NCBI GenBank assembly: GCA_024653965.1
Contig: JANLGW010000043.1
Location: 1-64,000 of the forward strand
Direction: 5' to 3'
From: Rhodospirillales bacterium
GTDB lineage: Bacteria > Pseudomonadota > Alphaproteobacteria > Rhodospirillales > Magnetovibrionaceae
DNA length: 64,000 nucleotides
Part shown: piece after piece, positions 1 to 64,000 of the stretch
Numbering within the stretch: position 1 is the first letter of the stretch
Layout: every line of letters begins with the position of its first letter
The notes under the pieces: model-generated
Databases searched by the model: none
What the model was told of the DNA's origin: nothing
Seen by the model: the letters and a program-made list of their open reading frames with translations, nothing else
Translations under genes and position numbers: made by a program

Positions 1-91
1 GCGATTTTAGTTGAGGCTTTGTTCCAGTTTACTGCTGTGTTCACGGGAACATCCCTCACCCGAACAAGACCTCTCTCCGGGAGGTTTTGCC

Positions 92-718
92 ATGTTTAAA
101 AGCGAACGCCCAGGATATGCCATCATCACCATTGAAGTACCGATTGAGGTTGCCGAATGGCTGGCCGCGAACGGTGAGCACCTGGCACAGATCGCCTCGA
201 TCGCCGTCGCCAAAATTCATCTGAATTCAGAGGCCACGAAACTTCAACGTCAGTGGAATGTAGAAGCCCGCCGGGTCGAACTGTGGAAATTGGGTCGGAT
301 GGGCTATCGTCTATTCCGTCGTTTCAATGGTGGAAAGAATGTTGGCACGCGGATCGAGTTGATCAGTGAAATTTCGACGCACCTGGGGTGTAACGCACAG
401 GCGCTCAAATTCAGCATTACCCGGTTTAAGCGTGACCTTGAAACCCGCGTATTGAAGCGCCGTGGCCGTGAAATGGCCCGCCTTTGCGCGGCTGGTTTGT
501 CAAATCCTGAGATTGCGGCCCGCTACGACGTTCACCCGAACACCATCGTCCGGTGTCTCCGGGAGCATAAAGCCGAAATGCTAGCGTATGCCAGGGACTT
601 CCCGGGCAAGTCTAATGGATTGAAAACAAACAATAAGGGAATGGCCCCCGAGAGTTCTCTGGGATCACGTGATCCCATTTCCTGGGAGGCCGTTAAACAG
701 GCCGGGAGGCGTGCATGA
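92..718 (+). CDS. Unrecognised protein with C-terminal helix-turn-helix
   Basis: This 208-residue protein is not one I recognise. A good Shine-Dalgarno (GGGAGG) lies a few bases before the ATG at 92, so I chose this start over an earlier in-frame TTG at 11. Residues about 130-160 (GLSNPEIAARYDVHPNTIVR) look like a helix-turn-helix of the resolvase/LuxR kind, which suggests DNA binding. The remainder is basic and mostly helical, with no catalytic motif visible. The gene sits at the window edge beside small membrane proteins, in what looks like an accessory region. A transcriptional regulator or a plasmid- or phage-derived DNA-binding protein are both possible. Confidence 0.6.
   Translation: MFKSERPGYAIITIEVPIEVAEWLAANGEHLAQIASIAVAKIHLNSEATKLQRQWNVEARRVELWKLGRMGYRLFRRFNGGKNVGTRIELISEISTHLGCNAQALKFSITRFKRDLETRVLKRRGREMARLCAAGLSNPEIAARYDVHPNTIVRCLREHKAEMLAYARDFPGKSNGLKTNNKGMAPESSLGSRDPISWEAVKQAGRRA
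661..676. repeat. Perfect 16-bp palindrome GGGATCACGTGATCCC
   Basis: The 16 bases are a perfect inverted repeat near the 3' end of the HTH-protein gene. It could be an operator-like site or chance within coding sequence. Nothing else supports a function. Confidence 0.4.
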
Positions 719-747
719 GCCTCGAGAATTTCAGCAAAAAGGCCGTC

Positions 748-1002
748 TTAATAAGCGTCCTTCTTCACAATCAAGTATGTGATTGCTGCGATAGCGGCAA
801 ACATTGCGACAGCAAAGGCAATTGCCCATATCCAGCTACCAACAATAAAGCTAGTCAAAATCATGAGCGCGCTAACCAGAAACGCCCAGGCCGCAAAAAG
901 CAGCAAATTGCTCTTAACAAGCGTCCCCATACTTATTACGGCAGCGCCAACAATGGAAAAAATAACAAACGCGATTATGATTATTACCGTTTCAGTCGAC
1001 AT
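748..1002 (-). CDS. Small hydrophobic membrane protein, unrecognised
   Basis: The 84-residue product is almost wholly hydrophobic, with about three predicted transmembrane helices (roughly residues 5-25, 32-52 and 55-77) and a short charged end (KKDAY). A weak AGAG ribosome-binding site precedes the ATG. An overlapping frame on the other strand (715-1035) begins in an ATGA overlap with the upstream gene, but its composition is low-complexity and polar, as expected for the antisense of a membrane protein. I therefore prefer this strand. The function is unknown. Confidence 0.5.
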   Translation of the reverse strand: MSTETVIIIIAFVIFSIVGAAVISMGTLVKSNLLLFAAWAFLVSALMILTSFIVGSWIWAIAFAVAMFAAIAAITYLIVKKDAY

Positions 1003-1299
1003 GTCAGTTCTCTTGAAACAATGGGTGTGGGCTGATGAAGGCTCGCACCCATAGTGATAGAATCTATTCAGGACGTCACGTTAAGAGTTTCGCCCCTGGG
1101 GAGGTCGTAGCCCCCAAGGGACTTTGGGAGCGCGGTCCCGAGGCTTCGGGTTCCATCCCGCCCTCGGGCCGCCTCTTCCCCCTCTCCGAGCCCGCCCCGG
1201 TGGTGGCGTCTGCCCCCGCCCTAGCCCTTGCAACGCACCGCGCTCCTAAAGCCGGTGCTACCTTTGCCGTCATGCGAAAAACAATGCTTACCCCAAGCT
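1003..1299. other. Non-coding stretch, nothing recognised
   Basis: These roughly 300 bases lie between the starts and ends of two leftward genes. They are strikingly C/G-rich around 1,100-1,250. I see no tRNA, convincing promoter, terminator or credible coding frame. Confidence 0.4.
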
Positions 1300-1929
1300 C
1301 TAAGTGTCTTTGGGGCTAGGTGGGTCAATTATTTTCAGAAGATGCTCTCCAAGCTCTTTGCGCTTTGCTCCAATCTTATCGAGCAGTTCTTCTTCTTCTG
1401 GGTTGGTTTTCTGGGGATCGTACGGCCAAGTGCCGTTCACGTTGTGGGCATCAACGATACCTGCAAGTGTGATGAAAGCAGACAGCATTTTAATCGTCTC
1501 GACATCTTGCGTCTTAATGACTTCGAGATCAGGCAACGCATCAGGAATACAGAGCTTGCCACGTCGCTTGCTTTGCGGTTTCCCTGCCTCGCTCAAGATG
1601 AGCAGTTCGATTGCTTGAATTGCATTGCTCAGGGTGGCAGCACCAGCAGTACGCAGTGCAGAGGCATTTGCTTTATCTCTTTTGGCTGCATCTTCGAGTG
1701 GCATTTTTGCAGCTCGATAGACAAACCCTGCCGTGACAAGGACTGCCAAAGCGGCCACGACCCCAGTGAACACTGTTTGAAAGCGTTCAATAATACACGC
1801 GGCTTCCGAATTGGGAGCAAAAATGGGAATTACAGCCAAAGGAGATGCCAGCATTACAATTACTGCAGTTGCGGTATTCAACTTAACTATCCAAGGCACT
1901 CGCTTTATCCAAGTCATAATCGTAGCCAT
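1300..1929 (-). CDS. Two-helix membrane protein with cytoplasmic domain, unrecognised
   Basis: The 209-residue protein starts at an ATG six bases after GGAGAG; a TTG two codons earlier is less well placed. Two transmembrane segments lie near residues 12-40 and 50-72. They are followed by a soluble, helical and charged domain of about 130 residues ending in PPSPKDT. No enzyme or transport motif is visible. It lies beside another small membrane protein and an HTH gene in the accessory left edge. Confidence 0.55.
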   Translation of the reverse strand: MATIMTWIKRVPWIVKLNTATAVIVMLASPLAVIPIFAPNSEAACIIERFQTVFTGVVAALAVLVTAGFVYRAAKMPLEDAAKRDKANASALRTAGAATLSNAIQAIELLILSEAGKPQSKRRGKLCIPDALPDLEVIKTQDVETIKMLSAFITLAGIVDAHNVNGTWPYDPQKTNPEEEELLDKIGAKRKELGEHLLKIIDPPSPKDT

Positions 1930-2055
1930 ACGCAACTCTCCCGTAATAGTGGCGAGGGAGGTGCAGTATGACCCTCCCCCTACCGAAGGAAAACACCAAA
2001 TCCGACAATTTCGGCTGGAATACGGGGCCCCGGAAGATTTCTACCCGCGAGATCA

Positions 2056-2144
2056 ATGACCCCCTGATGGGTGTACACTATACTCACACAAGCAAGAACA
2101 TATCAAGAACATATATTGACACCACCTTCTCGCCCGCGTACGGT
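2056..2144 (+). promoter_or_regulatory. Candidate promoters for alkC
   Basis: Two sigma70-like promoters can be read here. One has ATGACC (2056-2061) and TATACT (2079-2084) with a 17-bp spacer. The other has a perfect TTGACA (2116-2121) and TACGGT (2139-2144), also with 17 bp between. The LexA-type box at 2096-2110 lies at the start of transcription of the first and directly upstream of the -35 of the second, so repressor binding could affect either. Confidence 0.45.
2096..2110 (+). promoter_or_regulatory. LexA box of alphaproteobacterial type (GAAC-N7-GAAC)
   Basis: GAAC, seven bases, GAAC is the reverse complement of GTTC-N7-GTTC, the direct-repeat operator bound by LexA in alphaproteobacteria. 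It lies 63 bp before the alkC start. The match and the DNA-repair function of the downstream gene support each other. LexA binding itself is inferred. Confidence 0.65.
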
Positions 2145-2173
2145 TTTGGGGTCGGATTTGGAGTCCCACGTGA

Positions 2174-3316
2174 ATGCCTGAACCCTTTAAAAACCTCATG
2201 AGCCTCGAATTGATCCAAGGCATGGCCGAGCAATTGTCCGCCCAATGGCCAAGCTTCGATCAAGCCGCGTTTGTGCGCAGCGCGTCGCATCAGCTTGAAA
2301 GCCTGGAACTTAAAGCGCGCGCGCAGCAGATCACCGGAGCGCTCGCCCGTCACCTGCCCGGCGACTTTACCCATGCGAGCGACATTTTGTTGAACAGTCT
2401 GGCACCGGCTGAGGGCTGCGACGTCAATGCCGCCGCTCCCGAAACCACTGGCCTTGCCGGATGGGCCATCATGCCGCTGGCCGATTATGTCGCTTTGCGC
2501 GGTCTGGGGCATTTTGAGGTCTCGCTCAACCTATTGAAGGAAATGACCAAACGTTTTAGCGCCGAATTTGCCATTCGGCCCTTTTTGCTGGCCGAGCCTC
2601 AACGCACCATGGATGTACTCAAAACCTGGGCCGACGACAGCAATCTTCATGTGCGCCGCTTGGTTTCCGAAGGAACCCGCCCCCGCCTACCGTGGGCCAT
2701 GCGGCTGCCCGCCTTCATCGCCGACCCCGCCCCCGTTTTGCGGCTGCTGGAAACCTTAAAAGACGATGATGAAGAATACGTGCGCCGCTCGGTCGCCAAC
2801 AACTTGAACGATATCGCCAAAGATCACCCTGATCGCATCGCCGCGATTGCCGGGCAATGGCTCAAGGGGGCGTCAAAAAGGGGCGCGTCAAAAAACCGCG
2901 AACGTCTGGTGCGTCACGCGTGCCGCACCTTGATCAAACAAGGCCATACACAAACGCTTAAAGCCTTAGGTTATCAGGCGCCGAAGATTGTCTTGGATCG
3001 CCTGTCCATCCCTTGCCCGCAGGTCAAGTTCGGCCAGGCGCTTGAATTTGAGGTGTCGTTCACCTCGACGGACCAAAAAGATCAGCCCCTGATCCTCGAT
3101 TATGCCGTCCACCACCGCAAAGCCAACGGCGGCATGAGCAAAAAAGTCTTTAAGTGGAAGACCATAACGCTAAAGGCCGGGGCGAAATTGAACGTTGCGC
3201 GCCGCCACGCCATGCGCCCCATCACCACGCGGGTTTATTACCCCGGCACACACCGCCTGGAAATCCTCGCCAACGGTAAGTCGCTGGCCGGGGCGGATTT
3301 TGAACTGCTGATGTGA
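2174..3316 (+). CDS. alkC: AlkC-type DNA alkylation repair glycosylase
   Basis: The 380-residue protein has the hallmark AlkC stretch at about residues 152-174, with HVRRLVSEGTRPRLPW inside an all-helical HEAT-like repeat region covering about 1-275. AlkC and AlkD enzymes excise N3-methyladenine and related positively charged lesions. The C-terminal ~100 residues (from about 280) are beta-rich and match the Ig-like domain found on some AlkC proteins. A GGAG precedes the ATG. The gene stands alone and has a LexA-type operator upstream, which suggests damage induction. Confidence 0.85.
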   Translation: MPEPFKNLMSLELIQGMAEQLSAQWPSFDQAAFVRSASHQLESLELKARAQQITGALARHLPGDFTHASDILLNSLAPAEGCDVNAAAPETTGLAGWAIMPLADYVALRGLGHFEVSLNLLKEMTKRFSAEFAIRPFLLAEPQRTMDVLKTWADDSNLHVRRLVSEGTRPRLPWAMRLPAFIADPAPVLRLLETLKDDDEEYVRRSVANNLNDIAKDHPDRIAAIAGQWLKGASKRGASKNRERLVRHACRTLIKQGHTQTLKALGYQAPKIVLDRLSIPCPQVKFGQALEFEVSFTSTDQKDQPLILDYAVHHRKANGGMSKKVFKWKTITLKAGAKLNVARRHAMRPITTRVYYPGTHRLEILANGKSLAGADFELLM

Positions 3317-3415
3317 GCCGCATTCCCCTTTTCCTTCAATTCATTAAAGCGTCCGTTGGTTCATCTTGTGCGTGAGAAAATTCAAGGGTCGCGCGTGCGG
3401 CGCAAGAAATAACTC

Positions 3416-3478
3416 ATCATACATATGATAAGTAGCGTATTGAATTAATTGATGAAGTTAAATTTACCTTCATCAATT
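3416..3478. repeat. Inverted repeats upstream of the Sel1 gene
   Basis: An AT-rich intergenic segment holds a 14-bp palindrome (3416-3429, ATCATA-CA-TATGAT). It also holds an 11-bp perfect inverted repeat (AATTGATGAAG at 3447-3457 and CTTCATCAATT at 3468-3478) with a 10-base loop. Neither is followed by a T-run, so they look more like operators or leader hairpins than terminators. Confidence 0.5.
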
Positions 3479-3554
3479 CAATGGAAAATATTTAGGATTT
3501 TGGATACTCTAAGAAGACGAAAACACAACCTAAAATAAACAGAAAGCCATCCCC

Positions 3555-4955
3555 ATGCCGATCAAATGCACCAAGGCCTTTTTAATGACGGGCGTGGCGT
3601 GTGCCCTGCTCGCCCTGCCCGCGTATTCAGCTCAGATGGACGGCCAAATGGATGGTGGCCAACTCAGCGGAACAACGCGGGCGCGGCCCGTTTCCGAATT
3701 GCTGTTGGCGCCTGAGGCCCAAGCCTTTGGCGAACTGACGGCTCAGGAAGTACAGAAAAAGGCTAATGCCGGCGACGTCCAGGCTCAGGCAATGATGGGC
3801 GATCTTCATCTGCAAGGCGACGGCGGCGTAATGCGCAACCACTTTCTCGCCGCGCACTGGTACATGAAAGCCGCGCAAAATGGCAACGCCCGCGCGCAGT
3901 ACAACATCGGCATCTTGTACCTGCGTTCCCAGGGCGTGGCGCATTCTTATCGGGATGCCATGGTGTGGCTGGGCAAAGCCGCGCGCGCCGGCGTGCGGGA
4001 AGCCTTCCCGGAAATTTACTATTATTATGAAGCGATCCGCCCCAACTCTGCCAAACTTGCCGAGTGGCAGTCCGTGGAGAGCCGTCTTGAGGAAAGCCTA
4101 CAGTCGGCCGAAGAAAACTTCACGGACTTGCTGGCCAAAGCCGAAAGCGGCGATGCCGTGGCGCAACGCCGGGTGGCGCTGCGTTATGAACAAGGGCGCG
4201 ACATCGGGCTCGATCTAACCCTCGCGGCCAAGTGGTATCAAGCCGCCGCCGATCAGGGCGATGCACGCGCGCAGGATAATTTGGCGGATCTTTATCTTGC
4301 GGGCAAAGGAGTGGAACAATCCCCCACCCAGGCCGCGCGGTGGTATCAAGCCGCTGCGGATCAAGGTCTTGCCCGGGCCAAATACAGTCTGGGCAATCTC
4401 TATATCAAAGGCGAAGGGGTGGAACAAAGTTTCGAAAACGCCGCCGCTCAGTTCGAAGCCGCCGCTAATGATGGTTATGACCGCGCCCAATACGCGTTGG
4501 GCAACCTCTATCGCCAAGGCCAAGGCGTCGACGAAGATCAAGAAGCCGCCGCGCGGTGGTTTCAGGCCTCCGCGCAACAAGGCTATGCCCCCGCCGAGCG
4601 CAATTTGGGCATCGCCTATCAATTCGGTCACGGGGTCGAGGCGGATGATGTCCAGGCCGTGAGCTGGTACGAAAAAGCGGCCATCCAAGACGACACCAAG
4701 GCTCAAGAAAACTTGGGCTTCATGTATCAGGCGGGGCGCGGTGTTGAAAAAAACTATGCCCTGGCCATGGAGTGGTACCAAAAGGCCGCCGCGCAAGGCT
4801 CCGCCCGGGCGCAAAACAGCATCGGCGTCATGTATCAGTTCGGCAAAGGGGTCGAGGTTGACCTAGAGCAAGCGCGGTATTGGTACCAGATGTCGAACGC
4901 GCAAGGTTACGAACAAGCGCAACTGAACCTGCAAGCCTTAGGAGACGGCCAATGA
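3555..4955 (+). CDS. Secreted Sel1-like (SLR/TPR) repeat protein
   Basis: The 466-residue protein begins with a signal peptide whose likely cleavage is after AYSA (residue ~26). About nine Sel1-like repeats follow, each with the pattern A-x-WY-x-KAA-x-QG-x-A-x-AQ-x-x-LG-x-x-Y-x-x-G-x-GV. An insertion near residues 155-200 splits the first two repeats from the rest. Sel1-repeat proteins are periplasmic or secreted scaffolds for protein contacts. The stop codon overlaps the next start (ATGA), so it is probably co-translated with the Flp-type prepilin. The partner is unknown. Confidence 0.85.
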   Translation: MPIKCTKAFLMTGVACALLALPAYSAQMDGQMDGGQLSGTTRARPVSELLLAPEAQAFGELTAQEVQKKANAGDVQAQAMMGDLHLQGDGGVMRNHFLAAHWYMKAAQNGNARAQYNIGILYLRSQGVAHSYRDAMVWLGKAARAGVREAFPEIYYYYEAIRPNSAKLAEWQSVESRLEESLQSAEENFTDLLAKAESGDAVAQRRVALRYEQGRDIGLDLTLAAKWYQAAADQGDARAQDNLADLYLAGKGVEQSPTQAARWYQAAADQGLARAKYSLGNLYIKGEGVEQSFENAAAQFEAAANDGYDRAQYALGNLYRQGQGVDEDQEAAARWFQASAQQGYAPAERNLGIAYQFGHGVEADDVQAVSWYEKAAIQDDTKAQENLGFMYQAGRGVEKNYALAMEWYQKAAAQGSARAQNSIGVMYQFGKGVEVDLEQARYWYQMSNAQGYEQAQLNLQALGDGQ

Positions 4956-5272
4956 TGAATTGGATCGCATCAAAACTATCGGCTTTTCGGCGCAACGAAG
5001 CGGGCGTCACGGCCATCGAATACGGGGTCATCATGGCCCTGATTTCCGGGGCGCTGCTGATCTCGTTGCCGAGCATCGGAACCAGCATTTCCGACCCGAT
5101 GGATCAACTGATCGCCGCCTTGGATAATGGCGGCGCCAGTTCCGGCGATGACGGGGAAGATGACGGCGGCTCCGATCACGGCGATGATGGGGGCGATGAT
5201 GAAGGCGACGATGAGGGTGACGACGGAGGCGACGACGACGAAGGCGATGATGACGGAGGCGATGACGATTGA
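4952..5272 (+). CDS. Flp-type class IVb prepilin with Asp/Gly tail
   Basis: The 106-residue product has a short basic leader (to ~residue 18), the prepilin peptidase site EAG|VTAIEYG with Glu at +5, and a single hydrophobic helix (about 19-45). These are the hallmarks of Flp/Fap pilins. The helix is followed by an unusual ~42-residue tail made almost only of Asp, Gly and Glu. Ordinary Flp pilins end near residue 55-65. The start overlaps the Sel1 gene stop. No tad/cpa secretion genes lie in this window, so assembly would need genes elsewhere. Confidence 0.75.
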   Translation: MMNWIASKLSAFRRNEAGVTAIEYGVIMALISGALLISLPSIGTSISDPMDQLIAALDNGGASSGDDGEDDGGSDHGDDGGDDEGDDEGDDGGDDDEGDDDGGDDD

Positions 5273-5292
5273 TTTTGCCCGATTGATTGCAC

Positions 5293-5712
5293 TTAAGACT
5301 TCAAAATCCTAAGCGCGTCGGTCGGGTCGTGCTCGGCGCGGCGGCTTTGAGCGCCCTCACCGTCAGCAGTGGCTGCCGCCGCCTTGGCCGCACTTTCTTC
5401 GAGATAACGCTGGGCGTGTTTGACCCGGTTCGCCTTGATTTCGTGAACCAGTTTCAACACCAAGTCGTGCATGCGCGGACCGTCTTGCGTTTTTTCGCCC
5501 GATTGAATCAATTCGTCGATCATGTGGTTGAAGGCTTGGCGGTAAACGGCGTCTTCTTTGCGGATAAATAAGCTGTGGACGATGACATGGGCGCACTGGC
5601 TTAAAGCGCCAGGCGAATGCGCGCGTCCCACCAGGGATTCCAAACCGATGTTCGGATCGTCAAACACGATATCCCAATCGATGGTGCCGTCTTCTTTGTG
5701 TGGCCAACTCAT
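5293..5712 (-). CDS. Conserved-looking hypothetical protein
   Basis: The 139-residue soluble protein is convergent with the pilin gene. It starts at an ATG with GGGAT upstream. The N-terminus (WDIVFDDP) and the central helical segment around the MHDLVLKLVHEIKANRVKHAQ stretch are distinctive, and the C-terminus is Ala-rich. I see no catalytic motif, signal peptide or membrane segment. I do not recognise the family. Confidence 0.6.
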   Translation of the reverse strand: MSWPHKEDGTIDWDIVFDDPNIGLESLVGRAHSPGALSQCAHVIVHSLFIRKEDAVYRQAFNHMIDELIQSGEKTQDGPRMHDLVLKLVHEIKANRVKHAQRYLEESAAKAAAATADGEGAQSRRAEHDPTDALRILKS

Positions 5713-5801
5713 GTGCTATCCCCCACTTGAGTTATGTATGGGCGTTCCGATTCCTATCATAGCATCTTGCGCCGTGAAACAACTGCGCGTTTAATCCGCC
5801 C

Positions 5802-6623
5802 ATGAACGAAACCCCTGCCCCCAAACCCGGACTTGAAGGCCTGTTGGAACTGATGGCGCGATTGCGCTCCCCGGTTGGCGGCTGCCCGTGGGATATCGAA
5901 CAGACCTTCGCCACCATCGCGCCGCATACCATCGAAGAAGCGTATGAGGTCGCCGACGCCATCGACAGCAATGATTTGCGCCATCTGAAGGACGAGCTGG
6001 GCGACTTACTGTTTCAGGTGGTGTTTTACGCCCAGATGGCCAAGGAACAAGGCGCGTTCGATTTTCACGATATCGCCGCAGGCATTACCGAAAAGATGGT
6101 GCGCCGCCACCCCCATGTATTTGGGGCGCAGACCGGCATCGAAAGCGCCGAAGCGCAAACCGTCAATTGGGAAAAACTCAAAGAACAAGAACGCAAAGAC
6201 AAAGCTGAAAATGGCCGCCACGGCGCACTCGATGACGTGAGCCGCGGCCTGCCGGCCCTGCTGCGCGCCCAAAAGCTGCAAAAGCGCGCGGCGCGGGTGG
6301 GATTCGACTGGCCCGACGCCCAAGGGGTGTTCGATAAATTTAGCGAAGAAATGGCGGAGTTGCAGGCCGAAGTCGAAAGCGGCGACAAACAAGCCCTGGA
6401 ACACGAAATGGGCGACGTGCTGCTGACGTGCGTCAATTTGGCACGCAAGCTAGGCGTGGATGCCGAAGCGGCGCTGCGCCACGCCAACACGCGTTTCGAG
6501 ACCCGCTTCGCCCGCATCGAAAACGCCCTGTGGGATCAGGGCCGCGAAGTCCACGGCACGCCGCTCGATGAACTGGAAAGCCTATGGCAAGACGCGAAAA
6601 AGCCTGAGAAAAAGCAAGATTAA
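5802..6623 (+). CDS. mazG: Nucleoside triphosphate pyrophosphohydrolase MazG
   Basis: The 273-residue protein has two MazG repeats. The first carries the EEAYEVADAI and ELGDLLFQVVFYAQ metal-binding helices (residues ~46-80). The second carries EEMAELQAE and HEMGDVLLTCVNLAR (about 185-215). MazG hydrolyses NTPs and dNTPs to monophosphate and pyrophosphate, cleaning the nucleotide pool and affecting ppGpp-linked responses. In many alphaproteobacteria it lies next to hflX; here they are separated by about 4 kb of other genes. Confidence 0.93.
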   Translation: MNETPAPKPGLEGLLELMARLRSPVGGCPWDIEQTFATIAPHTIEEAYEVADAIDSNDLRHLKDELGDLLFQVVFYAQMAKEQGAFDFHDIAAGITEKMVRRHPHVFGAQTGIESAEAQTVNWEKLKEQERKDKAENGRHGALDDVSRGLPALLRAQKLQKRAARVGFDWPDAQGVFDKFSEEMAELQAEVESGDKQALEHEMGDVLLTCVNLARKLGVDAEAALRHANTRFETRFARIENALWDQGREVHGTPLDELESLWQDAKKPEKKQD

Positions 6624-6659
6624 CCTTGCGGTTCGCCGCCTTATCGTGATCATAGACCC

Positions 6660-7304
6660 ATGATTGATGTCCCCGCCCCCTCAAGCCCCGTATGCCGCCT
6701 TTTGACGAAGGCCGCCTTACTGCTGGGCGCTGCCATGATTTTGGCGTCGTGTTACATGCCGGTGCGCTTCGATTCCGAAATCATCGTCGATCGCAAGGGC
6801 TATTACGACCTCAAGTTTGAAGGTTATTTGGCCGAAATGACGCTCTATCAGGGGCTGGTGCAGGGCAAGGTTTCGCCTACAGAAGAAAAAGAAAAAGCCG
6901 CCATCATCGAACGCGACTTCACCCGCGATGCCGATGTGAAGGAGTTTTCCTATTTCCGCGAAGGACATTTCAAGGTGCGCTGGGAACGCGCGGGCGATTT
7001 GATCGAGGCGAAAACCGTCACCTTCCTGCGCCGCAACGAATTGATCTTACAGCTGAAGTACGTTGAAAACTCAGGTTACGTCGTGCTTGAGGGCAAGTCC
7101 TTAAAAAAGGAAAACCGCGATCAAATCGCGAAAATGGGCCTCAACATGCAAGGCCAGATCCGCCTTAAAACCGATATGGAAATCAAAGACTCCAACGCCA
7201 CGTCGTCGAAAAAAGACCCCAAAGACCCGCGTTTTACGTGGCTGGTGTGGGACGTCGCCAGCATTCACAGCCCCCGCCCGCGCGCCATTTTCATACTTGA
7301 GTGA
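6660..7304 (+). CDS. Predicted lipoprotein, unrecognised
   Basis: The 214-residue protein begins with a hydrophobic signal segment and a lipobox (LASC, Cys at about residue 31), so it is probably acylated and anchored on the periplasmic side of a membrane. The mature part is mixed alpha/beta and charged, with no recognised catalytic motif. It follows mazG after 36 bp on the same strand and may be co-transcribed. The function is unknown. Confidence 0.7.
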   Translation: MIDVPAPSSPVCRLLTKAALLLGAAMILASCYMPVRFDSEIIVDRKGYYDLKFEGYLAEMTLYQGLVQGKVSPTEEKEKAAIIERDFTRDADVKEFSYFREGHFKVRWERAGDLIEAKTVTFLRRNELILQLKYVENSGYVVLEGKSLKKENRDQIAKMGLNMQGQIRLKTDMEIKDSNATSSKKDPKDPRFTWLVWDVASIHSPRPRAIFILE

Positions 7305-7329
7305 GTATGGCTTGAATAACTTGAATGGC

Positions 7330-8208
7330 TTAATCGTGCTGCGTTAGACGCCGCAGCAGGCTTGACGTATCCCACCTGCCCCCGCCCATGGCCTGAATTT
7401 CCTTGTAAAACTGATCGACCAGCGCGGTGACGGGCATTTGCGCGCCGTTGCGCTCGGCTTCGGCTAACACGATGCCTAAATCTTTACGCATCCAATCGAC
7501 GGCGAAGCCGAAATCGAACTTGTCTTCGACCATCGTTGCCCCGCGGTTTTCCATCTGCCACGACTGCGCCGCACCTTTGGAGATGACGTCGAGCACTTGG
7601 CGGGTATCTAAGTTGGCCTTTTGCGAAAAATTGATGGCCTCTGCCAACGCCTGAACTTGGCCCACGATGGCGATTTGGTTGACCATTTTGGTGAGTTGGC
7701 CGCTGCCCGGCGGCCCCATCAGCGTCACCGCGCGGGCATAGGCGGCGATGACCGGCTGGGCCTTGTCGAACGCGGACGGATCGCCGCCGCACATGACGGT
7801 AAGAATGCCTTTGATGGCTCCGGCCTCGCCGCCCGAAACGGGGGCATCGATGAAAGCTATGCCCGCTTTCTGAGCCTCGCCGTACAGTTCACGCGCAACG
7901 GAGGCCGACGCGGTAGTGTTGTCGACAAAAATCGCTCCCTTCTTCATGCCGGCGAACGCGCCATCGTTGCCCAACACCACGGCACGCAGGTCATCGTCGT
8001 TGCCGACGCAACTGAATACGATTTCAGCGCCCCCGCCCCCTTTAGCCGCTTGGGCGGGGCTAGCGGCAGAACCGCCGTTGAACGCATCCACCCAAGCATC
8101 TGCCCTGGCCTGCGTGCGGTTGTATACGGTGACGTCATGGCCGTCGCTTTGCAGGTGCCCTGCCATGTGATAGCCCATGACACCAAGACCGAGGAAGGCA
8201 ACTTTCAT
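7330..8208 (-). CDS. NAD(P)-dependent 3-hydroxyisobutyrate dehydrogenase family enzyme
   Basis: This 292-residue beta-hydroxyacid dehydrogenase has an N-terminal Rossmann motif (FLGLGVMG) and the substrate-binding signature DAPVSGGEAGA (about residues 118-128). The catalytic lysine segment is GSGQLTKMVNQ (about 165-175). A good AAGGAG lies before the ATG. Likely substrates are 3-hydroxyisobutyrate, tartronate semialdehyde or a related small acid; the sequence does not separate these. The next leftward gene upstream, 20 bp away, is an inositol-monophosphatase-like gene, so the two are probably co-transcribed. Confidence 0.88.
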   Translation of the reverse strand: MKVAFLGLGVMGYHMAGHLQSDGHDVTVYNRTQARADAWVDAFNGGSAASPAQAAKGGGGAEIVFSCVGNDDDLRAVVLGNDGAFAGMKKGAIFVDNTTASASVARELYGEAQKAGIAFIDAPVSGGEAGAIKGILTVMCGGDPSAFDKAQPVIAAYARAVTLMGPPGSGQLTKMVNQIAIVGQVQALAEAINFSQKANLDTRQVLDVISKGAAQSWQMENRGATMVEDKFDFGFAVDWMRKDLGIVLAEAERNGAQMPVTALVDQFYKEIQAMGGGRWDTSSLLRRLTQHD

Positions 8209-8228
8209 GGGCGGAGCTCCTTAGACGT

Positions 8229-9059
8229 TCAGACAAACAATGGGCAAAGGGCATCAAAAGTGGCTTCGTCGGGGGCGATTAACAATCGTTCGCCATGCCC
8301 ATGGTGCCGGGGGCTGTAAGGTTTTTTATCGCCGATGGTGCGGGCATATCCGCCCGCTTCCGTCACCAAAAGTGTGCCAGCGGCGTGGTCCCAGGGCATC
8401 ATCTTGCCGCCGTAGAGGGCAAAATGGATCTTGCCCAGCGCCAAGTCCATGTATTCCCGTCCGGCGCAGTGGTAACGCACCAAGTGTTTGGGCAGGCCCG
8501 CCTCGCCCGTTTCTTGGCGGGCCATCAGCTTGGCTTTGATGCCGTCGCCAACCGATCCCATCAGGTTGCTCAGCACACCCGAACCGTTGGCCAGATGTGT
8601 TAAGCTCATTTGCTGCCCCGAAACGAAAGCTCCTTTGCCCCGTTCCACCGTGGCGCAGGTTCCCGAGATGGGGTCTAAAATCCATCCCAATCGCGTTTCG
8701 CCGTTTTCAATGAGCGCGACCATGACGGCAAAACACGGTTTGCCGCGGGCGAAATTGCGCGTGCCATCCACCGGATCGACCACCCACACCGGCCCGTCGC
8801 CGCTTAATTTATCCAAAATTTCAGGGGTTTTGAAACAGCCTTCTTCGCCGATCACGGCGCTGTCGGGCAGTAAACGCAACAGCCCTTCGCGAATGCGGTT
8901 TTCGGCTTCCAGATCGGCGGCGGTCACCAGATCGCCGTGTTTGCCTTTGTGGCGCACGTCGCCTTCGCTTAAGCGACCGAAACGAGACATGACTTCTTGC
9001 TCCGCAACATTGCGGAGCAATTCTTCAACAGCGGGAATAAGCGAATCCATGGCCGCCAT
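8229..9059 (-). CDS. Inositol monophosphatase family phosphatase
   Basis: The 276-residue protein carries the family's metal-binding motifs in order: GEEG (about residue 72), DPVDGT (about 96-101) and WDHAAG (about 223-228). The last usually reads WDxAAG. Members dephosphorylate inositol phosphates, histidinol phosphate, PAP or sugar phosphates with Mg2+. The specificity cannot be read here. Either Met1 or Met4 could be the start because no clear Shine-Dalgarno is visible. Confidence 0.88.
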   Translation of the reverse strand: MAAMDSLIPAVEELLRNVAEQEVMSRFGRLSEGDVRHKGKHGDLVTAADLEAENRIREGLLRLLPDSAVIGEEGCFKTPEILDKLSGDGPVWVVDPVDGTRNFARGKPCFAVMVALIENGETRLGWILDPISGTCATVERGKGAFVSGQQMSLTHLANGSGVLSNLMGSVGDGIKAKLMARQETGEAGLPKHLVRYHCAGREYMDLALGKIHFALYGGKMMPWDHAAGTLLVTEAGGYARTIGDKKPYSPRHHGHGERLLIAPDEATFDALCPLFV

Positions 9060-9074
9060 TGTGGACCAGTAAGG

Positions 9075-9344
9075 TCACGGTGAAAAGGTATCGCGATCGC
9101 GTTTGAAACCGGCCTTCAGCGCATCGAGATACAAATACGTCGATGCGTCGCGTTCGCCCTTTTGTTTCAAGGCGCGCACCACGAAGGCGCAAAACGCCAC
9201 CGCTTCCGCTTTGCCGTGAAGACCGAACGTCTTTGCCACGTCGACCAATCCCTCATGCGTGACTTTTTTTGCCATCACGTTCAATTGGGATTTAACGAGG
9301 CGGTTCTTTTCTCGCCACCTGCGTTGTGCCTCTGGGGTTGCCAT
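9075..9344 (-). CDS. Small conserved-looking hypothetical protein
   Basis: This 89-residue, basic, helical protein begins MATPEAQRRWREKNRLVKSQ. A strong AGGAGGGG precedes the ATG, so translation is likely. The basic N-terminal helix could bind nucleic acid, but no defined fold is recognisable. It lies 15 bp upstream of the phosphatase gene on the same strand and may lead that transcript. The heptamer array lies 84-161 bp upstream of its start. Confidence 0.6.
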   Translation of the reverse strand: MATPEAQRRWREKNRLVKSQLNVMAKKVTHEGLVDVAKTFGLHGKAEAVAFCAFVVRALKQKGERDASTYLYLDALKAGFKRDRDTFSP

Positions 9345-9427
9345 GATTTTTTCCCCTCCTAGTGACTTCTTGTGAGCCCACTTAAATTATCCACTAGTAG
9401 AAGTTAATATTTCATTATGAAAATCAA

Positions 9428-9505
9428 CGATTCGACCATAAACGAATCGAAAAAAGCCGATTCGAGCCGTTCTCGAATCGATAGGGATGGCTCAACCCCG
9501 AATCG
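9428..9505. repeat. Array of five CGATTCG/CGAATCG heptamers
   Basis: Exact heptamers occur at 9428 (CGATTCG), 9443 (CGAATCG), 9458 (CGATTCG), 9474 (CGAATCG) and 9499 (CGAATCG). The two sequences are reverse complements. The first four alternate in orientation at 15, 15 and 16 bp steps. The region is non-coding, between a leftward small gene and unrecognised sequence. A 9-mer TTATCCACT at 9387-9395 differs by one base from a DnaA box. An operator or iteron-like cluster is possible. Confidence 0.6.
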
Positions 9506-9662
9506 AAGCATAAGCGATTATAATGAATGAAGTATTCACGCCGCAGTCAGGGTCGGATCGCTTTAGGGAAAGCGCTTCGCGGACTGCGGGAAAGTCGTTT
9601 TGAAGACTCTATGCGGGGTATTTTATTTGGGGCGAACAACCCAAACAAAGGTGATTGTTTAA

Positions 9663-10250
9663 TCAGTTGGCTGTTTGCGGGGCAGCGAGAGAGATTGCCA
9701 GCTGGAAATTGCCGTTTGGATCGTCACTGGTTGAGAGAACGATCCCAAACATTTCCTGACTGGTGTTCATTCCCTTACTTTCCAGAAGCGCTTTGTATTT
9801 CCCTGATGGATACAAGCCCCAGGTAATTGTCGATAAAGGACCTTCAGCACGCCCCTTTTCCTTGAGGGATAGGCTGCTGTTTTTATCGTTGAAGAGCTGT
9901 TCAAGCTTGGAAACAAAACCTTCCTCCCCCCACCTCCGCACAAATATCGAACACACGCCATCTGTGCGGACGATCAACACAGCATTACCAAGTTGTGGTG
10001 GCAATACCCAACCATCACCTTTAGAATTGCCAAGGAAAGCTTGCGAAGCGTTGGAGGGCAATTTGGGGAAAGATGGCTTCTGCTTGGATTCCAATTCCGC
10101 CTTTAATACAGCAGGTTTGCCAGGATATTTGAGGCATGTTCGCGCAAAGGCAACCAACAGCATATCGCTCTTGGACATGTTTTCTTGAGCTTCTACTGTT
10201 GTAGAAACGAAAATAGACAACGCCACAACAACTGCCAATAACCGCAACAT
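9663..10250 (-). CDS. Exported protein of unknown function
   Basis: The 195-residue product starts at an ATG with a GGGGTG just upstream; an in-frame GTG two codons earlier is the alternative. A signal peptide ends near VEA (about residue 21). The mature protein holds two conserved-looking segments, FARTCLKYPGKP and VRTDGVCSIFVRR, whose two cysteines could pair in the periplasm. It vaguely resembles the NMCC_0638-type exported proteins, but I cannot confirm that. It lies alone next to hflX in an AT-richer stretch. Confidence 0.55.
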   Translation of the reverse strand: MLRLLAVVVALSIFVSTTVEAQENMSKSDMLLVAFARTCLKYPGKPAVLKAELESKQKPSFPKLPSNASQAFLGNSKGDGWVLPPQLGNAVLIVRTDGVCSIFVRRWGEEGFVSKLEQLFNDKNSSLSLKEKGRAEGPLSTITWGLYPSGKYKALLESKGMNTSQEMFGIVLSTSDDPNGNFQLAISLAAPQTAN

Positions 10251-10394
10251 TTTCACCCCAGCCCTAAGATATAGAACCTCAACTTTCAGCTACCATAAGA
10301 TGAATTTATCTAAATGGCACGGACAAAGTGAGGGGGTGATTGCACGACTGGTTAACGTGGCACGAACCCAGGGTTTGGGTTATTTGGCCCGATT

Positions 10395-11831
10395 TTATTT
10401 GGAGCGCATCTGCTCGAAGCGCTGTTTGTTGGCAGGCTCCAACCGGACACAAAGCGTGATCTGCCCGTCTTCGGCGTCGCTGCGTTTGACCACATCGCCG
10501 TGGGAATAAAGCCACGCCAGCATCTTGCCTTCCGACGGCGCCAAGGTGACGTCGAGGGTCTGGTGCGCATGACTGAGCAACCCTTCCATGACGCTCAGCA
10601 GTTCATCGACCCCTTCCCCGCTGACGGCGGAAATGAGCACGATGGGGCTATCGGCGCGTTTAACCTGATTGAACTGGTTGGCGTGGTCTTCTTCGCTCAA
10701 CAGGTCGGCTTTGTTGCGCACCTCGATCAATGCGCCTTGCAGGGCTTGGGCGTCGAGTCCAAGCGTTTTGAGCACGCCTGCCACGTCGGCGGCCTGAGCC
10801 TCGGTATCGGCATGGGCAATGTCGCGCACATGCACCACCACTTCGGCTTCCAGCACTTCTTCGAGCGTGGCGTGGAAGGCTTCGACCAGTTCGTGCGGCA
10901 AATCCGAAATGAAGCCCACCGTGTCGGATAGGATGATGGTGTTGCCGTTGGGCAGCTCCAGCGTGCGCATGGTGGGGTCCAGGGTCGCGAACAACTGGTC
11001 TTTGACGAACACGTCGGCGTTGGTCAAGCGGTTGAACAGCGTCGATTTACCGGCGTTGGTGTACCCCACCAGCGCAACGATAGGATAAGGCACCTTGCGC
11101 CGCGCGGCGCGGTGCAGCTCGCGGGTGCGTTTAACCTCTTTGAGCTGGCGTTTGAGTTTGTCGATGCGCTGATCGATCAAACGGCGGTCGACTTCGATCT
11201 GTGTTTCACCGGGGCCGCCCATGAAACCCGCGCCGCCGCGCTGGCGTTCCAAGTGGGTCCAGGAGCGCACTAGGCGCGAACGCTGATAGGTCATATGCGC
11301 CAATTCGACCTGAAGACGCCCTTCTTTGGTGCGCGCGCGTTCGCCGAAAATTTCCAAGATGATGCCGGTGCGGTCCAACACCTTGCATTCCCAGGCCGTT
11401 TCGATGTTGCGCTGCTGTACCGGGCTTAGGTGCGCATCGATGATGGCGAGGCCCAAGTTTTGAGCTTTGATGATGGTGCCCAACCGCTCCAGCGTGCCTT
11501 TACCGAAGTACGCATTGGGGCGCAAATCGGTGAGGCCGACGATCTCGGCGGCGCAAATGTCTAAATTGATGGCTTCGGCCAATCCGACGATTTCATCCAG
11601 GCGCGCTTGGTGCCCGCGAATAGCGCCTTGACCGGCGGCGGAACTGCGCCCTTTCAGGAAAGGATGCACCACCAGACAGCGGCCAACGCCGCCGTCGCCG
11701 TCACCTTCGTCAGGCCCTTCATCAGGCATGACTAAATCGAGGAATTCGTCATCCTCGTTATCATCGGGATCTTCGATGAGTTCGTCTTCAAGCTTTGCCC
11801 CGGCCCCCCCCTTGGGTGTCAGGTCAGCCAA
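10395..11831 (-). CDS. hflX: Ribosome-associated GTPase HflX
   Basis: The 478-residue GTPase has the HflX N-terminal domain with the glycine-rich GGxGFMGGPGETQIE linker (about 199-213). The GTP-binding motifs follow: GYTNAGKST (256-264), DTVGF (303-307) and NKAD (373-376). HflX binds and splits stalled ribosomes, notably under heat or antibiotic stress. Residues 1-48 form an unusually acidic, probably disordered extension. The gene lies 6 bp after hfq, the usual pairing. Confidence 0.95.
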   Translation of the reverse strand: MADLTPKGGAGAKLEDELIEDPDDNEDDEFLDLVMPDEGPDEGDGDGGVGRCLVVHPFLKGRSSAAGQGAIRGHQARLDEIVGLAEAINLDICAAEIVGLTDLRPNAYFGKGTLERLGTIIKAQNLGLAIIDAHLSPVQQRNIETAWECKVLDRTGIILEIFGERARTKEGRLQVELAHMTYQRSRLVRSWTHLERQRGGAGFMGGPGETQIEVDRRLIDQRIDKLKRQLKEVKRTRELHRAARRKVPYPIVALVGYTNAGKSTLFNRLTNADVFVKDQLFATLDPTMRTLELPNGNTIILSDTVGFISDLPHELVEAFHATLEEVLEAEVVVHVRDIAHADTEAQAADVAGVLKTLGLDAQALQGALIEVRNKADLLSEEDHANQFNQVKRADSPIVLISAVSGEGVDELLSVMEGLLSHAHQTLDVTLAPSEGKMLAWLYSHGDVVKRSDAEDGQITLCVRLEPANKQRFEQMRSK

Positions 11832-11837
11832 AATGGG

Positions 11838-12092
11838 TCACTCCGGATCGTTTTCGACGATTTCCGGTTCAAACAGCTGAACCGGCGTGGACGGCATCAC
11901 GGTGGAAATGGCGTGTTTGTAAACCAACTGCGTATGACCGTCGCGGCGCAGCAGGACCGAGAAATTATCGAACCACGTCACGATGCCCTGCAACTTGACG
12001 CCGTTGACCAAAAACACGGTCACGGGGGTCTTGTTTTTGCGAATGTAGTTGAGGAAGACGTCTTGGACGTTTTGTGATCTTTCCGAAGCCAT
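11838..12092 (-). CDS. hfq: RNA chaperone Hfq
   Basis: The 84-residue protein has the Sm1 motif ([21 protein letters not shown]) and the Sm2 motif ([11 protein letters not shown] with the YKHAIST core). Hfq forms a hexameric ring that pairs small RNAs with mRNAs. The C-terminus is short and acidic, as in many alphaproteobacteria. It heads the hfq-hflX pair and has 166 bp of non-coding DNA upstream, which probably carries its own promoter. It is a natural partner for the small-RNA candidates near 27.6 kb. Confidence 0.97.
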
Positions 12093-12258
12093 TTGGAGCC
12101 CCTGTTTTTATCCGGCCTGTTGTTTAAGGCCTGTTATAGATACATTTTTTCAGGCCGCAACACCCTTTGCAACCGTCCGATCTCTTCCATTTTTTAAGGC
12201 TAGCTGCGGATATTGTGTCCCCCGCAATAGAAGCCCCCCCTTAATGGAACGCCAGATA

Positions 12259-12918
12259 TTACAGGTTCTTGGCTAGATTGGAAAGGATTTGCGCGGTGCG
12301 GAAATGGAGCCTGGGTTCGCAGCCCTTGAATTCCCCTTCGCGGGGATCTTCGTCGCGCACCAAAACGCCCAAACACCCGGCGTTTCGCGCGCATTCCAGG
12401 TCAATCGCCGCATCACCGGCGAACCACACGTCGCCGCCCATGGTTATCCCGCTGCCCGCCAGGGCCAAGGCCACCGGGTCGGGCGCAGGTTTGTCGCGCT
12501 CGGCATCACCCGCGCCGATGACCTGGCCAAACAGCCCATCCCAGCCGAGCTTTTTCGCTTCAAGCCTCAGCAGGCGACCATTTTTGTTGCTCACCACGCC
12601 CAAATAAATACCCGCGTTCTTCAATTCCTTGAGCGCCTCGGCGGCACCGTCGAGCGGGTTTAGGCGGTCTAGGTGAATGGCTTCAAAATGGCGGTAAAAT
12701 GCTTCACCGGCGCGTTCCCACGCGTCGCCGAACAAGGCGGGAAAACTGTCGCGCATGGATTTGGCGACGCGTTCACGGGTCTCGGCCATCGTCCAGGGCT
12801 GCAATCCAAATTCGGCAAAGGTGGCGTTCATCGCGTCTTGGATGATGACCCAGCTATCGATCAGGGTGTTATCCCAATCGAACAGGATGGCCTTGGGCTT
12901 TGCAGGTTGGTGCGTCAC
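12259..12918 (-). CDS. HAD-family hydrolase (phosphoglycolate phosphatase-like)
   Basis: The 219-residue protein has HAD motif I (FDWDNTLIDS, nucleophile Asp), motif II (VVSNKNG), the motif III lysine (DKPAPDP) and motif IV (WFAGDAAIDLECA). The helical cap between motifs I and II is of the Gph/beta-phosphoglucomutase type. It probably dephosphorylates a small phosphorylated metabolite; the exact substrate is not visible. Its start overlaps the stop of the aminotransferase gene by the ATGA arrangement, so the two are translationally coupled. Confidence 0.88.
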   Translation of the reverse strand: MTHQPAKPKAILFDWDNTLIDSWVIIQDAMNATFAEFGLQPWTMAETRERVAKSMRDSFPALFGDAWERAGEAFYRHFEAIHLDRLNPLDGAAEALKELKNAGIYLGVVSNKNGRLLRLEAKKLGWDGLFGQVIGAGDAERDKPAPDPVALALAGSGITMGGDVWFAGDAAIDLECARNAGCLGVLVRDEDPREGEFKGCEPRLHFRTAQILSNLAKNL

Positions 12919-13769
12919 TTGTGGTTCTCGATATGCTGGCCGTATAGCTTCAACAGCTTGAGCACAAACGGGCCGGGTTTACCCTCGCCCACGCTTTGCT
13001 CATCGATTTTCACCACCGGGCGGATAAACGCGGTGGTCGAGGTGGTGAACGCTTCGGTAGCGGCTTTAGCCTCGGCGACGCTGAACGGTCTTTCAACATA
13101 GTTAAGGCCATCCTTGGCGGCCAATTGCAGCACCGTTTGGCGGGTGATGCCGCCCAAAATGGCGCTGTCGGTATGGCGCGTGACCAATTCGCCCGCCTTG
13201 GTGACGATCCAGGCGTTGGATGACGTGCCTTCGGTCACATTGCCATCGGCATCCACTTGCCAAGCCTCAAACGCGCCTTTGCTCATCGCCTCGGTCTTGC
13301 CCATGGCGCCAGCCAGCAGCGACACCGTCTTGATGTCGCAGCGTTTCCAGCGAATGTCTTGAATGGTGATGACGCTGACCCCTTGGGCGGTGCGTTCAAA
13401 ATCAAAGGGTTTGAGCCGCTTCGTGGTCATCACCAAAGTCGGCTGCACGTTTTGCGGAAACGAAAAATCGCGGGGGGCTTGGCCGCGCGACACCTGGATA
13501 TAAAGTGCTCCGAACGTGATGCGGTTTTGCCGCAGCAGTTCGCGGATCACCAGCTTCAATGCCGCACGCGACATGGGTTCGGGAATGGAAAGCTCACCCA
13601 GCGATCGGTCCAGGCGGTCGAAATGGCCGTCGCCATCCACCAAACGCCCATGTTGCACGGCGATGACTTCGTAAACCGCGTCGGCAAACTGAAAGCCGCG
13701 GTCTTCGATGTGCACCGAGGCGTCGCGATGCGGCACATAACGGCCATTAACGTAAGAAATGCTGGACAT
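12915..13769 (-). CDS. dat: D-amino acid aminotransferase
   Basis: The 284-residue protein is a class IV PLP aminotransferase. The signature regions are EDRGFQFADAVYEV near the N-terminus, the catalytic lysine in CDIKTVSLL (about residue 147), and EGTSSNAWIV with GGITRQTVL for cofactor phosphate binding. The family interconverts D-alanine and D-glutamate. The conserved place directly after trkA in the ntr block is typical of alphaproteobacteria. Branched-chain aminotransferase activity is the main alternative. Confidence 0.88.
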   Translation of the reverse strand: MSSISYVNGRYVPHRDASVHIEDRGFQFADAVYEVIAVQHGRLVDGDGHFDRLDRSLGELSIPEPMSRAALKLVIRELLRQNRITFGALYIQVSRGQAPRDFSFPQNVQPTLVMTTKRLKPFDFERTAQGVSVITIQDIRWKRCDIKTVSLLAGAMGKTEAMSKGAFEAWQVDADGNVTEGTSSNAWIVTKAGELVTRHTDSAILGGITRQTVLQLAAKDGLNYVERPFSVAEAKAATEAFTTSTTAFIRPVVKIDEQSVGEGKPGPFVLKLLKLYGQHIENHK

Positions 13770-13771
13770 GT

Positions 13772-15148
13772 TTAGAAATACTCAAGCTGAACGGAAAACA
13801 TTTTTTCCACGGTGGAAATCGCTTCTGCGGCGGCGAAGACCACCACGCGGTCGCCCGCGTTAATCACCGTATTGCCGCGCGGATTGATGATTTCGTCGCC
13901 ACGCACCACCGCGCCGATCACCACACCGTCGGGCAGATCGGCTTCACGCAGCGGGATGCCGACCATCGGCGATGTGGTGAGCGCTTCGGCCTCGATCAAT
14001 TCGCCAAACCCTTCGCCCAAGGTATGGACCGAGTGAATGCGGCCCCGGCGAACATGCTGGATGATGGTCGAAACCGTGATGTTGCGCGGATCGACCACCA
14101 CGTCGATGCCCAACGAGCCGATCAGCGGTTCGTATTCGCCTTTGTTGATCAAGGTGATGGCGCGCTGCGCCCCTTCGCGTTTGGCCAATAACGACGACAA
14201 AATGTTGGTTTCGTCGTCATTGGTTACGGCGATGACCGTTTCGGTCATGATCATGTTGGCTTCTTCCATCATCGCACCGTCGAGAACGTCGCCGTGCAGG
14301 ACCATGGTTTTGGACAGGCGGCTGGCGCACTCTTCGGCGCGGAGGGCGTTGTTTTCGATCAGTTTGACGTTGAGGCGGGATTCACTGCCTTCCAGCGCTT
14401 CGGCCAGGAACATGCCGATGTTGCCACCGCCGAAAATGACGATGCGGCGCGCTTCTTTTTCTTCATGGCCGAATGCCGCCATAGCGCGGTCTTGTTTTGC
14501 GGCATCCACCACAAAATAGACGTTGTCGCCGACGCGCAATTGGCTGTCGGAATTCGGGATCGTAAAACGTCCCTCGCGACCGATGCCAACGATGGTCACG
14601 GAAATATCCGGAAAGAGTTGCGTAATCTGGCGCATCGGGGTGTTGAGCAGTGGACATGTTTCGCTGCAGCGCACGCCGAGCAATTTCACCTTGCCGCCGA
14701 CCAGGGGAATGGTTTCAAACGCGCCGGGCATGGCGAGACGGCGCTTGATGGCGCGCGCGACTTCGATTTCCGGCGAAATGATCACATCGATGGGCATGTG
14801 TTCGCGGGAAAACAGATTGGCCCACATGGGCTGCAAATAGGCCTGATGGCGCACGCGGGCGATCTTGGTCGGCACGCCGAACAGGGAATGCGCCACCTGA
14901 CAGGCCACCATGTTGGCTTCGTCCGCCGCCGTCACGGCAATGATCATGTCGCTGTCGTTGGCGCCCGCACGTTCCAAAACATCGGGACGCGAGGCATGCC
15001 CGACCACGCCTTGCACATCCAAGGTGTCGGAAATACGCCGGATCAGTTCCGGCGACTGGTCGATCACGGTGACGTCGTTGTTTTCGCGCGACAGATGCTG
15101 GGCAATGTGAAAGCCCACCTGTCCCGCACCACAAACGATCACTTTCAT
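13772..15148 (-). CDS. trkA: Trk potassium uptake regulator TrkA
   Basis: The 458-residue protein has two RCK units. Each has a Rossmann NAD-binding domain (starting MKVIVCGAGQVG and RRIVIFGGGNIG) followed by a TrkA-C domain, near residues 140-215 and 370-455. It is the cytoplasmic, nucleotide-sensing subunit that gates TrkH/TrkG potassium channels. I chose the ATG at 15148, preceded by AAGGGA, over a TTG two codons upstream; the resulting length matches the family. No trkH is in the window. Confidence 0.95.
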   Translation of the reverse strand: MKVIVCGAGQVGFHIAQHLSRENNDVTVIDQSPELIRRISDTLDVQGVVGHASRPDVLERAGANDSDMIIAVTAADEANMVACQVAHSLFGVPTKIARVRHQAYLQPMWANLFSREHMPIDVIISPEIEVARAIKRRLAMPGAFETIPLVGGKVKLLGVRCSETCPLLNTPMRQITQLFPDISVTIVGIGREGRFTIPNSDSQLRVGDNVYFVVDAAKQDRAMAAFGHEEKEARRIVIFGGGNIGMFLAEALEGSESRLNVKLIENNALRAEECASRLSKTMVLHGDVLDGAMMEEANMIMTETVIAVTNDDETNILSSLLAKREGAQRAITLINKGEYEPLIGSLGIDVVVDPRNITVSTIIQHVRRGRIHSVHTLGEGFGELIEAEALTTSPMVGIPLREADLPDGVVIGAVVRGDEIINPRGNTVINAGDRVVVFAAAEAISTVEKMFSVQLEYF

Positions 15149-15183
15149 GTTCAAATCCCTTCTTTTACAGAGCTTTTTGAGCC

Positions 15184-16584
15184 TTAAGGCTTCTTCACCA
15201 CGTCATCGCCGCCCAGCCCAAGCGACTTCAATTTGCGATGCAAGGCCGAACGTTCCATGCCGACGAATTCCGCCGTGCGTGAGACATTGCCGCCAAAACG
15301 CGTCACCTGGGCGGTCAAATAATCGCGTTCAAAGGTTTCGCGTGCCTGCTTTAGGGGCAATCCCATGATTTCCGCCCCATTGCCGAGACCGGCCGCCAAC
15401 GCCCTGCCATTCGTCACTTCGTTGGGCAAATGCTCGGCAGTGATAGGCATATCTGTCCCGCCTGGCGCCATAATCAGCAGGCGTTCAATGATGTTTTTCA
15501 GTTCTCGCACATTGCCCGGCCAATCGTAGGCCTGCAAGGAGGCGATGGCGTCCTCGGACAGTTTGCGCGGCTGCTGGCCCGCGCGTTTGGCGGCGCGGCC
15601 CATGAAATGTCCGGCCAACATGGGGATATCTTCGCGCCGCCGGGTCAACGCCGGCACGTCGATGGGCACCACGGCCAAACGGTAGAACAGGTCTTCGCGG
15701 AAGTTTCCGGCTTTGATTTCTTCTTGAATGTCGCGCGTGGCGCTCGCCACCACCCGCACGTCGACCTCGATTTTATTCGAGCCGCCGACCCGTTCGAAAA
15801 TTTGCTCTTGCAAGACTCGCACAATTTTTCCCTGGGTTTCCAAGGGCATATCGGTCACTTCGTCTAAAAACAGCGTGCCGGTATGCGCGGCCTCGAAATA
15901 ACCGACCTTGCGCCCGCCTTCCCCGTCTTCCGCCGGGGTTTCGTTGCCGAACAGCTCGATTTCCATGCGGTTGGGTTCCATGGTGGCGCAATTCACCACC
16001 ACAAACGGCCCGCCCGCACGGTTGGAACGGTCGTGCAGCATGCGCGCCACCACCTCCTTGCCGCAGCCACTAGGCCCCGTAATCAACACCCGGGAATTGG
16101 CCGGGGCAACGCGTTCGATCGCTTGGCGCACATGGGAAATGACGCTCGATGCGCCGACCAGATCGTCGCCTGAATCGGTGCGCAGGCGCAGCTCTTCGTT
16201 TTCGCGCCGCAGTCTGGCGGCTTCAATGGCGCGTTCCACCACCAGCACCATGCGGTCGGTCTTAAACGGTTTTTCGATGAAGTCGTAGGCCCCATCCTTG
16301 ATCGCTTTGACGGCGGTTTCCACGGTGCCGTGGCCGCTCATCATCACCACCGGCAGCCCGGGGTGGCGCTTTTTGACGGTGGAAAGGATTTCGAGGCCGT
16401 CCATACGGCTGCCTTGCAGCCAGATATCGAGCAGCACCAAATTGGGGCGACGGGTTTCAATCAGTTCCAATGCCTGGATATCGGACGCGGCTTCGCGGGT
16501 AACGAAGCCTTCGTCTTCCAAGATGCCGGAGACTAAAGTGCGGATGTCCGCTTCGTCGTCGACGATGAGGATGTCTTGCGCCAT
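15184..16584 (-). CDS. ntrX: Two-component response regulator NtrX
   Basis: The 466-residue protein has a receiver domain with phospho-acceptor D53, an AAA+ domain with Walker A GPSGCGKE and Walker B GTLFLDEV, and a C-terminal Fis-type HTH (RTAEFVGMERSALHRKLKSL). At the place where sigma54 activators carry GAFTGA, this protein reads GNETPAEDGEGGRKVGYF, so the sigma54-contacting loop is absent. It is probably phosphorylated by NtrY, encoded just upstream, and linked to redox and nitrogen responses. Confidence 0.95.
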   Translation of the reverse strand: MAQDILIVDDEADIRTLVSGILEDEGFVTREAASDIQALELIETRRPNLVLLDIWLQGSRMDGLEILSTVKKRHPGLPVVMMSGHGTVETAVKAIKDGAYDFIEKPFKTDRMVLVVERAIEAARLRRENEELRLRTDSGDDLVGASSVISHVRQAIERVAPANSRVLITGPSGCGKEVVARMLHDRSNRAGGPFVVVNCATMEPNRMEIELFGNETPAEDGEGGRKVGYFEAAHTGTLFLDEVTDMPLETQGKIVRVLQEQIFERVGGSNKIEVDVRVVASATRDIQEEIKAGNFREDLFYRLAVVPIDVPALTRRREDIPMLAGHFMGRAAKRAGQQPRKLSEDAIASLQAYDWPGNVRELKNIIERLLIMAPGGTDMPITAEHLPNEVTNGRALAAGLGNGAEIMGLPLKQARETFERDYLTAQVTRFGGNVSRTAEFVGMERSALHRKLKSLGLGGDDVVKKP

Positions 16585-16678
16585 GAACGTCTTATACTAC
16601 CTATTTTCAGCAAATGGCTATTCTCACTTTAGCCATGGGGATTGCATGGGGGGACATGCTGAGGCATATCGCCCGAAC

Positions 16679-18982
16679 TTATACAGGCGGGAACAGCAGC
16701 ATCACACGCGCCCCGCCGCCGTGCTCATCAGAGGGTCTATTTTCCAGTATCAGCTCACCGCCATGATCTTCCATGATTTTTTTGACAATGGCGAGGCCTA
16801 AGCCGGTTCCCCGTTCCCGGGTTGAAACGTAAGGTTCCGTCAAACGGCCCAAATCGGCCTCGGGCAAGCCGGTTCCATTGTCTTCGATGGTGATCAGCGC
16901 GCCCCCGGCTTTGCCTAACCCGTTTTTCCCGTCGGGTGCGAGCAGACGCAGGCGAATCCACCCCGCATTCCCCTCGCCGCCCCCCTCGTCGTTCGTTTTA
17001 CCCAACCGTTCTTCCACCGATTCTGTAGCATTTTTTAATAAATTTGTGAGGGCGCGCGAAATTTGCTGGGCATCGCAGTTGATCAAAATGTCGCCGTCCG
17101 GCAATTCGCTTTGCACCGAGATGGAGGTGTCGCGGTTTTTTTCCAAAAACACCGCCTGACGGCAAAGTGTCGGCAGGCTTTCGGGTTTTAGCACCGCCTG
17201 AGGCATGCGCGCAAACGACGAAAACTCATCGACCATGCGCCCCAGTTCTTCAACCTGACGCACGATGGTATCGGTGCAGGTGACGAAGGTTTCGGGGTCT
17301 TCCTTGATTTGCTTGAGATACTTGCGTTTAAGGCGCTCGGCGGACAATTGGATGGGCGTCAGCGGATTTTTGATTTCGTGCGCGATACGCCTCGCCACCC
17401 CCGACCAAGCGGCGGTACGCTGCGCCGACTGCAATTCGGTGATGTCGTCAAAGGTCAGCACGTAGCCGATGACATCCTCGCCCAAGTATTCAGCGGTGGT
17501 GCTGGCGATCAAGGAACGCTGGTGGCCGTCGATTAAGATGGGCACCTCGGCACGCGCCACTCGGTCCGGGCGATCCATGGATTCGGCCAAAATCTCCGAC
17601 ATTTCCGGCACGACCTGAGACAAATGTTGACCCTTGGCCGCTTCCAAGTCCACACCGAGAAGGTGTTTGGCGGAGCGGTTGGAAAGATCGACCCGTCCTT
17701 GCGCGTCTAGGCCGATCACCCCCGCAGAAACGCCGCCCAGCACCGTTTCGGTGAACCGGCGGCGTTCATCCAACTGGCGGTTCATCTGCATCAGGCCGTC
17801 TTGTTGCGCCGCCAGCTTCCCCGTCATGGTGTTGAATGCCTCCGACAACGTCGCCATTTCGCCGATGGTTTCGTCAATGGTCACGCGTTGGCTTAAATCG
17901 CCGCCAGATACGCGTTGCGCCGCATCGATCAGATTGGAAATGGGGCGCGCCATCTGGTTGGCGATGGTCATGCCGATCCATACCGCCGCCATCAAAAGCA
18001 ACAACGCCACCACCGCAAAAATGGCGACGAAGGTGATTTGAATGGTGCCGGAGCGTTCTTCCAAACGTAAATAACTTTGCGAGGCTTCGCGCACGCGCTC
18101 CATGTTGATGAGCACCTGCACATCGACAAAACGCCCCACCAGCAGATACGCGCCCACGTATCGGTCCAATTTCACCAACGCGCGCACTCGGTCCGTATTG
18201 CGTGCGGTCAAGACGATGATTTCGCCGGCATCGGCCCGCGCGAGGGCGTCGGCTGAAATATCGGTCAGTTCGGGTGACAGCACGCTGTAGGCCGATTGCG
18301 CCAGAATTTGACCGTTTTCGCCCACCATTAACGCCTCGGTCAGGCCCCTTACCCCGGCCTGGGTGGTTAACGCGCGTTCCATTTGCAGGGGCGATGAAGA
18401 AAGGCGCGCCGCCTCGCGGTTTAGATCGTTGGCCATGGCCAGCGCATCGGCGCGGATGTTATGGACGTGCTCGTCCAGATACGCGCTGGCGACGGCCTGG
18501 GAAGCCTCCACCGCCGTGCGCACACGCGACGAAAACCAGCTGTCGATGCCGAAATTGAGAAAAAGAGCCGCAAAGATCGCCACCAAAATAGCGGGTGTCA
18601 CGGTGAGCAGGGAAAACATCACCACCAAGCGCACATGCAACGCCGAACCGGCCATGCCCCGGCGGCGTTGCGCCCACATGGCGACCAAGCGTTGGGCGAT
18701 AATGACGCCCAACAACAGCAAAACCACCAAATCGGCATAAAGTAAGTGAAGAACCTGCTGCGCGTCTGCAGTGCCCGAACCGGTGGAGGTGCCGGTAAAC
18801 AGGCCGAACGTGGTGACGCCTAAACCTACCGCCAGTGCCGCCAAAACAAAGGCAAAGCGGCGGCTGAGGAACAATTGCCCCAGATGTTTGGCCAGATAGC
18901 GGCGGATTTTGGACAGGGTTTCACTGTCCTGCCCTGAATCTGGCCCTGAATCCGGCGTGGAGGGGATGACCGGATCGGTCAT
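16679..18982 (-). CDS. ntrY: Sensor histidine kinase NtrY
   Basis: The 767-residue membrane kinase begins with a Pro/Ser/Asp-rich cytoplasmic stretch (1-~30). About three transmembrane segments lie near 42-62, 80-100 and 125-150. A periplasmic sensor region follows, then another helix near 310-330, a HAMP domain (~330-390), a PAS domain (~400-510), a HisKA with [20 protein letters not shown], and a HATPase with N and G boxes. Its ATG directly follows the ntrC stop, so NtrC, NtrY and NtrX are produced from one transcript. Confidence 0.95.
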   Translation of the reverse strand: MTDPVIPSTPDSGPDSGQDSETLSKIRRYLAKHLGQLFLSRRFAFVLAALAVGLGVTTFGLFTGTSTGSGTADAQQVLHLLYADLVVLLLLGVIIAQRLVAMWAQRRRGMAGSALHVRLVVMFSLLTVTPAILVAIFAALFLNFGIDSWFSSRVRTAVEASQAVASAYLDEHVHNIRADALAMANDLNREAARLSSSPLQMERALTTQAGVRGLTEALMVGENGQILAQSAYSVLSPELTDISADALARADAGEIIVLTARNTDRVRALVKLDRYVGAYLLVGRFVDVQVLINMERVREASQSYLRLEERSGTIQITFVAIFAVVALLLLMAAVWIGMTIANQMARPISNLIDAAQRVSGGDLSQRVTIDETIGEMATLSEAFNTMTGKLAAQQDGLMQMNRQLDERRRFTETVLGGVSAGVIGLDAQGRVDLSNRSAKHLLGVDLEAAKGQHLSQVVPEMSEILAESMDRPDRVARAEVPILIDGHQRSLIASTTAEYLGEDVIGYVLTFDDITELQSAQRTAAWSGVARRIAHEIKNPLTPIQLSAERLKRKYLKQIKEDPETFVTCTDTIVRQVEELGRMVDEFSSFARMPQAVLKPESLPTLCRQAVFLEKNRDTSISVQSELPDGDILINCDAQQISRALTNLLKNATESVEERLGKTNDEGGGEGNAGWIRLRLLAPDGKNGLGKAGGALITIEDNGTGLPEADLGRLTEPYVSTRERGTGLGLAIVKKIMEDHGGELILENRPSDEHGGGARVMLLFPPV

Positions 18983-20418
<1,436 letters not shown>

Positions 20419-20422
<4 letters not shown>

Positions 20423-21594
20423 TTGTGGAGGTTCTCCTGAGCGTATGGGTCCGCTTCATCCGAGGGGGGGTGTTCTTTGCTCATGGGCAACAGCACCCGA
20501 AACTGCGTGCGCCCAGGGCGGGACAACAAATCGACGACGCCGCCGTGATCACCGACGATTTTCGCCACCATGGCAAGGCCCAAACCGCTGCCGCTGGCTT
20601 TGGTGGTGACGAACGGGTCGAACAGGTGTTCTTGCAATTCATCGGGAATGCCCGGTCCATTATCTTGAATGGTGACGGCCAACGGCAGATGCACGCGGCT
20701 TTGACTGCCGGGCATGGCAAAACGCACGCCGTGCTGGTAGGCCGTTTTGATGACGATTTCCCCGCCCTCTTTGGGCACCGCTTCGGCGGCATTTTTGACC
20801 AAATTCAAAAATAACTGGATCAACTGGTCGCGATCGCCCAGCACCGCCGGCAACGACGGGTCGTATTCCACGATAAAACGCACCGATTTGGCGAAACCGT
20901 GTACGGCGATTTGTCGCACACGATCCAAAACCCGATGGATATTCAAGGGGATGGCGTGAATGGGCGCGGTGTCCGAAAACACTTCCATGCGCTCCACCAA
21001 GCCTTTGATGCGGTCGGCTTCTTCTTGAATCATGCTGGCGAGTTCGCGGTCTTGGTCATTAAGGCCGTGTTCCAGCAATTGCGCCGCGCCGCGGATACCC
21101 GACAGCGGGTTCTTAATTTCATGGGCCAGCATGGCCGACATGGCGGCGATGGAGCGTGCGGCGTCGCGGTGCGTCAGGCGGTGATCGATCTGGTCGGCGA
21201 TGGAACGTTCGTGGAACGATAGCACCACGCCCCCCACCAATACGGCTTCGATCATGGGCGCGGCCTGGACGTTGACCAAACGCTGCCCGGTGCGCGGCGT
21301 ATCCAAGGTCAGGCCATGCTCGGTGATCGCGCTCATGCCGCCACGGACCTGCTCGATCAGGGGAAATACCGGGCTGTCGGTGGGCAGAATGTCGGTGATC
21401 AAGGCCTTGGCTAGGCTTGCGCGGCTCATGGCGAACATCTGTTCCGCCGCCGCATTGGCGTATAACAAGGCGTTGTCGGCACCCACCACCAAGATCGCGG
21501 ACGCCAGCGCGTTCAACACCTGGGTCGGCTCAAACAGCGCCGTCCCCGGAGGATGGTGTTGAAACGCGACAACGCGTTTGCTCATGGCGGGCAT
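20419..21594 (-). CDS. ntrB: Nitrogen regulation sensor kinase NtrB (NR(II))
   Basis: The 391-residue cytoplasmic kinase has an N-terminal PAS domain (about 25-130), a HisKA H-box ([20 protein letters not shown]) and a HATPase with NLVKNAAEA and GLGLAMV. There are no membrane segments. NtrB phosphorylates or dephosphorylates NtrC in response to PII protein. It lies 25 bp downstream of dusB, the classical nifR3-ntrBC arrangement. Confidence 0.96.
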
Positions 21595-21619
21595 ATTCCT
21601 TATTTTACAACGGGTTATG

Positions 21620-22606
21620 TTACGCCGCTTTGCGTTCGATCAACGGTTCAAAAAACGCACGGATCAAATCGGGTACCCGTTCGGGTTCATCGCAGGCAAA
21701 AACGATCGAACGAAACTCGGCAGAACTGGGTAATCCCTTGGAATACCAGCCCAGGTGTTTGCGCATGTTGCGCATCCCCATGACGCTTCCGTAATGCGTT
21801 AACATTGCATCGTAATGCCTTAAAATAACGTCGAGTTTTTGTTCAAGTCCAGGATCGGGTAGACGTTCGCCGGTCTTCAGAAAATGCGCCACCTGGCCGG
21901 GGAACCACGGGCGGCCATAACTGCCGCGACCGATCATCACCCCGTCGGCGCCGGAGCGTTTGAACATTTCCGCTGCATCGTCATAGGTGTTGACGTCGCC
22001 GTTGCCCGTGACCGGCAGCTTGACCGCCGCTTTGACCTCGCCGATGAAGTCCCAGTCGGCGTGGCCCTTGTACATTTGCTGGCGGGTACGGCCATGTACG
22101 ACGATGGATTGAATACCGCATTCTTGGGCGATGCGCGCCAGATTGGGGGCGTTGCGGTTGTCGTCATCCCAGCCGGTGCGCATTTTCAGCGTTACCGGGG
22201 TCGACACCGACTTCACCGCCGCTTCCATAATCGCGCCCGCCAGACACTCATCCTTCATCAGCGCCGAGCCGGAATAACCGTTCACCACCTTTTTGGCGGG
22301 ACAGCCCATGTTGAGGTCGATGATCGCCGCCCCCCGGTCTTCGTTCATTTTGGCCGCTTCCGCCACCACTTGCGGGTCGGTTCCGGCCAATTGCACCGCC
22401 ATGGGAAACTCGTCCGCGCACAGCGTAGACATGCGCATCGTTTTTTTGCTGGCGCGGATCATGGCCCGAGACGCGATCATTTCCGACACCACCAAACCGA
22501 CACCAAAGCTTTTGACCAAGCGGCGATACGGCATATCGGTTACACCGGCCATGGGGGCCAGCATCACGTTGTTGTCCAGTTTGACGGGGCCGATGGTGTA
22601 GGTCAT
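21620..22606 (-). CDS. dusB: tRNA-dihydrouridine synthase DusB (NifR3)
   Basis: The 328-residue FMN enzyme carries APMAGVTDMPYR (FMN site), NMGCPAKKV with the catalytic cysteine, and KMRTGWDD and VHGRTR motifs. It reduces uridine to dihydrouridine in the tRNA D-loop. I chose ATG 22606, which gives the family length; a frame extension to a TTG at 22657 lacks a ribosome site. It is the first gene of the leftward ntr transcript. Confidence 0.94.
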   Translation of the reverse strand: MTYTIGPVKLDNNVMLAPMAGVTDMPYRRLVKSFGVGLVVSEMIASRAMIRASKKTMRMSTLCADEFPMAVQLAGTDPQVVAEAAKMNEDRGAAIIDLNMGCPAKKVVNGYSGSALMKDECLAGAIMEAAVKSVSTPVTLKMRTGWDDDNRNAPNLARIAQECGIQSIVVHGRTRQQMYKGHADWDFIGEVKAAVKLPVTGNGDVNTYDDAAEMFKRSGADGVMIGRGSYGRPWFPGQVAHFLKTGERLPDPGLEQKLDVILRHYDAMLTHYGSVMGMRNMRKHLGWYSKGLPSSAEFRSIVFACDEPERVPDLIRAFFEPLIERKAA

Positions 22607-22729
22607 CCGGGGGGGATCCGATTGAGGGGTCAAAATGCGTGCCCATTTATTGTGCAAAATGCTCCAAAAGGCAAGGCTTTGAACAGCCCTTGTGCATAAT
22701 TTCCCGGCAATGGTGGTGAATTTAAAGAT

Positions 22730-23524
22730 TTAAGCGAGAATGACCCCGGTGACGACCTTGACGCCCAGGTAACCCAAGGTCAAAAGCAGATACGCCAGCA
22801 GCCCCAAACGCGCCGCTTTGCGCCCGCGCAGGCCGGTTTTGTGCTGGGCGAACAACAACGCACCGATCACGACAAAAGCCAGCACGCTCAAGATCGTTTT
22901 GTGATCAAATGCCAGCAACTGCCCGGTTTCGCGGTACTGCGCCGCCATGCCGGTAATCAGCCCCAGCCCCAAAATCCCCTCGCCCCAGCCGAGCAGCATG
23001 GCGGCGATGTGTTCGCAATCGGCGACCGAGGGCAACGTGTGGGTCAATTTGGTCGGACGTTTGGCCTTGAGCGCGCGATCTTGTAAAAATGCCGCCAGCG
23101 CCGCCACGGCGGCAATGGTGACCAAGCTATACGTGACCACCGACACCAAAATGTGCAGCGCCACCCAGGCATCTACCGGAGTGTCCGGCACCAATTCCGT
23201 ATTGGGCGCCAGCGCCGCCAATACCGCCAAAACCAACATATAAGGAGCCAAAAGCTGAGTCAGCCGCCAAGCGTGATTAACCGACCAGGCCAGCATGGTG
23301 AACAGGCCCAACGTGACGGCGATGGATACCCACAGCGCCGTCGCCAGCCCGGCCTGCCAGGTTCCGGTGACGTGCGCCAAGGCCCAAATCCCCGGCCCTA
23401 GCGTGGCAAGCAGCAACGCGGCCCAGTGGGTAGGGTCGAGTTTCGCGCCTTCGCGCCGCTGCACAAAGACGGCGGGCAACAGACATACAACGGCGATCAG
23501 GGCGTAAAAGATGTTTTGCGACAT
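22730..23524 (-). CDS. CcsA/YpjD-like cytochrome c assembly family membrane protein
   Basis: This 264-residue protein has about eight transmembrane helices. It carries the WGEGILGLGLI segment resembling the WWD-type/CcsA heme-handling region, and histidines near the helix ends (LHILVSV, FDHKTILS). The YpjD/HemX-like family is linked to cytochrome c maturation or heme handling; the exact role is unknown. I chose ATG 23524 because earlier in-frame extensions add about 85 polar residues and would run into the opposite promoter region of ispDF. Confidence 0.82.
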   Translation of the reverse strand: MSQNIFYALIAVVCLLPAVFVQRREGAKLDPTHWAALLLATLGPGIWALAHVTGTWQAGLATALWVSIAVTLGLFTMLAWSVNHAWRLTQLLAPYMLVLAVLAALAPNTELVPDTPVDAWVALHILVSVVTYSLVTIAAVAALAAFLQDRALKAKRPTKLTHTLPSVADCEHIAAMLLGWGEGILGLGLITGMAAQYRETGQLLAFDHKTILSVLAFVVIGALLFAQHKTGLRGRKAARLGLLAYLLLTLGYLGVKVVTGVILA

Positions 23525-23612
23525 GTGCAAAAGATCGCTGTTTGCGCCCGCATATGCAAGGTGTCTCTTTGAACGCGCTTGGAAAATTCGATCAAGATGA
23601 TAGCTTAAGCCC

Positions 23613-24821
23613 ATGACCCAGAAGCATAACCCGCAAGATTCTAGGCAAACCGTTGTTTTGATCGTCGCCGCCGGACGCGGTCGGCGCTTCGGTGGCAGCT
23701 TGCCCAAACAATACGCGCCTTTAGGCGGTGAAACGGTGCTGCGCCGCACGGTGCAAGCCTTTTTGACACACTCCGGCATCGATGCCGTGCGGGTTGTGAT
23801 CCATCCCGACGACGCAGATTTGTATCACGCCGCGACCGTCGGCCTGGACCTGCTGGCTCCGGTCTTAGGCGGAGCGACCCGTCAAGATTCCGTGCGTTTA
23901 GGTCTGGAAAGCCTGCAAGGGCTGGGTTTTGCCAGGGTGTTGATCCATGACGCCGCGCGCCCCTTTGTCAACGTGGCGGTCATTGATGGCGTGCTGGACG
24001 CACTCACCCGCCATGCCGGAGCGCTGCCCGCCCTGGCAGTGGCCGATACCTTAAAACGCGCCCAAAACGGGGAAATCAGCGATACCGTCTCGCGCGAAGC
24101 CCTATGGCGCGCGCAAACGCCGCAAGGCTTTGTTTTTGCGGATATTTTAGCTGCGCACCAGCGTTTTCAAGGCGAACAACTTACCGACGACGCGCAACTG
24201 TTTGAACGCGCGGGCCTTAAAGTGGCAATCACGCCCGGCCATGAGGACAATTTCAAAATCACCACCGAAGAGGACCTGATGCGCGCCGAACGCCTGCTGA
24301 ACCTTAATGCCGAAACCCGTATCGGCACCGGCTTTGACGCCCATCGCTTCGAGGCGGGCGATCACGTCACCCTATGCGGGGTAAAAATCCCCTTTTCACA
24401 AGGGCTTAAGGGTCATTCCGATGCCGATGTGGCGCTGCACGCCCTAACGGATGCCTTGTTGGGCGCCATCGGTCAAGGCGATATCGGCCAACACTTCCCC
24501 CCGACCGATCCACAATGGAAAGGCGCGTCATCAGACCGCTTTTTGGCCCACGCGGCGAATTTGGTGCGCGCCCAAAGCGGAACCATCGTCAACGTGGGCG
24601 TCACCATCATCTGCGAAGCGCCCCGGGTATCGCCGCACAAAGACGCCATGCGCACGCGCATTGCCGAAATCCTTGGCATCGCCGTCGGGCGGGTATCGGT
24701 CAAAGGCACCACGACCGAAGGCATGGGATTTACCGGACGCGGCGAAGGCATCGCCGCCCAAGCGCTGGCAACCGTAGCGCTGGCAACCCTGCGGGGCGCC
24801 CGTCCTGCCCATTCTGATTAA
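23613..24821 (+). CDS. ispDF: Bifunctional IspD/IspF isoprenoid enzyme
   Basis: The 402-residue fusion has IspD at the N-terminus (IVAAGRGRRFGGSLPKQY, residues 12-29) and IspF from about 230 (TGFDAHRF, GHSDADV, and the zinc- and CDP-binding HFPPTDPQWKG). IspD makes CDP-methylerythritol and IspF makes MEcPP in the non-mevalonate pathway. The fused form is usual in alphaproteobacteria. It is divergent from the CcsA-like gene, with about 90 bp between them for promoters. Confidence 0.96.
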   Translation: MTQKHNPQDSRQTVVLIVAAGRGRRFGGSLPKQYAPLGGETVLRRTVQAFLTHSGIDAVRVVIHPDDADLYHAATVGLDLLAPVLGGATRQDSVRLGLESLQGLGFARVLIHDAARPFVNVAVIDGVLDALTRHAGALPALAVADTLKRAQNGEISDTVSREALWRAQTPQGFVFADILAAHQRFQGEQLTDDAQLFERAGLKVAITPGHEDNFKITTEEDLMRAERLLNLNAETRIGTGFDAHRFEAGDHVTLCGVKIPFSQGLKGHSDADVALHALTDALLGAIGQGDIGQHFPPTDPQWKGASSDRFLAHAANLVRAQSGTIVNVGVTIICEAPRVSPHKDAMRTRIAEILGIAVGRVSVKGTTTEGMGFTGRGEGIAAQALATVALATLRGARPAHSD

Positions 24822-25028
24822 CGGCGATCATGTTGGTATTGTTGATTAATATTTTTTTATACGCGCAATGGGTGATGGTTATTTTTTTACCTTTGGAGTA
24901 GAATCGCACCAATAATAAGAATAATGCACGGCTTTTGAGGATTAGACCGCTGTCAATGTGACGGCGCGTCTTGTTTTGCGTTTTTAGCAAAAGCCCAAAA
25001 GCTTTGGGTGACGACATTTGGGTGGGTT

Positions 25029-25973
25029 ATGGAAAAACTGGCGCTAGACCAGGTTGATATATTGTTGATCGATCCCGATCGGGCGGTGCGATCGACCATT
25101 CGCAACATTTTGATCGATAACGGTTTTCGCAATGTAACCATGGGCAGCGGCCTTGCGGACATTGAATCAAAATTTCAGATCAATATGCCGGATCTCTTAA
25201 TCTCCGACATCAAGCTCGGCGACGGAAGTTTGAGCGATTTCGTCTATAAATTGCGTCACCACGACGTCGGCTCCAACCCATTTTTACCAATCATTGCAAC
25301 CGCATGGTCGCCAACGTCAGACGACGTGCGCAGCGTGGTGCAATCGGGCGCGGACGACATCGTCGCCAAACCGCTTTCGGCGGGTCAATTGTTGCAGCGC
25401 ATTATGATGCTGATCAAAGCGCGCAAACCTTTCGTGGTGACCAGCGCCTACATCGGTCCCGACCGGCGCAAACCGGGCGAAGACGCCGAACGAGGCGAGC
25501 ATATCGAACAGATTATGGTCCCCAATGTGTTAAAGGCGAAAGCCACCGCCGACGGGCGTTTGAACGTTGCACAAATTCAACGCGAAATCGACGCCTGCAG
25601 CAAAAAGGTCAACCTGCAAAAGCTTGACCGCCACGCCCACCAGGCCTTGTGGCTAGTAGATCGTATCGTTCCAGGGTTAGCCTATGGCTCGCCCGACGAG
25701 GCCACATCCCGTTCATTGGAGCGTTTGTTGTACGTTGCCGAAGATACCGGCAGACGCATGGTCGGCACTCCCTTCGCCCATGTGGATGAGTTGTGCAAAT
25801 CCCTAATCGAAGTAACGGGACGCATCTTGAACGCCGGGGATTTTCCCTCGCCCAAAGACGTCGCCCTACTGCAACCCTTGGCCAAAGCCATTCAGCGCGG
25901 TTTTGACGAAAGCGATAGCGAAACGGTGCAGGTAGCGCGGAAAATTTCTGAATCCGTATCCACCAAACACTGA
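25029..25973 (+). CDS. Response regulator with unrecognised C-terminal domain
   Basis: The 314-residue protein has a receiver domain (about 8-125) with acidic residues in LLIDPD, phospho-acceptor D60 (LLISDIKLG) and the KP lysine (VAKPLS). A conserved YIGPDRRK sequence follows at about 145. The C-terminal ~170 residues are helical with no DNA-binding motif visible. I chose the ATG at 25029, preceded by GGGTGGG, over a GTG seven codons earlier. Output by protein contact rather than DNA binding is inferred. Confidence 0.82.
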   Translation: MEKLALDQVDILLIDPDRAVRSTIRNILIDNGFRNVTMGSGLADIESKFQINMPDLLISDIKLGDGSLSDFVYKLRHHDVGSNPFLPIIATAWSPTSDDVRSVVQSGADDIVAKPLSAGQLLQRIMMLIKARKPFVVTSAYIGPDRRKPGEDAERGEHIEQIMVPNVLKAKATADGRLNVAQIQREIDACSKKVNLQKLDRHAHQALWLVDRIVPGLAYGSPDEATSRSLERLLYVAEDTGRRMVGTPFAHVDELCKSLIEVTGRILNAGDFPSPKDVALLQPLAKAIQRGFDESDSETVQVARKISESVSTKH

Positions 25974-26005
25974 TTTACGCCAAACACCGAGTTACGCTTG
26001 GGTTT

Positions 26006-26335
26006 CTACGCTTGAGTTTCGTGGGCAATCCATTTTAAGAAATCGGCGTTGCCGCCGGTAATGTCCAGCGCCACCACGCAGGGGCAGTCGTGGCTGTGCA
26101 GGGCCTTGATGCGCTGGGTTGCCGCGTCCACCAAGTTTTGGCGGGTTTTCAGCACCAAGGCCACTTCGTTCCCACTTTGCACTTCACCGTTCCACCAATA
26201 AAACGATCGCATCGCGCCCAAAACGTTTGCACAGGCAACGAAACGCTCGCCCACCAAGGTGCGGGCAATGGTTTCGGCCTCAATGGCAGTGGCGCAGGTG
26301 ACGTATAACCACTGCACCGCTTCAGAATTGCTCAT
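26006..26335 (-). CDS. cutA: Divalent-ion tolerance protein CutA
   Basis: The 109-residue protein matches CutA in length and order: YVTCATAIEAETIARTLV at the start, AMRSFYWWNGEVQ in the middle, and HSHDCPCVVALDI and FLKWI at the end. CutA forms a PII-like trimer linked to copper and divalent-metal tolerance, although its biochemical role is poorly defined. I chose the ATG at 26335; a longer frame lacks similarity and a ribosome site. Confidence 0.93.
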   Translation of the reverse strand: MSNSEAVQWLYVTCATAIEAETIARTLVGERFVACANVLGAMRSFYWWNGEVQSGNEVALVLKTRQNLVDAATQRIKALHSHDCPCVVALDITGGNADFLKWIAHETQA

Positions 26336-26448
26336 CGGGTTTACCCTCCAGGCAACAACGGGTATCTTGCGGGGCGCCTCAAGTCCAGCGTAACATGGGT
26401 AACGTAACCATGGACTGCGCTTTGCGCAACGATCAGGAGGATACCCCC

Positions 26449-26709
26449 ATGGGGAAAGCGGCCGAGGCCAACGCGGACGATGACGCCCAAGCCCACCCCA
26501 CGGCTGTGCAACGCGCATGGTTGCGCCGCGGGCTTGACCAGCCGGGCGGCAAGCTCCCCTTGTTCGACGACGAAGGGCAGCAGGTGTGCGAACGCACGGT
26601 GCGGGCCTGTATCGACAAAGGCTGGGCGGAACCTTGGTTTTCCAACCCCCTGAAACCTGATTGGGTCGTCTGCAAACTCACCGAAACCGGGCGTTCCGTA
26701 GCGGCCTAA
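26449..26709 (+). CDS. Small conserved-looking hypothetical protein
   Basis: The 86-residue protein starts at an ATG with an excellent AGGAGG eight bases upstream. It has a Gly/Leu/Asp-rich segment LDQPGGKLPLFDDEGQ and ends with PDWVVCKLTETGRSVAA, which resembles a short winged-helix-like domain. No catalytic residues are visible. It stands alone, divergent from cutA. I do not recognise the family. Confidence 0.68.
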   Translation: MGKAAEANADDDAQAHPTAVQRAWLRRGLDQPGGKLPLFDDEGQQVCERTVRACIDKGWAEPWFSNPLKPDWVVCKLTETGRSVAA

Positions 26710-27031
26710 TTCTTTTCATATCCGGCTAACGGCAAAAATCGCGGCCCGTTTTAAGGACCGCGATAAGGTTTTGGAGTTTTGGTGCGTTGCCCAGGTCTAT
26801 TTGCTGTGTGGAGGCAGGAGATGGAGCCTAACCCAGGTTCTTCTTTCAGACGTGGCGCGATTTTCCGAGTTTACCAATTCACGAATGCGTGAGCATCGGT
26901 CCCTCAACTTCATTGCAAAAGCTAAACGGTTTGACTGCGCCTGCAGTCCGGTCACCTAAAAAAACAAAACTCTTCCTAGGGTAAGGCCAGGGTAAGGAAG
27001 AGTTTTTGGCATATTTCAAAAGCCTTTAACG
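26710..27031. other. Intergenic stretch with hairpins
   Basis: This 322-base gap holds an imperfect hairpin at about 26738-26764 (TCGCGG paired with CCGCGA across a short loop), possibly ending the 26449-26709 transcript although no strong T-run follows. It also holds the clear leftward terminator at 26966-27006. A 62-codon frame at 26771-26959 has no ribosome site or recognisable composition, so I do not call a gene. Confidence 0.45.
26966..27006 (-). terminator. Intrinsic terminator of the 27032-27442 gene
   Basis: A perfect 12-bp stem (AAAACTCTTCCT at 26966 pairing with 26995-27006) encloses a 17-base loop. It is followed on the leftward strand by a T-rich run. It begins 26 bp after the stop of the leftward gene. 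Confidence 0.8.
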
Positions 27032-27442
27032 TTAGCTCATGTCAATAGACACATAGCCTTGCTCGATGGCATAACGCAGTGCCTCAAAAGCTATTTTAGC
27101 TTCTTCATAGGCTTCGCGGTGGGTGCGCAATTGACTGACTTGGTTTTGATCCAGCGGTTCGCCCTTGTCGACGCCGGCGGCGTGAAACGCGGCTTCCAAA
27201 TAATGGGCGCGCAGCCGAGCGATGGCTACGGCAAACGCTAAAACGGTATCTTTTTCCAAAACCGGAATGCGGGCGTGGATGATCTCCCGGTTGGCGATCC
27301 GAATACCCTGCTCGATTTCATTGAGAAACCGCATCATCTTTTTGTAATCGTCGCTGTGTGTGTCTTGAACGCTCATCAAAGGGGCTCCTGGATCGTCGTG
27401 GGCGTGGATCGCTTCCAAGCCCATAGAAGACAAGATACGCAT
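27032..27442 (-). CDS. Hypothetical helical protein
   Basis: The 136-residue protein starts at an ATG preceded by GAGG. It is soluble and largely alpha-helical, with a heptad-like central part (YKKMMRFLNEIEQG, then VLAFAVAIARLRAHYLEAAF). No enzyme motif is visible. Its start is 36 bp from the first CRP-type palindrome of the small-RNA locus, so it might share that control. I do not recognise the family. Confidence 0.6.
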   Translation of the reverse strand: MRILSSMGLEAIHAHDDPGAPLMSVQDTHSDDYKKMMRFLNEIEQGIRIANREIIHARIPVLEKDTVLAFAVAIARLRAHYLEAAFHAAGVDKGEPLDQNQVSQLRTHREAYEEAKIAFEALRYAIEQGYVSIDMS

Positions 27443-27478
27443 TCTAGCCTCTACAACACTACATTTTTTTTGCCCCCC

Positions 27479-27494
27479 TGTGATGGTCGTCACA
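27479..27494 (+). promoter_or_regulatory. CRP/FNR-family palindrome, copy 1
   Basis: TGTGA-TGGTCG-TCACA matches the CRP half-site consensus TGTGA-N6-TCACA exactly. Its centre is about 41 bp upstream of the conserved start of small-RNA candidate 1, the class II activator position, and 44 bp from the divergent gene start at 27442. As RNA it could also fold as a hairpin, so operator function is inferred. Confidence 0.55.
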
Positions 27495-27526
27495 GCCCGA
27501 TGCGTAGAGGCATGACAAAGTCATGG

Positions 27527-27604
27527 TGTGGAGAGGCCATCGGCCTTTCCCTTCCCTCAAGAGCACAAACTCAACCGGCTGTCTTCGCGACAGCCGGTTT
27601 TTTT
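27527..27604 (+). ncRNA. Small-RNA candidate, copy 1
   Basis: The predicted transcript has a 9-bp hairpin (27530-27538 with 27542-27550, loop ATC), then a single-stranded pyrimidine-rich region, then an intrinsic terminator (11-bp stem 27573-27583 with 27589-27599, and seven T). The 29 nucleotides at 27545-27573 are identical in the second copy. The C/U-rich CUUUCCCUUCCCUC could pair with Shine-Dalgarno sequences in mRNAs. The 5' end is estimated from where the copies become strongly similar. No protein frame fits. Confidence 0.65.
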
Positions 27605-27631
27605 CTATGTTTTTTGCATTTTTTATTAGGG

Positions 27632-27647
27632 TGTGATGGCCGTCACA
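27632..27647 (+). promoter_or_regulatory. CRP/FNR-family palindrome, copy 2
   Basis: TGTGA-TGGCCG-TCACA is again an exact TGTGA-N6-TCACA site and differs from copy 1 by one base in the spacer. It lies 153 bp from copy 1 and at the same distance from its own small-RNA candidate. Repetition of both the site and the spacing supports a regulatory or RNA-structural role. Confidence 0.55.
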
Positions 27648-27680
27648 GCATGCCGCGCAAAAGCATGAGACCTTAAGGAC

Positions 27681-27758
27681 TGTGGAGAGGCCATTGGTCT
27701 TTCCCTTCCCTCAAGAGCACAAACTCAGCCGGTCGTCCCTAGGATGACCGGCTTTTTC
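27681..27758 (+). ncRNA. Small-RNA candidate, copy 2
   Basis: This is the homologue of the RNA at 27527. The first hairpin (27684-27692 with 27696-27704, loop ATT) keeps pairing by a G-C to G-U change. The 29 nt at 27699-27727 are identical. The terminator stem (27728-27738 with 27742-27752) has a different sequence but still pairs over 11 bp and ends in a T-run. Changes that preserve pairing favour a real structured RNA. It converges with tRNA-Pro. Confidence 0.65.
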
Positions 27759-27803
27759 TTTGGAAAGGGTACGAGGGGCGGCTGCGGCGGTGGTATTGCG
27801 CAC

Positions 27804-27835
27804 AAAAAAAGGCCAGATCCGAAGATCTAGCCTTT
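27804..27835 (-). terminator. Intrinsic terminator of tRNA-Pro
   Basis: The stem 27808-27819 pairs with 27824-27835 around a CGAA loop (read on the plus strand), with one U-G pair when read leftward, and is followed by a T-run. It begins four bases beyond the encoded CCA of the tRNA. Confidence 0.8.
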
Positions 27836-27838
27836 CTT

Positions 27839-27915
<77 letters not shown>

Positions 27916-27924
27916 AAAAAGTAA

Positions 27925-27948
27925 GCTTCCGAGCGAAGACTCGGAAGC
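27925..27948 (-). terminator. Hairpin between merR-like gene and tRNA-Pro
   Basis: A perfect 9-bp stem (GCTTCCGAG with CTCGGAAGC, six-base loop) is followed leftward by TTACTTTTT, the form of an intrinsic terminator. It would end the ihfA-merR transcript. It also falls at the expected transcription start of the tRNA promoter, so it could sit at the 5' tip of the tRNA precursor. Confidence 0.75.
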
Positions 27949-27954
27949 GGCGCG

Positions 27955-27983
27955 AATATACGCGGGCAAGTGCCGCGTTGCAA
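27955..27983 (-). promoter_or_regulatory. Sigma70-type promoter of tRNA-Pro
   Basis: Read leftward, TTGCAA (27983-27978), 17 bp and TATATT (27960-27955) form a strong promoter. Transcription would start near 27948, about 33 bases before the mature tRNA. Confidence 0.65.
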
Positions 27984-27994
27984 CGGCGGAAGCC

Positions 27995-28396
27995 TTAAGC
28001 GACGGATTTTTTCAAAAAATCGCGGATTTGTTCCAATTCGCTCAACGTTGCGGCAAGTTCAGCCATGCTGGCCGACATCGCCCGCCCGGTTTCACTCTCG
28101 GCCTCGATTTCAGCGGGCGCGGGCGCAGCGGGAACCTCAGGCAGCTTATGGAGGCCACCCTGCCCCAACATACGCTGCACGCCTTTGATGGTGTAGCCTT
28201 CGGTATGCAGCAACGATTTAATGCGGCGGATCAGTTCGACGTCCTGCGGGCGATAATAGCGCCGCCCCCCGCCCCGTTTGATGGGCGAGATTTGGCGAAA
28301 CTTGGTTTCCCAAAACCGCAGCACGTGCTGGGGCAAATCAAGCTCGTCGGCCACTTCGCTGATGGTGCGAAAGGCGTTGTCGGACTTTTCGGTCAT
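27995..28396 (-). CDS. MerR-family regulator downstream of ihfA
   Basis: The 133-residue protein has an N-terminal MerR winged helix ([22 protein letters not shown] and [19 protein letters not shown]). A short acidic linker and a coiled-coil tail (about 105-130) follow. It lacks cysteines for metal sensing. A MerR-like gene in this place next to ihfA is widespread in alphaproteobacteria. The targets are unknown. It is the last protein gene of the leftward rpmF-plsX-fabH-ihfA run. Confidence 0.9.
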
Positions 28397-28448
28397 GACG
28401 CTCTCAAGACAGTATCAATCGGCGGTTCAATAACGGCGGGTATGCTCT

Positions 28449-28763
28449 TTAAGCAGCGGAACCCGGCGAACGCTTGGCATTGATGCGCGCCTTCATGACC
28501 TGCGACGGACGGAACACCAAAACCTTACGCGGCAAAATCGGAACTTCCTCGCCGGTTTTAGGATTGCGGCCAATACGCTGGCCCTTGGATCGCACGGAGA
28601 AACTGCCGAACGAAGAAATCTTTACGGTTTCATCTTTGGCAAGCGCATCGGTGATCATGGCAAGAACGGATTCCAAAAGGTCGGCGGATTCATTGCGCGA
28701 CAGGCCGACTTCTTGATACACCGCTTCGCTGAGCTGAGCGCGCGTTATGGTTTGGTTGGACAT
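28449..28763 (-). CDS. ihfA: Integration host factor subunit alpha
   Basis: The 104-residue protein has the DNA-bending HU/IHF fold with [22 protein letters not shown], the beta-arm containing the Arg-Asn-Pro intercalating proline. The N-terminus [23 protein letters not shown] marks the alpha subunit. IHF would assist sigma54 promoters controlled by NtrC and site-specific recombination. I chose the Met at 28763; a frame extension adds only three residues. Confidence 0.94.
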
Positions 28764-28879
28764 CCACCCCACCCCTTTCCTAGGTCTGAGGCAAGAAGCG
28801 TATCGCGGCAGACAAAATCCGTCAATATCAAAGGGATGTAAGTTTCACTTGAATCATTGATTCAATACAATTTAAGCGC

Positions 28880-29851
28880 TTACCAACGCACCAGCGCAGC
28901 GCCCCAGGTAAGCCCGCCGCCCATGGCTTCCATAAGCACCAACTGGCCTTTTTTGATGCGCCCGTCGCGCACCGCTTCGTCCAATGCCAGCGGCACCGAA
29001 GCGGCGGAGGTATTGGCATGGCGGTCCACCGTGATGACCACGCGGTCTTCGCTCAGGCCCAACTTTTTTGCGGTGCCGTCCAAGATGCGCTTGTTGGCCT
29101 GATGCGGCACCAGCCAATCGATATCACTCTTTTCGTAGCCATTGGCGGCCAACGCTTCATCCACCACGGCGGCCAAATTGGTCACCGCATGGCGAAAGAC
29201 TTCGCGGCCCAACATGCGCACATGGCCCACGGTCGAATTGGTTCCTGGCCCGCCGTCGGTATAAAGCAAATCGCGCAGCTTGCCGTCGGAATGCAGGTGG
29301 GTGGACAAAATGCCGACCTTGTCGCCCGCCTTCACTTCTTCGGCCTGCAACACCACCGCCCCCGCGCCGTCGCCGAACAATACGCAGGTGGTGCGGTCTT
29401 CCCAATCGATGATGCGCGAAAAAACTTCCGCGCCGATTACCAGAACTTTTTTAGCTTGGCCCGCGCGAATGAAGTTGTCGCCGATCGACAGCGCGTAGAT
29501 GAAGCCGGAACACACCGCCTGCACGTCGAACGCGGCACCCGTGTCCAGGCCCAGCATGGCCTGCACCTTAGTCGCTGTGGAGGGAAAGGTGTTATCCGGC
29601 GTGGTGGTGGCGACGATGATGAGATCGAGTTCCTGGGCGCTAATGCCCGCCGCTTCCAGGGCGTTTTCCGCCGCCTGAAAGGCCAGAGCGGCGGTTGTTT
29701 CGCCTTTGTGCGCGATGCGACGCTCGCGGATGCCCGTGCGGTCGACGATCCATTCGTCGGAAGTATCCACCGTTTGCGCCAATTCGGCGTTGGTGACGAT
29801 GCGTTCCGGCAAGTGCGAGCCGGTGCCGATGATGCGCGAGCAATAAGCCAT
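28880..29851 (-). CDS. fabH: 3-oxoacyl-ACP synthase III (FabH)
   Basis: The 323-residue enzyme has the catalytic triad C114 (QAVCSGF), H250 (VPHQANKRI) and N280 ([11 protein letters not shown]). The GDGAGAVVL loop and the usual KASIII length are also present. FabH condenses acetyl-CoA with malonyl-ACP to start fatty-acid chains. Its ATG lies 2 bp after the plsX stop, in the conserved rpmF-plsX-fabH order. Confidence 0.97.
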
Positions 29852-29853
29852 GG

Positions 29854-30909
29854 TTAATCCGCTGCCGTGGGGTCCAAGATGGTGTTGTGGTGTTCAGAAC
29901 TGAAGCGTGCGTAATCTTCCTTGATGCCTTCGTTCAGCTTATCAACGACCAATTCGTGGGCCACTTTAATGGCGTGAAAAAAGCCTAATCCGTCGGTGCC
30001 GCCGTGGCTTTTGACACAAATACCGCCAAGCCCCAGAAACATCGCGCCATTATAACGTCTTGGATCGAAACGTGTGCGGAAACTGTCAATGGCGGGTTTG
30101 GCGATCAGCGCGCCAAGCATGCCCCAGATCGAGCCTTTCAGCTCTTGTTTTAGGGCATCTGAAAATAATCTAGCGACGCCTTCAACGGTTTTCAGCGCAA
30201 CATTGCCGGTAAAACCGTCGGTGACGATCACGTCGACCTTGCCTAGGCCGATGCTGTCGCCTTCGACAAAACCGCGAAAATCGATGGGCAGGCGCGTTTC
30301 ATACAAAATGGCCGCTGCCTGCTTGACCGAATCATTGCCCTTTAGCCCTTCGGTGCCGACATTGAGGATACCGATGGACGGTTTGTCGATGTGCAGAACG
30401 TGGCGCGCAAACACTTCGCCCATGACCGCAAACTGCACCAAGTTTTCTGCGTCGCACTGAATGTTCGCGCCTAAATCCAGCATCACGCTTTCACCGCGCA
30501 AGGTGGGCAGCAAGGAGGCGATTGCCGGACGGTCAATGCCCGGCAACGTTTTCAGCACGAACTTAGCCATCGCCATCAACGCGCCGGTATTGCCTGCCGA
30601 AACGACGCCGTCGGCTTCACCGTCGCTGACGGCGTTGATGGCCAGACGCATGGACGATTCCCGCCCCGAACGCAACGCGGTGCCGGGTTTTTCTTCGGCG
30701 CTGACGATGTCGTCGGTGTGGCGCAGTTCGCACACGTCGGAAAGCCCCGCGTGCTGCGCCAGCAGCGGGGCAACTTCATTGGCACGACCGAAGACAATAA
30801 ACTTGGTGTTGGGAAGTGCTTTGTGCGCGAGCGCAAGACCCTCAACGACCATATCAGGCGCGTGATCGCCGCCCATGGCATCAATCGAAAGCGTGGTGGA
30901 TTGCGACAC
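29854..30909 (-). CDS. plsX: Phosphate acyltransferase PlsX
   Basis: The 351-residue protein begins [18 protein letters not shown] and carries SAGNTGALM and LLGxGG-like phosphate-binding loops. PlsX turns acyl-ACP into acyl-phosphate for glycerol-3-phosphate acylation by PlsY, the first step of phospholipid synthesis. It lies between rpmF and fabH, 38 bp after rpmF. Confidence 0.97.
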
Positions 30910-30947
30910 GGCTATTGGGTCCCCGAGCCTCTACGCGCTCCTAACGA

Positions 30948-31133
30948 TTAGGCGGCGTCTTCAGCCGAGACGACCTCGCGCTTGTTGTACTGGCCGCAAG
31001 CTTCACACACATGATGCGGACGCTTCAGTTCGCCGCACGAGGGACATTCTTCGTAGGCGTTGCTCTTCAGCGCGTCATGGGCGCGGCGCATGTTGCGGCG
31101 GGAGGTCGATACTTTATGTTTAGGGACAGCCAT
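30948..31133 (-). CDS. rpmF: Ribosomal protein L32
   Basis: The 61-residue basic protein begins [20 protein letters not shown] and has a zinc ribbon formed by CPSC and CEAC. It is a small protein of the large ribosomal subunit. The 144-bp region upstream is G/C-rich with several short hairpins and may carry leader or promoter elements. Confidence 0.98.
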
Positions 31134-31277
31134 CTGTCATTCCTTAATGGTTCCGGCCCCGGACAACATTGCCCAGGGGAATTGCCTAGGGGGCGCTTTC
31201 CCCCATTTGGCCCCCATCGGGGATAGGGGTGCTTACTTACTACAAAAAACGACTGAGGGGCAAGGGGTTCGCCCCGG

Positions 31278-31877
31278 TCATTCGTCCTTTTCTTTTGGCG
31301 ACTTTAATTTCGACAGAACCGTAAAGGGGTTCTTTTTTGCGGCAATCTCAGCGATTTCACTCGTTGTGTCCGTCGAATAGCCTTCAAACGTAGCGCCTTG
31401 TACGCGGGGAAAGGGGTCAATTTCAAGCGCCAAATGCTCAACACACGCTTCGCCGATGTCGATTGTGCCGTTTACCAGCGGCTCAGGCGGCTCGATATCG
31501 CCGTCCAAATCGACGAATTCTTCTTCGTCATGGCCCCAATCTGAGTCTGCGTTATCGCTATAAGTCGTTGTAAATTCAGTTGAAATCACTGATTTTATGG
31601 GTTGCAGCGTGACTCCACAGTGCTGTTCGAGTTGGGCCGAATAGGCAAAGTTCGCCAAAACGTCGCCATTGGCGATAATTTGCAGCGTAGCGCGCACGCT
31701 CAACGCTTCCAACGCATCCACCCCCAACCGTGACGTCAAAGCCGCCAATTCGCTGGGCGATGCATCGAACGTAAAATCCGTTTGTGCAACCGACAGCTCT
31801 GCGACGCCAACGATTCGAGAGAATTCTGGCTTTAGGGCATCGATGTGAGCATCGGCAGAGTCGGTTTTGGAGCGCAT
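31278..31877 (-). CDS. DUF177 (YceD) family protein
   Basis: The 199-residue acidic protein shows the DUF177 features: a central cysteine segment (LEQHCGVTLQP) and the C-terminal EPLVNGTIDIGEACVEHLAL. YceD homologues are encoded next to rpmF and are linked to 23S rRNA processing and large-subunit assembly. I chose ATG 31877, preceded by AGAGGA. It begins 4 bp after the UQCC-like gene, so the two are co-transcribed. Confidence 0.88.
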   Translation of the reverse strand: MRSKTDSADAHIDALKPEFSRIVGVAELSVAQTDFTFDASPSELAALTSRLGVDALEALSVRATLQIIANGDVLANFAYSAQLEQHCGVTLQPIKSVISTEFTTTYSDNADSDWGHDEEEFVDLDGDIEPPEPLVNGTIDIGEACVEHLALEIDPFPRVQGATFEGYSTDTTSEIAEIAAKKNPFTVLSKLKSPKEKDE

Positions 31878-31881
31878 GTAT

Positions 31882-32478
31882 TCAGTCCTCTGGCGTTTGC
31901 AATGACGGTGTTTGGGGATCTGCAAACTCGAACCGTCCGGCCAGGATATCGTCATCGGAAGCCGCCGCCAACTGGGTGGCTAAATCCATGGCCCGCCGCG
32001 CCAGGGGCAAAGGGTCGGCGCCGGCAACCGTGCGGTAGATGTTGCGGTCGAACGCCGCCGCCAGACAGTTTAGACGGTTGTTTTCATCCGCTTCGAATAG
32101 GCAGTCGGTATAGGCTTTGACGCGGCCCAAATGGGCGCTGGCCATGGGTTTGATCTTGTGTTTCATGCCTTCGTCGGAAACGCCCAATTCCCGCAAATTG
32201 GTATCTACGTCGGCGAACATGACGTCAAACAGCTCTTGCGCTAGGTTTTGGGCCACATTTTGCTGAGGGCGCGCCACCATGCCAATGCGCCGGTTGAGCA
32301 GCGCCGCCATCAGCGAAATCAGATCGAAGCGCCCGTCCACCGTATCGGGAACCAAGGCTTTTTCCGGCCAATCGGCGTAATAAAGCTCCCGCCTGCCCTC
32401 TTTTACGGCGGCGCGATAAAGGGCTTCAGCCGCCGGATCGAAACGGGCTAGACCAAAAACTCTCAACAAAGCCTTCAT
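31882..32478 (-). CDS. Ubiquinol-cytochrome c chaperone family protein (CBP3/UQCC1-like)
   Basis: The 198-residue protein matches the bacterial ubiquinol-cytochrome c chaperone domain, with YYADWPEKALVPDTVDGRFDL and LFDVMFADVDTNLRELGVSD in place. Related proteins help assemble cytochrome b of the bc1 complex. No signal peptide is visible. It heads the leftward series and is divergent from bamE, with about 165 bp between the starts. Confidence 0.87.
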   Translation of the reverse strand: MKALLRVFGLARFDPAAEALYRAAVKEGRRELYYADWPEKALVPDTVDGRFDLISLMAALLNRRIGMVARPQQNVAQNLAQELFDVMFADVDTNLRELGVSDEGMKHKIKPMASAHLGRVKAYTDCLFEADENNRLNCLAAAFDRNIYRTVAGADPLPLARRAMDLATQLAAASDDDILAGRFEFADPQTPSLQTPED

Positions 32479-32643
32479 CGACGCGTATCCTTAACAAACC
32501 GGCCCGTTATGGGGTAAAATTTGACATCCGCCCCGGCGGGTGGCTTTATCTGGGGCAATTGCAGCCCCATATCATGATCATCTATAAAATATCCGGGTGC
32601 GCGACATATACGCCCACCCCCCCTTTGAGGCAACTGTCGGTAC

Positions 32644-33117
32644 ATGAACAAAAAGAATAAAGCTCTATCCGCCCTCACGCGCACTTTGGCTCGCACTTTG
32701 ACTGGCGCTTTGATCGGTGCCGTCGTTTTGGGCGCCTGCTCCCCCCGGGTGGACAACCGCGGTAATCAAATCCATGCGGAAGATGTCGCGACCATCGAAG
32801 CCGGTAAAACAACCCGCAACGAAGTGCTGGATACTTTGGGTTCGCCCTCAAGCCAGGGCAAGTTTGGCAAAGATGTCTGGTATTACTTTTCCGAACGCAC
32901 CGAAACGCTCGCGTTTTTTGCCCCCGAGGTTAAAGAACGCCAAGTACTGGCGATCGAGTTCGACGAGGCTGGCGTCGTCTCAAAGGTCGGCTCCTTGGAC
33001 GAGACCCAAGGCGAAGTCGTTGAGCTTGCCCCCGGTGAAACGCCCACGGCGGGCAACTCGCTGGGCTTCTTCCAGCAGATGATCAGCAACCTAGGCCGCT
33101 TCAATAAGAAAAAATAG
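32644..33117 (+). CDS. bamE: Outer-membrane assembly lipoprotein BamE (SmpA/OmlA)
   Basis: The 157-residue precursor has a signal peptide and lipobox (VLGAC, Cys at ~32). The BamE fold follows, with IEAGKTTRNEVLDTLGSPS and WYYFSERTE. BamE supports BamA/BamD in inserting beta-barrel proteins. A C-terminal extension of about 45 residues beyond the core ends in basic residues. It is a single-gene unit closed by the terminator at 33141. Confidence 0.92.
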   Translation: MNKKNKALSALTRTLARTLTGALIGAVVLGACSPRVDNRGNQIHAEDVATIEAGKTTRNEVLDTLGSPSSQGKFGKDVWYYFSERTETLAFFAPEVKERQVLAIEFDEAGVVSKVGSLDETQGEVVELAPGETPTAGNSLGFFQQMISNLGRFNKKK

Positions 33118-33140
33118 AATTGACGTTCCGCCCAATCAAA

Positions 33141-33175
33141 AACCCCCGGCAGCCGACGCTGCCGGGGGTTTTCTT
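33141..33175. terminator. Bidirectional intrinsic terminator
   Basis: A perfect 13-bp GC-rich stem (33141-33153 with 33158-33170, loop CGAC) has A/T runs on both sides. It lies between convergent bamE and hppA and can end both transcripts. Confidence 0.85.
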
Positions 33176-33187
33176 CGATGCGTCGAA

Positions 33188-35287
33188 TTAACCTGCGAGC
33201 AGCGCCAGCAGCAAGATCGCCACGATGTTGGTGATCTTGATCAACGGGTTGACCGCCGGGCCGGAGGTATCCTTGTAAGGATCGCCCACGGTATCGCCGG
33301 TCACGGCAGCCTTATGGGCATCCGAACCCTTGCCGCCGTAATTGCCGTCTTCGATGAACTTCTTGGCGTTATCCCACGCACCGCCACCGGCAGTCATGGA
33401 AATGGCCACGAACAGGCCGGTCACGATGGTGCCGAGCAACATCGCGCCCAAGGCGCTGAATGCGGCGCCTTGCCCTGCGAACGCATTGACCACGAAATAC
33501 ACCACCACAGGAGCCAACACCGGCAACAGCGACGGCACAACCATTTCTTTGATCGCCGCCTTGGTCAGCAAGTCGACACAAGCCGCATAGTCCGGCTTGG
33601 CGGTGCCTTCCATGATGCCTTTGATTTCCTTGAACTGACGACGCACTTCGACCACCACCGCACCACCGGCGCGGCCTACGGCCATCATCGACATGCCGCC
33701 GAACAAGTACGGCAACAGACCGCCGATGAACAGCCCGATCACCACATATGGGTTTTTCAGACTGAAGTCCACGGCCACGTCCGGGAAATAGTGGCCCAAA
33801 TCTTCGGTATACGCCGCGAACAGAACCAGCGCCGCCAAACCGGCGGAACCGATGGCATACCCTTTGGTCACGGCTTTGGTGGTGTTGCCGACCGCATCGA
33901 GCGCGTCGGTGGTTTTACGCACTTCTGCCGGCAGGTCCGCCATTTCGGCAATGCCGCCGGCGTTGTCGGTGACCGGACCGAAAGCGTCCAACGCCACCAC
34001 GGTACCCGCCAGCGCCAACATGGCGGTTGCGGCGATCGAAATGCCGAATAGCCCCGCGGTCGTGTAAGTGATGACGATGGCTGCGCAGATCACCAACACC
34101 GGAAGCGCCGTCGCTTCCATGGAGACAGCCAGACCTTGGATCACGTTGGTGCCGTGTCCGGTGGTCGAAGCCAGGGCGATGCTTTTCACCGGACGGAAGT
34201 GAGTGCCGGTATAATATTCGGTGATCCAGATCAGCAGACCCGTCACGCCAAGGCCGGTGAGGGCGCATACATAAAGGCTACCGCCCGAGAATGTGATTCC
34301 GGTCGAGGTGGTGAACTCGGTGCCCCAGCCGACGGCCAGTGAAATGATGCCGCCGATCAACAATGCGGAAATTGCCGCTGCAACGATGAAGCCCTTATAC
34401 AGCGCGTTCATAATGTTATTGGTCGGTCCCAATTTAACGAAGAACGTGCCGATGACCGAGCCGGCGATACACACGCCGCCGATCAACAGCGGAAACAGCA
34501 TCAAGGTTTCTTGAGCATCTCCGGTGAAAAAGATGCCGCCCAACAACATGGTGGCGACGATGGTCACGGCGTAGGTTTCAAACAGGTCGGCCGCCATGCC
34601 GGCGCAATCGCCGACGTTGTCGCCGACGTTGTCGGCGATGGTGGCAGGATTGCGCGGATCGTCTTCAGGAATACCCGCTTCGACTTTACCCACCAAGTCG
34701 CCGCCTACGTCTGCGCCCTTGGTGAAGATGCCGCCGCCCAGTCGGGCGAAGATGGAAATCAGAGATGCACCGAAGCTCAACGCCACCAGGGCTTCGAGAA
34801 TCTGGCGCATGCCTTCGGCGGAAGTCGGGTCACCGCTCGCACGCAGGAACATGTAATATCCGGCCACGCCGAGCAGACCCAAACCGACGACCAACAGGCC
34901 GGTGATGGCGCCAGATTTGAACGCGACGTCCATGGCTGGGCCTAAACCTTTGGTGCGGGCAGCTTCGGCGGTGCGCACGTTGGCGCGGACCGAAACCATC
35001 ATGCCGATGAACCCGGTCAAACCGGACAACAGCGCGCCGATGGCGAAGCCGACGGCGACTGTCCCGCCTAAGCGCAGGCCGAGCAGTGCGCACACGACAA
35101 TGCCGACAACGCCGATGGTGGTGTATTGACGCTTCAGATACGCGCCAGCGCCTTCTTGAATGGCGGCGGCAATTTCTTGCATGCGTTCCGTGCCAGCCGG
35201 TGCGGCAAGTACGGCGCGTGTTGCGTATGCGCCATAGAGCACGGCCAAAACACCGCACGCGATGACTAAATAGTAGAGACTTTCCAT
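33188..35287 (-). CDS. hppA: Proton-pumping membrane pyrophosphatase, K+-independent type
   Basis: The 699-residue protein has about 16 transmembrane helices and the catalytic segments [20 protein letters not shown] and [19 protein letters not shown]. The [16 protein letters not shown] sequence has Lys and Thr at the two positions that distinguish K+-independent proton pumps (as in Rhodospirillum rubrum) from K+-dependent ones. It couples pyrophosphate hydrolysis to proton export. I chose the ATG at 35287, downstream of GGGAAGG. Confidence 0.95.
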
Positions 35288-35375
35288 GAACACACCTTCC
35301 CCTGATTACCCCAAACAAGCCCACAACGGACACGAGACTCAGCAGGTCCGCGAGCACAGCTGCAGAAGGTTGCCA

Positions 35376-35403
35376 GATCAAACGATTAAGATCAAACGGT
35401 TAA
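35376..35403. repeat. Tandem 14-bp direct repeat upstream of hppA
   Basis: GATCAAACGATTAA is followed head-to-tail by GATCAAACGGTTAA, with 13 of 14 bases identical. It lies about 90-116 bp upstream of the hppA start. A regulator-binding site is possible; the spacing of the TTAA parts (10 bp) does not fit a CtrA box. Confidence 0.5.
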
Positions 35404-35462
35404 TGGCGGAACACGTCGCACGGCAACGTTTACCCGAGTAAGCTTAGGGGAAAATCAGCCCG

Positions 35463-35951
35463 TTACTGCTGCTCGGTGCTGGTCATGGCCTGAATTAACG
35501 CGTCGTTGACCACCCCTTTGCCCAAATGGCGGTCGGCCACCATCATGATGCGGTATTTAATTAAGGTGACGTCCAGGGTTTTGTTATTGCGCAGCGTGCG
35601 CGGGATGTAATAGGCGAAATCTTCGATCAGCGCATCGCCCAGCTGCCGTTTGGAGTTGGCGACCGTGCGCTCGTTATCCACCCCCAACACTTCGATCTTG
35701 TAGTTGATCAAGATGGTGCCCGCGACACCGTCATCTTGAAAGACCGGCACCTGAATGGGGTCCATTTCGATATATCGCGGGCGATTGTCGAAAAAGGCGC
35801 TCGCTTCTTGCACCGCCGGATCGACGGCGGTGGCGGCAGCAAGTTCTTCAGGCGTTTTTTCAAAAGGGCCGATTTCAAGATAACGCAGGATGCTGACCGT
35901 ACCGCCGGCCAACATAATCAGCACGGCAAGGGCGATAACGAGTTTTTTCAT
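35463..35951 (-). CDS. Membrane-anchored hypothetical protein (FliL-like architecture)
   Basis: The 162-residue protein has one N-terminal transmembrane helix (about 4-24) and a periplasmic domain of about 130 residues with mixed strands (VPVFQDDGVAGTILINYKIEV). The layout recalls FliL-type proteins, but no family motif is certain. It lies between thiL and hppA on the same strand, with about 90 and 175 bp on its two sides. Confidence 0.6.
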   Translation of the reverse strand: MKKLVIALAVLIMLAGGTVSILRYLEIGPFEKTPEELAAATAVDPAVQEASAFFDNRPRYIEMDPIQVPVFQDDGVAGTILINYKIEVLGVDNERTVANSKRQLGDALIEDFAYYIPRTLRNNKTLDVTLIKYRIMMVADRHLGKGVVNDALIQAMTSTEQQ

Positions 35952-36043
35952 TATTATTTACCTACCTGTAACACCTTGAAAAATTGACCTTCTTCGGGAT
36001 GGATTATACGCCACTGCGCGCCGGAAAAAAGACCCTATTCGTA

Positions 36044-37030
36044 TTATAGGTGTACATATCCGCCGTGCCCTAAGTCCATGGGGCGGCCAATTTCATCAAG
36101 CACCCGTGTTTTTGGCGCGCCTTCGAGGATCGTGCCGATGCGCGTCACCCGAAGCCCTTTTTCAACGGCCAGGGCCTCGATGGACGAAGCATTTTTTGGC
36201 GCGGCGGTGAACGCCAGTTCGTAATCGTCCCCGCCCGTCAAAACGGTTTTCAGTAGCGTCTTATCCGCTTTCACCAGGTCGCGCGCGCTATCCGATAACG
36301 GCACCCGCTGGGCTTCGAGGGTCGCGGCGACGTTCGACGCTTCACAGATATGCCCGACGTCCGCCGCCAAGCCGTCGGAAATGTCCACACATGCCGAAGC
36401 AAACATATGTTCGGCTAAGGCCTGGGCGAAAACAAAACGCGCTTCGGGACGGGCGTAGCGTTTCGCCAAAAACGCGTCGGCGGGCAGTTTTCCGGTCAGG
36501 CACAGCAGCCCCAGCGCGCCGTCACCGATGGTGCCGGTTACGTATACATCGTCCCCCACTTTTGCGCCCGAACGGGTGAGAACCTTGCGCAACGGCGCGA
36601 ATCCAAGCGCGGTCAGGGTGAACGCCATCGGTCCCGGCGTCGTTACCGTGTCGCCCCCCAGCAGCGTTGCACCGCTGCCCGACAGGGCTGCGCCAAGCCC
36701 CTGGGCAAAAGCGGCGATCCAGGTTTCCGGCGTATTTTTGGGAAACTGCGCGGCAAGGAACACCGCGCGCGGGCTAGCCCCCATGGCGGCCAAATCCGAC
36801 AGGTTCACCCCCACCACCTTGTAGGCGATGTCTGCGGGCGAGAGATTTTCTAAAAAATGCACGCCTGCGACCAAAGCGTCGGTGGTGACCACAAGTTTGT
36901 ATCCCTGCGGCACATCCAATACGGCGGCGTCGTCGAGCAGTCCCAACGCCGCCTTGTCGCCTGCCGCCAACGGCATGAAGTACCGTTTGATGATGTCGAA
37001 CTCGGAACCGTTCGGCGATTGATCCGTCAT
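36044..37030 (-). CDS. thiL: Thiamine-monophosphate kinase
   Basis: The 328-residue enzyme shows the PurM/ThiL motifs: LGLLDDAAVL near residue 30, VGVNLSDLAAMGA (about 73-85) and LLGGDTV (about 122). SDGLAADVGHI and LTGGDDYEL follow. ThiL phosphorylates thiamine phosphate to thiamine diphosphate, the active cofactor. It follows nusB in the leftward rib-nusB-thiL series common in proteobacteria. Confidence 0.95.
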   Translation of the reverse strand: MTDQSPNGSEFDIIKRYFMPLAAGDKAALGLLDDAAVLDVPQGYKLVVTTDALVAGVHFLENLSPADIAYKVVGVNLSDLAAMGASPRAVFLAAQFPKNTPETWIAAFAQGLGAALSGSGATLLGGDTVTTPGPMAFTLTALGFAPLRKVLTRSGAKVGDDVYVTGTIGDGALGLLCLTGKLPADAFLAKRYARPEARFVFAQALAEHMFASACVDISDGLAADVGHICEASNVAATLEAQRVPLSDSARDLVKADKTLLKTVLTGGDDYELAFTAAPKNASSIEALAVEKGLRVTRIGTILEGAPKTRVLDEIGRPMDLGHGGYVHL

Positions 37031-37060
37031 AGGGGAAACCCCCTTTTCAATCCATGCGCC

Positions 37061-37570
37061 TCAGTCCATGCGACCGTCGCGCAGCACATGCGCCAGCTTA
37101 TCCAGCACGCCGTTGACCATTTTAGGCTCGCCACCGTTAAAAAACGCGTTGGCGACGTCCATGTATTCGTTGATGATGACCTTGGCCGGGATTTGTGGGC
37201 AATGGCTCAGCTCGAATGCCCCCGCCCGCATGACGGCGCGCAGCAACACCTCCAGGCGGGGCACGGTCCAGTTCGGCCCCAAAGCACCGCTCAGCATGTC
37301 ATCGAGCGCGGTTTTATGTTCGATGACGCCCCGCACCAAGGCGATCAAAAACGTCTTGTCAGGGTCGTGAAACTCGGCCTCGCCCAGGTCGTCGCCGTCT
37401 TCGCCCTCGACCGTTACGGTCCAGCGTTTTTCGATAAACGAACGCAGCACCGGGTCGGCATCGCCTTCGACCATGTCGAGTTCATAGAGCGATTGCACCG
37501 CAGCCATACGCGCGGCGCTTCGCCCTTTGGCGTCGAATTTTTCCGAAGTTCCGGTTGCGTTCGTAGTCAT
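37061..37570 (-). CDS. nusB: Transcription antitermination factor NusB
   Basis: The 169-residue helical protein has the NusB signatures ARMAAVQSLYELDM and PAKVIINEYMDVANAFFNG. It binds boxA RNA with S10 and supports antitermination of rRNA operons. The ATG at 37570 overlaps the ribH stop, so translation is coupled. Its length includes a longer central loop (EGEDGDDLGEAEF) than the E. coli protein. Confidence 0.94.
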   Translation of the reverse strand: MTTNATGTSEKFDAKGRSAARMAAVQSLYELDMVEGDADPVLRSFIEKRWTVTVEGEDGDDLGEAEFHDPDKTFLIALVRGVIEHKTALDDMLSGALGPNWTVPRLEVLLRAVMRAGAFELSHCPQIPAKVIINEYMDVANAFFNGGEPKMVNGVLDKLAHVLRDGRMD

Positions 37571-38028
37571 CAATCGATGCCATAACGAAGCTGGTTGCGC
37601 ACACGAATTACGGCGAGGCATGCCGTCGCCGCATCGCCGCCTTTATTTTTTTTGGACGGGTCGCAACGCACCAACGCCTGGGCTTCATTTTCCACCGTCA
37701 AAATGCCGTTGCCGATGGCAAGGCCTTTGAGGGACAAGTCCATCAAGGCGCGGCAGCTTTCGCCCGCAACATAGTCGTAATGACTGGTCTCGCCGCGGAT
37801 CACGCAGCCCAGCGCCACGTAACCGTCGTAACGACGCGCCTGGTGCGGATCGCCTTTAAATGCGGTATCGGCCAGGTTGACGACCGCCGGGATTTCCATG
37901 GCGCCGGGGACTTCGATTTGGTCGTAGGTTGCCCCCGCTTTGTCGAGAACGGCGCGCGCGCCCTTAACCAGTTGGTCGGTGAGGTGGCGGTAAAAGGGGG
38001 CGACGACAATCAAAATGTGGCCAGGCAT
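37570..38028 (-). CDS. ribH: 6,7-dimethyl-8-ribityllumazine synthase
   Basis: The 152-residue protein has VPGAMEIPAVV, the ALGCVIRGETSHYDYV loop with catalytic His, and the PIGNGILTVE-like GNGILTVENEAQA segment. It joins the pyrimidine intermediate with dihydroxybutanone phosphate to make lumazine. It lies between ribBX and nusB in the leftward rib cluster. Confidence 0.97.
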   Translation of the reverse strand: MPGHILIVVAPFYRHLTDQLVKGARAVLDKAGATYDQIEVPGAMEIPAVVNLADTAFKGDPHQARRYDGYVALGCVIRGETSHYDYVAGESCRALMDLSLKGLAIGNGILTVENEAQALVRCDPSKKNKGGDAATACLAVIRVRNQLRYGID

Positions 38029-38041
38029 GATGGGCGCTCCT

Positions 38042-39154
38042 TCAAGCAGGGATCGACTGATGGCCGGTTACGGTAAGGCCGTACCCTTCCAGACCGATAA
38101 TGGTGTGTTGCGTGTTGCTCAGCAACGTCATTTCCTTGATGCCTAAATCCAGCAAGATTTGCGCGCCGAGGCCGTAGTTGCGCAGCTCTCGTTCCGCGCC
38201 CGCATCACCGGCGGCATCCGCTATGTTGGCGTGGACGCTAAACGCATCCGCGCGGGGGTGGCGGATCAGCACGATCGCGCCGCGTCCCGCATCCGAGATG
38301 GCCTGCATGGAACGCTGCAATACACCCGCCTTGTCCGTCGCCGCATCGCCCAACACATCGTTCATGATGTCCATGGCGTGCATACGCACCAACACCGGGC
38401 CGCCTTTGGTCACGTCGCCTTTGGTCAAGGCCACGTGTTCGATGCCATCGATGCCGCAGCGGTAAATGGTCATTTCAAATACGCCGCCATAGATGCTGTT
38501 GAACGCTTGGGCGTGCAGCCGTTCGATCATGTGGTCGTGTTTCAAACGATACGCGATCAGATCGGCGATGGTGGCGATCTTCAGTTTGTGTTTTTCGGCG
38601 AACGGAATCAGATCCGGCAGGCGCGCCATGGTGCCGTCGTCGTTCATGATTTCGCAGATCACGCCCGACGCATTGAGGCCCGCCAAACGCGCGATATCCA
38701 CCGCCGCTTCGGTATGGCCCGCACGCACCAACACACCGCCGTCGCGCGCTTCCAGCGGGAACACATGGCCCGGCGTGGCGATATCGGCTTTGCCCTTGGC
38801 TGGATCGATGGCGACCGAAATGGTGCGCGCGCGGTCCGAGGCCGAAATGCCCGTGGTCACCCCTTCACGCGCTTCGATCGACATGGTGAAAGCGGTGGAA
38901 TGGCGCGATACGTTCTTTTGCGCCTGATGCGGCAATTCCAATTCTTCGACGCGTTGGCGGGTCAGCGTCAGGCAGATCAGCCCGCGCCCGTACATGGCCA
39001 TGAAGTTGACGGCTTCCGGCGTCGCCATTTGTGCGGGAATCACCAGATCGCCTTCATTTTCGCGGTCTTCGTCGTCAACCAAAACGAACATGCGACCGTT
39101 GCGGGCCTCTTCGATGATGTCTTCGATGGGCGACAGTTTATCTTTGAATGGCAC
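38042..39154 (-). CDS. ribB: DHBP synthase with degenerate GTP cyclohydrolase II domain (RibBX type)
   Basis: Residues 1-205 are a complete 3,4-dihydroxy-2-butanone-4-phosphate synthase with [12 protein letters not shown] and [13 protein letters not shown]. The C-terminal ~165 residues resemble GTP cyclohydrolase II (HVALTKGD and [12 protein letters not shown]). The three zinc cysteines (normally around a RCDCG motif) are absent, and the catalytic LRQEGRGIG is replaced by IRHPRADAF. Such RibBX variants supply DHBP synthase only, so an active RibA must be elsewhere. Confidence 0.92.
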
Positions 39155-39182
39155 GGGCAGCGTTCCTTAATTTTTTGACAGG

Positions 39183-39809
39183 TTATTCTTTGCCGAGCAG
39201 GCGGGCAACATAACGCGCCAGCATGTCGATTTCCAGGTTGACCTTAGCCCCCGGTTCCAATGCGCCAAGCGTGGTCGCGGTTTGGGTATGGGGAATCAGA
39301 TTGATGCCGAATTTGGACTTTGCAACTTCATTGACCGTCAGCGAGACGCCGTCGATGGTGATCGAGCCCTTAGGGGCTAAGTATTTGGCGAGTTTTTTCG
39401 GCGCGCGGAAGGTGTAACGCTGGCTATCGCCATCGGCTTCGCGGCGCACCAGTTCGCCAACACCATCGACGTGGCCTGACACGATATGCCCGCCCAGTTC
39501 GTCGCCAAGACGCATGGCGCGTTCTAAATTCAAGCGCGCGCCGACCGCCCAAGAGCCAAGCGTGGTTTTAGAAAGGCTTTCGGCGGAAACTTCGACGACG
39601 AACCAGCCTCGGCCATTCTCCTGCCCCCCATCATGCCCCTTATCCACCACCGTCATGCACGCCCCAGCGCAAGCGATGGAGGCGCCAATATCGACGGTGC
39701 TTAAATCGAACGCGGTTTCGATTTCAAAACGACGCCCCTCGCCCTCGCCGCTGCCCGTAGGCTGGGCGGAACGCACACGTCCGATATCGGTGATGATGCC
39801 AGTAAACAT
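39183..39809 (-). CDS. ribE: Riboflavin synthase alpha subunit
   Basis: The 208-residue protein has two related beta-barrel halves. The N-terminal MFTGIITDIGRV and the repeated GxxVNLExxM motif (ARLNLERAMRLGDELGGHIVSGHVDG and AKVNLEIDMLARYVARLL) are diagnostic. It converts two lumazine molecules to riboflavin and a pyrimidine. An insertion near residues 55-68 (KGHDGGQENGRG) lengthens a loop. It starts 6 bp after ribD. Confidence 0.95.
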   Translation of the reverse strand: MFTGIITDIGRVRSAQPTGSGEGEGRRFEIETAFDLSTVDIGASIACAGACMTVVDKGHDGGQENGRGWFVVEVSAESLSKTTLGSWAVGARLNLERAMRLGDELGGHIVSGHVDGVGELVRREADGDSQRYTFRAPKKLAKYLAPKGSITIDGVSLTVNEVAKSKFGINLIPHTQTATTLGALEPGAKVNLEIDMLARYVARLLGKE

Positions 39810-39815
39810 AACGGA

Positions 39816-40910
39816 TTAAGCCTTACGCGTATCGTAGAGTTCCAATTGGTCCGGCCCTGCCTGTAGCACGGCTTGGCGGGTCAGTTCCAGTTTTTCCATA
39901 GCTTTTGCGTAAAATGCGGGCACGCCATCCGATTTTAGAACCTTTGGCGCGCGAAACCAGGCAATTTCGTCGACCAATCCGGCCTCTAAAAAGGCGCTCG
40001 CCACGGTCGGTCCGGCCTCAACCAGCACCCGCGTCAACCCGCGCATCGCCAATTCCCCCGCGATCCAGCCCGGTTCTGGCTGGGCGGAAGGGGCGCGGAT
40101 GACGGTGACGCCCAAGTTTTCCATAGCTTCAGAGCCCGTCGCATCCTTGCCGCACATCACCCACAACGGCGATACATCCAATGTTTTCAATAAATTGGCA
40201 TTCACGGGCAAGCGCAACTGCGAATCCAACAGCACGCGCACCGGACTTTGCCCTTCCAGGCCTGCCAAACGGCAGGTGTACTCAGGATCGTCGCTCAACA
40301 CCGTGCCGATGCCGAACAGCACCGCGTCATGGTTGGCGCGCAGCAAATGGCCGCGATTGCGGGCCTCAGCCGAGGTCACCCATTTATCGGCACCCGTGGC
40401 ATCTGGCCCCGGAATATGGCCGTTTTGATCCGTCGCCAATTTCAAGGTGAACATGGGGCGGCGCTGGGTGCGGTTTAAGAAAAAGCCCAGGTTGGCCCGC
40501 CAGGCTTCCTCGCGGCACACGTCCCGGGTGACTTTGATGCCCGCATGGTTCAAGATTTCCAGACCCCTGCCCGCAACACGCGGGTCCGGATCGTCAATCG
40601 CCACCACCACCCGTTTGACGCCTGCCGCGACTAAGGCGTCGGCGCACGGCGGGGTTTGGCCGATGTGCGCGCACGGTTCCAGCGTGACATAAGCGGTTGA
40701 GCCCTTGGCCCGATCGCCTGCACCGGCCAGCGCTTGGGCTTCGGCGTGGGGGCGGCCGCCCGGCTGAGTCCAGCCGCGTGCAATGACAAGCCCGTCCTTG
40801 ACCAAGAGACAGCCCACCGCCGGATTGGGATAAGTATTGCCAAGCCCGCGCCGCGCCAACGACAGCGCCGCACGCATGAAATCTAGATCACGCGGGTCAG
40901 TCGCGTTCAC
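39816..40910 (-). CDS. ribD: Bifunctional riboflavin deaminase/reductase RibD
   Basis: The 364-residue protein joins an N-terminal zinc deaminase (HAEAQAL and [16 protein letters not shown]) to a C-terminal NADPH reductase ([12 protein letters not shown] and [20 protein letters not shown]). It performs steps two and three of riboflavin synthesis. Its start overlaps the end of nrdR by 14 bp, the usual coupling. Confidence 0.96.
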
Positions 40911-41352
40911 CTAAAGTCCCAATAAACTCGTTAAAGTCATTGATTTCATGGAAGTCTTTATAGACGGAGGCAAAGCGCACATAGGCGACTTTGTCCAGAT
41001 CCATCAGCCGATCCATGATCAGCTTGCCGATCGCCTTGGACGGAATTTCCGTCTCGCCCGAGGTTTCCAGATGGCGCTGGATGGAGTTCACGATGCGCTC
41101 GATCTGGTCTTCGTGGACCGGGCGTTTACGCAGCGCGATTTCCATCGAGCGTTTGACCTTTTCGCGGTCGAACGGCGCTTTGTCTCCGTTGGATTTGATC
41201 ACCGTAAGTTCCCGCAGATGCACCCGCTCGAACGTGGTGAAGCGCGAACCGCACGACTGGCAATAACGCCGACGGCGAATGGCGGCGTTATCTTCGGTGG
41301 GGCGCGAGTCCTTCACCTGGGTGTCTTCATTGCCGCAAAACGGACAACGCAT
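40897..41352 (-). CDS. nrdR: Transcriptional repressor NrdR
   Basis: The 151-residue protein has a zinc ribbon (CPFCG and CQSCG) followed by an ATP-cone (about 48-140). NrdR represses ribonucleotide reductase genes in an ATP/dATP-dependent way. It lies between glyA and ribD, a conserved place. Confidence 0.97.
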
Positions 41353-41376
41353 CGTCTTTCTCCCCCTGCTCTCAGC

Positions 41377-42672
41377 TTAACCGTAGATGGGGAAGCGCGC
41401 GCACAGCGCTTCGACCTTCTGGCGTACGGCCGCTTCGACTTTACCATTGCCTTCTTCACCGTTGGCGGCCAAGCCGTCCAACACTTCGCAGGCCATCTGG
41501 CCAATTTGCTTGAACTCCGCAACGCCGAAGCCGCGCGTGGTGCCCGCAGGCGTGCCGAAACGCACGCCGGACGTGATCATGGGCTTTTCCGTATCAAACG
41601 GAATGCCGTTTTTGTTGCAGGTGATGCCGGCGCGATCCAGCGCGTGTTCGGCGGCATTGCCTTTCAGGCCCTTGGGCCGCAAATCGACCAGCATCAGGTG
41701 CGTGTCGGTGCCGCCGGTGGAAATGGCGTAACCGCCGTCCACCATGGTCTTGGCCAGCATCTGGGCGTTATCAATGACACGCTGAGCATAGGCTTTAAAG
41801 CTGGGACGCAGCGCCTCGCCGAAGGCTACCGCCTTGGCGGCGATGACATGCATTAGCGGCCCGCCTTGCAGGCCCGGGAAAATGGCGGAGTTGATTTTTT
41901 TCGACAGTTCCTCGGAATTGGTGAGGATCATGCCGCCGCGCGGACCACGCAAGGTCTTGTGCGTGGTGGTGGTGGTGACGTCGGCAATAGGCACCGGGCT
42001 GGGATGCAGCCCCGCCGCCACCAAGCCCGCAAAGTGCGCCATGTCGACCATCAGCAAAGCGCCCACTTCGTCGGCGATGGCGCGGAAGCGCGCAAAGTCG
42101 ATGTGACGCGGATAAGCCGAGCCGCCCGCGATGATCAATTTCGGTTTGTGTTCGCGCGCTAGGCTTTGCACTTCGTCAAAATTGATGCGCAGATCGGTTT
42201 CGCTGACGCCGTACTGAATGGCGTTGAACCACTTGCCGCTTTGCGCCGGAGGCGCGCCGTGGGTGAGATGCCCGCCCGCCGCCAGGCTCATGCCCAAGAT
42301 GGTATCGCCCGGCTGCAGCAGCGCCATAAATACGCCGCCGTTGGCCTGTGCGCCCGAATGGGGCTGAACGTTGACGAACTTACAGCCGAACAGTTGTTTG
42401 GCGCGGTCCTGCGCCAGTTGTTCGGAAATATCGACGTATTCGCAGCCGCCGTAATAACGCCGCCCGGGATAGCCTTCGGCGTATTTATTGGTAAGCACGC
42501 TGCCTTGCGCTTCCAGCACCGCCTTGGAGACGATGTTTTCCGATGCGATCAGTTCGATCTGATTTTTCTGACGGCCCAGTTCCTGATCGATGGACTTTTT
42601 GATGTCCGGGTCGGTCTCGGCCAGGGTCTTGGAAAAGAATTGGGCCAGTTCGTCATTGGGATAAGCGGTCAT
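41377..42672 (-). CDS. glyA: Serine hydroxymethyltransferase
   Basis: The 431-residue PLP enzyme has [22 protein letters not shown], and the PLP lysine K239 in [14 protein letters not shown]. It interconverts serine and glycine with tetrahydrofolate. It precedes nrdR and follows rpiB in the leftward series. Confidence 0.97.
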
Positions 42673-42706
42673 GGGTGCGGCTCTGCCTTTTGCTTAAGAA
42701 ACAAAA

Positions 42707-43153
42707 TTAACGCGGGGGATTGGACAATTTGTCCACGCGGCGCTGGTGGCGGCCGCCTTCAAAATCGGTGTTGAGGAAGGTGTTCACGCATTCTTCGCAA
42801 AGATCCGGGCCGATCATGCGCCCGCCGAACACGATGACGTTGGCGTCGTTGTGTTCGCGTGCAAGGCGCGCGCAGGTAACATCGTGTACCAAAGCAGCGC
42901 GGATTTCGGGGAAACGATTAGCGGCGATGGAAATACCGATGCCGCTGCCGCACATCAAAATGCCGCGTGTCGCCTGCCCATCTTTTAAGATGTGCGCCAG
43001 CTTATAGCCATAATCGGGGTAATCGACGCTCTCGGTGCCATTGACGCCCAAATCAAGGATTTCATAGCCCTTGTTTTGCAAATAAGCCGCAATGTGGCTC
43101 TTCAGCGCTAACGCGCCGTGGTCGCAAGCAATGGCGATGGTTTGCTTCGTCAT
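42707..43153 (-). CDS. rpiB: Ribose-5-phosphate isomerase B
   Basis: The 148-residue protein has the RpiB N-terminus (IAIACDHGALALK), the active-site cysteine loop GILMCGSGIGISIAANRFP and the ARLAREHNDANVIVFGGR segment. It interconverts ribose-5- and ribulose-5-phosphate. I chose ATG 43153; the longer frame lacks similarity. It begins the rpiB-glyA-nrdR-rib series. Confidence 0.94.
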   Translation of the reverse strand: MTKQTIAIACDHGALALKSHIAAYLQNKGYEILDLGVNGTESVDYPDYGYKLAHILKDGQATRGILMCGSGIGISIAANRFPEIRAALVHDVTCARLAREHNDANVIVFGGRMIGPDLCEECVNTFLNTDFEGGRHQRRVDKLSNPPR

Positions 43154-43293
43154 GGCGAATGTCCGTATCCCGTTCGATGATGTGATCACAAGAGGAGCGT
43201 TTAGTTACCATATCTCGTATAGCTCTGCCAAGCGGGCACAAGCTTTCGGTGCTGTCACAAGACTTCTTTTTTCTCGCTTGCGTTTAGGCGAAA

Positions 43294-43320
43294 CGGCCCG
43301 CCGAATGATCCGGCGGGCCG
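43294..43320 (-). terminator. Hairpin after the SulP gene
   Basis: A perfect 10-bp GC-rich stem (CGGCCCGCCG with CGGCGGGCCG, loop of seven) lies about 38 bp past the leftward sulP stop. The following leftward T-run is short, so termination strength is uncertain. Confidence 0.6.
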
Positions 43321-43357
43321 CTTTAGAGGGGCGCACAACGGGCCGCGAACGAGCAAA

Positions 43358-45148
43358 TTATTCTGCCGTTGTCGTCGGTTGGCATTCTTCGAACACGCGG
43401 GTCTTGCAATTCTCGCACTTGCCCTTGCGGCGCAGGCGCTGCTGCAGGGTGCGGATCGCTTCGCTTTTTTCATCGAAGAAATGATTGTTGCCGATATCGC
43501 GGATGAAATGCATGCGGCTCAGCTTTTCGTAGACCTTTGGCTTGAGATCGGAGAAATACAGTCCGCCGTCCATTTCCGTCAGGCGTTCGGCTTCGTGGTG
43601 CAGCATTTCCGCGCCGGACAAATCGATGAAGTTCACGCCTGAGCAGACGATCAAAATATCGACGATGCCTTCCTTGGCGGTGATGCGCTGCAGTTCCCGT
43701 TGCAGGTGATTGAGCGAGCCGAAATAGATCGACATATCAAAGCGAATGATTTTCAGATTGGGGCATTCGCTCAGCGGCCGGGTCGTGGTGTCTACGAGAT
43801 GTTTCTTTTTGTAGACCGGGTCATAAGCCGGCGCCAATGAGACGATTTCCGGATACGAGGTGCGCCCCAGGAAAATCACCAACGACAGCAGCACGCCCAA
43901 ATAAATGGCGAATTCCAATTCCAAAAACAGCGTCGAGGCCAAGGTGGTGAGCAAGATCGCGGTTTCCGACTTGCTGGAGCGGATCACATGCACGATCTGC
44001 TTTAAGTCGATCAAGTTGTACGCGACGAGCATAATCACGCCGGCCATCGCGCTGATGGGCAGATAGACAGCCAACGGAGCCAACAGCATTACCATCGCCA
44101 TCAAGATCACAGCAGAGAATATGGCCGATATGGGCGTCACCGCGCCCGCCGTGTAATTGACGCCTGAACGGGTGAACGAACCGGAACCCGCATAGGATGA
44201 AAAGAAGCTGCCCGCGATATTGGACAAACCCTGACCGATGAATTCCTGGTTGCCGTCGATGCGCTGGTGGCTTTTGGCGGCAATGGAACGGCTGATGGAC
44301 ACGGCTTCGATCAGACCGAGTAGTGCTACCGCGAAAGCGTTCGGCGCCAGCAATTTGACGGAAGTGAATGAAATGTCGGGGATCGACAGCGGCGGCAGCT
44401 GCGCCGGGATTGCGCTCACCATGGCGATGCCCGCGCCCTCGCCGCCCAAAAACTGGGCCAAAACGCCGCCCGCCAACAAAGCGATCAAAAGATTCGGCAG
44501 CTTCGGTTTTATTTTTTTGATCAAGATCGCAATGACCAGCGTCGCCAGGGCCGTGGCCAGAATGCTCGTCTGCACCTGATTTAAGTTCAGATACAAATCA
44601 TGCCAGGTCAGCAAAAACGATTCGCCCTTCGGCACATGCACGCCCATCACGTTTTTCATCTGGCTGGTGGCGATCAAGATCGCCGCCCCTGCCGTAAAAC
44701 CCACGACCACGGTATGCGAGACGAAGTTCACCAAAACGCCTAGCCGCGCCAGACCGAAGGCCAATTGGTAAACGCCCGCAAGGAACGTCACGGTCAACGC
44801 CATCTGCACGAATTCTGGCGTGCCGACTTCGGCATAGCGGCTGACGGTGGAGAAAATAACAATGGAAATCGCCGTGGTTGGCCCCGAAATCAAATGCCGG
44901 GATGATCCGAATAGCGCCGCCACGATGGGCGTCACCATGGCGGTATAAAGCCCGTATTGCGGCGGCAGTCCGGCAATGATGGCAAACGCGACGCCTTGCG
45001 GCAAAACGATGACGGCACCCGTGAGGCCGGCAATCAGGTCCGCGCGCAAACTGTTTTTATTGACCAGATGCAGCCATAAGAAAAACGGAAAAATGGATTC
45101 TTTGGAGGGGCGAAACATCCAAAGCTGAGAAAGCGCGCGTGCGACCAT
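43358..45148 (-). CDS. SulP family anion transporter with STAS domain
   Basis: The 596-residue protein has about 10-12 membrane helices and the SulP signatures GLTGAVIVLPQGVAFA and NIAGSFFSSYAGSGSFTRS. A C-terminal STAS domain covers about residues 450-560, with VNFIDLSGAEMLHHEAE. The family carries sulfate, bicarbonate or other anions. The extreme C-terminus has three cysteines (KCENCKTRVFEECQ), unusual for the family. No sulfate-assimilation gene or carbonic anhydrase lies beside it, so the substrate is open. Confidence 0.9.
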   Translation of the reverse strand: MVARALSQLWMFRPSKESIFPFFLWLHLVNKNSLRADLIAGLTGAVIVLPQGVAFAIIAGLPPQYGLYTAMVTPIVAALFGSSRHLISGPTTAISIVIFSTVSRYAEVGTPEFVQMALTVTFLAGVYQLAFGLARLGVLVNFVSHTVVVGFTAGAAILIATSQMKNVMGVHVPKGESFLLTWHDLYLNLNQVQTSILATALATLVIAILIKKIKPKLPNLLIALLAGGVLAQFLGGEGAGIAMVSAIPAQLPPLSIPDISFTSVKLLAPNAFAVALLGLIEAVSISRSIAAKSHQRIDGNQEFIGQGLSNIAGSFFSSYAGSGSFTRSGVNYTAGAVTPISAIFSAVILMAMVMLLAPLAVYLPISAMAGVIMLVAYNLIDLKQIVHVIRSSKSETAILLTTLASTLFLELEFAIYLGVLLSLVIFLGRTSYPEIVSLAPAYDPVYKKKHLVDTTTRPLSECPNLKIIRFDMSIYFGSLNHLQRELQRITAKEGIVDILIVCSGVNFIDLSGAEMLHHEAERLTEMDGGLYFSDLKPKVYEKLSRMHFIRDIGNNHFFDEKSEAIRTLQQRLRRKGKCENCKTRVFEECQPTTTAE

Positions 45149-45530
45149 ATCGTTAAGCCTATCGAATGCAGGCCCCCAATGGTAAGCGGCCCGAATGCCA
45201 TCACATCCGCACGGGAACGGTCATTTGGGGTCACTGCGCCGACGTGCGCACCGCCAGCCAAAGGGGCGCGCCGAAAATAGCTCGGATCAGATCACATGAT
45301 CGAAGGTAGTGCGGTCTGCAAGGTCGACTTAGACGAGAACGTCTTTCGGGGTCGGGCGGCCTGTCCAAATCGACTTGATTAGCCCATAAAAAGGTTAATA
45401 AATCGGCAGACTTAAACCGGGTGCGGCTCGCGGCCCTGCATATTGTGGGGATGTTTATAACAGTTTTATCGAATATTCAACCGGACACTTTGATTTTTCG
45501 GCAAAAAAATGCACTAGGGTCGGATCATTT
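45149..45530. other. Non-coding stretch, nothing recognised
   Basis: This 382-base gap separates the sulP start from the end of the next leftward gene. It must hold the sulP promoter, but no strong -35/-10 pair stands out. The second half is AT-rich. I see no RNA gene, coding frame or clear inverted repeat. Confidence 0.4.
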
Positions 45531-45797
45531 TTAAGTGAGATCGTTTTTCTGCCCCGCTTTGGCGCGATTTTTTTCCAACACATAAAGTAATTTGCGCACG
45601 GCCAAGCGTTTAATGATTTCCATGCTCTGACGCGGGTCGGCGATCATGATGACCTCGGTACCCGTTACGGGGTCGATGGCGACGACGCGCAAGATGTTGC
45701 CGTGGCGCTGCATTTCAAACAGCACCTCTTTCATGGGGGCCCGGGGGCTCCGGACCGGTGGGCCGGGACGTGTCGGTTTTTCGACCATAATGGCCAT
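45531..45797 (-). CDS. Small conserved-looking protein beside hemB
   Basis: The 88-residue protein starts at ATG 45797, preceded by GAAGG. A Pro-rich N-terminus is followed by MKEVLFEMQRHGNILRVVAIDP and a basic tail. It looks like a small alpha/beta domain with no active-site motif. It is divergent from hemB (88 bp apart), and I believe similar genes flank hemB in other alphaproteobacteria. The function is unknown. Confidence 0.7.
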   Translation of the reverse strand: MAIMVEKPTRPGPPVRSPRAPMKEVLFEMQRHGNILRVVAIDPVTGTEVIMIADPRQSMEIIKRLAVRKLLYVLEKNRAKAGQKNDLT

Positions 45798-45885
45798 AAA
45801 TACGCCTTCTCGATGCACAAGAAAAGATTTCTATTGGCTTTAAGCGCTTGGGCGATATGTTAAGAGCCTTGTTTCAATAGGGTTT

Positions 45886-46893
45886 ATGATCGTGAGCACA
45901 TCTTCTTCCCAGTTTCCATTGATCCGCATGCGCCGCAATCGCAGCCACGCGTGGATGCGCCGTCTGGTGCGCGAAACGACGTTGACCGTCGACGATCTGA
46001 TCTGGCCGTTGTTCGTGGTCGATGGCCAGAACGAGCGCCAGCCCGTAAAATCGATGCCTGGGGTGGAGCGTCTGTCGCAAGATTTGATCGTTGAAGCGGC
46101 AAAACAAGCGGTTGATCTGGGCATTCCCGCCATGGCGGTGTTTCCCTATACCGATCCGGCGCTGAAAACGCCCGATGCGCGCGAAGCGCTCAACCCCGAC
46201 AATTTGGTATGCCGCACGGTACGCGCCGTCAAAGACGCGGTGGGTGAGCAATTGGGGATCATCTGCGACGTGGCGCTGGACCCCTACAATTCCGACGGCC
46301 ACGACGGTTTGGTCAAAGATGGCCGCATCCTCAACGACGAAACGGTCGCGCTGTTGTGCCAGCAATCCATCGTGCAGGCACGCGCGGGCTGCGACATCAT
46401 CGCCCCTTCCGACATGATGGACGGTCGCGTCGGCGCGATCCGCACCGCGCTGGACGCGGAAGGCTTTCAAGACGTTAAAATACTGTCTTACGCAGCCAAG
46501 TACGCGTCGAGCTTTTATGGTCCGTTCCGCGATGCGGTCGGCTCGGGCGGCGCGCTTAAAGGCGATAAAAAGACTTATCAGATGGACTTTGCCAATTCCG
46601 ACGAAGCGTTGCGCGAAGTGGCCCAGGACATAGCCGAGGGCGCAGACATGGTCATGGTCAAACCCGGCCTGCCTTATCTCGACATCGTGCGCCGCATCAA
46701 AGACGAATTTTCCATGCCCACCTTTGCCTATCAGGTGTCGGGCGAATACGCCATGATTCAGGCGGCGGCGGCCAACGGCTGGCTGAACGGCGAAGCGGCG
46801 ATGCTGGAAAGCCTGATGGCGTTCAAACGCGCAGGCTGCGACGGTATTCTCACCTACTACGCGCCAATCGCGGCAAAGTTGCTGAACGACTGA
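45886..46893 (+). CDS. hemB: Porphobilinogen synthase (ALA dehydratase)
   Basis: The 335-residue enzyme has the two Schiff-base lysines, K205 (SYAAKYASSFYGPF) and K259 (MVMVKPGLPYLD). At the metal site the sequence is DVALDPYNSDGHDG, so the zinc cysteines of the other class are replaced by Ala/Asp. That predicts a Mg2+-dependent, zinc-independent enzyme. It condenses two aminolevulinate molecules in heme synthesis. Confidence 0.97.
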   Translation: MIVSTSSSQFPLIRMRRNRSHAWMRRLVRETTLTVDDLIWPLFVVDGQNERQPVKSMPGVERLSQDLIVEAAKQAVDLGIPAMAVFPYTDPALKTPDAREALNPDNLVCRTVRAVKDAVGEQLGIICDVALDPYNSDGHDGLVKDGRILNDETVALLCQQSIVQARAGCDIIAPSDMMDGRVGAIRTALDAEGFQDVKILSYAAKYASSFYGPFRDAVGSGGALKGDKKTYQMDFANSDEALREVAQDIAEGADMVMVKPGLPYLDIVRRIKDEFSMPTFAYQVSGEYAMIQAAAANGWLNGEAAMLESLMAFKRAGCDGILTYYAPIAAKLLND

Positions 46894-47020
46894 CGCCCCT
46901 TCCCGGCTTGCTTAAGCTATTGCATTGTTATATTTGCTACATTTACAAAGCATTATCCTTTATGATGGTACGGTGATTTTGACATGAGCAGGGGTGCCTA
47001 GCGTCAGAGAGGAACCGATT

Positions 47021-48949
47021 TTGCTGCGCACCGTATTACAGATCAAGTGGGCGGAACTCCTCAAACCGTTCTATTGGATAGCGCCGCTCGTGCTCAGCGC
47101 CATACTGTTGGCGATGGAGCAGTTTTCCTACCTGCTGTTTCATTCCGTTGCCGAGGGCCTTTCCATCATCGTCGCTGCCATGATGGCGGTCACCGCCTGG
47201 CAAACCTACGACCTTTCCCGCGATCGTTTGTTCATGTTCTTGGGATGTGGTTTTTTCTGGGTCGCCGTCATCGATATGGCCCATGCATTTGTGTTTAAGG
47301 GCATGAATATTCTGCCCATTGAAAGCGCCAATCCGGCGACGCAATTGTGGATCGGTGCGCGCTACCTGGAAGCCTTGACTATTTTGCTGGCACTATTGCG
47401 GCTGAACGCTCCGCCCGCGCCGGGATGGCCTTTTGGGGGCATCGGCGTCGTTGCTTTAGGCATCATCGCAGCCGTATGGGTGGGCATCTTTCCCGACGCC
47501 TATATCGAACCCACCGGATTGACGCCGTTCAAGATCATCAGCGAATACATCATCATCGCCATCTTAGCCGGTTGCCTAATATTGCTCGGCCAGAGGCAGG
47601 ACCAACTGCCGCCCACGGTCATTGCGCCCCTGGGCATGGCGATCATCTTGACCATAGGATCGGAACTGGCTTTCACCTTTTACGTCGGTGTTTATGACCT
47701 TTCCAACTTGGTCGGCCACATTTTCAAATTGTTTGCGTTCTGGTTCGTGTTGATCGCCATCGTGCGCACCACGTTGGACCGACCATTCTCCGAGTTGCGG
47801 GTGCAAACGCAATTGCAAGAGCAAACTGCGAACGATCTGCGCGAAAGCGAGGAGCGGCTGCTGACCATCATGGGGAATGCCCAAGATGCGATCGTCATGA
47901 TCGACGCCCGCGGTCGGGTAATGTTTTGGAATGCCGCCGCCGAACGCATGTTTGGCCACACCGAGACCGAGGCCATGGGCCGAGACGTTCATGAGCTGTT
48001 GGCGCCGCCGGAAAACATGCCGCTGATCAAAAAGCGCCTCGCCGCGTTCGGCCAAACGGGGCAAGGCCCGGTAATCGGGGTAACGGTTGGCCTTGACGCA
48101 CGGCGCAGAGATGGCGTCACGATCCCGGTGGAATTGTCCGTATCGTCCGTCCACTACAAAAACGAATGGGCCGCCATCGCCACGGCCCGCGATCTCACCG
48201 AACGCAGAGAAGCCGAACGCCAATTGCGCCAGCTGCAAAAATCGGATGCCATCGAAAGCATGGCCGCAGGAATTGCGCACGACTTTAAAAACATGCTGCT
48301 GCCCATCATCAGCCTGACCGGCATGTGCTTAAGTTCGCTGCCCAAGGATTCACGCGAACATATTCGACTGGAAAAAGTTCTCGAAGCGGCAAACCGCGCC
48401 GCCGATCTGGCTAAGCGCATCCTCAATTTTTCCCATGAAGACAAGCCCGTCGTCGAAGAAACCGATCTGTCTGAGTTGGCCAGGGAAACCGCAGAGTTTC
48501 TGCGTTCCACGACATTAAAAAACATCGCCATCACAACAGACATTGAACCCGGCCTGATCGCCGCCATCGATGCCGAGCAAATCGTCAACGTGCTGGTCAA
48601 CCTCGGCAACAACGCCGCCGACGCCATGGGCGATAAAATCGGCGCGATGGCGATTGGCCTAACCAAACATACTCTCACTTACCGCGAAACGCTGGCGATC
48701 CCCCGACTAAAGCCGGGCCGGCCTTATGGCGTGTTGACAGTAAGCGACGAGGGCATTGGCATGGATGAGCCGACCATCGCGCGGATATTCGATCCGTTTT
48801 TCACCACCAAGGAAGTCGGCCACGGCACCGGGCTGGGCCTGCCCGTGGCCCACAGCATCGTGACCAAACATGGCGGCGCAATCGGCGTCAAAAGCACGCC
48901 GGGCAAAGGGACCAAGTTCACCGTCTATCTGCCCTTGGTGGGGGCGTAA
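47021..48949 (+). CDS. MASE3-PAS sensor histidine kinase
   Basis: The kinase has about seven membrane helices over residues 18-250, matching the MASE3 sensor with DMAHAFVFKGMNI. It continues with a PAS domain (about 273-395), a HisKA with H420 (GIAHDFKNMLLPI) and a HATPase with VNLGNNAADAM and GTGLGLPVAHS. The start is uncertain: TTG 47021 has an AGAGAGG at the right distance, whereas GTG 46994 does not. No receiver is fused or encoded next to it. The signal and partner are unknown. Confidence 0.86.
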   Translation: MLRTVLQIKWAELLKPFYWIAPLVLSAILLAMEQFSYLLFHSVAEGLSIIVAAMMAVTAWQTYDLSRDRLFMFLGCGFFWVAVIDMAHAFVFKGMNILPIESANPATQLWIGARYLEALTILLALLRLNAPPAPGWPFGGIGVVALGIIAAVWVGIFPDAYIEPTGLTPFKIISEYIIIAILAGCLILLGQRQDQLPPTVIAPLGMAIILTIGSELAFTFYVGVYDLSNLVGHIFKLFAFWFVLIAIVRTTLDRPFSELRVQTQLQEQTANDLRESEERLLTIMGNAQDAIVMIDARGRVMFWNAAAERMFGHTETEAMGRDVHELLAPPENMPLIKKRLAAFGQTGQGPVIGVTVGLDARRRDGVTIPVELSVSSVHYKNEWAAIATARDLTERREAERQLRQLQKSDAIESMAAGIAHDFKNMLLPIISLTGMCLSSLPKDSREHIRLEKVLEAANRAADLAKRILNFSHEDKPVVEETDLSELARETAEFLRSTTLKNIAITTDIEPGLIAAIDAEQIVNVLVNLGNNAADAMGDKIGAMAIGLTKHTLTYRETLAIPRLKPGRPYGVLTVSDEGIGMDEPTIARIFDPFFTTKEVGHGTGLGLPVAHSIVTKHGGAIGVKSTPGKGTKFTVYLPLVGA

Positions 48950-48953
48950 CGCA

Positions 48954-48987
48954 TAAAAAAACGGCGCCTGCAAGGGCGCCGCTTTTT
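48954..48987. terminator. Bidirectional intrinsic terminator
   Basis: A 7-bp stem CGGCGCC/GGCGCCG (48962-48968 with 48975-48981) has an A-run on the left and a T-run on the right. It lies between the convergent kinase and cheW genes and can serve both. Confidence 0.8.
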
Positions 48988-49018
48988 AATGACTGAATTT
49001 GCGACTTACGCCGCCCTA

Positions 49019-49681
49019 TTATGCAGCCTGGCCCTTCAAGTCCAGCAGGCGATCCACATCCAGTACCACCATCAACTGCTTGTCGAGACGATAAACGCCG
49101 CTGGCGAATTCACGCCACAACGGATCGAGCGTGCTGGGATTGCCTTCGTAAGATTTCTTCGACAGGCTGATGACGTCGCCGACGCTATCCACCAGCAAGG
49201 TATACAAATCGTTTTTGTGTTCCACCGTCACGGCCATCATGTGTTCACGGCGCTTGCGCTTGGCGGACTCGATCGCTTCGTGGGCACGCTCTTCGGCGGC
49301 GGCGGCGTTTTCCGCATCGGTCTTGGGCGTACCCCCGGCGGCGACAGCGCGCGCGTCGGCTTGAGCGGCTTCATCGACGATGCGCTGTTCCAACTGCGCG
49401 GCGCTTCGAGCGCTGGCGATGTCGCGACGCTCCAAGCCCAAACGCACGCGCACGTCGATAACGGTGACGATGCGCCCACGCAAATTGATGGAACCACGCA
49501 CTTCGGGCGGGGCCAGAGGAATGGAAGCGATGTTTTCCGGCAGCAAGATGTCTTGCACGATGAGAACCGGGATGCCGAACAATTGATCGGCGATATTAAA
49601 GGTCACGAATTCAGATAGGTTCTCCGCCACTTGGGCGGCGGCATCTTTGCCCCCAGCCTTTACCAATGCTTGACCTGCCAT
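49019..49681 (-). CDS. CheW-like chemotaxis coupling protein with helical insertion
   Basis: The 220-residue protein has both parts of a CheW domain: FVTFNIADQLFGIPVLIVQDI with SINLRGRIVTVIDVRVRLGL (25-83), and MAVTVEHKNDLYTLLVDSVGDV through LDKQLMVVLDVDRLL (149-213). Between them lie ~64 Ala- and charge-rich residues (about 84-147), probably helical and absent from ordinary CheW. CheW links receptors to CheA. ATG 49681 is preceded by AAGGG. There is no cheA or receptor gene nearby. Confidence 0.87.
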   Translation of the reverse strand: MAGQALVKAGGKDAAAQVAENLSEFVTFNIADQLFGIPVLIVQDILLPENIASIPLAPPEVRGSINLRGRIVTVIDVRVRLGLERRDIASARSAAQLEQRIVDEAAQADARAVAAGGTPKTDAENAAAAEERAHEAIESAKRKRREHMMAVTVEHKNDLYTLLVDSVGDVISLSKKSYEGNPSTLDPLWREFASGVYRLDKQLMVVLDVDRLLDLKGQAA

Positions 49682-49997
49682 CGAACCCTTACTCCCTTTT
49701 GGCCCCAAATTGTGCGGGCGCGAAACAAAAACACGTTTTCCAGATTGGGGGATACCCCCACAAAGCGCAACAAAAAATGCCGCACCCAGAAATGTCGACC
49801 CCGGAAATGTTGATAAAGTGTAACCGATTGTTCCGAATGCGGCAATCGCGCCCTTGGCGACCTTACGGCGATGTTCTCAATCGAATAAATTAAGGACGGA
49901 TTGTGCGTTTGCCGGTTGCTTGCACGGGGGTGGGCTGTAAACTGAGGCGCAGAAATATTTGGCTGAGTGTTTTAATCAGGTAATTGGGGGTGCTGAA
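49682..49997. other. Divergent intergenic region of cheW and the BON gene
   Basis: These 316 bases lie between cheW (leftward) and the BON lipoprotein (rightward). They include a TGGGGGATACCCCCA inverted repeat at about 49754-49768 and a weak rightward sigma70-like promoter: TTGCTT at 49916, 16 bp, TAAACT at 49938. No gene is visible. Confidence 0.4.
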
Positions 49998-50663
49998 ATG
50001 ACAACCGCTCGCGAAGGCAAAACCACCGCCGCAGCATGGCTGCCGATTGCGGTGACACTGGGAGCAACCCTGGGGGCGATCTTAAGCCTAGGTGCGTGCA
50101 GTCCGACCAGCAACGTTATCACCCATACCGCCCAGGCCGCATTTGAATCCCGTTTGACCGAAGAACAAGTGGTTGACGCCAAAATCAAGACAGGCATTTT
50201 GGATCGGATGATCGGTATCGATAAAATGCTTGCTTTGGATTTAAGCGTCGACGTGTGGAAAACCCGCGTGATGCTCACCGGCACGTTAAGCTCCACCGAC
50301 TTGCGCAATCGGGTCGCGCGCGCCGTGCAGCAAGACCCGCGTATTTCCGAGTTTTACAACGAAGTACGGATTGTTAGCGAGGGGGAACAAACCTCGCGCC
50401 GCGAATGGAAAGAAAAGGCTCAGTCCGGCGCGCAAAAGGCGGCAGAATCCTTTGAAGACTTTTGGATCGAAACCAAGATCAGCGCCCAGCTTATCGGCGC
50501 CAAGGACGTCAACTCCGTCAATTACCGCTGGCGCTCCGTTTTGGGCACGGTCTATCTTCTAGGCGAAGCGCAATCGGCCAAAGAACTCAATGCCGTGATA
50601 ACGATCATCAAAAACACCGAGGGCGTCAAATCGTTGAAGACCTATGCGCCAGTACGTGGATAA
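49998..50663 (+). CDS. BON-domain lipoprotein
   Basis: The 221-residue precursor has a signal peptide ending at a lipobox (SLGAC, Cys ~36). Two BON domains follow. The first is about 55-130 (DAKIKTGILDRMIGIDK and VMLTGTLSSTDLRNRVARAV) and the second about 145-218 (WIETKISAQLIGAKDV and VYLLGEAQSAKELNAVI). BON domains bind membranes or phospholipids and support envelope stability. A GGGGTG precedes ATG 49998. It lies 24 bp before ilvA. Confidence 0.87.
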   Translation: MTTAREGKTTAAAWLPIAVTLGATLGAILSLGACSPTSNVITHTAQAAFESRLTEEQVVDAKIKTGILDRMIGIDKMLALDLSVDVWKTRVMLTGTLSSTDLRNRVARAVQQDPRISEFYNEVRIVSEGEQTSRREWKEKAQSGAQKAAESFEDFWIETKISAQLIGAKDVNSVNYRWRSVLGTVYLLGEAQSAKELNAVITIIKNTEGVKSLKTYAPVRG

Positions 50664-50687
50664 ACTGCGAGGAATAAGTGCTAGTCC

Positions 50688-51920
50688 ATGAACATCACCT
50701 ATAAACACATCAAGTCCGCCGCCGAATTAATCGAAGGCCGGGTGCTGCGCACGCCGTTCGTTCCGTCGATGAAGTTTTCCGAACTCACCGGCGCAGACGT
50801 TTGGCTGAAGCTGGAAAACCTGCAACACACCGGCGCATTCAAGGTGCGCGGCGCATTGGTCAAACTTCTAAGCCTGAGCGAGGCCGAACGCAAAGCGGGC
50901 GTCATCGCCGCGTCGGCGGGCAACCATGCCCAAGGCGTTGGTTACTTCGCCCGCCAGTTGGGCATCCCCGCCATTATCGTCATGCCCAAAAACACCCCGT
51001 TTACCAAAATTTCGCGCACCGAGGCCTTGGGCGCCAAGGTGGTGTTGCACGGCAACGGCTTCATGCAAGCACGCGACCACGCCTTGGAACTCAGCAACAA
51101 AGAAGGTTATGCCTTCGTCCATCCCTACGACGACGAGCGCGTCATCGCGGGCCAGGGCACGGTGGCCATCGAAATGCTGGAACAAAAGCCCGATCTGGAC
51201 GCCATGATCGTATCCATCGGCGGCGGCGGCTTGATTTCGGGCATGGGCATTGCGGCCAAGGTGATGAAGCCGGAGATCGAGGTTTACGGCGTGCAGGCGG
51301 CGCTGTTTCCATCCATGTTCGACGCCTATCATCAAGTGGTGACAGAGTATTCCGGCGACCAAACCATCGCCGACGGCATCGCGGTCAAGGAACCCAGCGT
51401 CCGTACCCACGCCATCATCGACCGGGTTGTGGACGACGTCTTTTTGGCCGGCGAAATCGAAATCGAACAGGCTATTCAGGACTACCTGGAAATGCAGCGC
51501 ATCATTGCCGAAGGCGCGGGCGCGGCCCCGCTGGCGGCGCTGATGCGCAACAAAGACCGGTTCAAAGGCAAAAGCGTCGGGCTGGTGGTGTCGGGTGGCA
51601 ACATCGATTCTCGCATGTTGTCGTCGATCTTGATGCGCGGTCTGGCGCGCGAGGGCCGTCTGGCGAGCCTGCGCATCAATATCCCCGATATGCCCGGCGT
51701 GCTCGCCATCATCGCCAAGATTATCGGCGACAGCGGTTCCAACATCATCGAAGTGCATCACCAGCGTCTGTTTTCGGACGTGGCGTTGAAACAAACACAA
51801 ATCGACGTGGCGGTCGAAACCATTGACCGCAAACACGTTCAGGGATTGGTGGATAAATTATGCGACGCGGGCTTCGACACCAAGGTGATGAGTACCACCG
51901 CCGTCGAAGGCGAAAGATAA
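50688..51920 (+). CDS. ilvA: Threonine ammonia-lyase
   Basis: The 410-residue PLP enzyme has the PLP lysine K52 (TGAFKVRGAL), the SAGNHAQGV loop and the GGGGLISGMG phosphate site. A C-terminal ACT domain (about 330-408) begins LRINIPDMPGVLAIIAKIIG. It makes 2-oxobutyrate from threonine, feeding isoleucine synthesis. The single ACT domain is of the shorter TdcB-like type rather than the two regulatory domains of E. coli IlvA. Confidence 0.95.
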   Translation: MNITYKHIKSAAELIEGRVLRTPFVPSMKFSELTGADVWLKLENLQHTGAFKVRGALVKLLSLSEAERKAGVIAASAGNHAQGVGYFARQLGIPAIIVMPKNTPFTKISRTEALGAKVVLHGNGFMQARDHALELSNKEGYAFVHPYDDERVIAGQGTVAIEMLEQKPDLDAMIVSIGGGGLISGMGIAAKVMKPEIEVYGVQAALFPSMFDAYHQVVTEYSGDQTIADGIAVKEPSVRTHAIIDRVVDDVFLAGEIEIEQAIQDYLEMQRIIAEGAGAAPLAALMRNKDRFKGKSVGLVVSGGNIDSRMLSSILMRGLAREGRLASLRINIPDMPGVLAIIAKIIGDSGSNIIEVHHQRLFSDVALKQTQIDVAVETIDRKHVQGLVDKLCDAGFDTKVMSTTAVEGER

Positions 51921-51936
51921 CCCGAAAACCTAGCCT

Positions 51937-52140
51937 TTATGAGCCGCTCGAAGTTGTATCGAAGAGGTCTGGCGTATTTTGAATGCCATCGCGCAATTCA
52001 AGCTTACGGGCCTCTTGTGCACTCGGACGATATCTTTTGGAAAAAGCGCCGGTCGGCTTATAGGCACGAGCATCTTCAATCATATCTTCGGCGCGGCGAC
52101 GCAGGTGGTCCGATTTGTCGAGGTGTTGCCAAACTTTCAT
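51937..52140 (-). CDS. Very small hypothetical protein
   Basis: The 67-residue product starts at ATG 52140 with AGGA upstream. It is charged and probably helical (MKVWQHLDKSDHLRRRAEDM), with a polar tail. No domain is recognised. It is convergent with ilvA, only 17 bp apart. Confidence 0.5.
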   Translation of the reverse strand: MKVWQHLDKSDHLRRRAEDMIEDARAYKPTGAFSKRYRPSAQEARKLELRDGIQNTPDLFDTTSSGS

Positions 52141-52293
52141 GGTCTTTATCCTATCCAAAAGCTGCCTTACATCCGGATAACGCGTGATGGTGCAGTTTTA
52201 ATCCTCCCTACGCCTTTGATTTTGCATCTTTGTCGGCTGGACGCATATGATGGGCGTCACATGAGAAGGATGAATGATAACGCATTGAAATTA

Positions 52294-52896
52294 TTACTTT
52301 TTTGAAAAGATCAAGCGCGTGGAGCGGGTATCGTTGACTTCGATCACGCCATCGTAAGGCTGCCCGTCGGCCCAAAAGGAATTACTCACGAACAAGGTTC
52401 CGGGGCGCATTTCGGCCGCTACCTTGGCATGCAGCTTGGGCATCGGCACGGGTGACAAAAAAGCATAAACCACGTCAAACGCCGCCAAATTGGTCTTCCA
52501 CAGGGTTTGAAAGCGGACCTGCGCGTTGGGCAAAAAGGCCGTGCGCGCCTTGGCGATCAAGTACGGCCCCGGCGCGGTTTCCACGCCGACGATATCCCAA
52601 TCGGGCCTAGCGCGGGCCAGATAGGCCAATGTGCCGCCTAACCCGCAGCCGAGATCCACGAACGCCGGGCGTCTGCCAACGGCTATGGTTTCCCCGTCAA
52701 GCACCAAGGCCAGCGCCGCCCAGGTGGTGCGGTTGCTTAAATACAGTGGCACACGTTCCGAAAAGGTATTGGCGTAGAACAGGAAAATCAGGGCAAAGAC
52801 CGCCGGATAAACCCAAAGCGGCGGGTGCAGAAACAACGCCCCGACCATCAAGGCGGCGGCCAAAACGACGAACAGAAGGCGTAGTCTCATGTTCAT
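52294..52896 (-). CDS. Membrane-anchored SAM-dependent methyltransferase
   Basis: The 200-residue protein has two N-terminal transmembrane helices (about 5-22 and 28-45). A Rossmann methyltransferase domain follows, with FVDLGCGLGGTLAYLARARP for SAM binding and the acidic residue in IVGVETAP. The substrate is unknown. Membrane anchoring of a class I methyltransferase may point to a lipid or membrane-bound target. The next gene upstream on the same strand is a flavin reductase about 50 bp away. Confidence 0.75.
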   Translation of the reverse strand: MNMRLRLLFVVLAAALMVGALFLHPPLWVYPAVFALIFLFYANTFSERVPLYLSNRTTWAALALVLDGETIAVGRRPAFVDLGCGLGGTLAYLARARPDWDIVGVETAPGPYLIAKARTAFLPNAQVRFQTLWKTNLAAFDVVYAFLSPVPMPKLHAKVAAEMRPGTLFVSNSFWADGQPYDGVIEVNDTRSTRLIFSKK

Positions 52897-52943
52897 CCCT
52901 CTATTCCCTGCGGCTCATTCCCCGCATGGCCGACAAAAGCCCC

Positions 52944-53441
52944 TCACCCCGCCTCGCCGTTGAGCAAACGGTAACCACCTCGGAAATACACCAGCGGTTC
53001 ACGCCCCGGATCGCTTTCAACATGGGTAACCAAGCCAATGACGATCAGATGATCCCCCGCCGTGTATGTGGTTTCGATGGCGCATTCGATGATGGCGGCG
53101 GCGCTTTCCATCACCGGGGCGCCATTGAGACCTTCGCGCCACCCTGTGGCGGGAACAAGCCCCTCGCCCGGGCGGGCAAAGTGACCCGAGAGGTCGCGCT
53201 GATCTTCGGCCAGCATGCTGACAGAAAATCGCCCAGAATCAATAACGGCGCGAGACCTGGGCGATTCCAGGCCCAAACAAATCAAAATCAGCGGCGGTTT
53301 GAGCGAAACCGAGGTAAACGAATTCACCGTCATGCCGATGGAAAACCCATCGCGGCGCTTTGCGCCCAAGACGCATACGCCGGTGGTGAAACTGCCCATG
53401 GCATCGCGAAAATCGCGCTCGGAAACATTTGAAGAAGGCAC
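52944..53441 (-). CDS. Flavin reductase-like FMN-binding protein
   Basis: The 165-residue protein begins at a GTG seven bases after GGAGAA; longer frames add about 48 residues of unrelated sequence. It has the flavin reductase core DFRDAMGSFTTGVCVL, GMTVNSFTSVSLKPPLILICL and GDHLIVIGLVTHVE. Members reduce FMN or FAD with NAD(P)H for partner oxygenases. No such oxygenase gene lies in the window. Confidence 0.88.
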   Translation of the reverse strand: MPSSNVSERDFRDAMGSFTTGVCVLGAKRRDGFSIGMTVNSFTSVSLKPPLILICLGLESPRSRAVIDSGRFSVSMLAEDQRDLSGHFARPGEGLVPATGWREGLNGAPVMESAAAIIECAIETTYTAGDHLIVIGLVTHVESDPGREPLVYFRGGYRLLNGEAG

Positions 53442-53738
53442 GCTTGAATTCTCCGCGTTGGGCTTAAAGGGTGGGGCTTTGTCTGATGGTGCGCCAAACG
53501 CACAAAAACGAGAAGCCCACAAATAAGGCCCACAAATAAGGTATGTCTCGAGCAAGGCAAATAGATATTTGCCTTTATGGGCCAACCCTTTATCATATCA
53601 ATCCGCACTTCACCTGAAAAAACCGTTTAGCTTCATCAAATTGATCGACTCCCCACCCCTTTAATGAGCGATTATCCAAAATCAGACGCCAGCCATTTTG
53701 GGGTTCGGCAGGAAAGCACTTGATCTTGGTGTGATCTA

Positions 53739-53746
53739 GCCGATAA
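53739..53746 (+). promoter_or_regulatory. Candidate sigma28 (FliA) -10 element upstream of motA
   Basis: GCCGATAA is an exact match to the flagellar sigma28 -10 consensus and lies 45 bp before the motA start. The -35 at the expected place (TTGATCTT) does not match TAAAGTTT well, so the promoter is tentative. Confidence 0.4.
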
Positions 53747-53790
53747 CCTCAGTTCGGGCGCGCATTGAACGACAAAGGCACAAATAAAGA

Positions 53791-54654
53791 ATGCTTTTTA
53801 TTGCTGGTTTTTTAGTTGTTATCGGCGCGGTTATCGGCGGCTACATGGGGGGCGGCGGTCACCTTGAGGTATTGTGGCAACCCTTTGAATTTATGATTAT
53901 TTTTGGCGCTGGCATCGGCGCTTTTCTCATCTCGTTTCCCATGTCCGTCATCAAGGGCGTGGCCGGTAACTTCGCCAAGCTCATCAAGGGCGCAAAATAT
54001 TCCAAAAACAGCTATATCGAACTGCTGACGTGCATGTATTCGCTGTTCAAGCTTGCCAAGTCCAAGGGTGACTTGGCGCTGGAAGGGCACATCGAAAACC
54101 CGCACGAAAGCACGCTTTTCAACCAATTTCCCAGCTTTTCCGCCGACCATCATGCCTTGGAATTCATGTGCGATTATCTGCGGTTGCTGACGCTGGGCAC
54201 GTCCAACGCGCACGAAGTCGAATCGATCATGGACGCGGAACTGGAAATTCACCACAACGAAGGCCACGCCGTCGCCAGCGCCCTGTCTACGCTGGGCGAT
54301 TCGCTTCCCGCGCTCGGCATCGTGGCCGCCGTGTTGGGCATTATCCATACCATGGGGTCGATTACCGAGCCGCCGGAAGTTCTCGGCCACCTGATCGGCG
54401 GCGCACTGGTGGGTACGTTCAGCGGCATCTTGTTCTCGTATGGCTTCGTCAGCCCCATGGGCCTGTCCATGAATGCGATTTTAAGCGAAGAAGCGAACTA
54501 TTTTGTCAGCATTAAGTCGGGTATCATCGCACATATGCAGGGTTATGCGCCTCAGGTATCGATCGAATTCGCGCGCAAAACCATCCCTGGGCATCTAAGG
54601 CCCACATTTATGGAACTTGAAGAAGCCATCGAAAACGCCGGCAAAATCGAGTGA
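53791..54654 (+). CDS. motA: Flagellar stator protein MotA
   Basis: The 287-residue protein has four membrane helices. Its opening is GFLVVIGAVIGGYMGGGG, and the conserved charged cytoplasmic loop lies between helices 2 and 3. The stator proline region is LPALGIVAAVLGIIHTMGSI. With MotB it forms the proton channel that drives flagellar rotation. The GGGGH segment and long loop match the alphaproteobacterial type. motB follows after 30 bp. Confidence 0.95.
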   Translation: MLFIAGFLVVIGAVIGGYMGGGGHLEVLWQPFEFMIIFGAGIGAFLISFPMSVIKGVAGNFAKLIKGAKYSKNSYIELLTCMYSLFKLAKSKGDLALEGHIENPHESTLFNQFPSFSADHHALEFMCDYLRLLTLGTSNAHEVESIMDAELEIHHNEGHAVASALSTLGDSLPALGIVAAVLGIIHTMGSITEPPEVLGHLIGGALVGTFSGILFSYGFVSPMGLSMNAILSEEANYFVSIKSGIIAHMQGYAPQVSIEFARKTIPGHLRPTFMELEEAIENAGKIE

Positions 54655-54684
54655 ACCGGAAACTGACGGGACTCATAGGCGATC

Positions 54685-55620
54685 ATGGCTGACCAGCAAC
54701 CCATCATCATCAAAAAGATCAAGAAAGGTGGCGCAGGTGGCCACCACGGCGGCGCATGGAAAATCGCTTACGCCGACTTCGTGACCGCCATGATGGCGTT
54801 CTTTTTGCTGTTGTGGCTGTTGAATGCGGTGTCGCAAGAGCAATTGGAAGGCATTGCCGACTACTTTGCGCCCACCGTTTCATCGACTTCGCAAAGCGGT
54901 TCTGGACAAATCTTAGGCGGCACCACCGTGGCGGTCGATGGATCGCTGGAAGATACGGTTTCGCGCCCCTCCGTAACCATGGACCTGCCCCCACCCAAGG
55001 CCGGTTCGGGTGGCGAAGCCATGCAGGACGCCCCGGTACAAGCCGAAGTGGATGCTGAGGAAGCCAAGAAAAAGGCCGAACAGACGCAATTTGAAAAAGC
55101 CCAGGAGGATATGAAGGAAGCCTTAAAAAACATGCCTGAATTCCAACAACTGGCGCAGAGCATGATGATTGACAATACCCCGGAAGGGCTGCGCATCCAG
55201 ATCGTTGATCAAGACGGCCTGGCGATGTTTCCGTCTGGCCGCGCGACCCTATTCGACCACACCGAAAAAATGCTGAGTTTGGTGGTGTCCATCATCAATC
55301 AAATGCCGCAGCAGATCGCCATCAGCGGCCATACCGACGCAATCCCCATGGGTGGCGGTGATCAGACCTACACCAACTGGGAACTGTCCGCCGATCGCGC
55401 CAATGCCGCGCGCCGTTATTTGTTGAGCGCGGGCGTTTCTCAAGACCGCCTTGAGCGTGTGGTGGGGCGGGCCGCGACCGAACCGCTGCTGCCCGAAGAT
55501 CCGACCAATTCACGCAACCGGCGCCTATCCATCGTCTTGTTGCGCGGCACCGGCGCGGATGCCGCAGCCCCCGTAGACGTTCCCCGGCCCAGCATCATCC
55601 GGCCCGAAGATAATAAGTGA
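54685..55620 (+). CDS. motB: Flagellar stator protein MotB
   Basis: The 311-residue protein has one membrane helix (about 28-48) with the proton-carrying Asp31 in AYADFVTAMMAFFLLLWLLN. A periplasmic linker with a charged coil (about 120-150) follows, then an OmpA-like peptidoglycan-binding domain (about 165-300) with ISGHTDAIPMGG and NWELSADRANAARRYL. It anchors the stator to the cell wall. The C-terminus is Pro/Ala-rich. Confidence 0.95.
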   Translation: MADQQPIIIKKIKKGGAGGHHGGAWKIAYADFVTAMMAFFLLLWLLNAVSQEQLEGIADYFAPTVSSTSQSGSGQILGGTTVAVDGSLEDTVSRPSVTMDLPPPKAGSGGEAMQDAPVQAEVDAEEAKKKAEQTQFEKAQEDMKEALKNMPEFQQLAQSMMIDNTPEGLRIQIVDQDGLAMFPSGRATLFDHTEKMLSLVVSIINQMPQQIAISGHTDAIPMGGGDQTYTNWELSADRANAARRYLLSAGVSQDRLERVVGRAATEPLLPEDPTNSRNRRLSIVLLRGTGADAAAPVDVPRPSIIRPEDNK

Positions 55621-55669
55621 TCGGCCTAGGGCTAGCCCCCGGCCCGTGAAATCGTGTACGCTTTTGTCC

Positions 55670-56410
55670 ATGAAACACGAAGCCGCCCAAAAAACGCATT
55701 TCTTTTTCACCACCACGCCATTGCCGTGCCCCTATTTGAATGGACGCACGGAGCGGCGCATGGTGACTGAATTGATGGGCGGCGATGCAACGGATTTAAA
55801 CGACCGCTTGTCGTTGGCTGGATTTCGCCGCAGCCATACCATCGCCTATACTCCGGTGTGCGATGGCTGCGCGGCATGTGTATCGGTGCGCGTTCCGGTA
55901 CGCGACTTCAAACCTTCAAAGACCCAACGCAAAATCGTCACCCGCAATGCCGACTTGACGGCTGAAGACTGCGCGCCGGCAGCCACACCTGAGCAATATG
56001 CCCTGTTCAAAAACTATATCGACACCCGCCATGGGGACGGCGATATGGCCTTAATGAACGAAACGGACTATCGCGCGCTGGTCGAAGAAACGCCGGTGCG
56101 TTCCAGCCTGATCGAATTTCGCGATGCTCAAGGCGCTCTGCTGGCCGGGTGCCTTACCGACCGCCTGCACGACGGTCTTTCTGCCGTATACAGCTATTTT
56201 AACGTCGAGCAAAATACCCGCAGCCTCGGCACCTTCATGGTGTTGTGGTTGATCGAACGCGCGCGCCTTCAAGGGCTCGACTTCGTCTATCTTGGTTTTT
56301 GGGTTCAGGGCAGCACAAAAATGGACTACAAACGCAACTTCCGCCCCCTGGAGGCCTATACCCCATCGGGATGGAAGCGGCTCGACGATGCCCCCCGAAA
56401 AACCGCCTAA
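55670..56410 (+). CDS. bpt: Bacterial N-end rule aminoacyl-transferase (Bpt/ATE family)
   Basis: The 246-residue protein has the ATE N-terminal cysteine motif (CDGCAACVSVRVPV) and the C-terminal GNAT-like domain with YLGFWVQGSTKMDYKRNFRPLE. Bpt-type enzymes attach leucine to proteins with acidic N-termini for ClpAPS degradation. I chose the ATG at 55670; an in-frame GTG eight codons earlier has no better ribosome site. Confidence 0.92.
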   Translation: MKHEAAQKTHFFFTTTPLPCPYLNGRTERRMVTELMGGDATDLNDRLSLAGFRRSHTIAYTPVCDGCAACVSVRVPVRDFKPSKTQRKIVTRNADLTAEDCAPAATPEQYALFKNYIDTRHGDGDMALMNETDYRALVEETPVRSSLIEFRDAQGALLAGCLTDRLHDGLSAVYSYFNVEQNTRSLGTFMVLWLIERARLQGLDFVYLGFWVQGSTKMDYKRNFRPLEAYTPSGWKRLDDAPRKTA

Positions 56411-56418
56411 TCCAGACT

Positions 56419-58395
56419 CTAGGCTTGGCTCTCTGGCGCGCCCAGATGGCGATCCATAATCTCTTTCAACAAACTCAGCTTGATCGGTTTGGTCAAGTAA
56501 TCATCGAACCCTGCCGCCATCGCTTTACTGACCTCGTCAGGCATGGCATCGGCGCTGACGGCAACAATTGGGGTGTGGGCAAAATCGGCAAGCGCCCGCA
56601 ATTGCTGCATGGCTTCCACCCCGCTGATGCCCGGCAGATTGATATCCATGAGGATCAAGGCGGGGTGATGTTTACGGGCAAGCTCCACCCCCTCTTCGCC
56701 CGCGCTGGCGACGATCAACTCCGGTCCGCCGGGGATGATCAAAAAATATTGCTGCATCAACGCGGCGTTGGCGGAGCTGTCTTCGACGTACATGACACAA
56801 GGTTTGCCCATTGGTTTAACCATAGGTTCAACCGGGGGCGGGGCGATATCCGCCACAGGAGAAACGACCTTCTGAATCGTATTCTGTGGCGCAGGTGAAA
56901 TTGGCTCACGTTGCGTTATGGTTTGATCGCTGGAAATGGGCATATCGATCCAAAAAGTACTGCCGGTGCCGACCACACTTTCAAAATCAATCGCACAGCC
57001 CATGACATCGAGTAGTTTTTTCGTAATGGTCAAGCCGATGCCCGTGCCTTCGATGGTGGAAGCCTCTGCCCCCAGACGGATGAAGGGCTGAAACAAGTCG
57101 GCATGTTTTTCTTCTGCGATGCCAACCCCGGTATCGGTGATCACGAGGCGCACCCGCTCCGGCGCCATGCGCGTGCAGGTAAACTCCACACGACCGCCGG
57201 GACGATTGTACTTGATCGCGTTGCTCATCAGGTTGGCGATGGCCTGACGCAACAGCAAGGGGTCAACATGGACCAGCCCGCTCCAGCACGGCCCGCTGCT
57301 GCGCTGGACGCTAACGTTGTATCTGTCTGCCAATAGTTTTACCGTCTCTTGAACGGCGGCAATAATTAAATCCAGACTGACGTCTTCGAAGTTGATTTCC
57401 AGATTTCCGGTTTCAATCTTTGAAAAATCCAAGACCTGGTCGATGAGTTCCAAAAGCTGATTACTGGATGACAAAATATGCCGCACCGCATCCCGATAGC
57501 GGGGGCTGTCCGCGTATTTTTTAGCGTCCAGTTCCAACAATTGAGCAAAGCCCATGATGGAGTTCAATGGGGTACGCAATTCGTGACTCATGGAAGACAT
57601 GAATTTGGATTTTGCGGCGTTGGCAGTTTCCGCTTCTTCTTTGGCGTGACGCAAATCTCGAGTTTGCTCGCTGACGCGCTGCTCCAAACTGTTGCGCAGT
57701 TTTTCCAATTCCACCGCGTTGTCGCGGAAGGTTTTGACCGCATGGGCCACACGCCCAATCTCATCGTCGCGCTCCAGATACCCAATGACGATATCGTGCC
57801 GCCCTTCCGCCAGTTGAGACATCAGTTCGTTTAAGGCGTCGAGCGGTTGGGTAAGGTGGCGCACGGCGAAAAAAACAGATGTCATCACCACTAAGATCAG
57901 CAGCACGATAATGGCCGCAGTGGCGAAAATGCCCTGAAGCAGAACCGCATCGGCCTGGGATGAGTTCAGCGCGATTTCGAAATATCCGATCAGACGCGTC
58001 TGTCCGTTTTCAGTCCACTCGATGCTATGACGTGCAAACGCCCCGCCCTCGCCGAAACTGCCGATGCTGGCGATGATGTCACCATTGAGCTGGGTCAGCC
58101 GCGCGCCCAATACATCCGGAATTTTTATCAGGCTGTCCAACTTGGCGGCGATGGCGTCGTGATCGGAAAACCACAATGGCCCCGCTAACACGGTGGCGTT
58201 GTGGTCGGCCAGCAAATTGGCGTGTGTGTTCAAGGAAGCGGTACGGTAAGCATAATCGTTACGAATATGCAGCACCGATTCAAGAATGTACCCCGCCATG
58301 ACGATGGCGAACGTCAGCAGCAACAGACGCGTGGTGATGCTCAGCCGCTTGCGCCGCTTGTTCGATGTCTGTTGAGGGGCGTTTTGAAGGTTCAC
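56419..58395 (-). CDS. Hybrid sensor histidine kinase/response regulator
   Basis: The 658-residue protein starts at a GTG. It has two membrane helices (about 20-40 and 152-176) around a periplasmic sensor, then HAMP and coiled coil (about 176-262). HisKA has H271 (SMSHELRTPLNSIMGFAQ), and a HATPase (about 375-490) is followed by a receiver domain from about 530 with Asp in LILMDINLPG. The linker of about 40 residues is Pro-rich. The output partner is unknown. It is convergent with bpt, only 8 bp apart. Confidence 0.93.
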   Translation of the reverse strand: MNLQNAPQQTSNKRRKRLSITTRLLLLTFAIVMAGYILESVLHIRNDYAYRTASLNTHANLLADHNATVLAGPLWFSDHDAIAAKLDSLIKIPDVLGARLTQLNGDIIASIGSFGEGGAFARHSIEWTENGQTRLIGYFEIALNSSQADAVLLQGIFATAAIIVLLILVVMTSVFFAVRHLTQPLDALNELMSQLAEGRHDIVIGYLERDDEIGRVAHAVKTFRDNAVELEKLRNSLEQRVSEQTRDLRHAKEEAETANAAKSKFMSSMSHELRTPLNSIMGFAQLLELDAKKYADSPRYRDAVRHILSSSNQLLELIDQVLDFSKIETGNLEINFEDVSLDLIIAAVQETVKLLADRYNVSVQRSSGPCWSGLVHVDPLLLRQAIANLMSNAIKYNRPGGRVEFTCTRMAPERVRLVITDTGVGIAEEKHADLFQPFIRLGAEASTIEGTGIGLTITKKLLDVMGCAIDFESVVGTGSTFWIDMPISSDQTITQREPISPAPQNTIQKVVSPVADIAPPPVEPMVKPMGKPCVMYVEDSSANAALMQQYFLIIPGGPELIVASAGEEGVELARKHHPALILMDINLPGISGVEAMQQLRALADFAHTPIVAVSADAMPDEVSKAMAAGFDDYLTKPIKLSLLKEIMDRHLGAPESQA

Positions 58396-58485
58396 AGCAG
58401 AGCCAAAGTCCCAACCCGTTCCGTTCCCGCCTAAACGAGTGAAATAATGAGAACTATTGCCGGCTCTGGCAAGGCCTATCCGAAG

Positions 58486-59007
58486 TTATGGGCGAATGAA
58501 ATGGGTGGTGATGACCTGGGATTTGCGCGGCCCGGTTACCCGCCACACGCTCAACCACGCCTGATCGGTAAGCACACGAAACAATCCTTGGTAAATATCC
58601 TCGCCGCAAGAGTGTTCGACGCGCACCATGCCTTTCGACAAATCCAGAACATGAAAGAACCGCCCGTCGGCAAAACGCACTTCCGCCACTCCCCCGTCGG
58701 CAAGGAAGCCGTAGATATATTCGCGTTCCGTTTGCAGGGTGATCGCGCCTAGGTCCAATTCGCCTTCCTCGCGGTAACGCAGCCCAGGCTGACCGTTCAT
58801 CAACTCGTCGACAAAACGCGCAGCGCCCTTCGCGGTTGCCGTTTCCTCACGCAGGGCGTCGAACACCTTGCGTTCAAAAAGCCACGCGCCATGCAAGTAT
58901 TCCAAAAGATTGTGAACATGAACAGGGGCAGTCGCTGAGGACCGCCCCTGTTCAACCCCCCGCTCAATTCGATCCCGATCTTCGGGGAAATTGACGGCGT
59001 CACTCAA
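58486..59007 (-). CDS. DUF6314 family protein coupled to bioY
   Basis: The protein of about 173 residues shows the family pattern LLEYLHGAWLFERKV, YREEGELDL, REYIYGF, ADGRFFHVLDL and a C-terminal VTGPRKSQVITTHF. It looks like a small beta-barrel or lipocalin-like fold. The probable start is a TTG at 59007 that overlaps the bioY stop (TTGA), which implies translational coupling; no other start is well placed. Its role is unknown; the coupling suggests a link to biotin uptake. Confidence 0.68.
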   Translation of the reverse strand: MSDAVNFPEDRDRIERGVEQGRSSATAPVHVHNLLEYLHGAWLFERKVFDALREETATAKGAARFVDELMNGQPGLRYREEGELDLGAITLQTEREYIYGFLADGGVAEVRFADGRFFHVLDLSKGMVRVEHSCGEDIYQGLFRVLTDQAWLSVWRVTGPRKSQVITTHFIRP

Positions 59008-59612
59008 ATGGTATCGCCCGACTTGCCCAGTATTTTCCAGGCCAATGGCATGGCCATTGCGGCCAGCGCCAGCTTCGTTACATCGCCCAAAATGAACGGC
59101 GTAAAACCCCATTCCAAGATGGGTTTGTCCCAACCGAACAGCACGCCCAGATAGATAAGGCCCGGCACATAAATGATCAGATTGCCGATCAACAGCGCCA
59201 ATGCTGTACCCAGCATGGTGCGGTCCCAGCCTTTTTCGGCCAGCCAGCCGATGATCGCGGCGGCCAGCAGATAACCGAGCAAATAACCGCCCGTGCCGCC
59301 CATCATATAAGCCAAGCCGATGCCTTTTTCCGGCGTGCCGGCAAATACCGGCAGCCCAATTGCGCCCTCGGCCAGATACAGCGCCAACGTAGCGCCGCCC
59401 AAACGCCAGCCATATGCCATGCCCAACATCAGCACCACAAAGGTCTGCATGGTCATCGGCACGGGGTAAAACGGCACCTGAACTTTAGCCGACAAAGTCA
59501 GCAGCAATGTGCCGACAACCGCCAAAACGACATTGCGGATCGCGCGGTTGACGCCTGTGTTGGTGGACCAAACGATGTCCAATAACGTCGATCGAGAGCT
59601 GGGGTAGTTCAT
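59004..59612 (-). CDS. bioY: Biotin transporter BioY
   Basis: The 202-residue protein is the S-component of an ECF biotin transporter, with about six membrane helices. The BioY signature segments VQVPFYPVPMTMQTFVVLM and AEGAIGLPVFAG are present. An excellent GGAGAC precedes the ATG. bioM and bioN are not in the window; BioY can work alone in some bacteria. No BioR-type operator was seen upstream. Confidence 0.92.
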   Translation of the reverse strand: MNYPSSRSTLLDIVWSTNTGVNRAIRNVVLAVVGTLLLTLSAKVQVPFYPVPMTMQTFVVLMLGMAYGWRLGGATLALYLAEGAIGLPVFAGTPEKGIGLAYMMGGTGGYLLGYLLAAAIIGWLAEKGWDRTMLGTALALLIGNLIIYVPGLIYLGVLFGWDKPILEWGFTPFILGDVTKLALAAMAMPLAWKILGKSGDTI

Positions 59613-59727
59613 GTGTGTCTCCTACTCCCCCGCCTGGGCTCTAAATCTAAATACGGCACATTACGCGGGATGATTCTTGAGCTGGGAGATTATGTCCCAA
59701 CTTTGCGCGTGACTCAAGTAGACGACT

Positions 59728-61971
59728 TCAAGAGAACCGATTGGAGGTCGGGAAGCCCCGCGGCGCCATTGCTCCAGCCTGGGCGCGTTTGCCCAGCCAA
59801 TGTTTTAAGTCCGTTTCCGTGCGCCAACCGCTACCAAACGGGAAAATCAAGCCCTCGGCCAGCGTAATGGCTTTGACGTCGCGCAGTAGCGCGCCGCCGC
59901 CCTTCTTGTATTTCTGCAAGATAACGCCTTTACCGCGAGTCATTTCCGGCATTTCATCGAGCGGGAAAATAATGATCTTACGATTCGAGCCTACCGCCGC
60001 GACATGGTCCGCGCCTTCCGGCACGACGCTGCATGCTGCGGCTTCTTCCGCGCCACTGACATTGAGCACCTGCTTGCCGTTTTTGGTCTGCGCCAAGACT
60101 TCGTCTTCGGGCACGATAAACCCGCGCCCGGCATCGGACGCCACCAGCAATTTACGCCCCGGCACATGCACCATCAACGTGGTGACGTCGGCATCGTTGG
60201 GCAGATCGACCATTAGGCGCAGCGGTTCGCCATGACCGCGCCCACCCGGCAGCTTATCGCAGGCCAGCGTATAAAAACGCCCATTGGTGGCGAACGCCAA
60301 AATCTTATCAGTGGTCTGTGCGGCGATGGCGAAGCGTTCTTTATCGCCTTCTTTGTACTTTAAGTCTTTAAGTTGCTCGGCGTTCAGATGGCCTTTGATG
60401 GTGCGGATCCAGCCCTCTTGCGAACACACAACCGTCACCGGTTCGCGTTCGATCATCGCTTCCAAAGGCACGATCACGGCGGTGGGGGCGTCGCCGATGA
60501 TGGTGCGGCGTTTACCCAATTCGGTTTTCTGGCCAAAATTCGTTTTGATTTCGGTCACTTCATCGGAAATGGATTTCCACCGCTCGCCTTCGTCCTTCAA
60601 CAGCGTTTTCAACGCCTTTTGCTCTTTTTTAAGCGCGTCGTTTTCGGTCTTGATTTCCATTTCTTCGAGCTTGCGCAATTGACGCAGGCGCATATTCAAA
60701 ATGGCTTCGACCTGAACGTCGGTAAGCTTGAACGCCTTGACTAGCGCCGCTTTGGCGTCGTCTTCCTCGCGGATGATGCGGATCACCTCGTCGAGATTGA
60801 GGAACGCGATCAACATGCCGCCAAGAATTTCCAAGCGGCGTTCGATCTGGCCCAAGCGGAAATTGGAACGCCGCACCAACACATCCATACGGTGTTCCAA
60901 AAACGCCCACAGCACCTCGCGCAAGCTCATCACACCCGGCGTGTTTTCCGCGTTCAGCACGTTCATATTGAGCGAAAAGCGGCTTTCCAAATCGGTCATG
61001 CGGAACAATTGTTCCATCAGCATTTCCGCTTCGACCTTGCCGGTACGCGGTTCCAGCACGATGCGAATGTCTTCGGCGCTTTCGTCGCGCACATCGGTGA
61101 GGATCGGCAGGTTTTTGTTGTTGATCAGCTCCGCAATGCGCTCGATCAGCTTGGACTTTTGCACCTGATAGGGAATTTCACTGACCACGACCTGATAGGT
61201 GCCGCGGCCCAAATCTTCGACTTCCCACTTGGCACGCACCCGGAAACTGCCACGCCCGGTTTTGTACGCTTCCAAAATGGCGGCGCGGCTTTCGACCAGG
61301 GTGCCGCCGGTGGGAAAGTCGGGACCGGGCATAAAATCCACCAGCTTATCGATGGTGGCGTTGGGGAACTTGATCAGGTGCTTGAGCGCGTCGCAGATTT
61401 CGCCCACGTTGTGCGGCGGAATGGAAGTCGCCATGCCCACCGCGATGCCTGCCGAACCGTTGGCCAGCAAGTTGGGAAAGTTCGACGGCAAGACCACCGG
61501 TTCGCTTTCTTCGCCGTCATAGGTGGGGCGAAAATCAACCGTGTCTTCATCGATGCCATCCAGCAGCGCCATCGCCACGGATGTCATGCGCGCTTCGGTA
61601 TAACGCATGGCGGCGGCGTTATCGCCGTCGATGTTGCCAAAATTGCCCTGCCCGTCGACCAGCGGATAACGCACCGCAAAATCTTGGCTCAAGCGCACCA
61701 TGGCGTCGTAAATCGACATATCGCCATGCGGGTGATATTTACCCATAACGTCGCCGACCACACGCGCGCATTTTTTAAAGCCGGACTTCGGGTCCAGCTT
61801 CAATTGCGCCATCGCATAAAGCAGACGACGGTGTACCGGCTTCAGGCCATCGCGCACATCGGGCAAAGAACGCGACATGATGGTCGACAGCGCATAACTC
61901 AGATAACGCTCGCCCAGCGCATCGGCCAAGCGCGTTTCCCGGATTTCACCAATTTTGACGGGTTCGGCCAT
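59728..61971 (-). CDS. parC: DNA topoisomerase IV subunit A
   Basis: The 747-residue protein has the catalytic tyrosine Y124 ([11 protein letters not shown]), the IPPHN motif and a C-terminal beta-pinwheel with weakly conserved blades. ParC with ParE decatenates daughter chromosomes. It is assigned as ParC, not GyrA, by its short length and the lack of a GyrA box. In the quinolone pocket, HPHGD is followed by Met85 rather than the Ser of E. coli. Confidence 0.94.
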
Positions 61972-62084
61972 GGTCCAGTAAAATTCCTCAAAGAATCGAT
62001 TCTGTTGTGGCGATTATACCCGAGAATGCCCTGCATCAATGGTGTAAGCTTTGTCGGCCTTTCAACCAGCGAGAACCGCAAAAA

Positions 62085-63068
62085 ATGACCCATGAAGCAG
62101 TGGAAACGGCCTGGATCCTCGAACCCGACGGAAAGGCCGTGCATTTGCGCACCGATCAGGTCGGCGCCAGCATGACCGACCCCCGGCCAACGTGGTTGTT
62201 GCTCAATCGCACCGCGCCGGGGCTGGAAGACTGGCTGATGGATAACGCCATCGTGCGCCCGGAACTCATCAAACCGCTCTTGATGGAAGACACCCGCCCG
62301 CGTTGCGATCAATTCAAGGAAGGCGTGCTGCTCAACCTGCGCGGGGTCAACCTAAACCCCGGCGCCGCCCCCGAAGATATGCTGTCGCTGCGCATGTGGA
62401 TCACGGACCGCGTCATCGTCTCGCTGCACCGCCAACCCATCATGGCGATCAACGACATTATCGATTCATTAAACAACGGCGAAGGCCCCGAAGGAATCGG
62501 CCATTTTTTGACCATGGTGGCGGAAAACATAACCGAGCGCTTAGACCCCGTAGTGCAGGATTTGGAAGACCAACTGGACCAGTTGGAAGACCTGCTCGAT
62601 GCCGCCGACGCACGCACCAACCACCGGGCGTTGCTCGATCAGTTGGCCGATATCCGCCCGGCGGTGACGACATTACGCCGCTTTATCGCGCCCCAACAGA
62701 TCGCGTTATTGAAATTGTCTACCTTGCAGGTCACATGGCTCGATGAATTGGACCGCATCAGCCTACACCACACTGTTGACCAAGTGACGCGCATCGTCGA
62801 AGATCTGGATGCTCTGCGCGAACGCGCCACCATCACCAAGGACGCCATTCAACAGAATATGTCCAACGCCATGACCCAATCGATGAGCAGGCTGGCGGCG
62901 ATGACGGTGGTATTTTTACCGTTGGGATTTTTCACCGGCTTGTTCGGTATCAACGTCGGCGGAATACCGGGGGTCGGACACCCCTGGGCTTTTACCATCG
63001 TATTTGCCAGCTTGGTCGCCCTAGGCTTGGCCCTGTGGGCCGTCTTGCACGCCAAACGGCTGCTTTAG
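62085..63068 (+). CDS. zntB: CorA/ZntB-family divalent cation transporter
   Basis: The 327-residue protein has a large N-terminal cytoplasmic domain (1-~265) and two C-terminal membrane helices. The loop after the first helix reads GLFGINVGGIPG. The GIN triplet replaces the CorA GMN and is close to the GVN of ZntB, so zinc transport is the better guess. I chose ATG 62085; the longer frame adds 26 unrelated residues. It is divergent from parC. Confidence 0.87.
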   Translation: MTHEAVETAWILEPDGKAVHLRTDQVGASMTDPRPTWLLLNRTAPGLEDWLMDNAIVRPELIKPLLMEDTRPRCDQFKEGVLLNLRGVNLNPGAAPEDMLSLRMWITDRVIVSLHRQPIMAINDIIDSLNNGEGPEGIGHFLTMVAENITERLDPVVQDLEDQLDQLEDLLDAADARTNHRALLDQLADIRPAVTTLRRFIAPQQIALLKLSTLQVTWLDELDRISLHHTVDQVTRIVEDLDALRERATITKDAIQQNMSNAMTQSMSRLAAMTVVFLPLGFFTGLFGINVGGIPGVGHPWAFTIVFASLVALGLALWAVLHAKRLL

Positions 63069-63069
63069 T

Positions 63070-64000
63070 TTAAGAATACGCCTCTTCGCTCTGTTCGGGC
63101 AGGACAAGGCTTAATACATTTTGGATTTGCAACAATAGCTCATCGCCATTGACCGGTTTATGCAGCAGTGAATAACCATGGGCGGAAATCTTCTGCAAGC
63201 GTTCCGGCGATGTATCGCCGGTCAGTAAAATGGCCGGTATATCCTTCTCATAATATGCACAAAGATTGGAAATCGCCTCCACTCCCGTTTTGCCGTTCGC
63301 CAAACGATAGTCGGCAATGATGATGTCTGGCGCGTCCTCGGGAAAGCCTTGCATGGTTTTGGCATCCAAATCATCGACATGCGCCGCCGAGGTCACTTGA
63401 TTGTTACCGGCCAATACTAAAAACAGACCCTTGCGGATCATTTCTTCATCATCAATAACGACAATGGATAGGTTCTCGACTTTGCAAGATTTTCCCAAAG
63501 CCGCCCGGTCGTACCCCTTCGCCATCGGATTTTGATCCAACGGAACCGTTATGCAAAACATCGAACCCCGCCCATGCTGGGAAACGACCCCCAATTCATG
63601 GTTCAAAAGCGCCGCGATTTTTTGCACGATGGACAAGCCAAGGCCCAGGCCGATCGCAGAATTTCCAGGATTTACGCCAAGCTGATAGAATTCCTCGAAG
63701 ATCTTAGATTGCTGATCGTCGGGAATGCCTTTGCCCGTATCCCATACTTGCAATTGCACTTCGGCGCCTTCCTTGCGGCGACAGCCGATGAGAATGCGCC
63801 CCGTTTCGGTATTCTTGATCGCGTTCGCAATCAAGTTGCGCATAATATTTTCCAACAAAATCGGGTCCGTAAGCACGCCCTGAGAACAAGGAACAAAACT
63901 CAAACCGAGCCGTTTTTCGTTAGCAATCGGAACAAACTCATCCGCAAGACGCTCGAACATCGCACTAAGCGGAAACGCTTGTTTGTCGATATGGATCACG
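63070..64000 (-). CDS. Hybrid sensor kinase, C-terminal part (cut by window end)
   Basis: The visible ~309 residues hold a HATPase domain (about 30-155, with NLIANAIKNTETGRILIGCRR, DTGKGIP and GLGLGLSIV) followed by a receiver domain (about 170-300) with Asp in IIIADYRLANG and Lys in LLHKPVN. The reading frame stays open to the window edge, so the HisKA and sensor parts lie beyond position 64,000. The stop is 1 bp from the convergent zntB stop. Confidence 0.88.
   Translation of the reverse strand, partial: VIHIDKQAFPLSAMFERLADEFVPIANEKRLGLSFVPCSQGVLTDPILLENIMRNLIANAIKNTETGRILIGCRRKEGAEVQLQVWDTGKGIPDDQQSKIFEEFYQLGVNPGNSAIGLGLGLSIVQKIAALLNHELGVVSQHGRGSMFCITVPLDQNPMAKGYDRAALGKSCKVENLSIVVIDDEEMIRKGLFLVLAGNNQVTSAAHVDDLDAKTMQGFPEDAPDIIIADYRLANGKTGVEAISNLCAYYEKDIPAILLTGDTSPERLQKISAHGYSLLHKPVNGDELLLQIQNVLSLVLPEQSEEAYS

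Follow-up and report, generated by a model that had tools for sequence, protein, structure and literature searches.

The window analysed here, the whole stretch of 64,000 nucleotides, contains two adjacent copies of a predicted small regulatory RNA (sRNA), uncatalogued till now, each lying behind a CRP-like site. The locus is flanked by cutA and small conserved genes on one side and by tRNA-Pro(GGG), merR, ihfA, and fabH on the other. The tRNA gene (27842-27915, minus strand) converges on the RNAs and is a syntenic marker at many homologous loci. At the gathering level, Rfam models recovered only this tRNA-Pro in the window and assigned the RNA units to no family. The sequence-only reading had also placed an hfq gene in the window, and a profile search confirms it at 11838-12092 on the minus strand (PF17209, E 1.6e-32); its product is the presumed chaperone of the sRNAs.

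Alignment supports the earlier description of the units as homologous and head to tail, with 100 of the 131 aligned positions identical. Both TGTGA-N6-TCACA palindromes reported by that reading are present and perfect (like all features of the units, on the plus strand): TGTGATGGTCGTCACA at 27479-27494 in copy 1 (centre 27486.5) and TGTGATGGCCGTCACA at 27632-27647 in copy 2 (centre 27639.5). They are the only perfect sites of this form in the window. The 29-nt strand said to be identical in the copies is so (27545-27573 and 27699-27727). Its core, CTTTCCCTTCCCTC, occurs at two places in the window, both in the units, where 0.04 chance matches would be expected per window with up to one mismatch. 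The predicted RNAs span about 79 nt in copy 1 (27528-27606, with the 5' end placed to within 2 nt from the promoter geometry described below) and about 80 nt in copy 2 (27681-27760).

The predicted folds of the two RNAs have the same anatomy. A 5' hairpin, GGAGAGGCC-AUC-GGCCUUUCC at 27530-27550 in copy 1 and GGAGAGGCC-AUU-GGUCUUUCC at 27684-27704 in copy 2, engages the 5' half of the pyrimidine tract in pairing, while the 10-nt strand CUUCCCUCAA stays free. This anti-Shine-Dalgarno-like strand, the presumed target-pairing seed, lies at 27551-27560 in copy 1, where its unpaired probability is about 1, and at 27705-27714 in copy 2, where it is likewise unpaired in the fold. It is followed in both copies by a mini-hairpin, GAG-CACAAA-CUC, and then by an intrinsic terminator with a U tail: 27573-27606 in copy 1 (11-bp stem at 27573-27599) and 27727-27760 in copy 2 (12-bp stem at 27727-27753). 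Folding agrees with two further claims of the first description, that the hairpin keeps its pairing in both copies despite a G-C to G-U change and that the terminator stems, different in sequence, remain paired (11 and 12 pairs). The only terminator-like sites found on the plus strand are these two. Both full RNAs fold better than all of 200 shuffled sequences (z of -6.1 for copy 1 and -4.7 for copy 2). A rho-independent terminator ending in a U tail on both copies, together with an hfq gene in the genome, is what one would look for in Hfq-dependent sRNAs. A coding role for copy 1 was also considered and is unlikely, because a start codon is absent except at the extreme 5' end.

To place these RNAs among related bacteria, we searched genomes with the DNA itself, with exact patterns, and with a covariance model. 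DNA similarity yielded hits for 22 of the 60 relatives' genomes searched, with a few of the short hits corresponding to the palindrome alone, and the exact pattern search gave matches in Magnetovibrio, including M. blakemorei MV-1. The covariance model, built from 21 sequences, covers the hairpin and core and excludes promoter and terminator. It matches 65 of 317 genomes from the order, spread over 31 of 115 genera. In a class-wide draw of 385 genomes, it gave, besides the source genome, a single marginal match (E 1e-3). Within the source genome, its only strong matches are the two copies, and a search for relatives on plasmids and phages found none. The exposed strand is almost invariant across homologues (UCCCUUCCCUCAAGAGCACAAACU), and the hairpin covaries: 26 cells have both sides altered in a compensatory way, against 9.9 in shuffles. 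A larger set of 61 distinct sequences gave 49 compensatory cells against 20.3 in shuffles, with far lower values in slid controls; the smaller test is the cleaner one because the alignment of 61 sequences was fitted to the structure. The sequence-only reading had named a lack of conservation of hairpin and strand in relatives as the observation that would speak against it, and this comparison came out in favour of an RNA.

The promoter region was then compared across the 67 distinct homologous loci with enough upstream sequence. The CRP palindrome is present with at most one mismatch in 61 of them and is perfect in 50, whereas only 1 of 640 control windows taken farther upstream contains one at the same tolerance. 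The site lies outside the search model, so its presence at these loci is independent evidence. When loci are aligned on the site, a -10-like hexamer appears at offsets 37-42, with A at position 38 in 55 of 61 and T at position 42 in 57 of 61. A start about 7 nt past the hexamer puts the palindrome centre at -41.5, which is the class II arrangement, and this geometry would place the starts in the window near 27528 and 27681. The layout is thus that of a class II sRNA promoter, with TGTGA-N6-TCACA near -41.5 from a predicted start, a -10 box, and no -35 box, which is not expected in this class. The window's own copies have weak -10 boxes, a point that we count against the preferred reading given below: CAAAGT at 27516-27521 in copy 1 and GACCTT at 27669-27674 in copy 2, where A2 and T6 are kept and the register is that of the 61 loci. 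The earlier distance of 41 bp to the TGTGG motif is right when measured between the centre of the palindrome and the probable start, and wrong when measured from the palindrome edge. With homologues in 65 of 317 genomes, a covarying hairpin, and a CRP site at 61 of 67 loci, the proposal that these are duplicated functional RNAs with CRP-type sites in front is supported.

Some homologues depart from the common layout. The one at L024 (1380-1520, minus strand, G030) has the same core and a longer 5' part; about 120 bp separate its perfect CRP site from the core downstream, and the A2/T6 register of the -10 hexamer is still kept. L030 (G021) and L023 (G036) both carry the core UUCCCUCAAGAGCA with a terminator; the CRP site is absent at the usual distance in the former, and in the latter TGTGATTCCAGTCACA lies much nearer, with about 50 bp between it and the core downstream.

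The palindrome of copy 1 also lies about 100 bp upstream of a divergent gene (27038-27376, minus strand), which it might serve instead, with the downstream sequence being a structured repeat devoid of function. We regard this as very improbable: the register of the palindrome is fixed towards the RNA, the neighbour was not found at many loci where the palindrome persists, the second palindrome sits between the two RNAs, and the RNA hairpin covaries.

Which protein binds the site is a separate question. The TGTGA half-sites are the CRP consensus, whereas FNR sites have TTGAT, and in E. coli CRP an R-E-x-x-x-R pattern reads TGTGA. The genome encodes a CRP homologue, L146 (contig C32), that retains GELAAIDGLPRSAS and an E. 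coli-like RETVAR recognition helix, and hence the R-E-x-x-x-R pattern. It matches E. coli CRP structures, and its best NCBIfam model is CRP, though with a score under the model cut-off. This homologue strengthens the assignment of the sites to CRP. Four CRP/FNR helix-turn-helix proteins exceed the Pfam cut-off in the genome (they were detected with PF13545 and missed by PF00325), including a second CRP-like protein, L147, with REDVAM in its recognition helix. It is therefore conceivable that another regulator of this type (FNR, Dnr, or the second CRP-like protein) binds the site, leaving the account of the RNA otherwise unchanged; given the half-sites and the recognition pattern of L146, we consider this unlikely. 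Since the register of the CRP site is conserved and the genome encodes L146 and seven class III cyclase domains, control of the RNAs by cAMP is likely.

Perfect TGTGAYNNNNRTCACA sites number 8 in the whole 3 Mb genome, including the two described here, and the reversed control pattern gives none. The six further sites in G000 (L159-L164) adjoin varied genes, which by eye resemble hemerythrin-like, flagellar-like, and molybdate-type ABC transporter-like ORFs; this set looks like a small CRP regulon. The window itself also has a CRP-type site with one mismatch, TATGATGGGCGTCACA, at 52246-52261.

The order cutA ... sRNA, tRNA-Pro, merR, ihfA, fabH is kept at many loci, both in the bacterial family of the source genome and elsewhere in the order, and the position of the RNA locus is apparently ancestral. 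The RNA is found as a tandem pair in five or more genomes of that family (G000, G011, G012, G013, and G016), with identities within pairs of 0.64-0.90. The tree of the copies is poorly resolved, so that the duplications are undatable and separate duplication looks the same as gene conversion. Near the sRNA locus of G011, a Rfam CRISPR direct repeat matches L010:2674-2709 with 35.4 bits, below its gathering score of 42.

Our preferred reading, to which we give a probability of roughly 0.6, is that these are trans-acting, CRP-activated, Hfq-dependent sRNAs that mask ribosome-binding sites. According to this model, cAMP-CRP would switch on transcription of both RNAs under carbon or energy limitation, the U tail would bind Hfq, and the exposed CUUCCCUC could block translation of several mRNAs by pairing with their GAGGGA-type ribosome-binding sites. 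The tandem copies share the seed and would therefore be largely redundant; they might raise dosage or supply two slightly differing promoters.

Seed searches of ribosome-binding sites gave weak, isolated candidates and no target conserved across the RNA family. Complements of the form GAGGGAAG before an ATG gave 24 listed matches in six genomes, compared with 6 for the control pattern in reverse; among the 24 are two that are the antisense of the RNAs themselves, which account for all such matches in the source genome, and no orthologues shared between the six genomes were found. Two of these perfect 8-mer complements of the seed, which are not conserved across genomes, precede genes that by eye resemble those of a cbb3 oxidase subunit (L174, G017) and nuoG (L183, G006). 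The shorter TTGAGGGA before an ATG gave 98 matches in 12 genomes versus 9 for the reversed control. Ordinary ribosome-binding sites are expected to account for much of this excess, and the bases neighbouring the matches show no extended complementarity to the RNA. Some genes recur among these matches and, named by eye, are weak leads: a STAS-like gene in G009, G013, and G017, which belong to a single genus, a likely glutamate dehydrogenase gene in two genomes, and a likely fliL in two; the STAS-like gene is the best target lead, if a weak one.

That a conserved set of mRNA targets did not emerge would also fit a real, CRP-activated RNA whose role is to titrate another sRNA, as a sponge, or to tie up a protein such as Hfq. 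A simple anti-Shine-Dalgarno seed would be shorter than the conserved stretch CCCUCAAGAGCAC, and there is a precedent in CrfA, the carbon-starvation RNA of Caulobacter, which is a sponge of the alpha-r8 RNAs (PMC12559287). CrfA, however, has a G/A-rich loop, whereas the strand exposed by the RNA described here is C/U-rich, as in the alpha-r8 repressors. A complementary sRNA was not encountered in the course of the searches described, and we hold the sponge or sequestration role to be improbable.

Masking of ribosome-binding sites by the RNAs would probably tune protein production to the carbon or energy state. More broadly, the data point to a real, order-wide, uncatalogued family of predicted sRNAs whose CRP class II promoter is strikingly conserved: a new family of a kind already known. 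It provides a defined promoter, seed, and structure in a large group, magnetotactic and related genera, in which sRNAs are poorly annotated; a transcriptome paper on M. gryphiswaldense gives one sRNA by Rfam (PMC9549626). The conserved register between CRP site and -10 box makes carbon control through cAMP directly testable.

How does the family compare with known sRNAs? The seed string has no match in the open-licence literature, and a description in subscription journals is possible. BcKCsr2 of Burkholderia (RF02883) matches below threshold (19.9 bits against a gathering score of 40), mainly over the terminator region, and this match does not recur among the homologues scanned. AbcR1 and AbcR2 of rhizobia are a tandem pair of homologous Hfq sRNAs that carry anti-Shine-Dalgarno motifs (PMC8844928), to which the tandem arrangement and the strand described here are similar; they differ in being under LysR-type control (LsrB), and the RNAs here have no Rfam match to AbcR.

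The closest likeness is to alpha-r8 (RF00519; MmgR, SisA-D), in which a weak hairpin is followed by an exposed 10-nt C/U strand, UUUCCUCCCU, that represses mRNAs with Hfq (PMC12559287). Both are alphaproteobacterial RNAs of about 80 nt with a 5' hairpin, an exposed pyrimidine strand, and a terminator, and in both the strand is followed by AAACUY and a GGCCG-rich terminator. The RNAs could thus be a diverged branch of alpha-r8 (suhB/MmgR/SisA) rather than a separate family: the elements come in the same order, AAACUU-GGGCCG precedes the terminator in several members of both, and RF00519 recurs as a match below threshold (copy 2 scores 14.9 bits, and the best homologue in relatives reaches 33.6). 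An RNA-like element at L063:1460-1580 (G039) has UUUCCUCCCUCAAGACCAAACUU before its terminator, between the UUUCCUCCCU of alpha-r8 and the CCCUCAAGAGCACAAACUU of the RNA family; it appears intermediate and may bridge the two. Against this, every tested copy scores under the gathering score of 41, unrelated loci in many genomes score equally high with RF00519, and both copies here have CUUCCCUCAA in place of the alpha-r8 10-mer. Our covariance model gave no match at E<=5 to the alpha-r8 loci searched, no CRP site appeared within 80 bp upstream of those examined, and RF00519 members above the cut-off sit elsewhere in genomes that also carry the RNA (e.g., G026 and G047). In most species, alpha-r8 adjoins a gene for N-formylglutamate amidohydrolase (PMC12559287); the neighbours here are cutA, tRNA-Pro, merR, and ihfA, and the amidohydrolase linkage is not universal in alpha-r8. 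We think it rather unlikely that the RNAs are a branch of alpha-r8: as far as anatomy goes, they are predicted to work as alpha-r8 does, yet they are not assigned there. In one genome (L045, G041, about 1430-1580), an alpha-r8 locus lies beside a repeated terminator-like unit (GGGCGAC...GGCGGCCCCGAGCCC).

The promoter invites another comparison. CRP-controlled sRNAs are known in enterobacteria, with CRP-cAMP input in Yersinia (PMC4376681), and CyaR and others likewise have a TGTGA-N6-TCACA site. Rfam detected no relation to these RNAs, and the class II geometry described here spans an alphaproteobacterial order. Alpha-r8 is linked to carbon metabolism where studied, and the CRP-type site suggests a carbon input here. 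The coexistence of two RNAs of like layout raises the question of whether their targets are shared or competed for. We tentatively suggest that order-wide, cAMP-CRP-activated class II anti-Shine-Dalgarno sRNAs might be the functional counterpart of CyaR-like RNAs in alphaproteobacteria, existing beside alpha-r8 and competing with it for overlapping ribosome-binding sites, so that the carbon state would set the balance between two families with C/U seeds.
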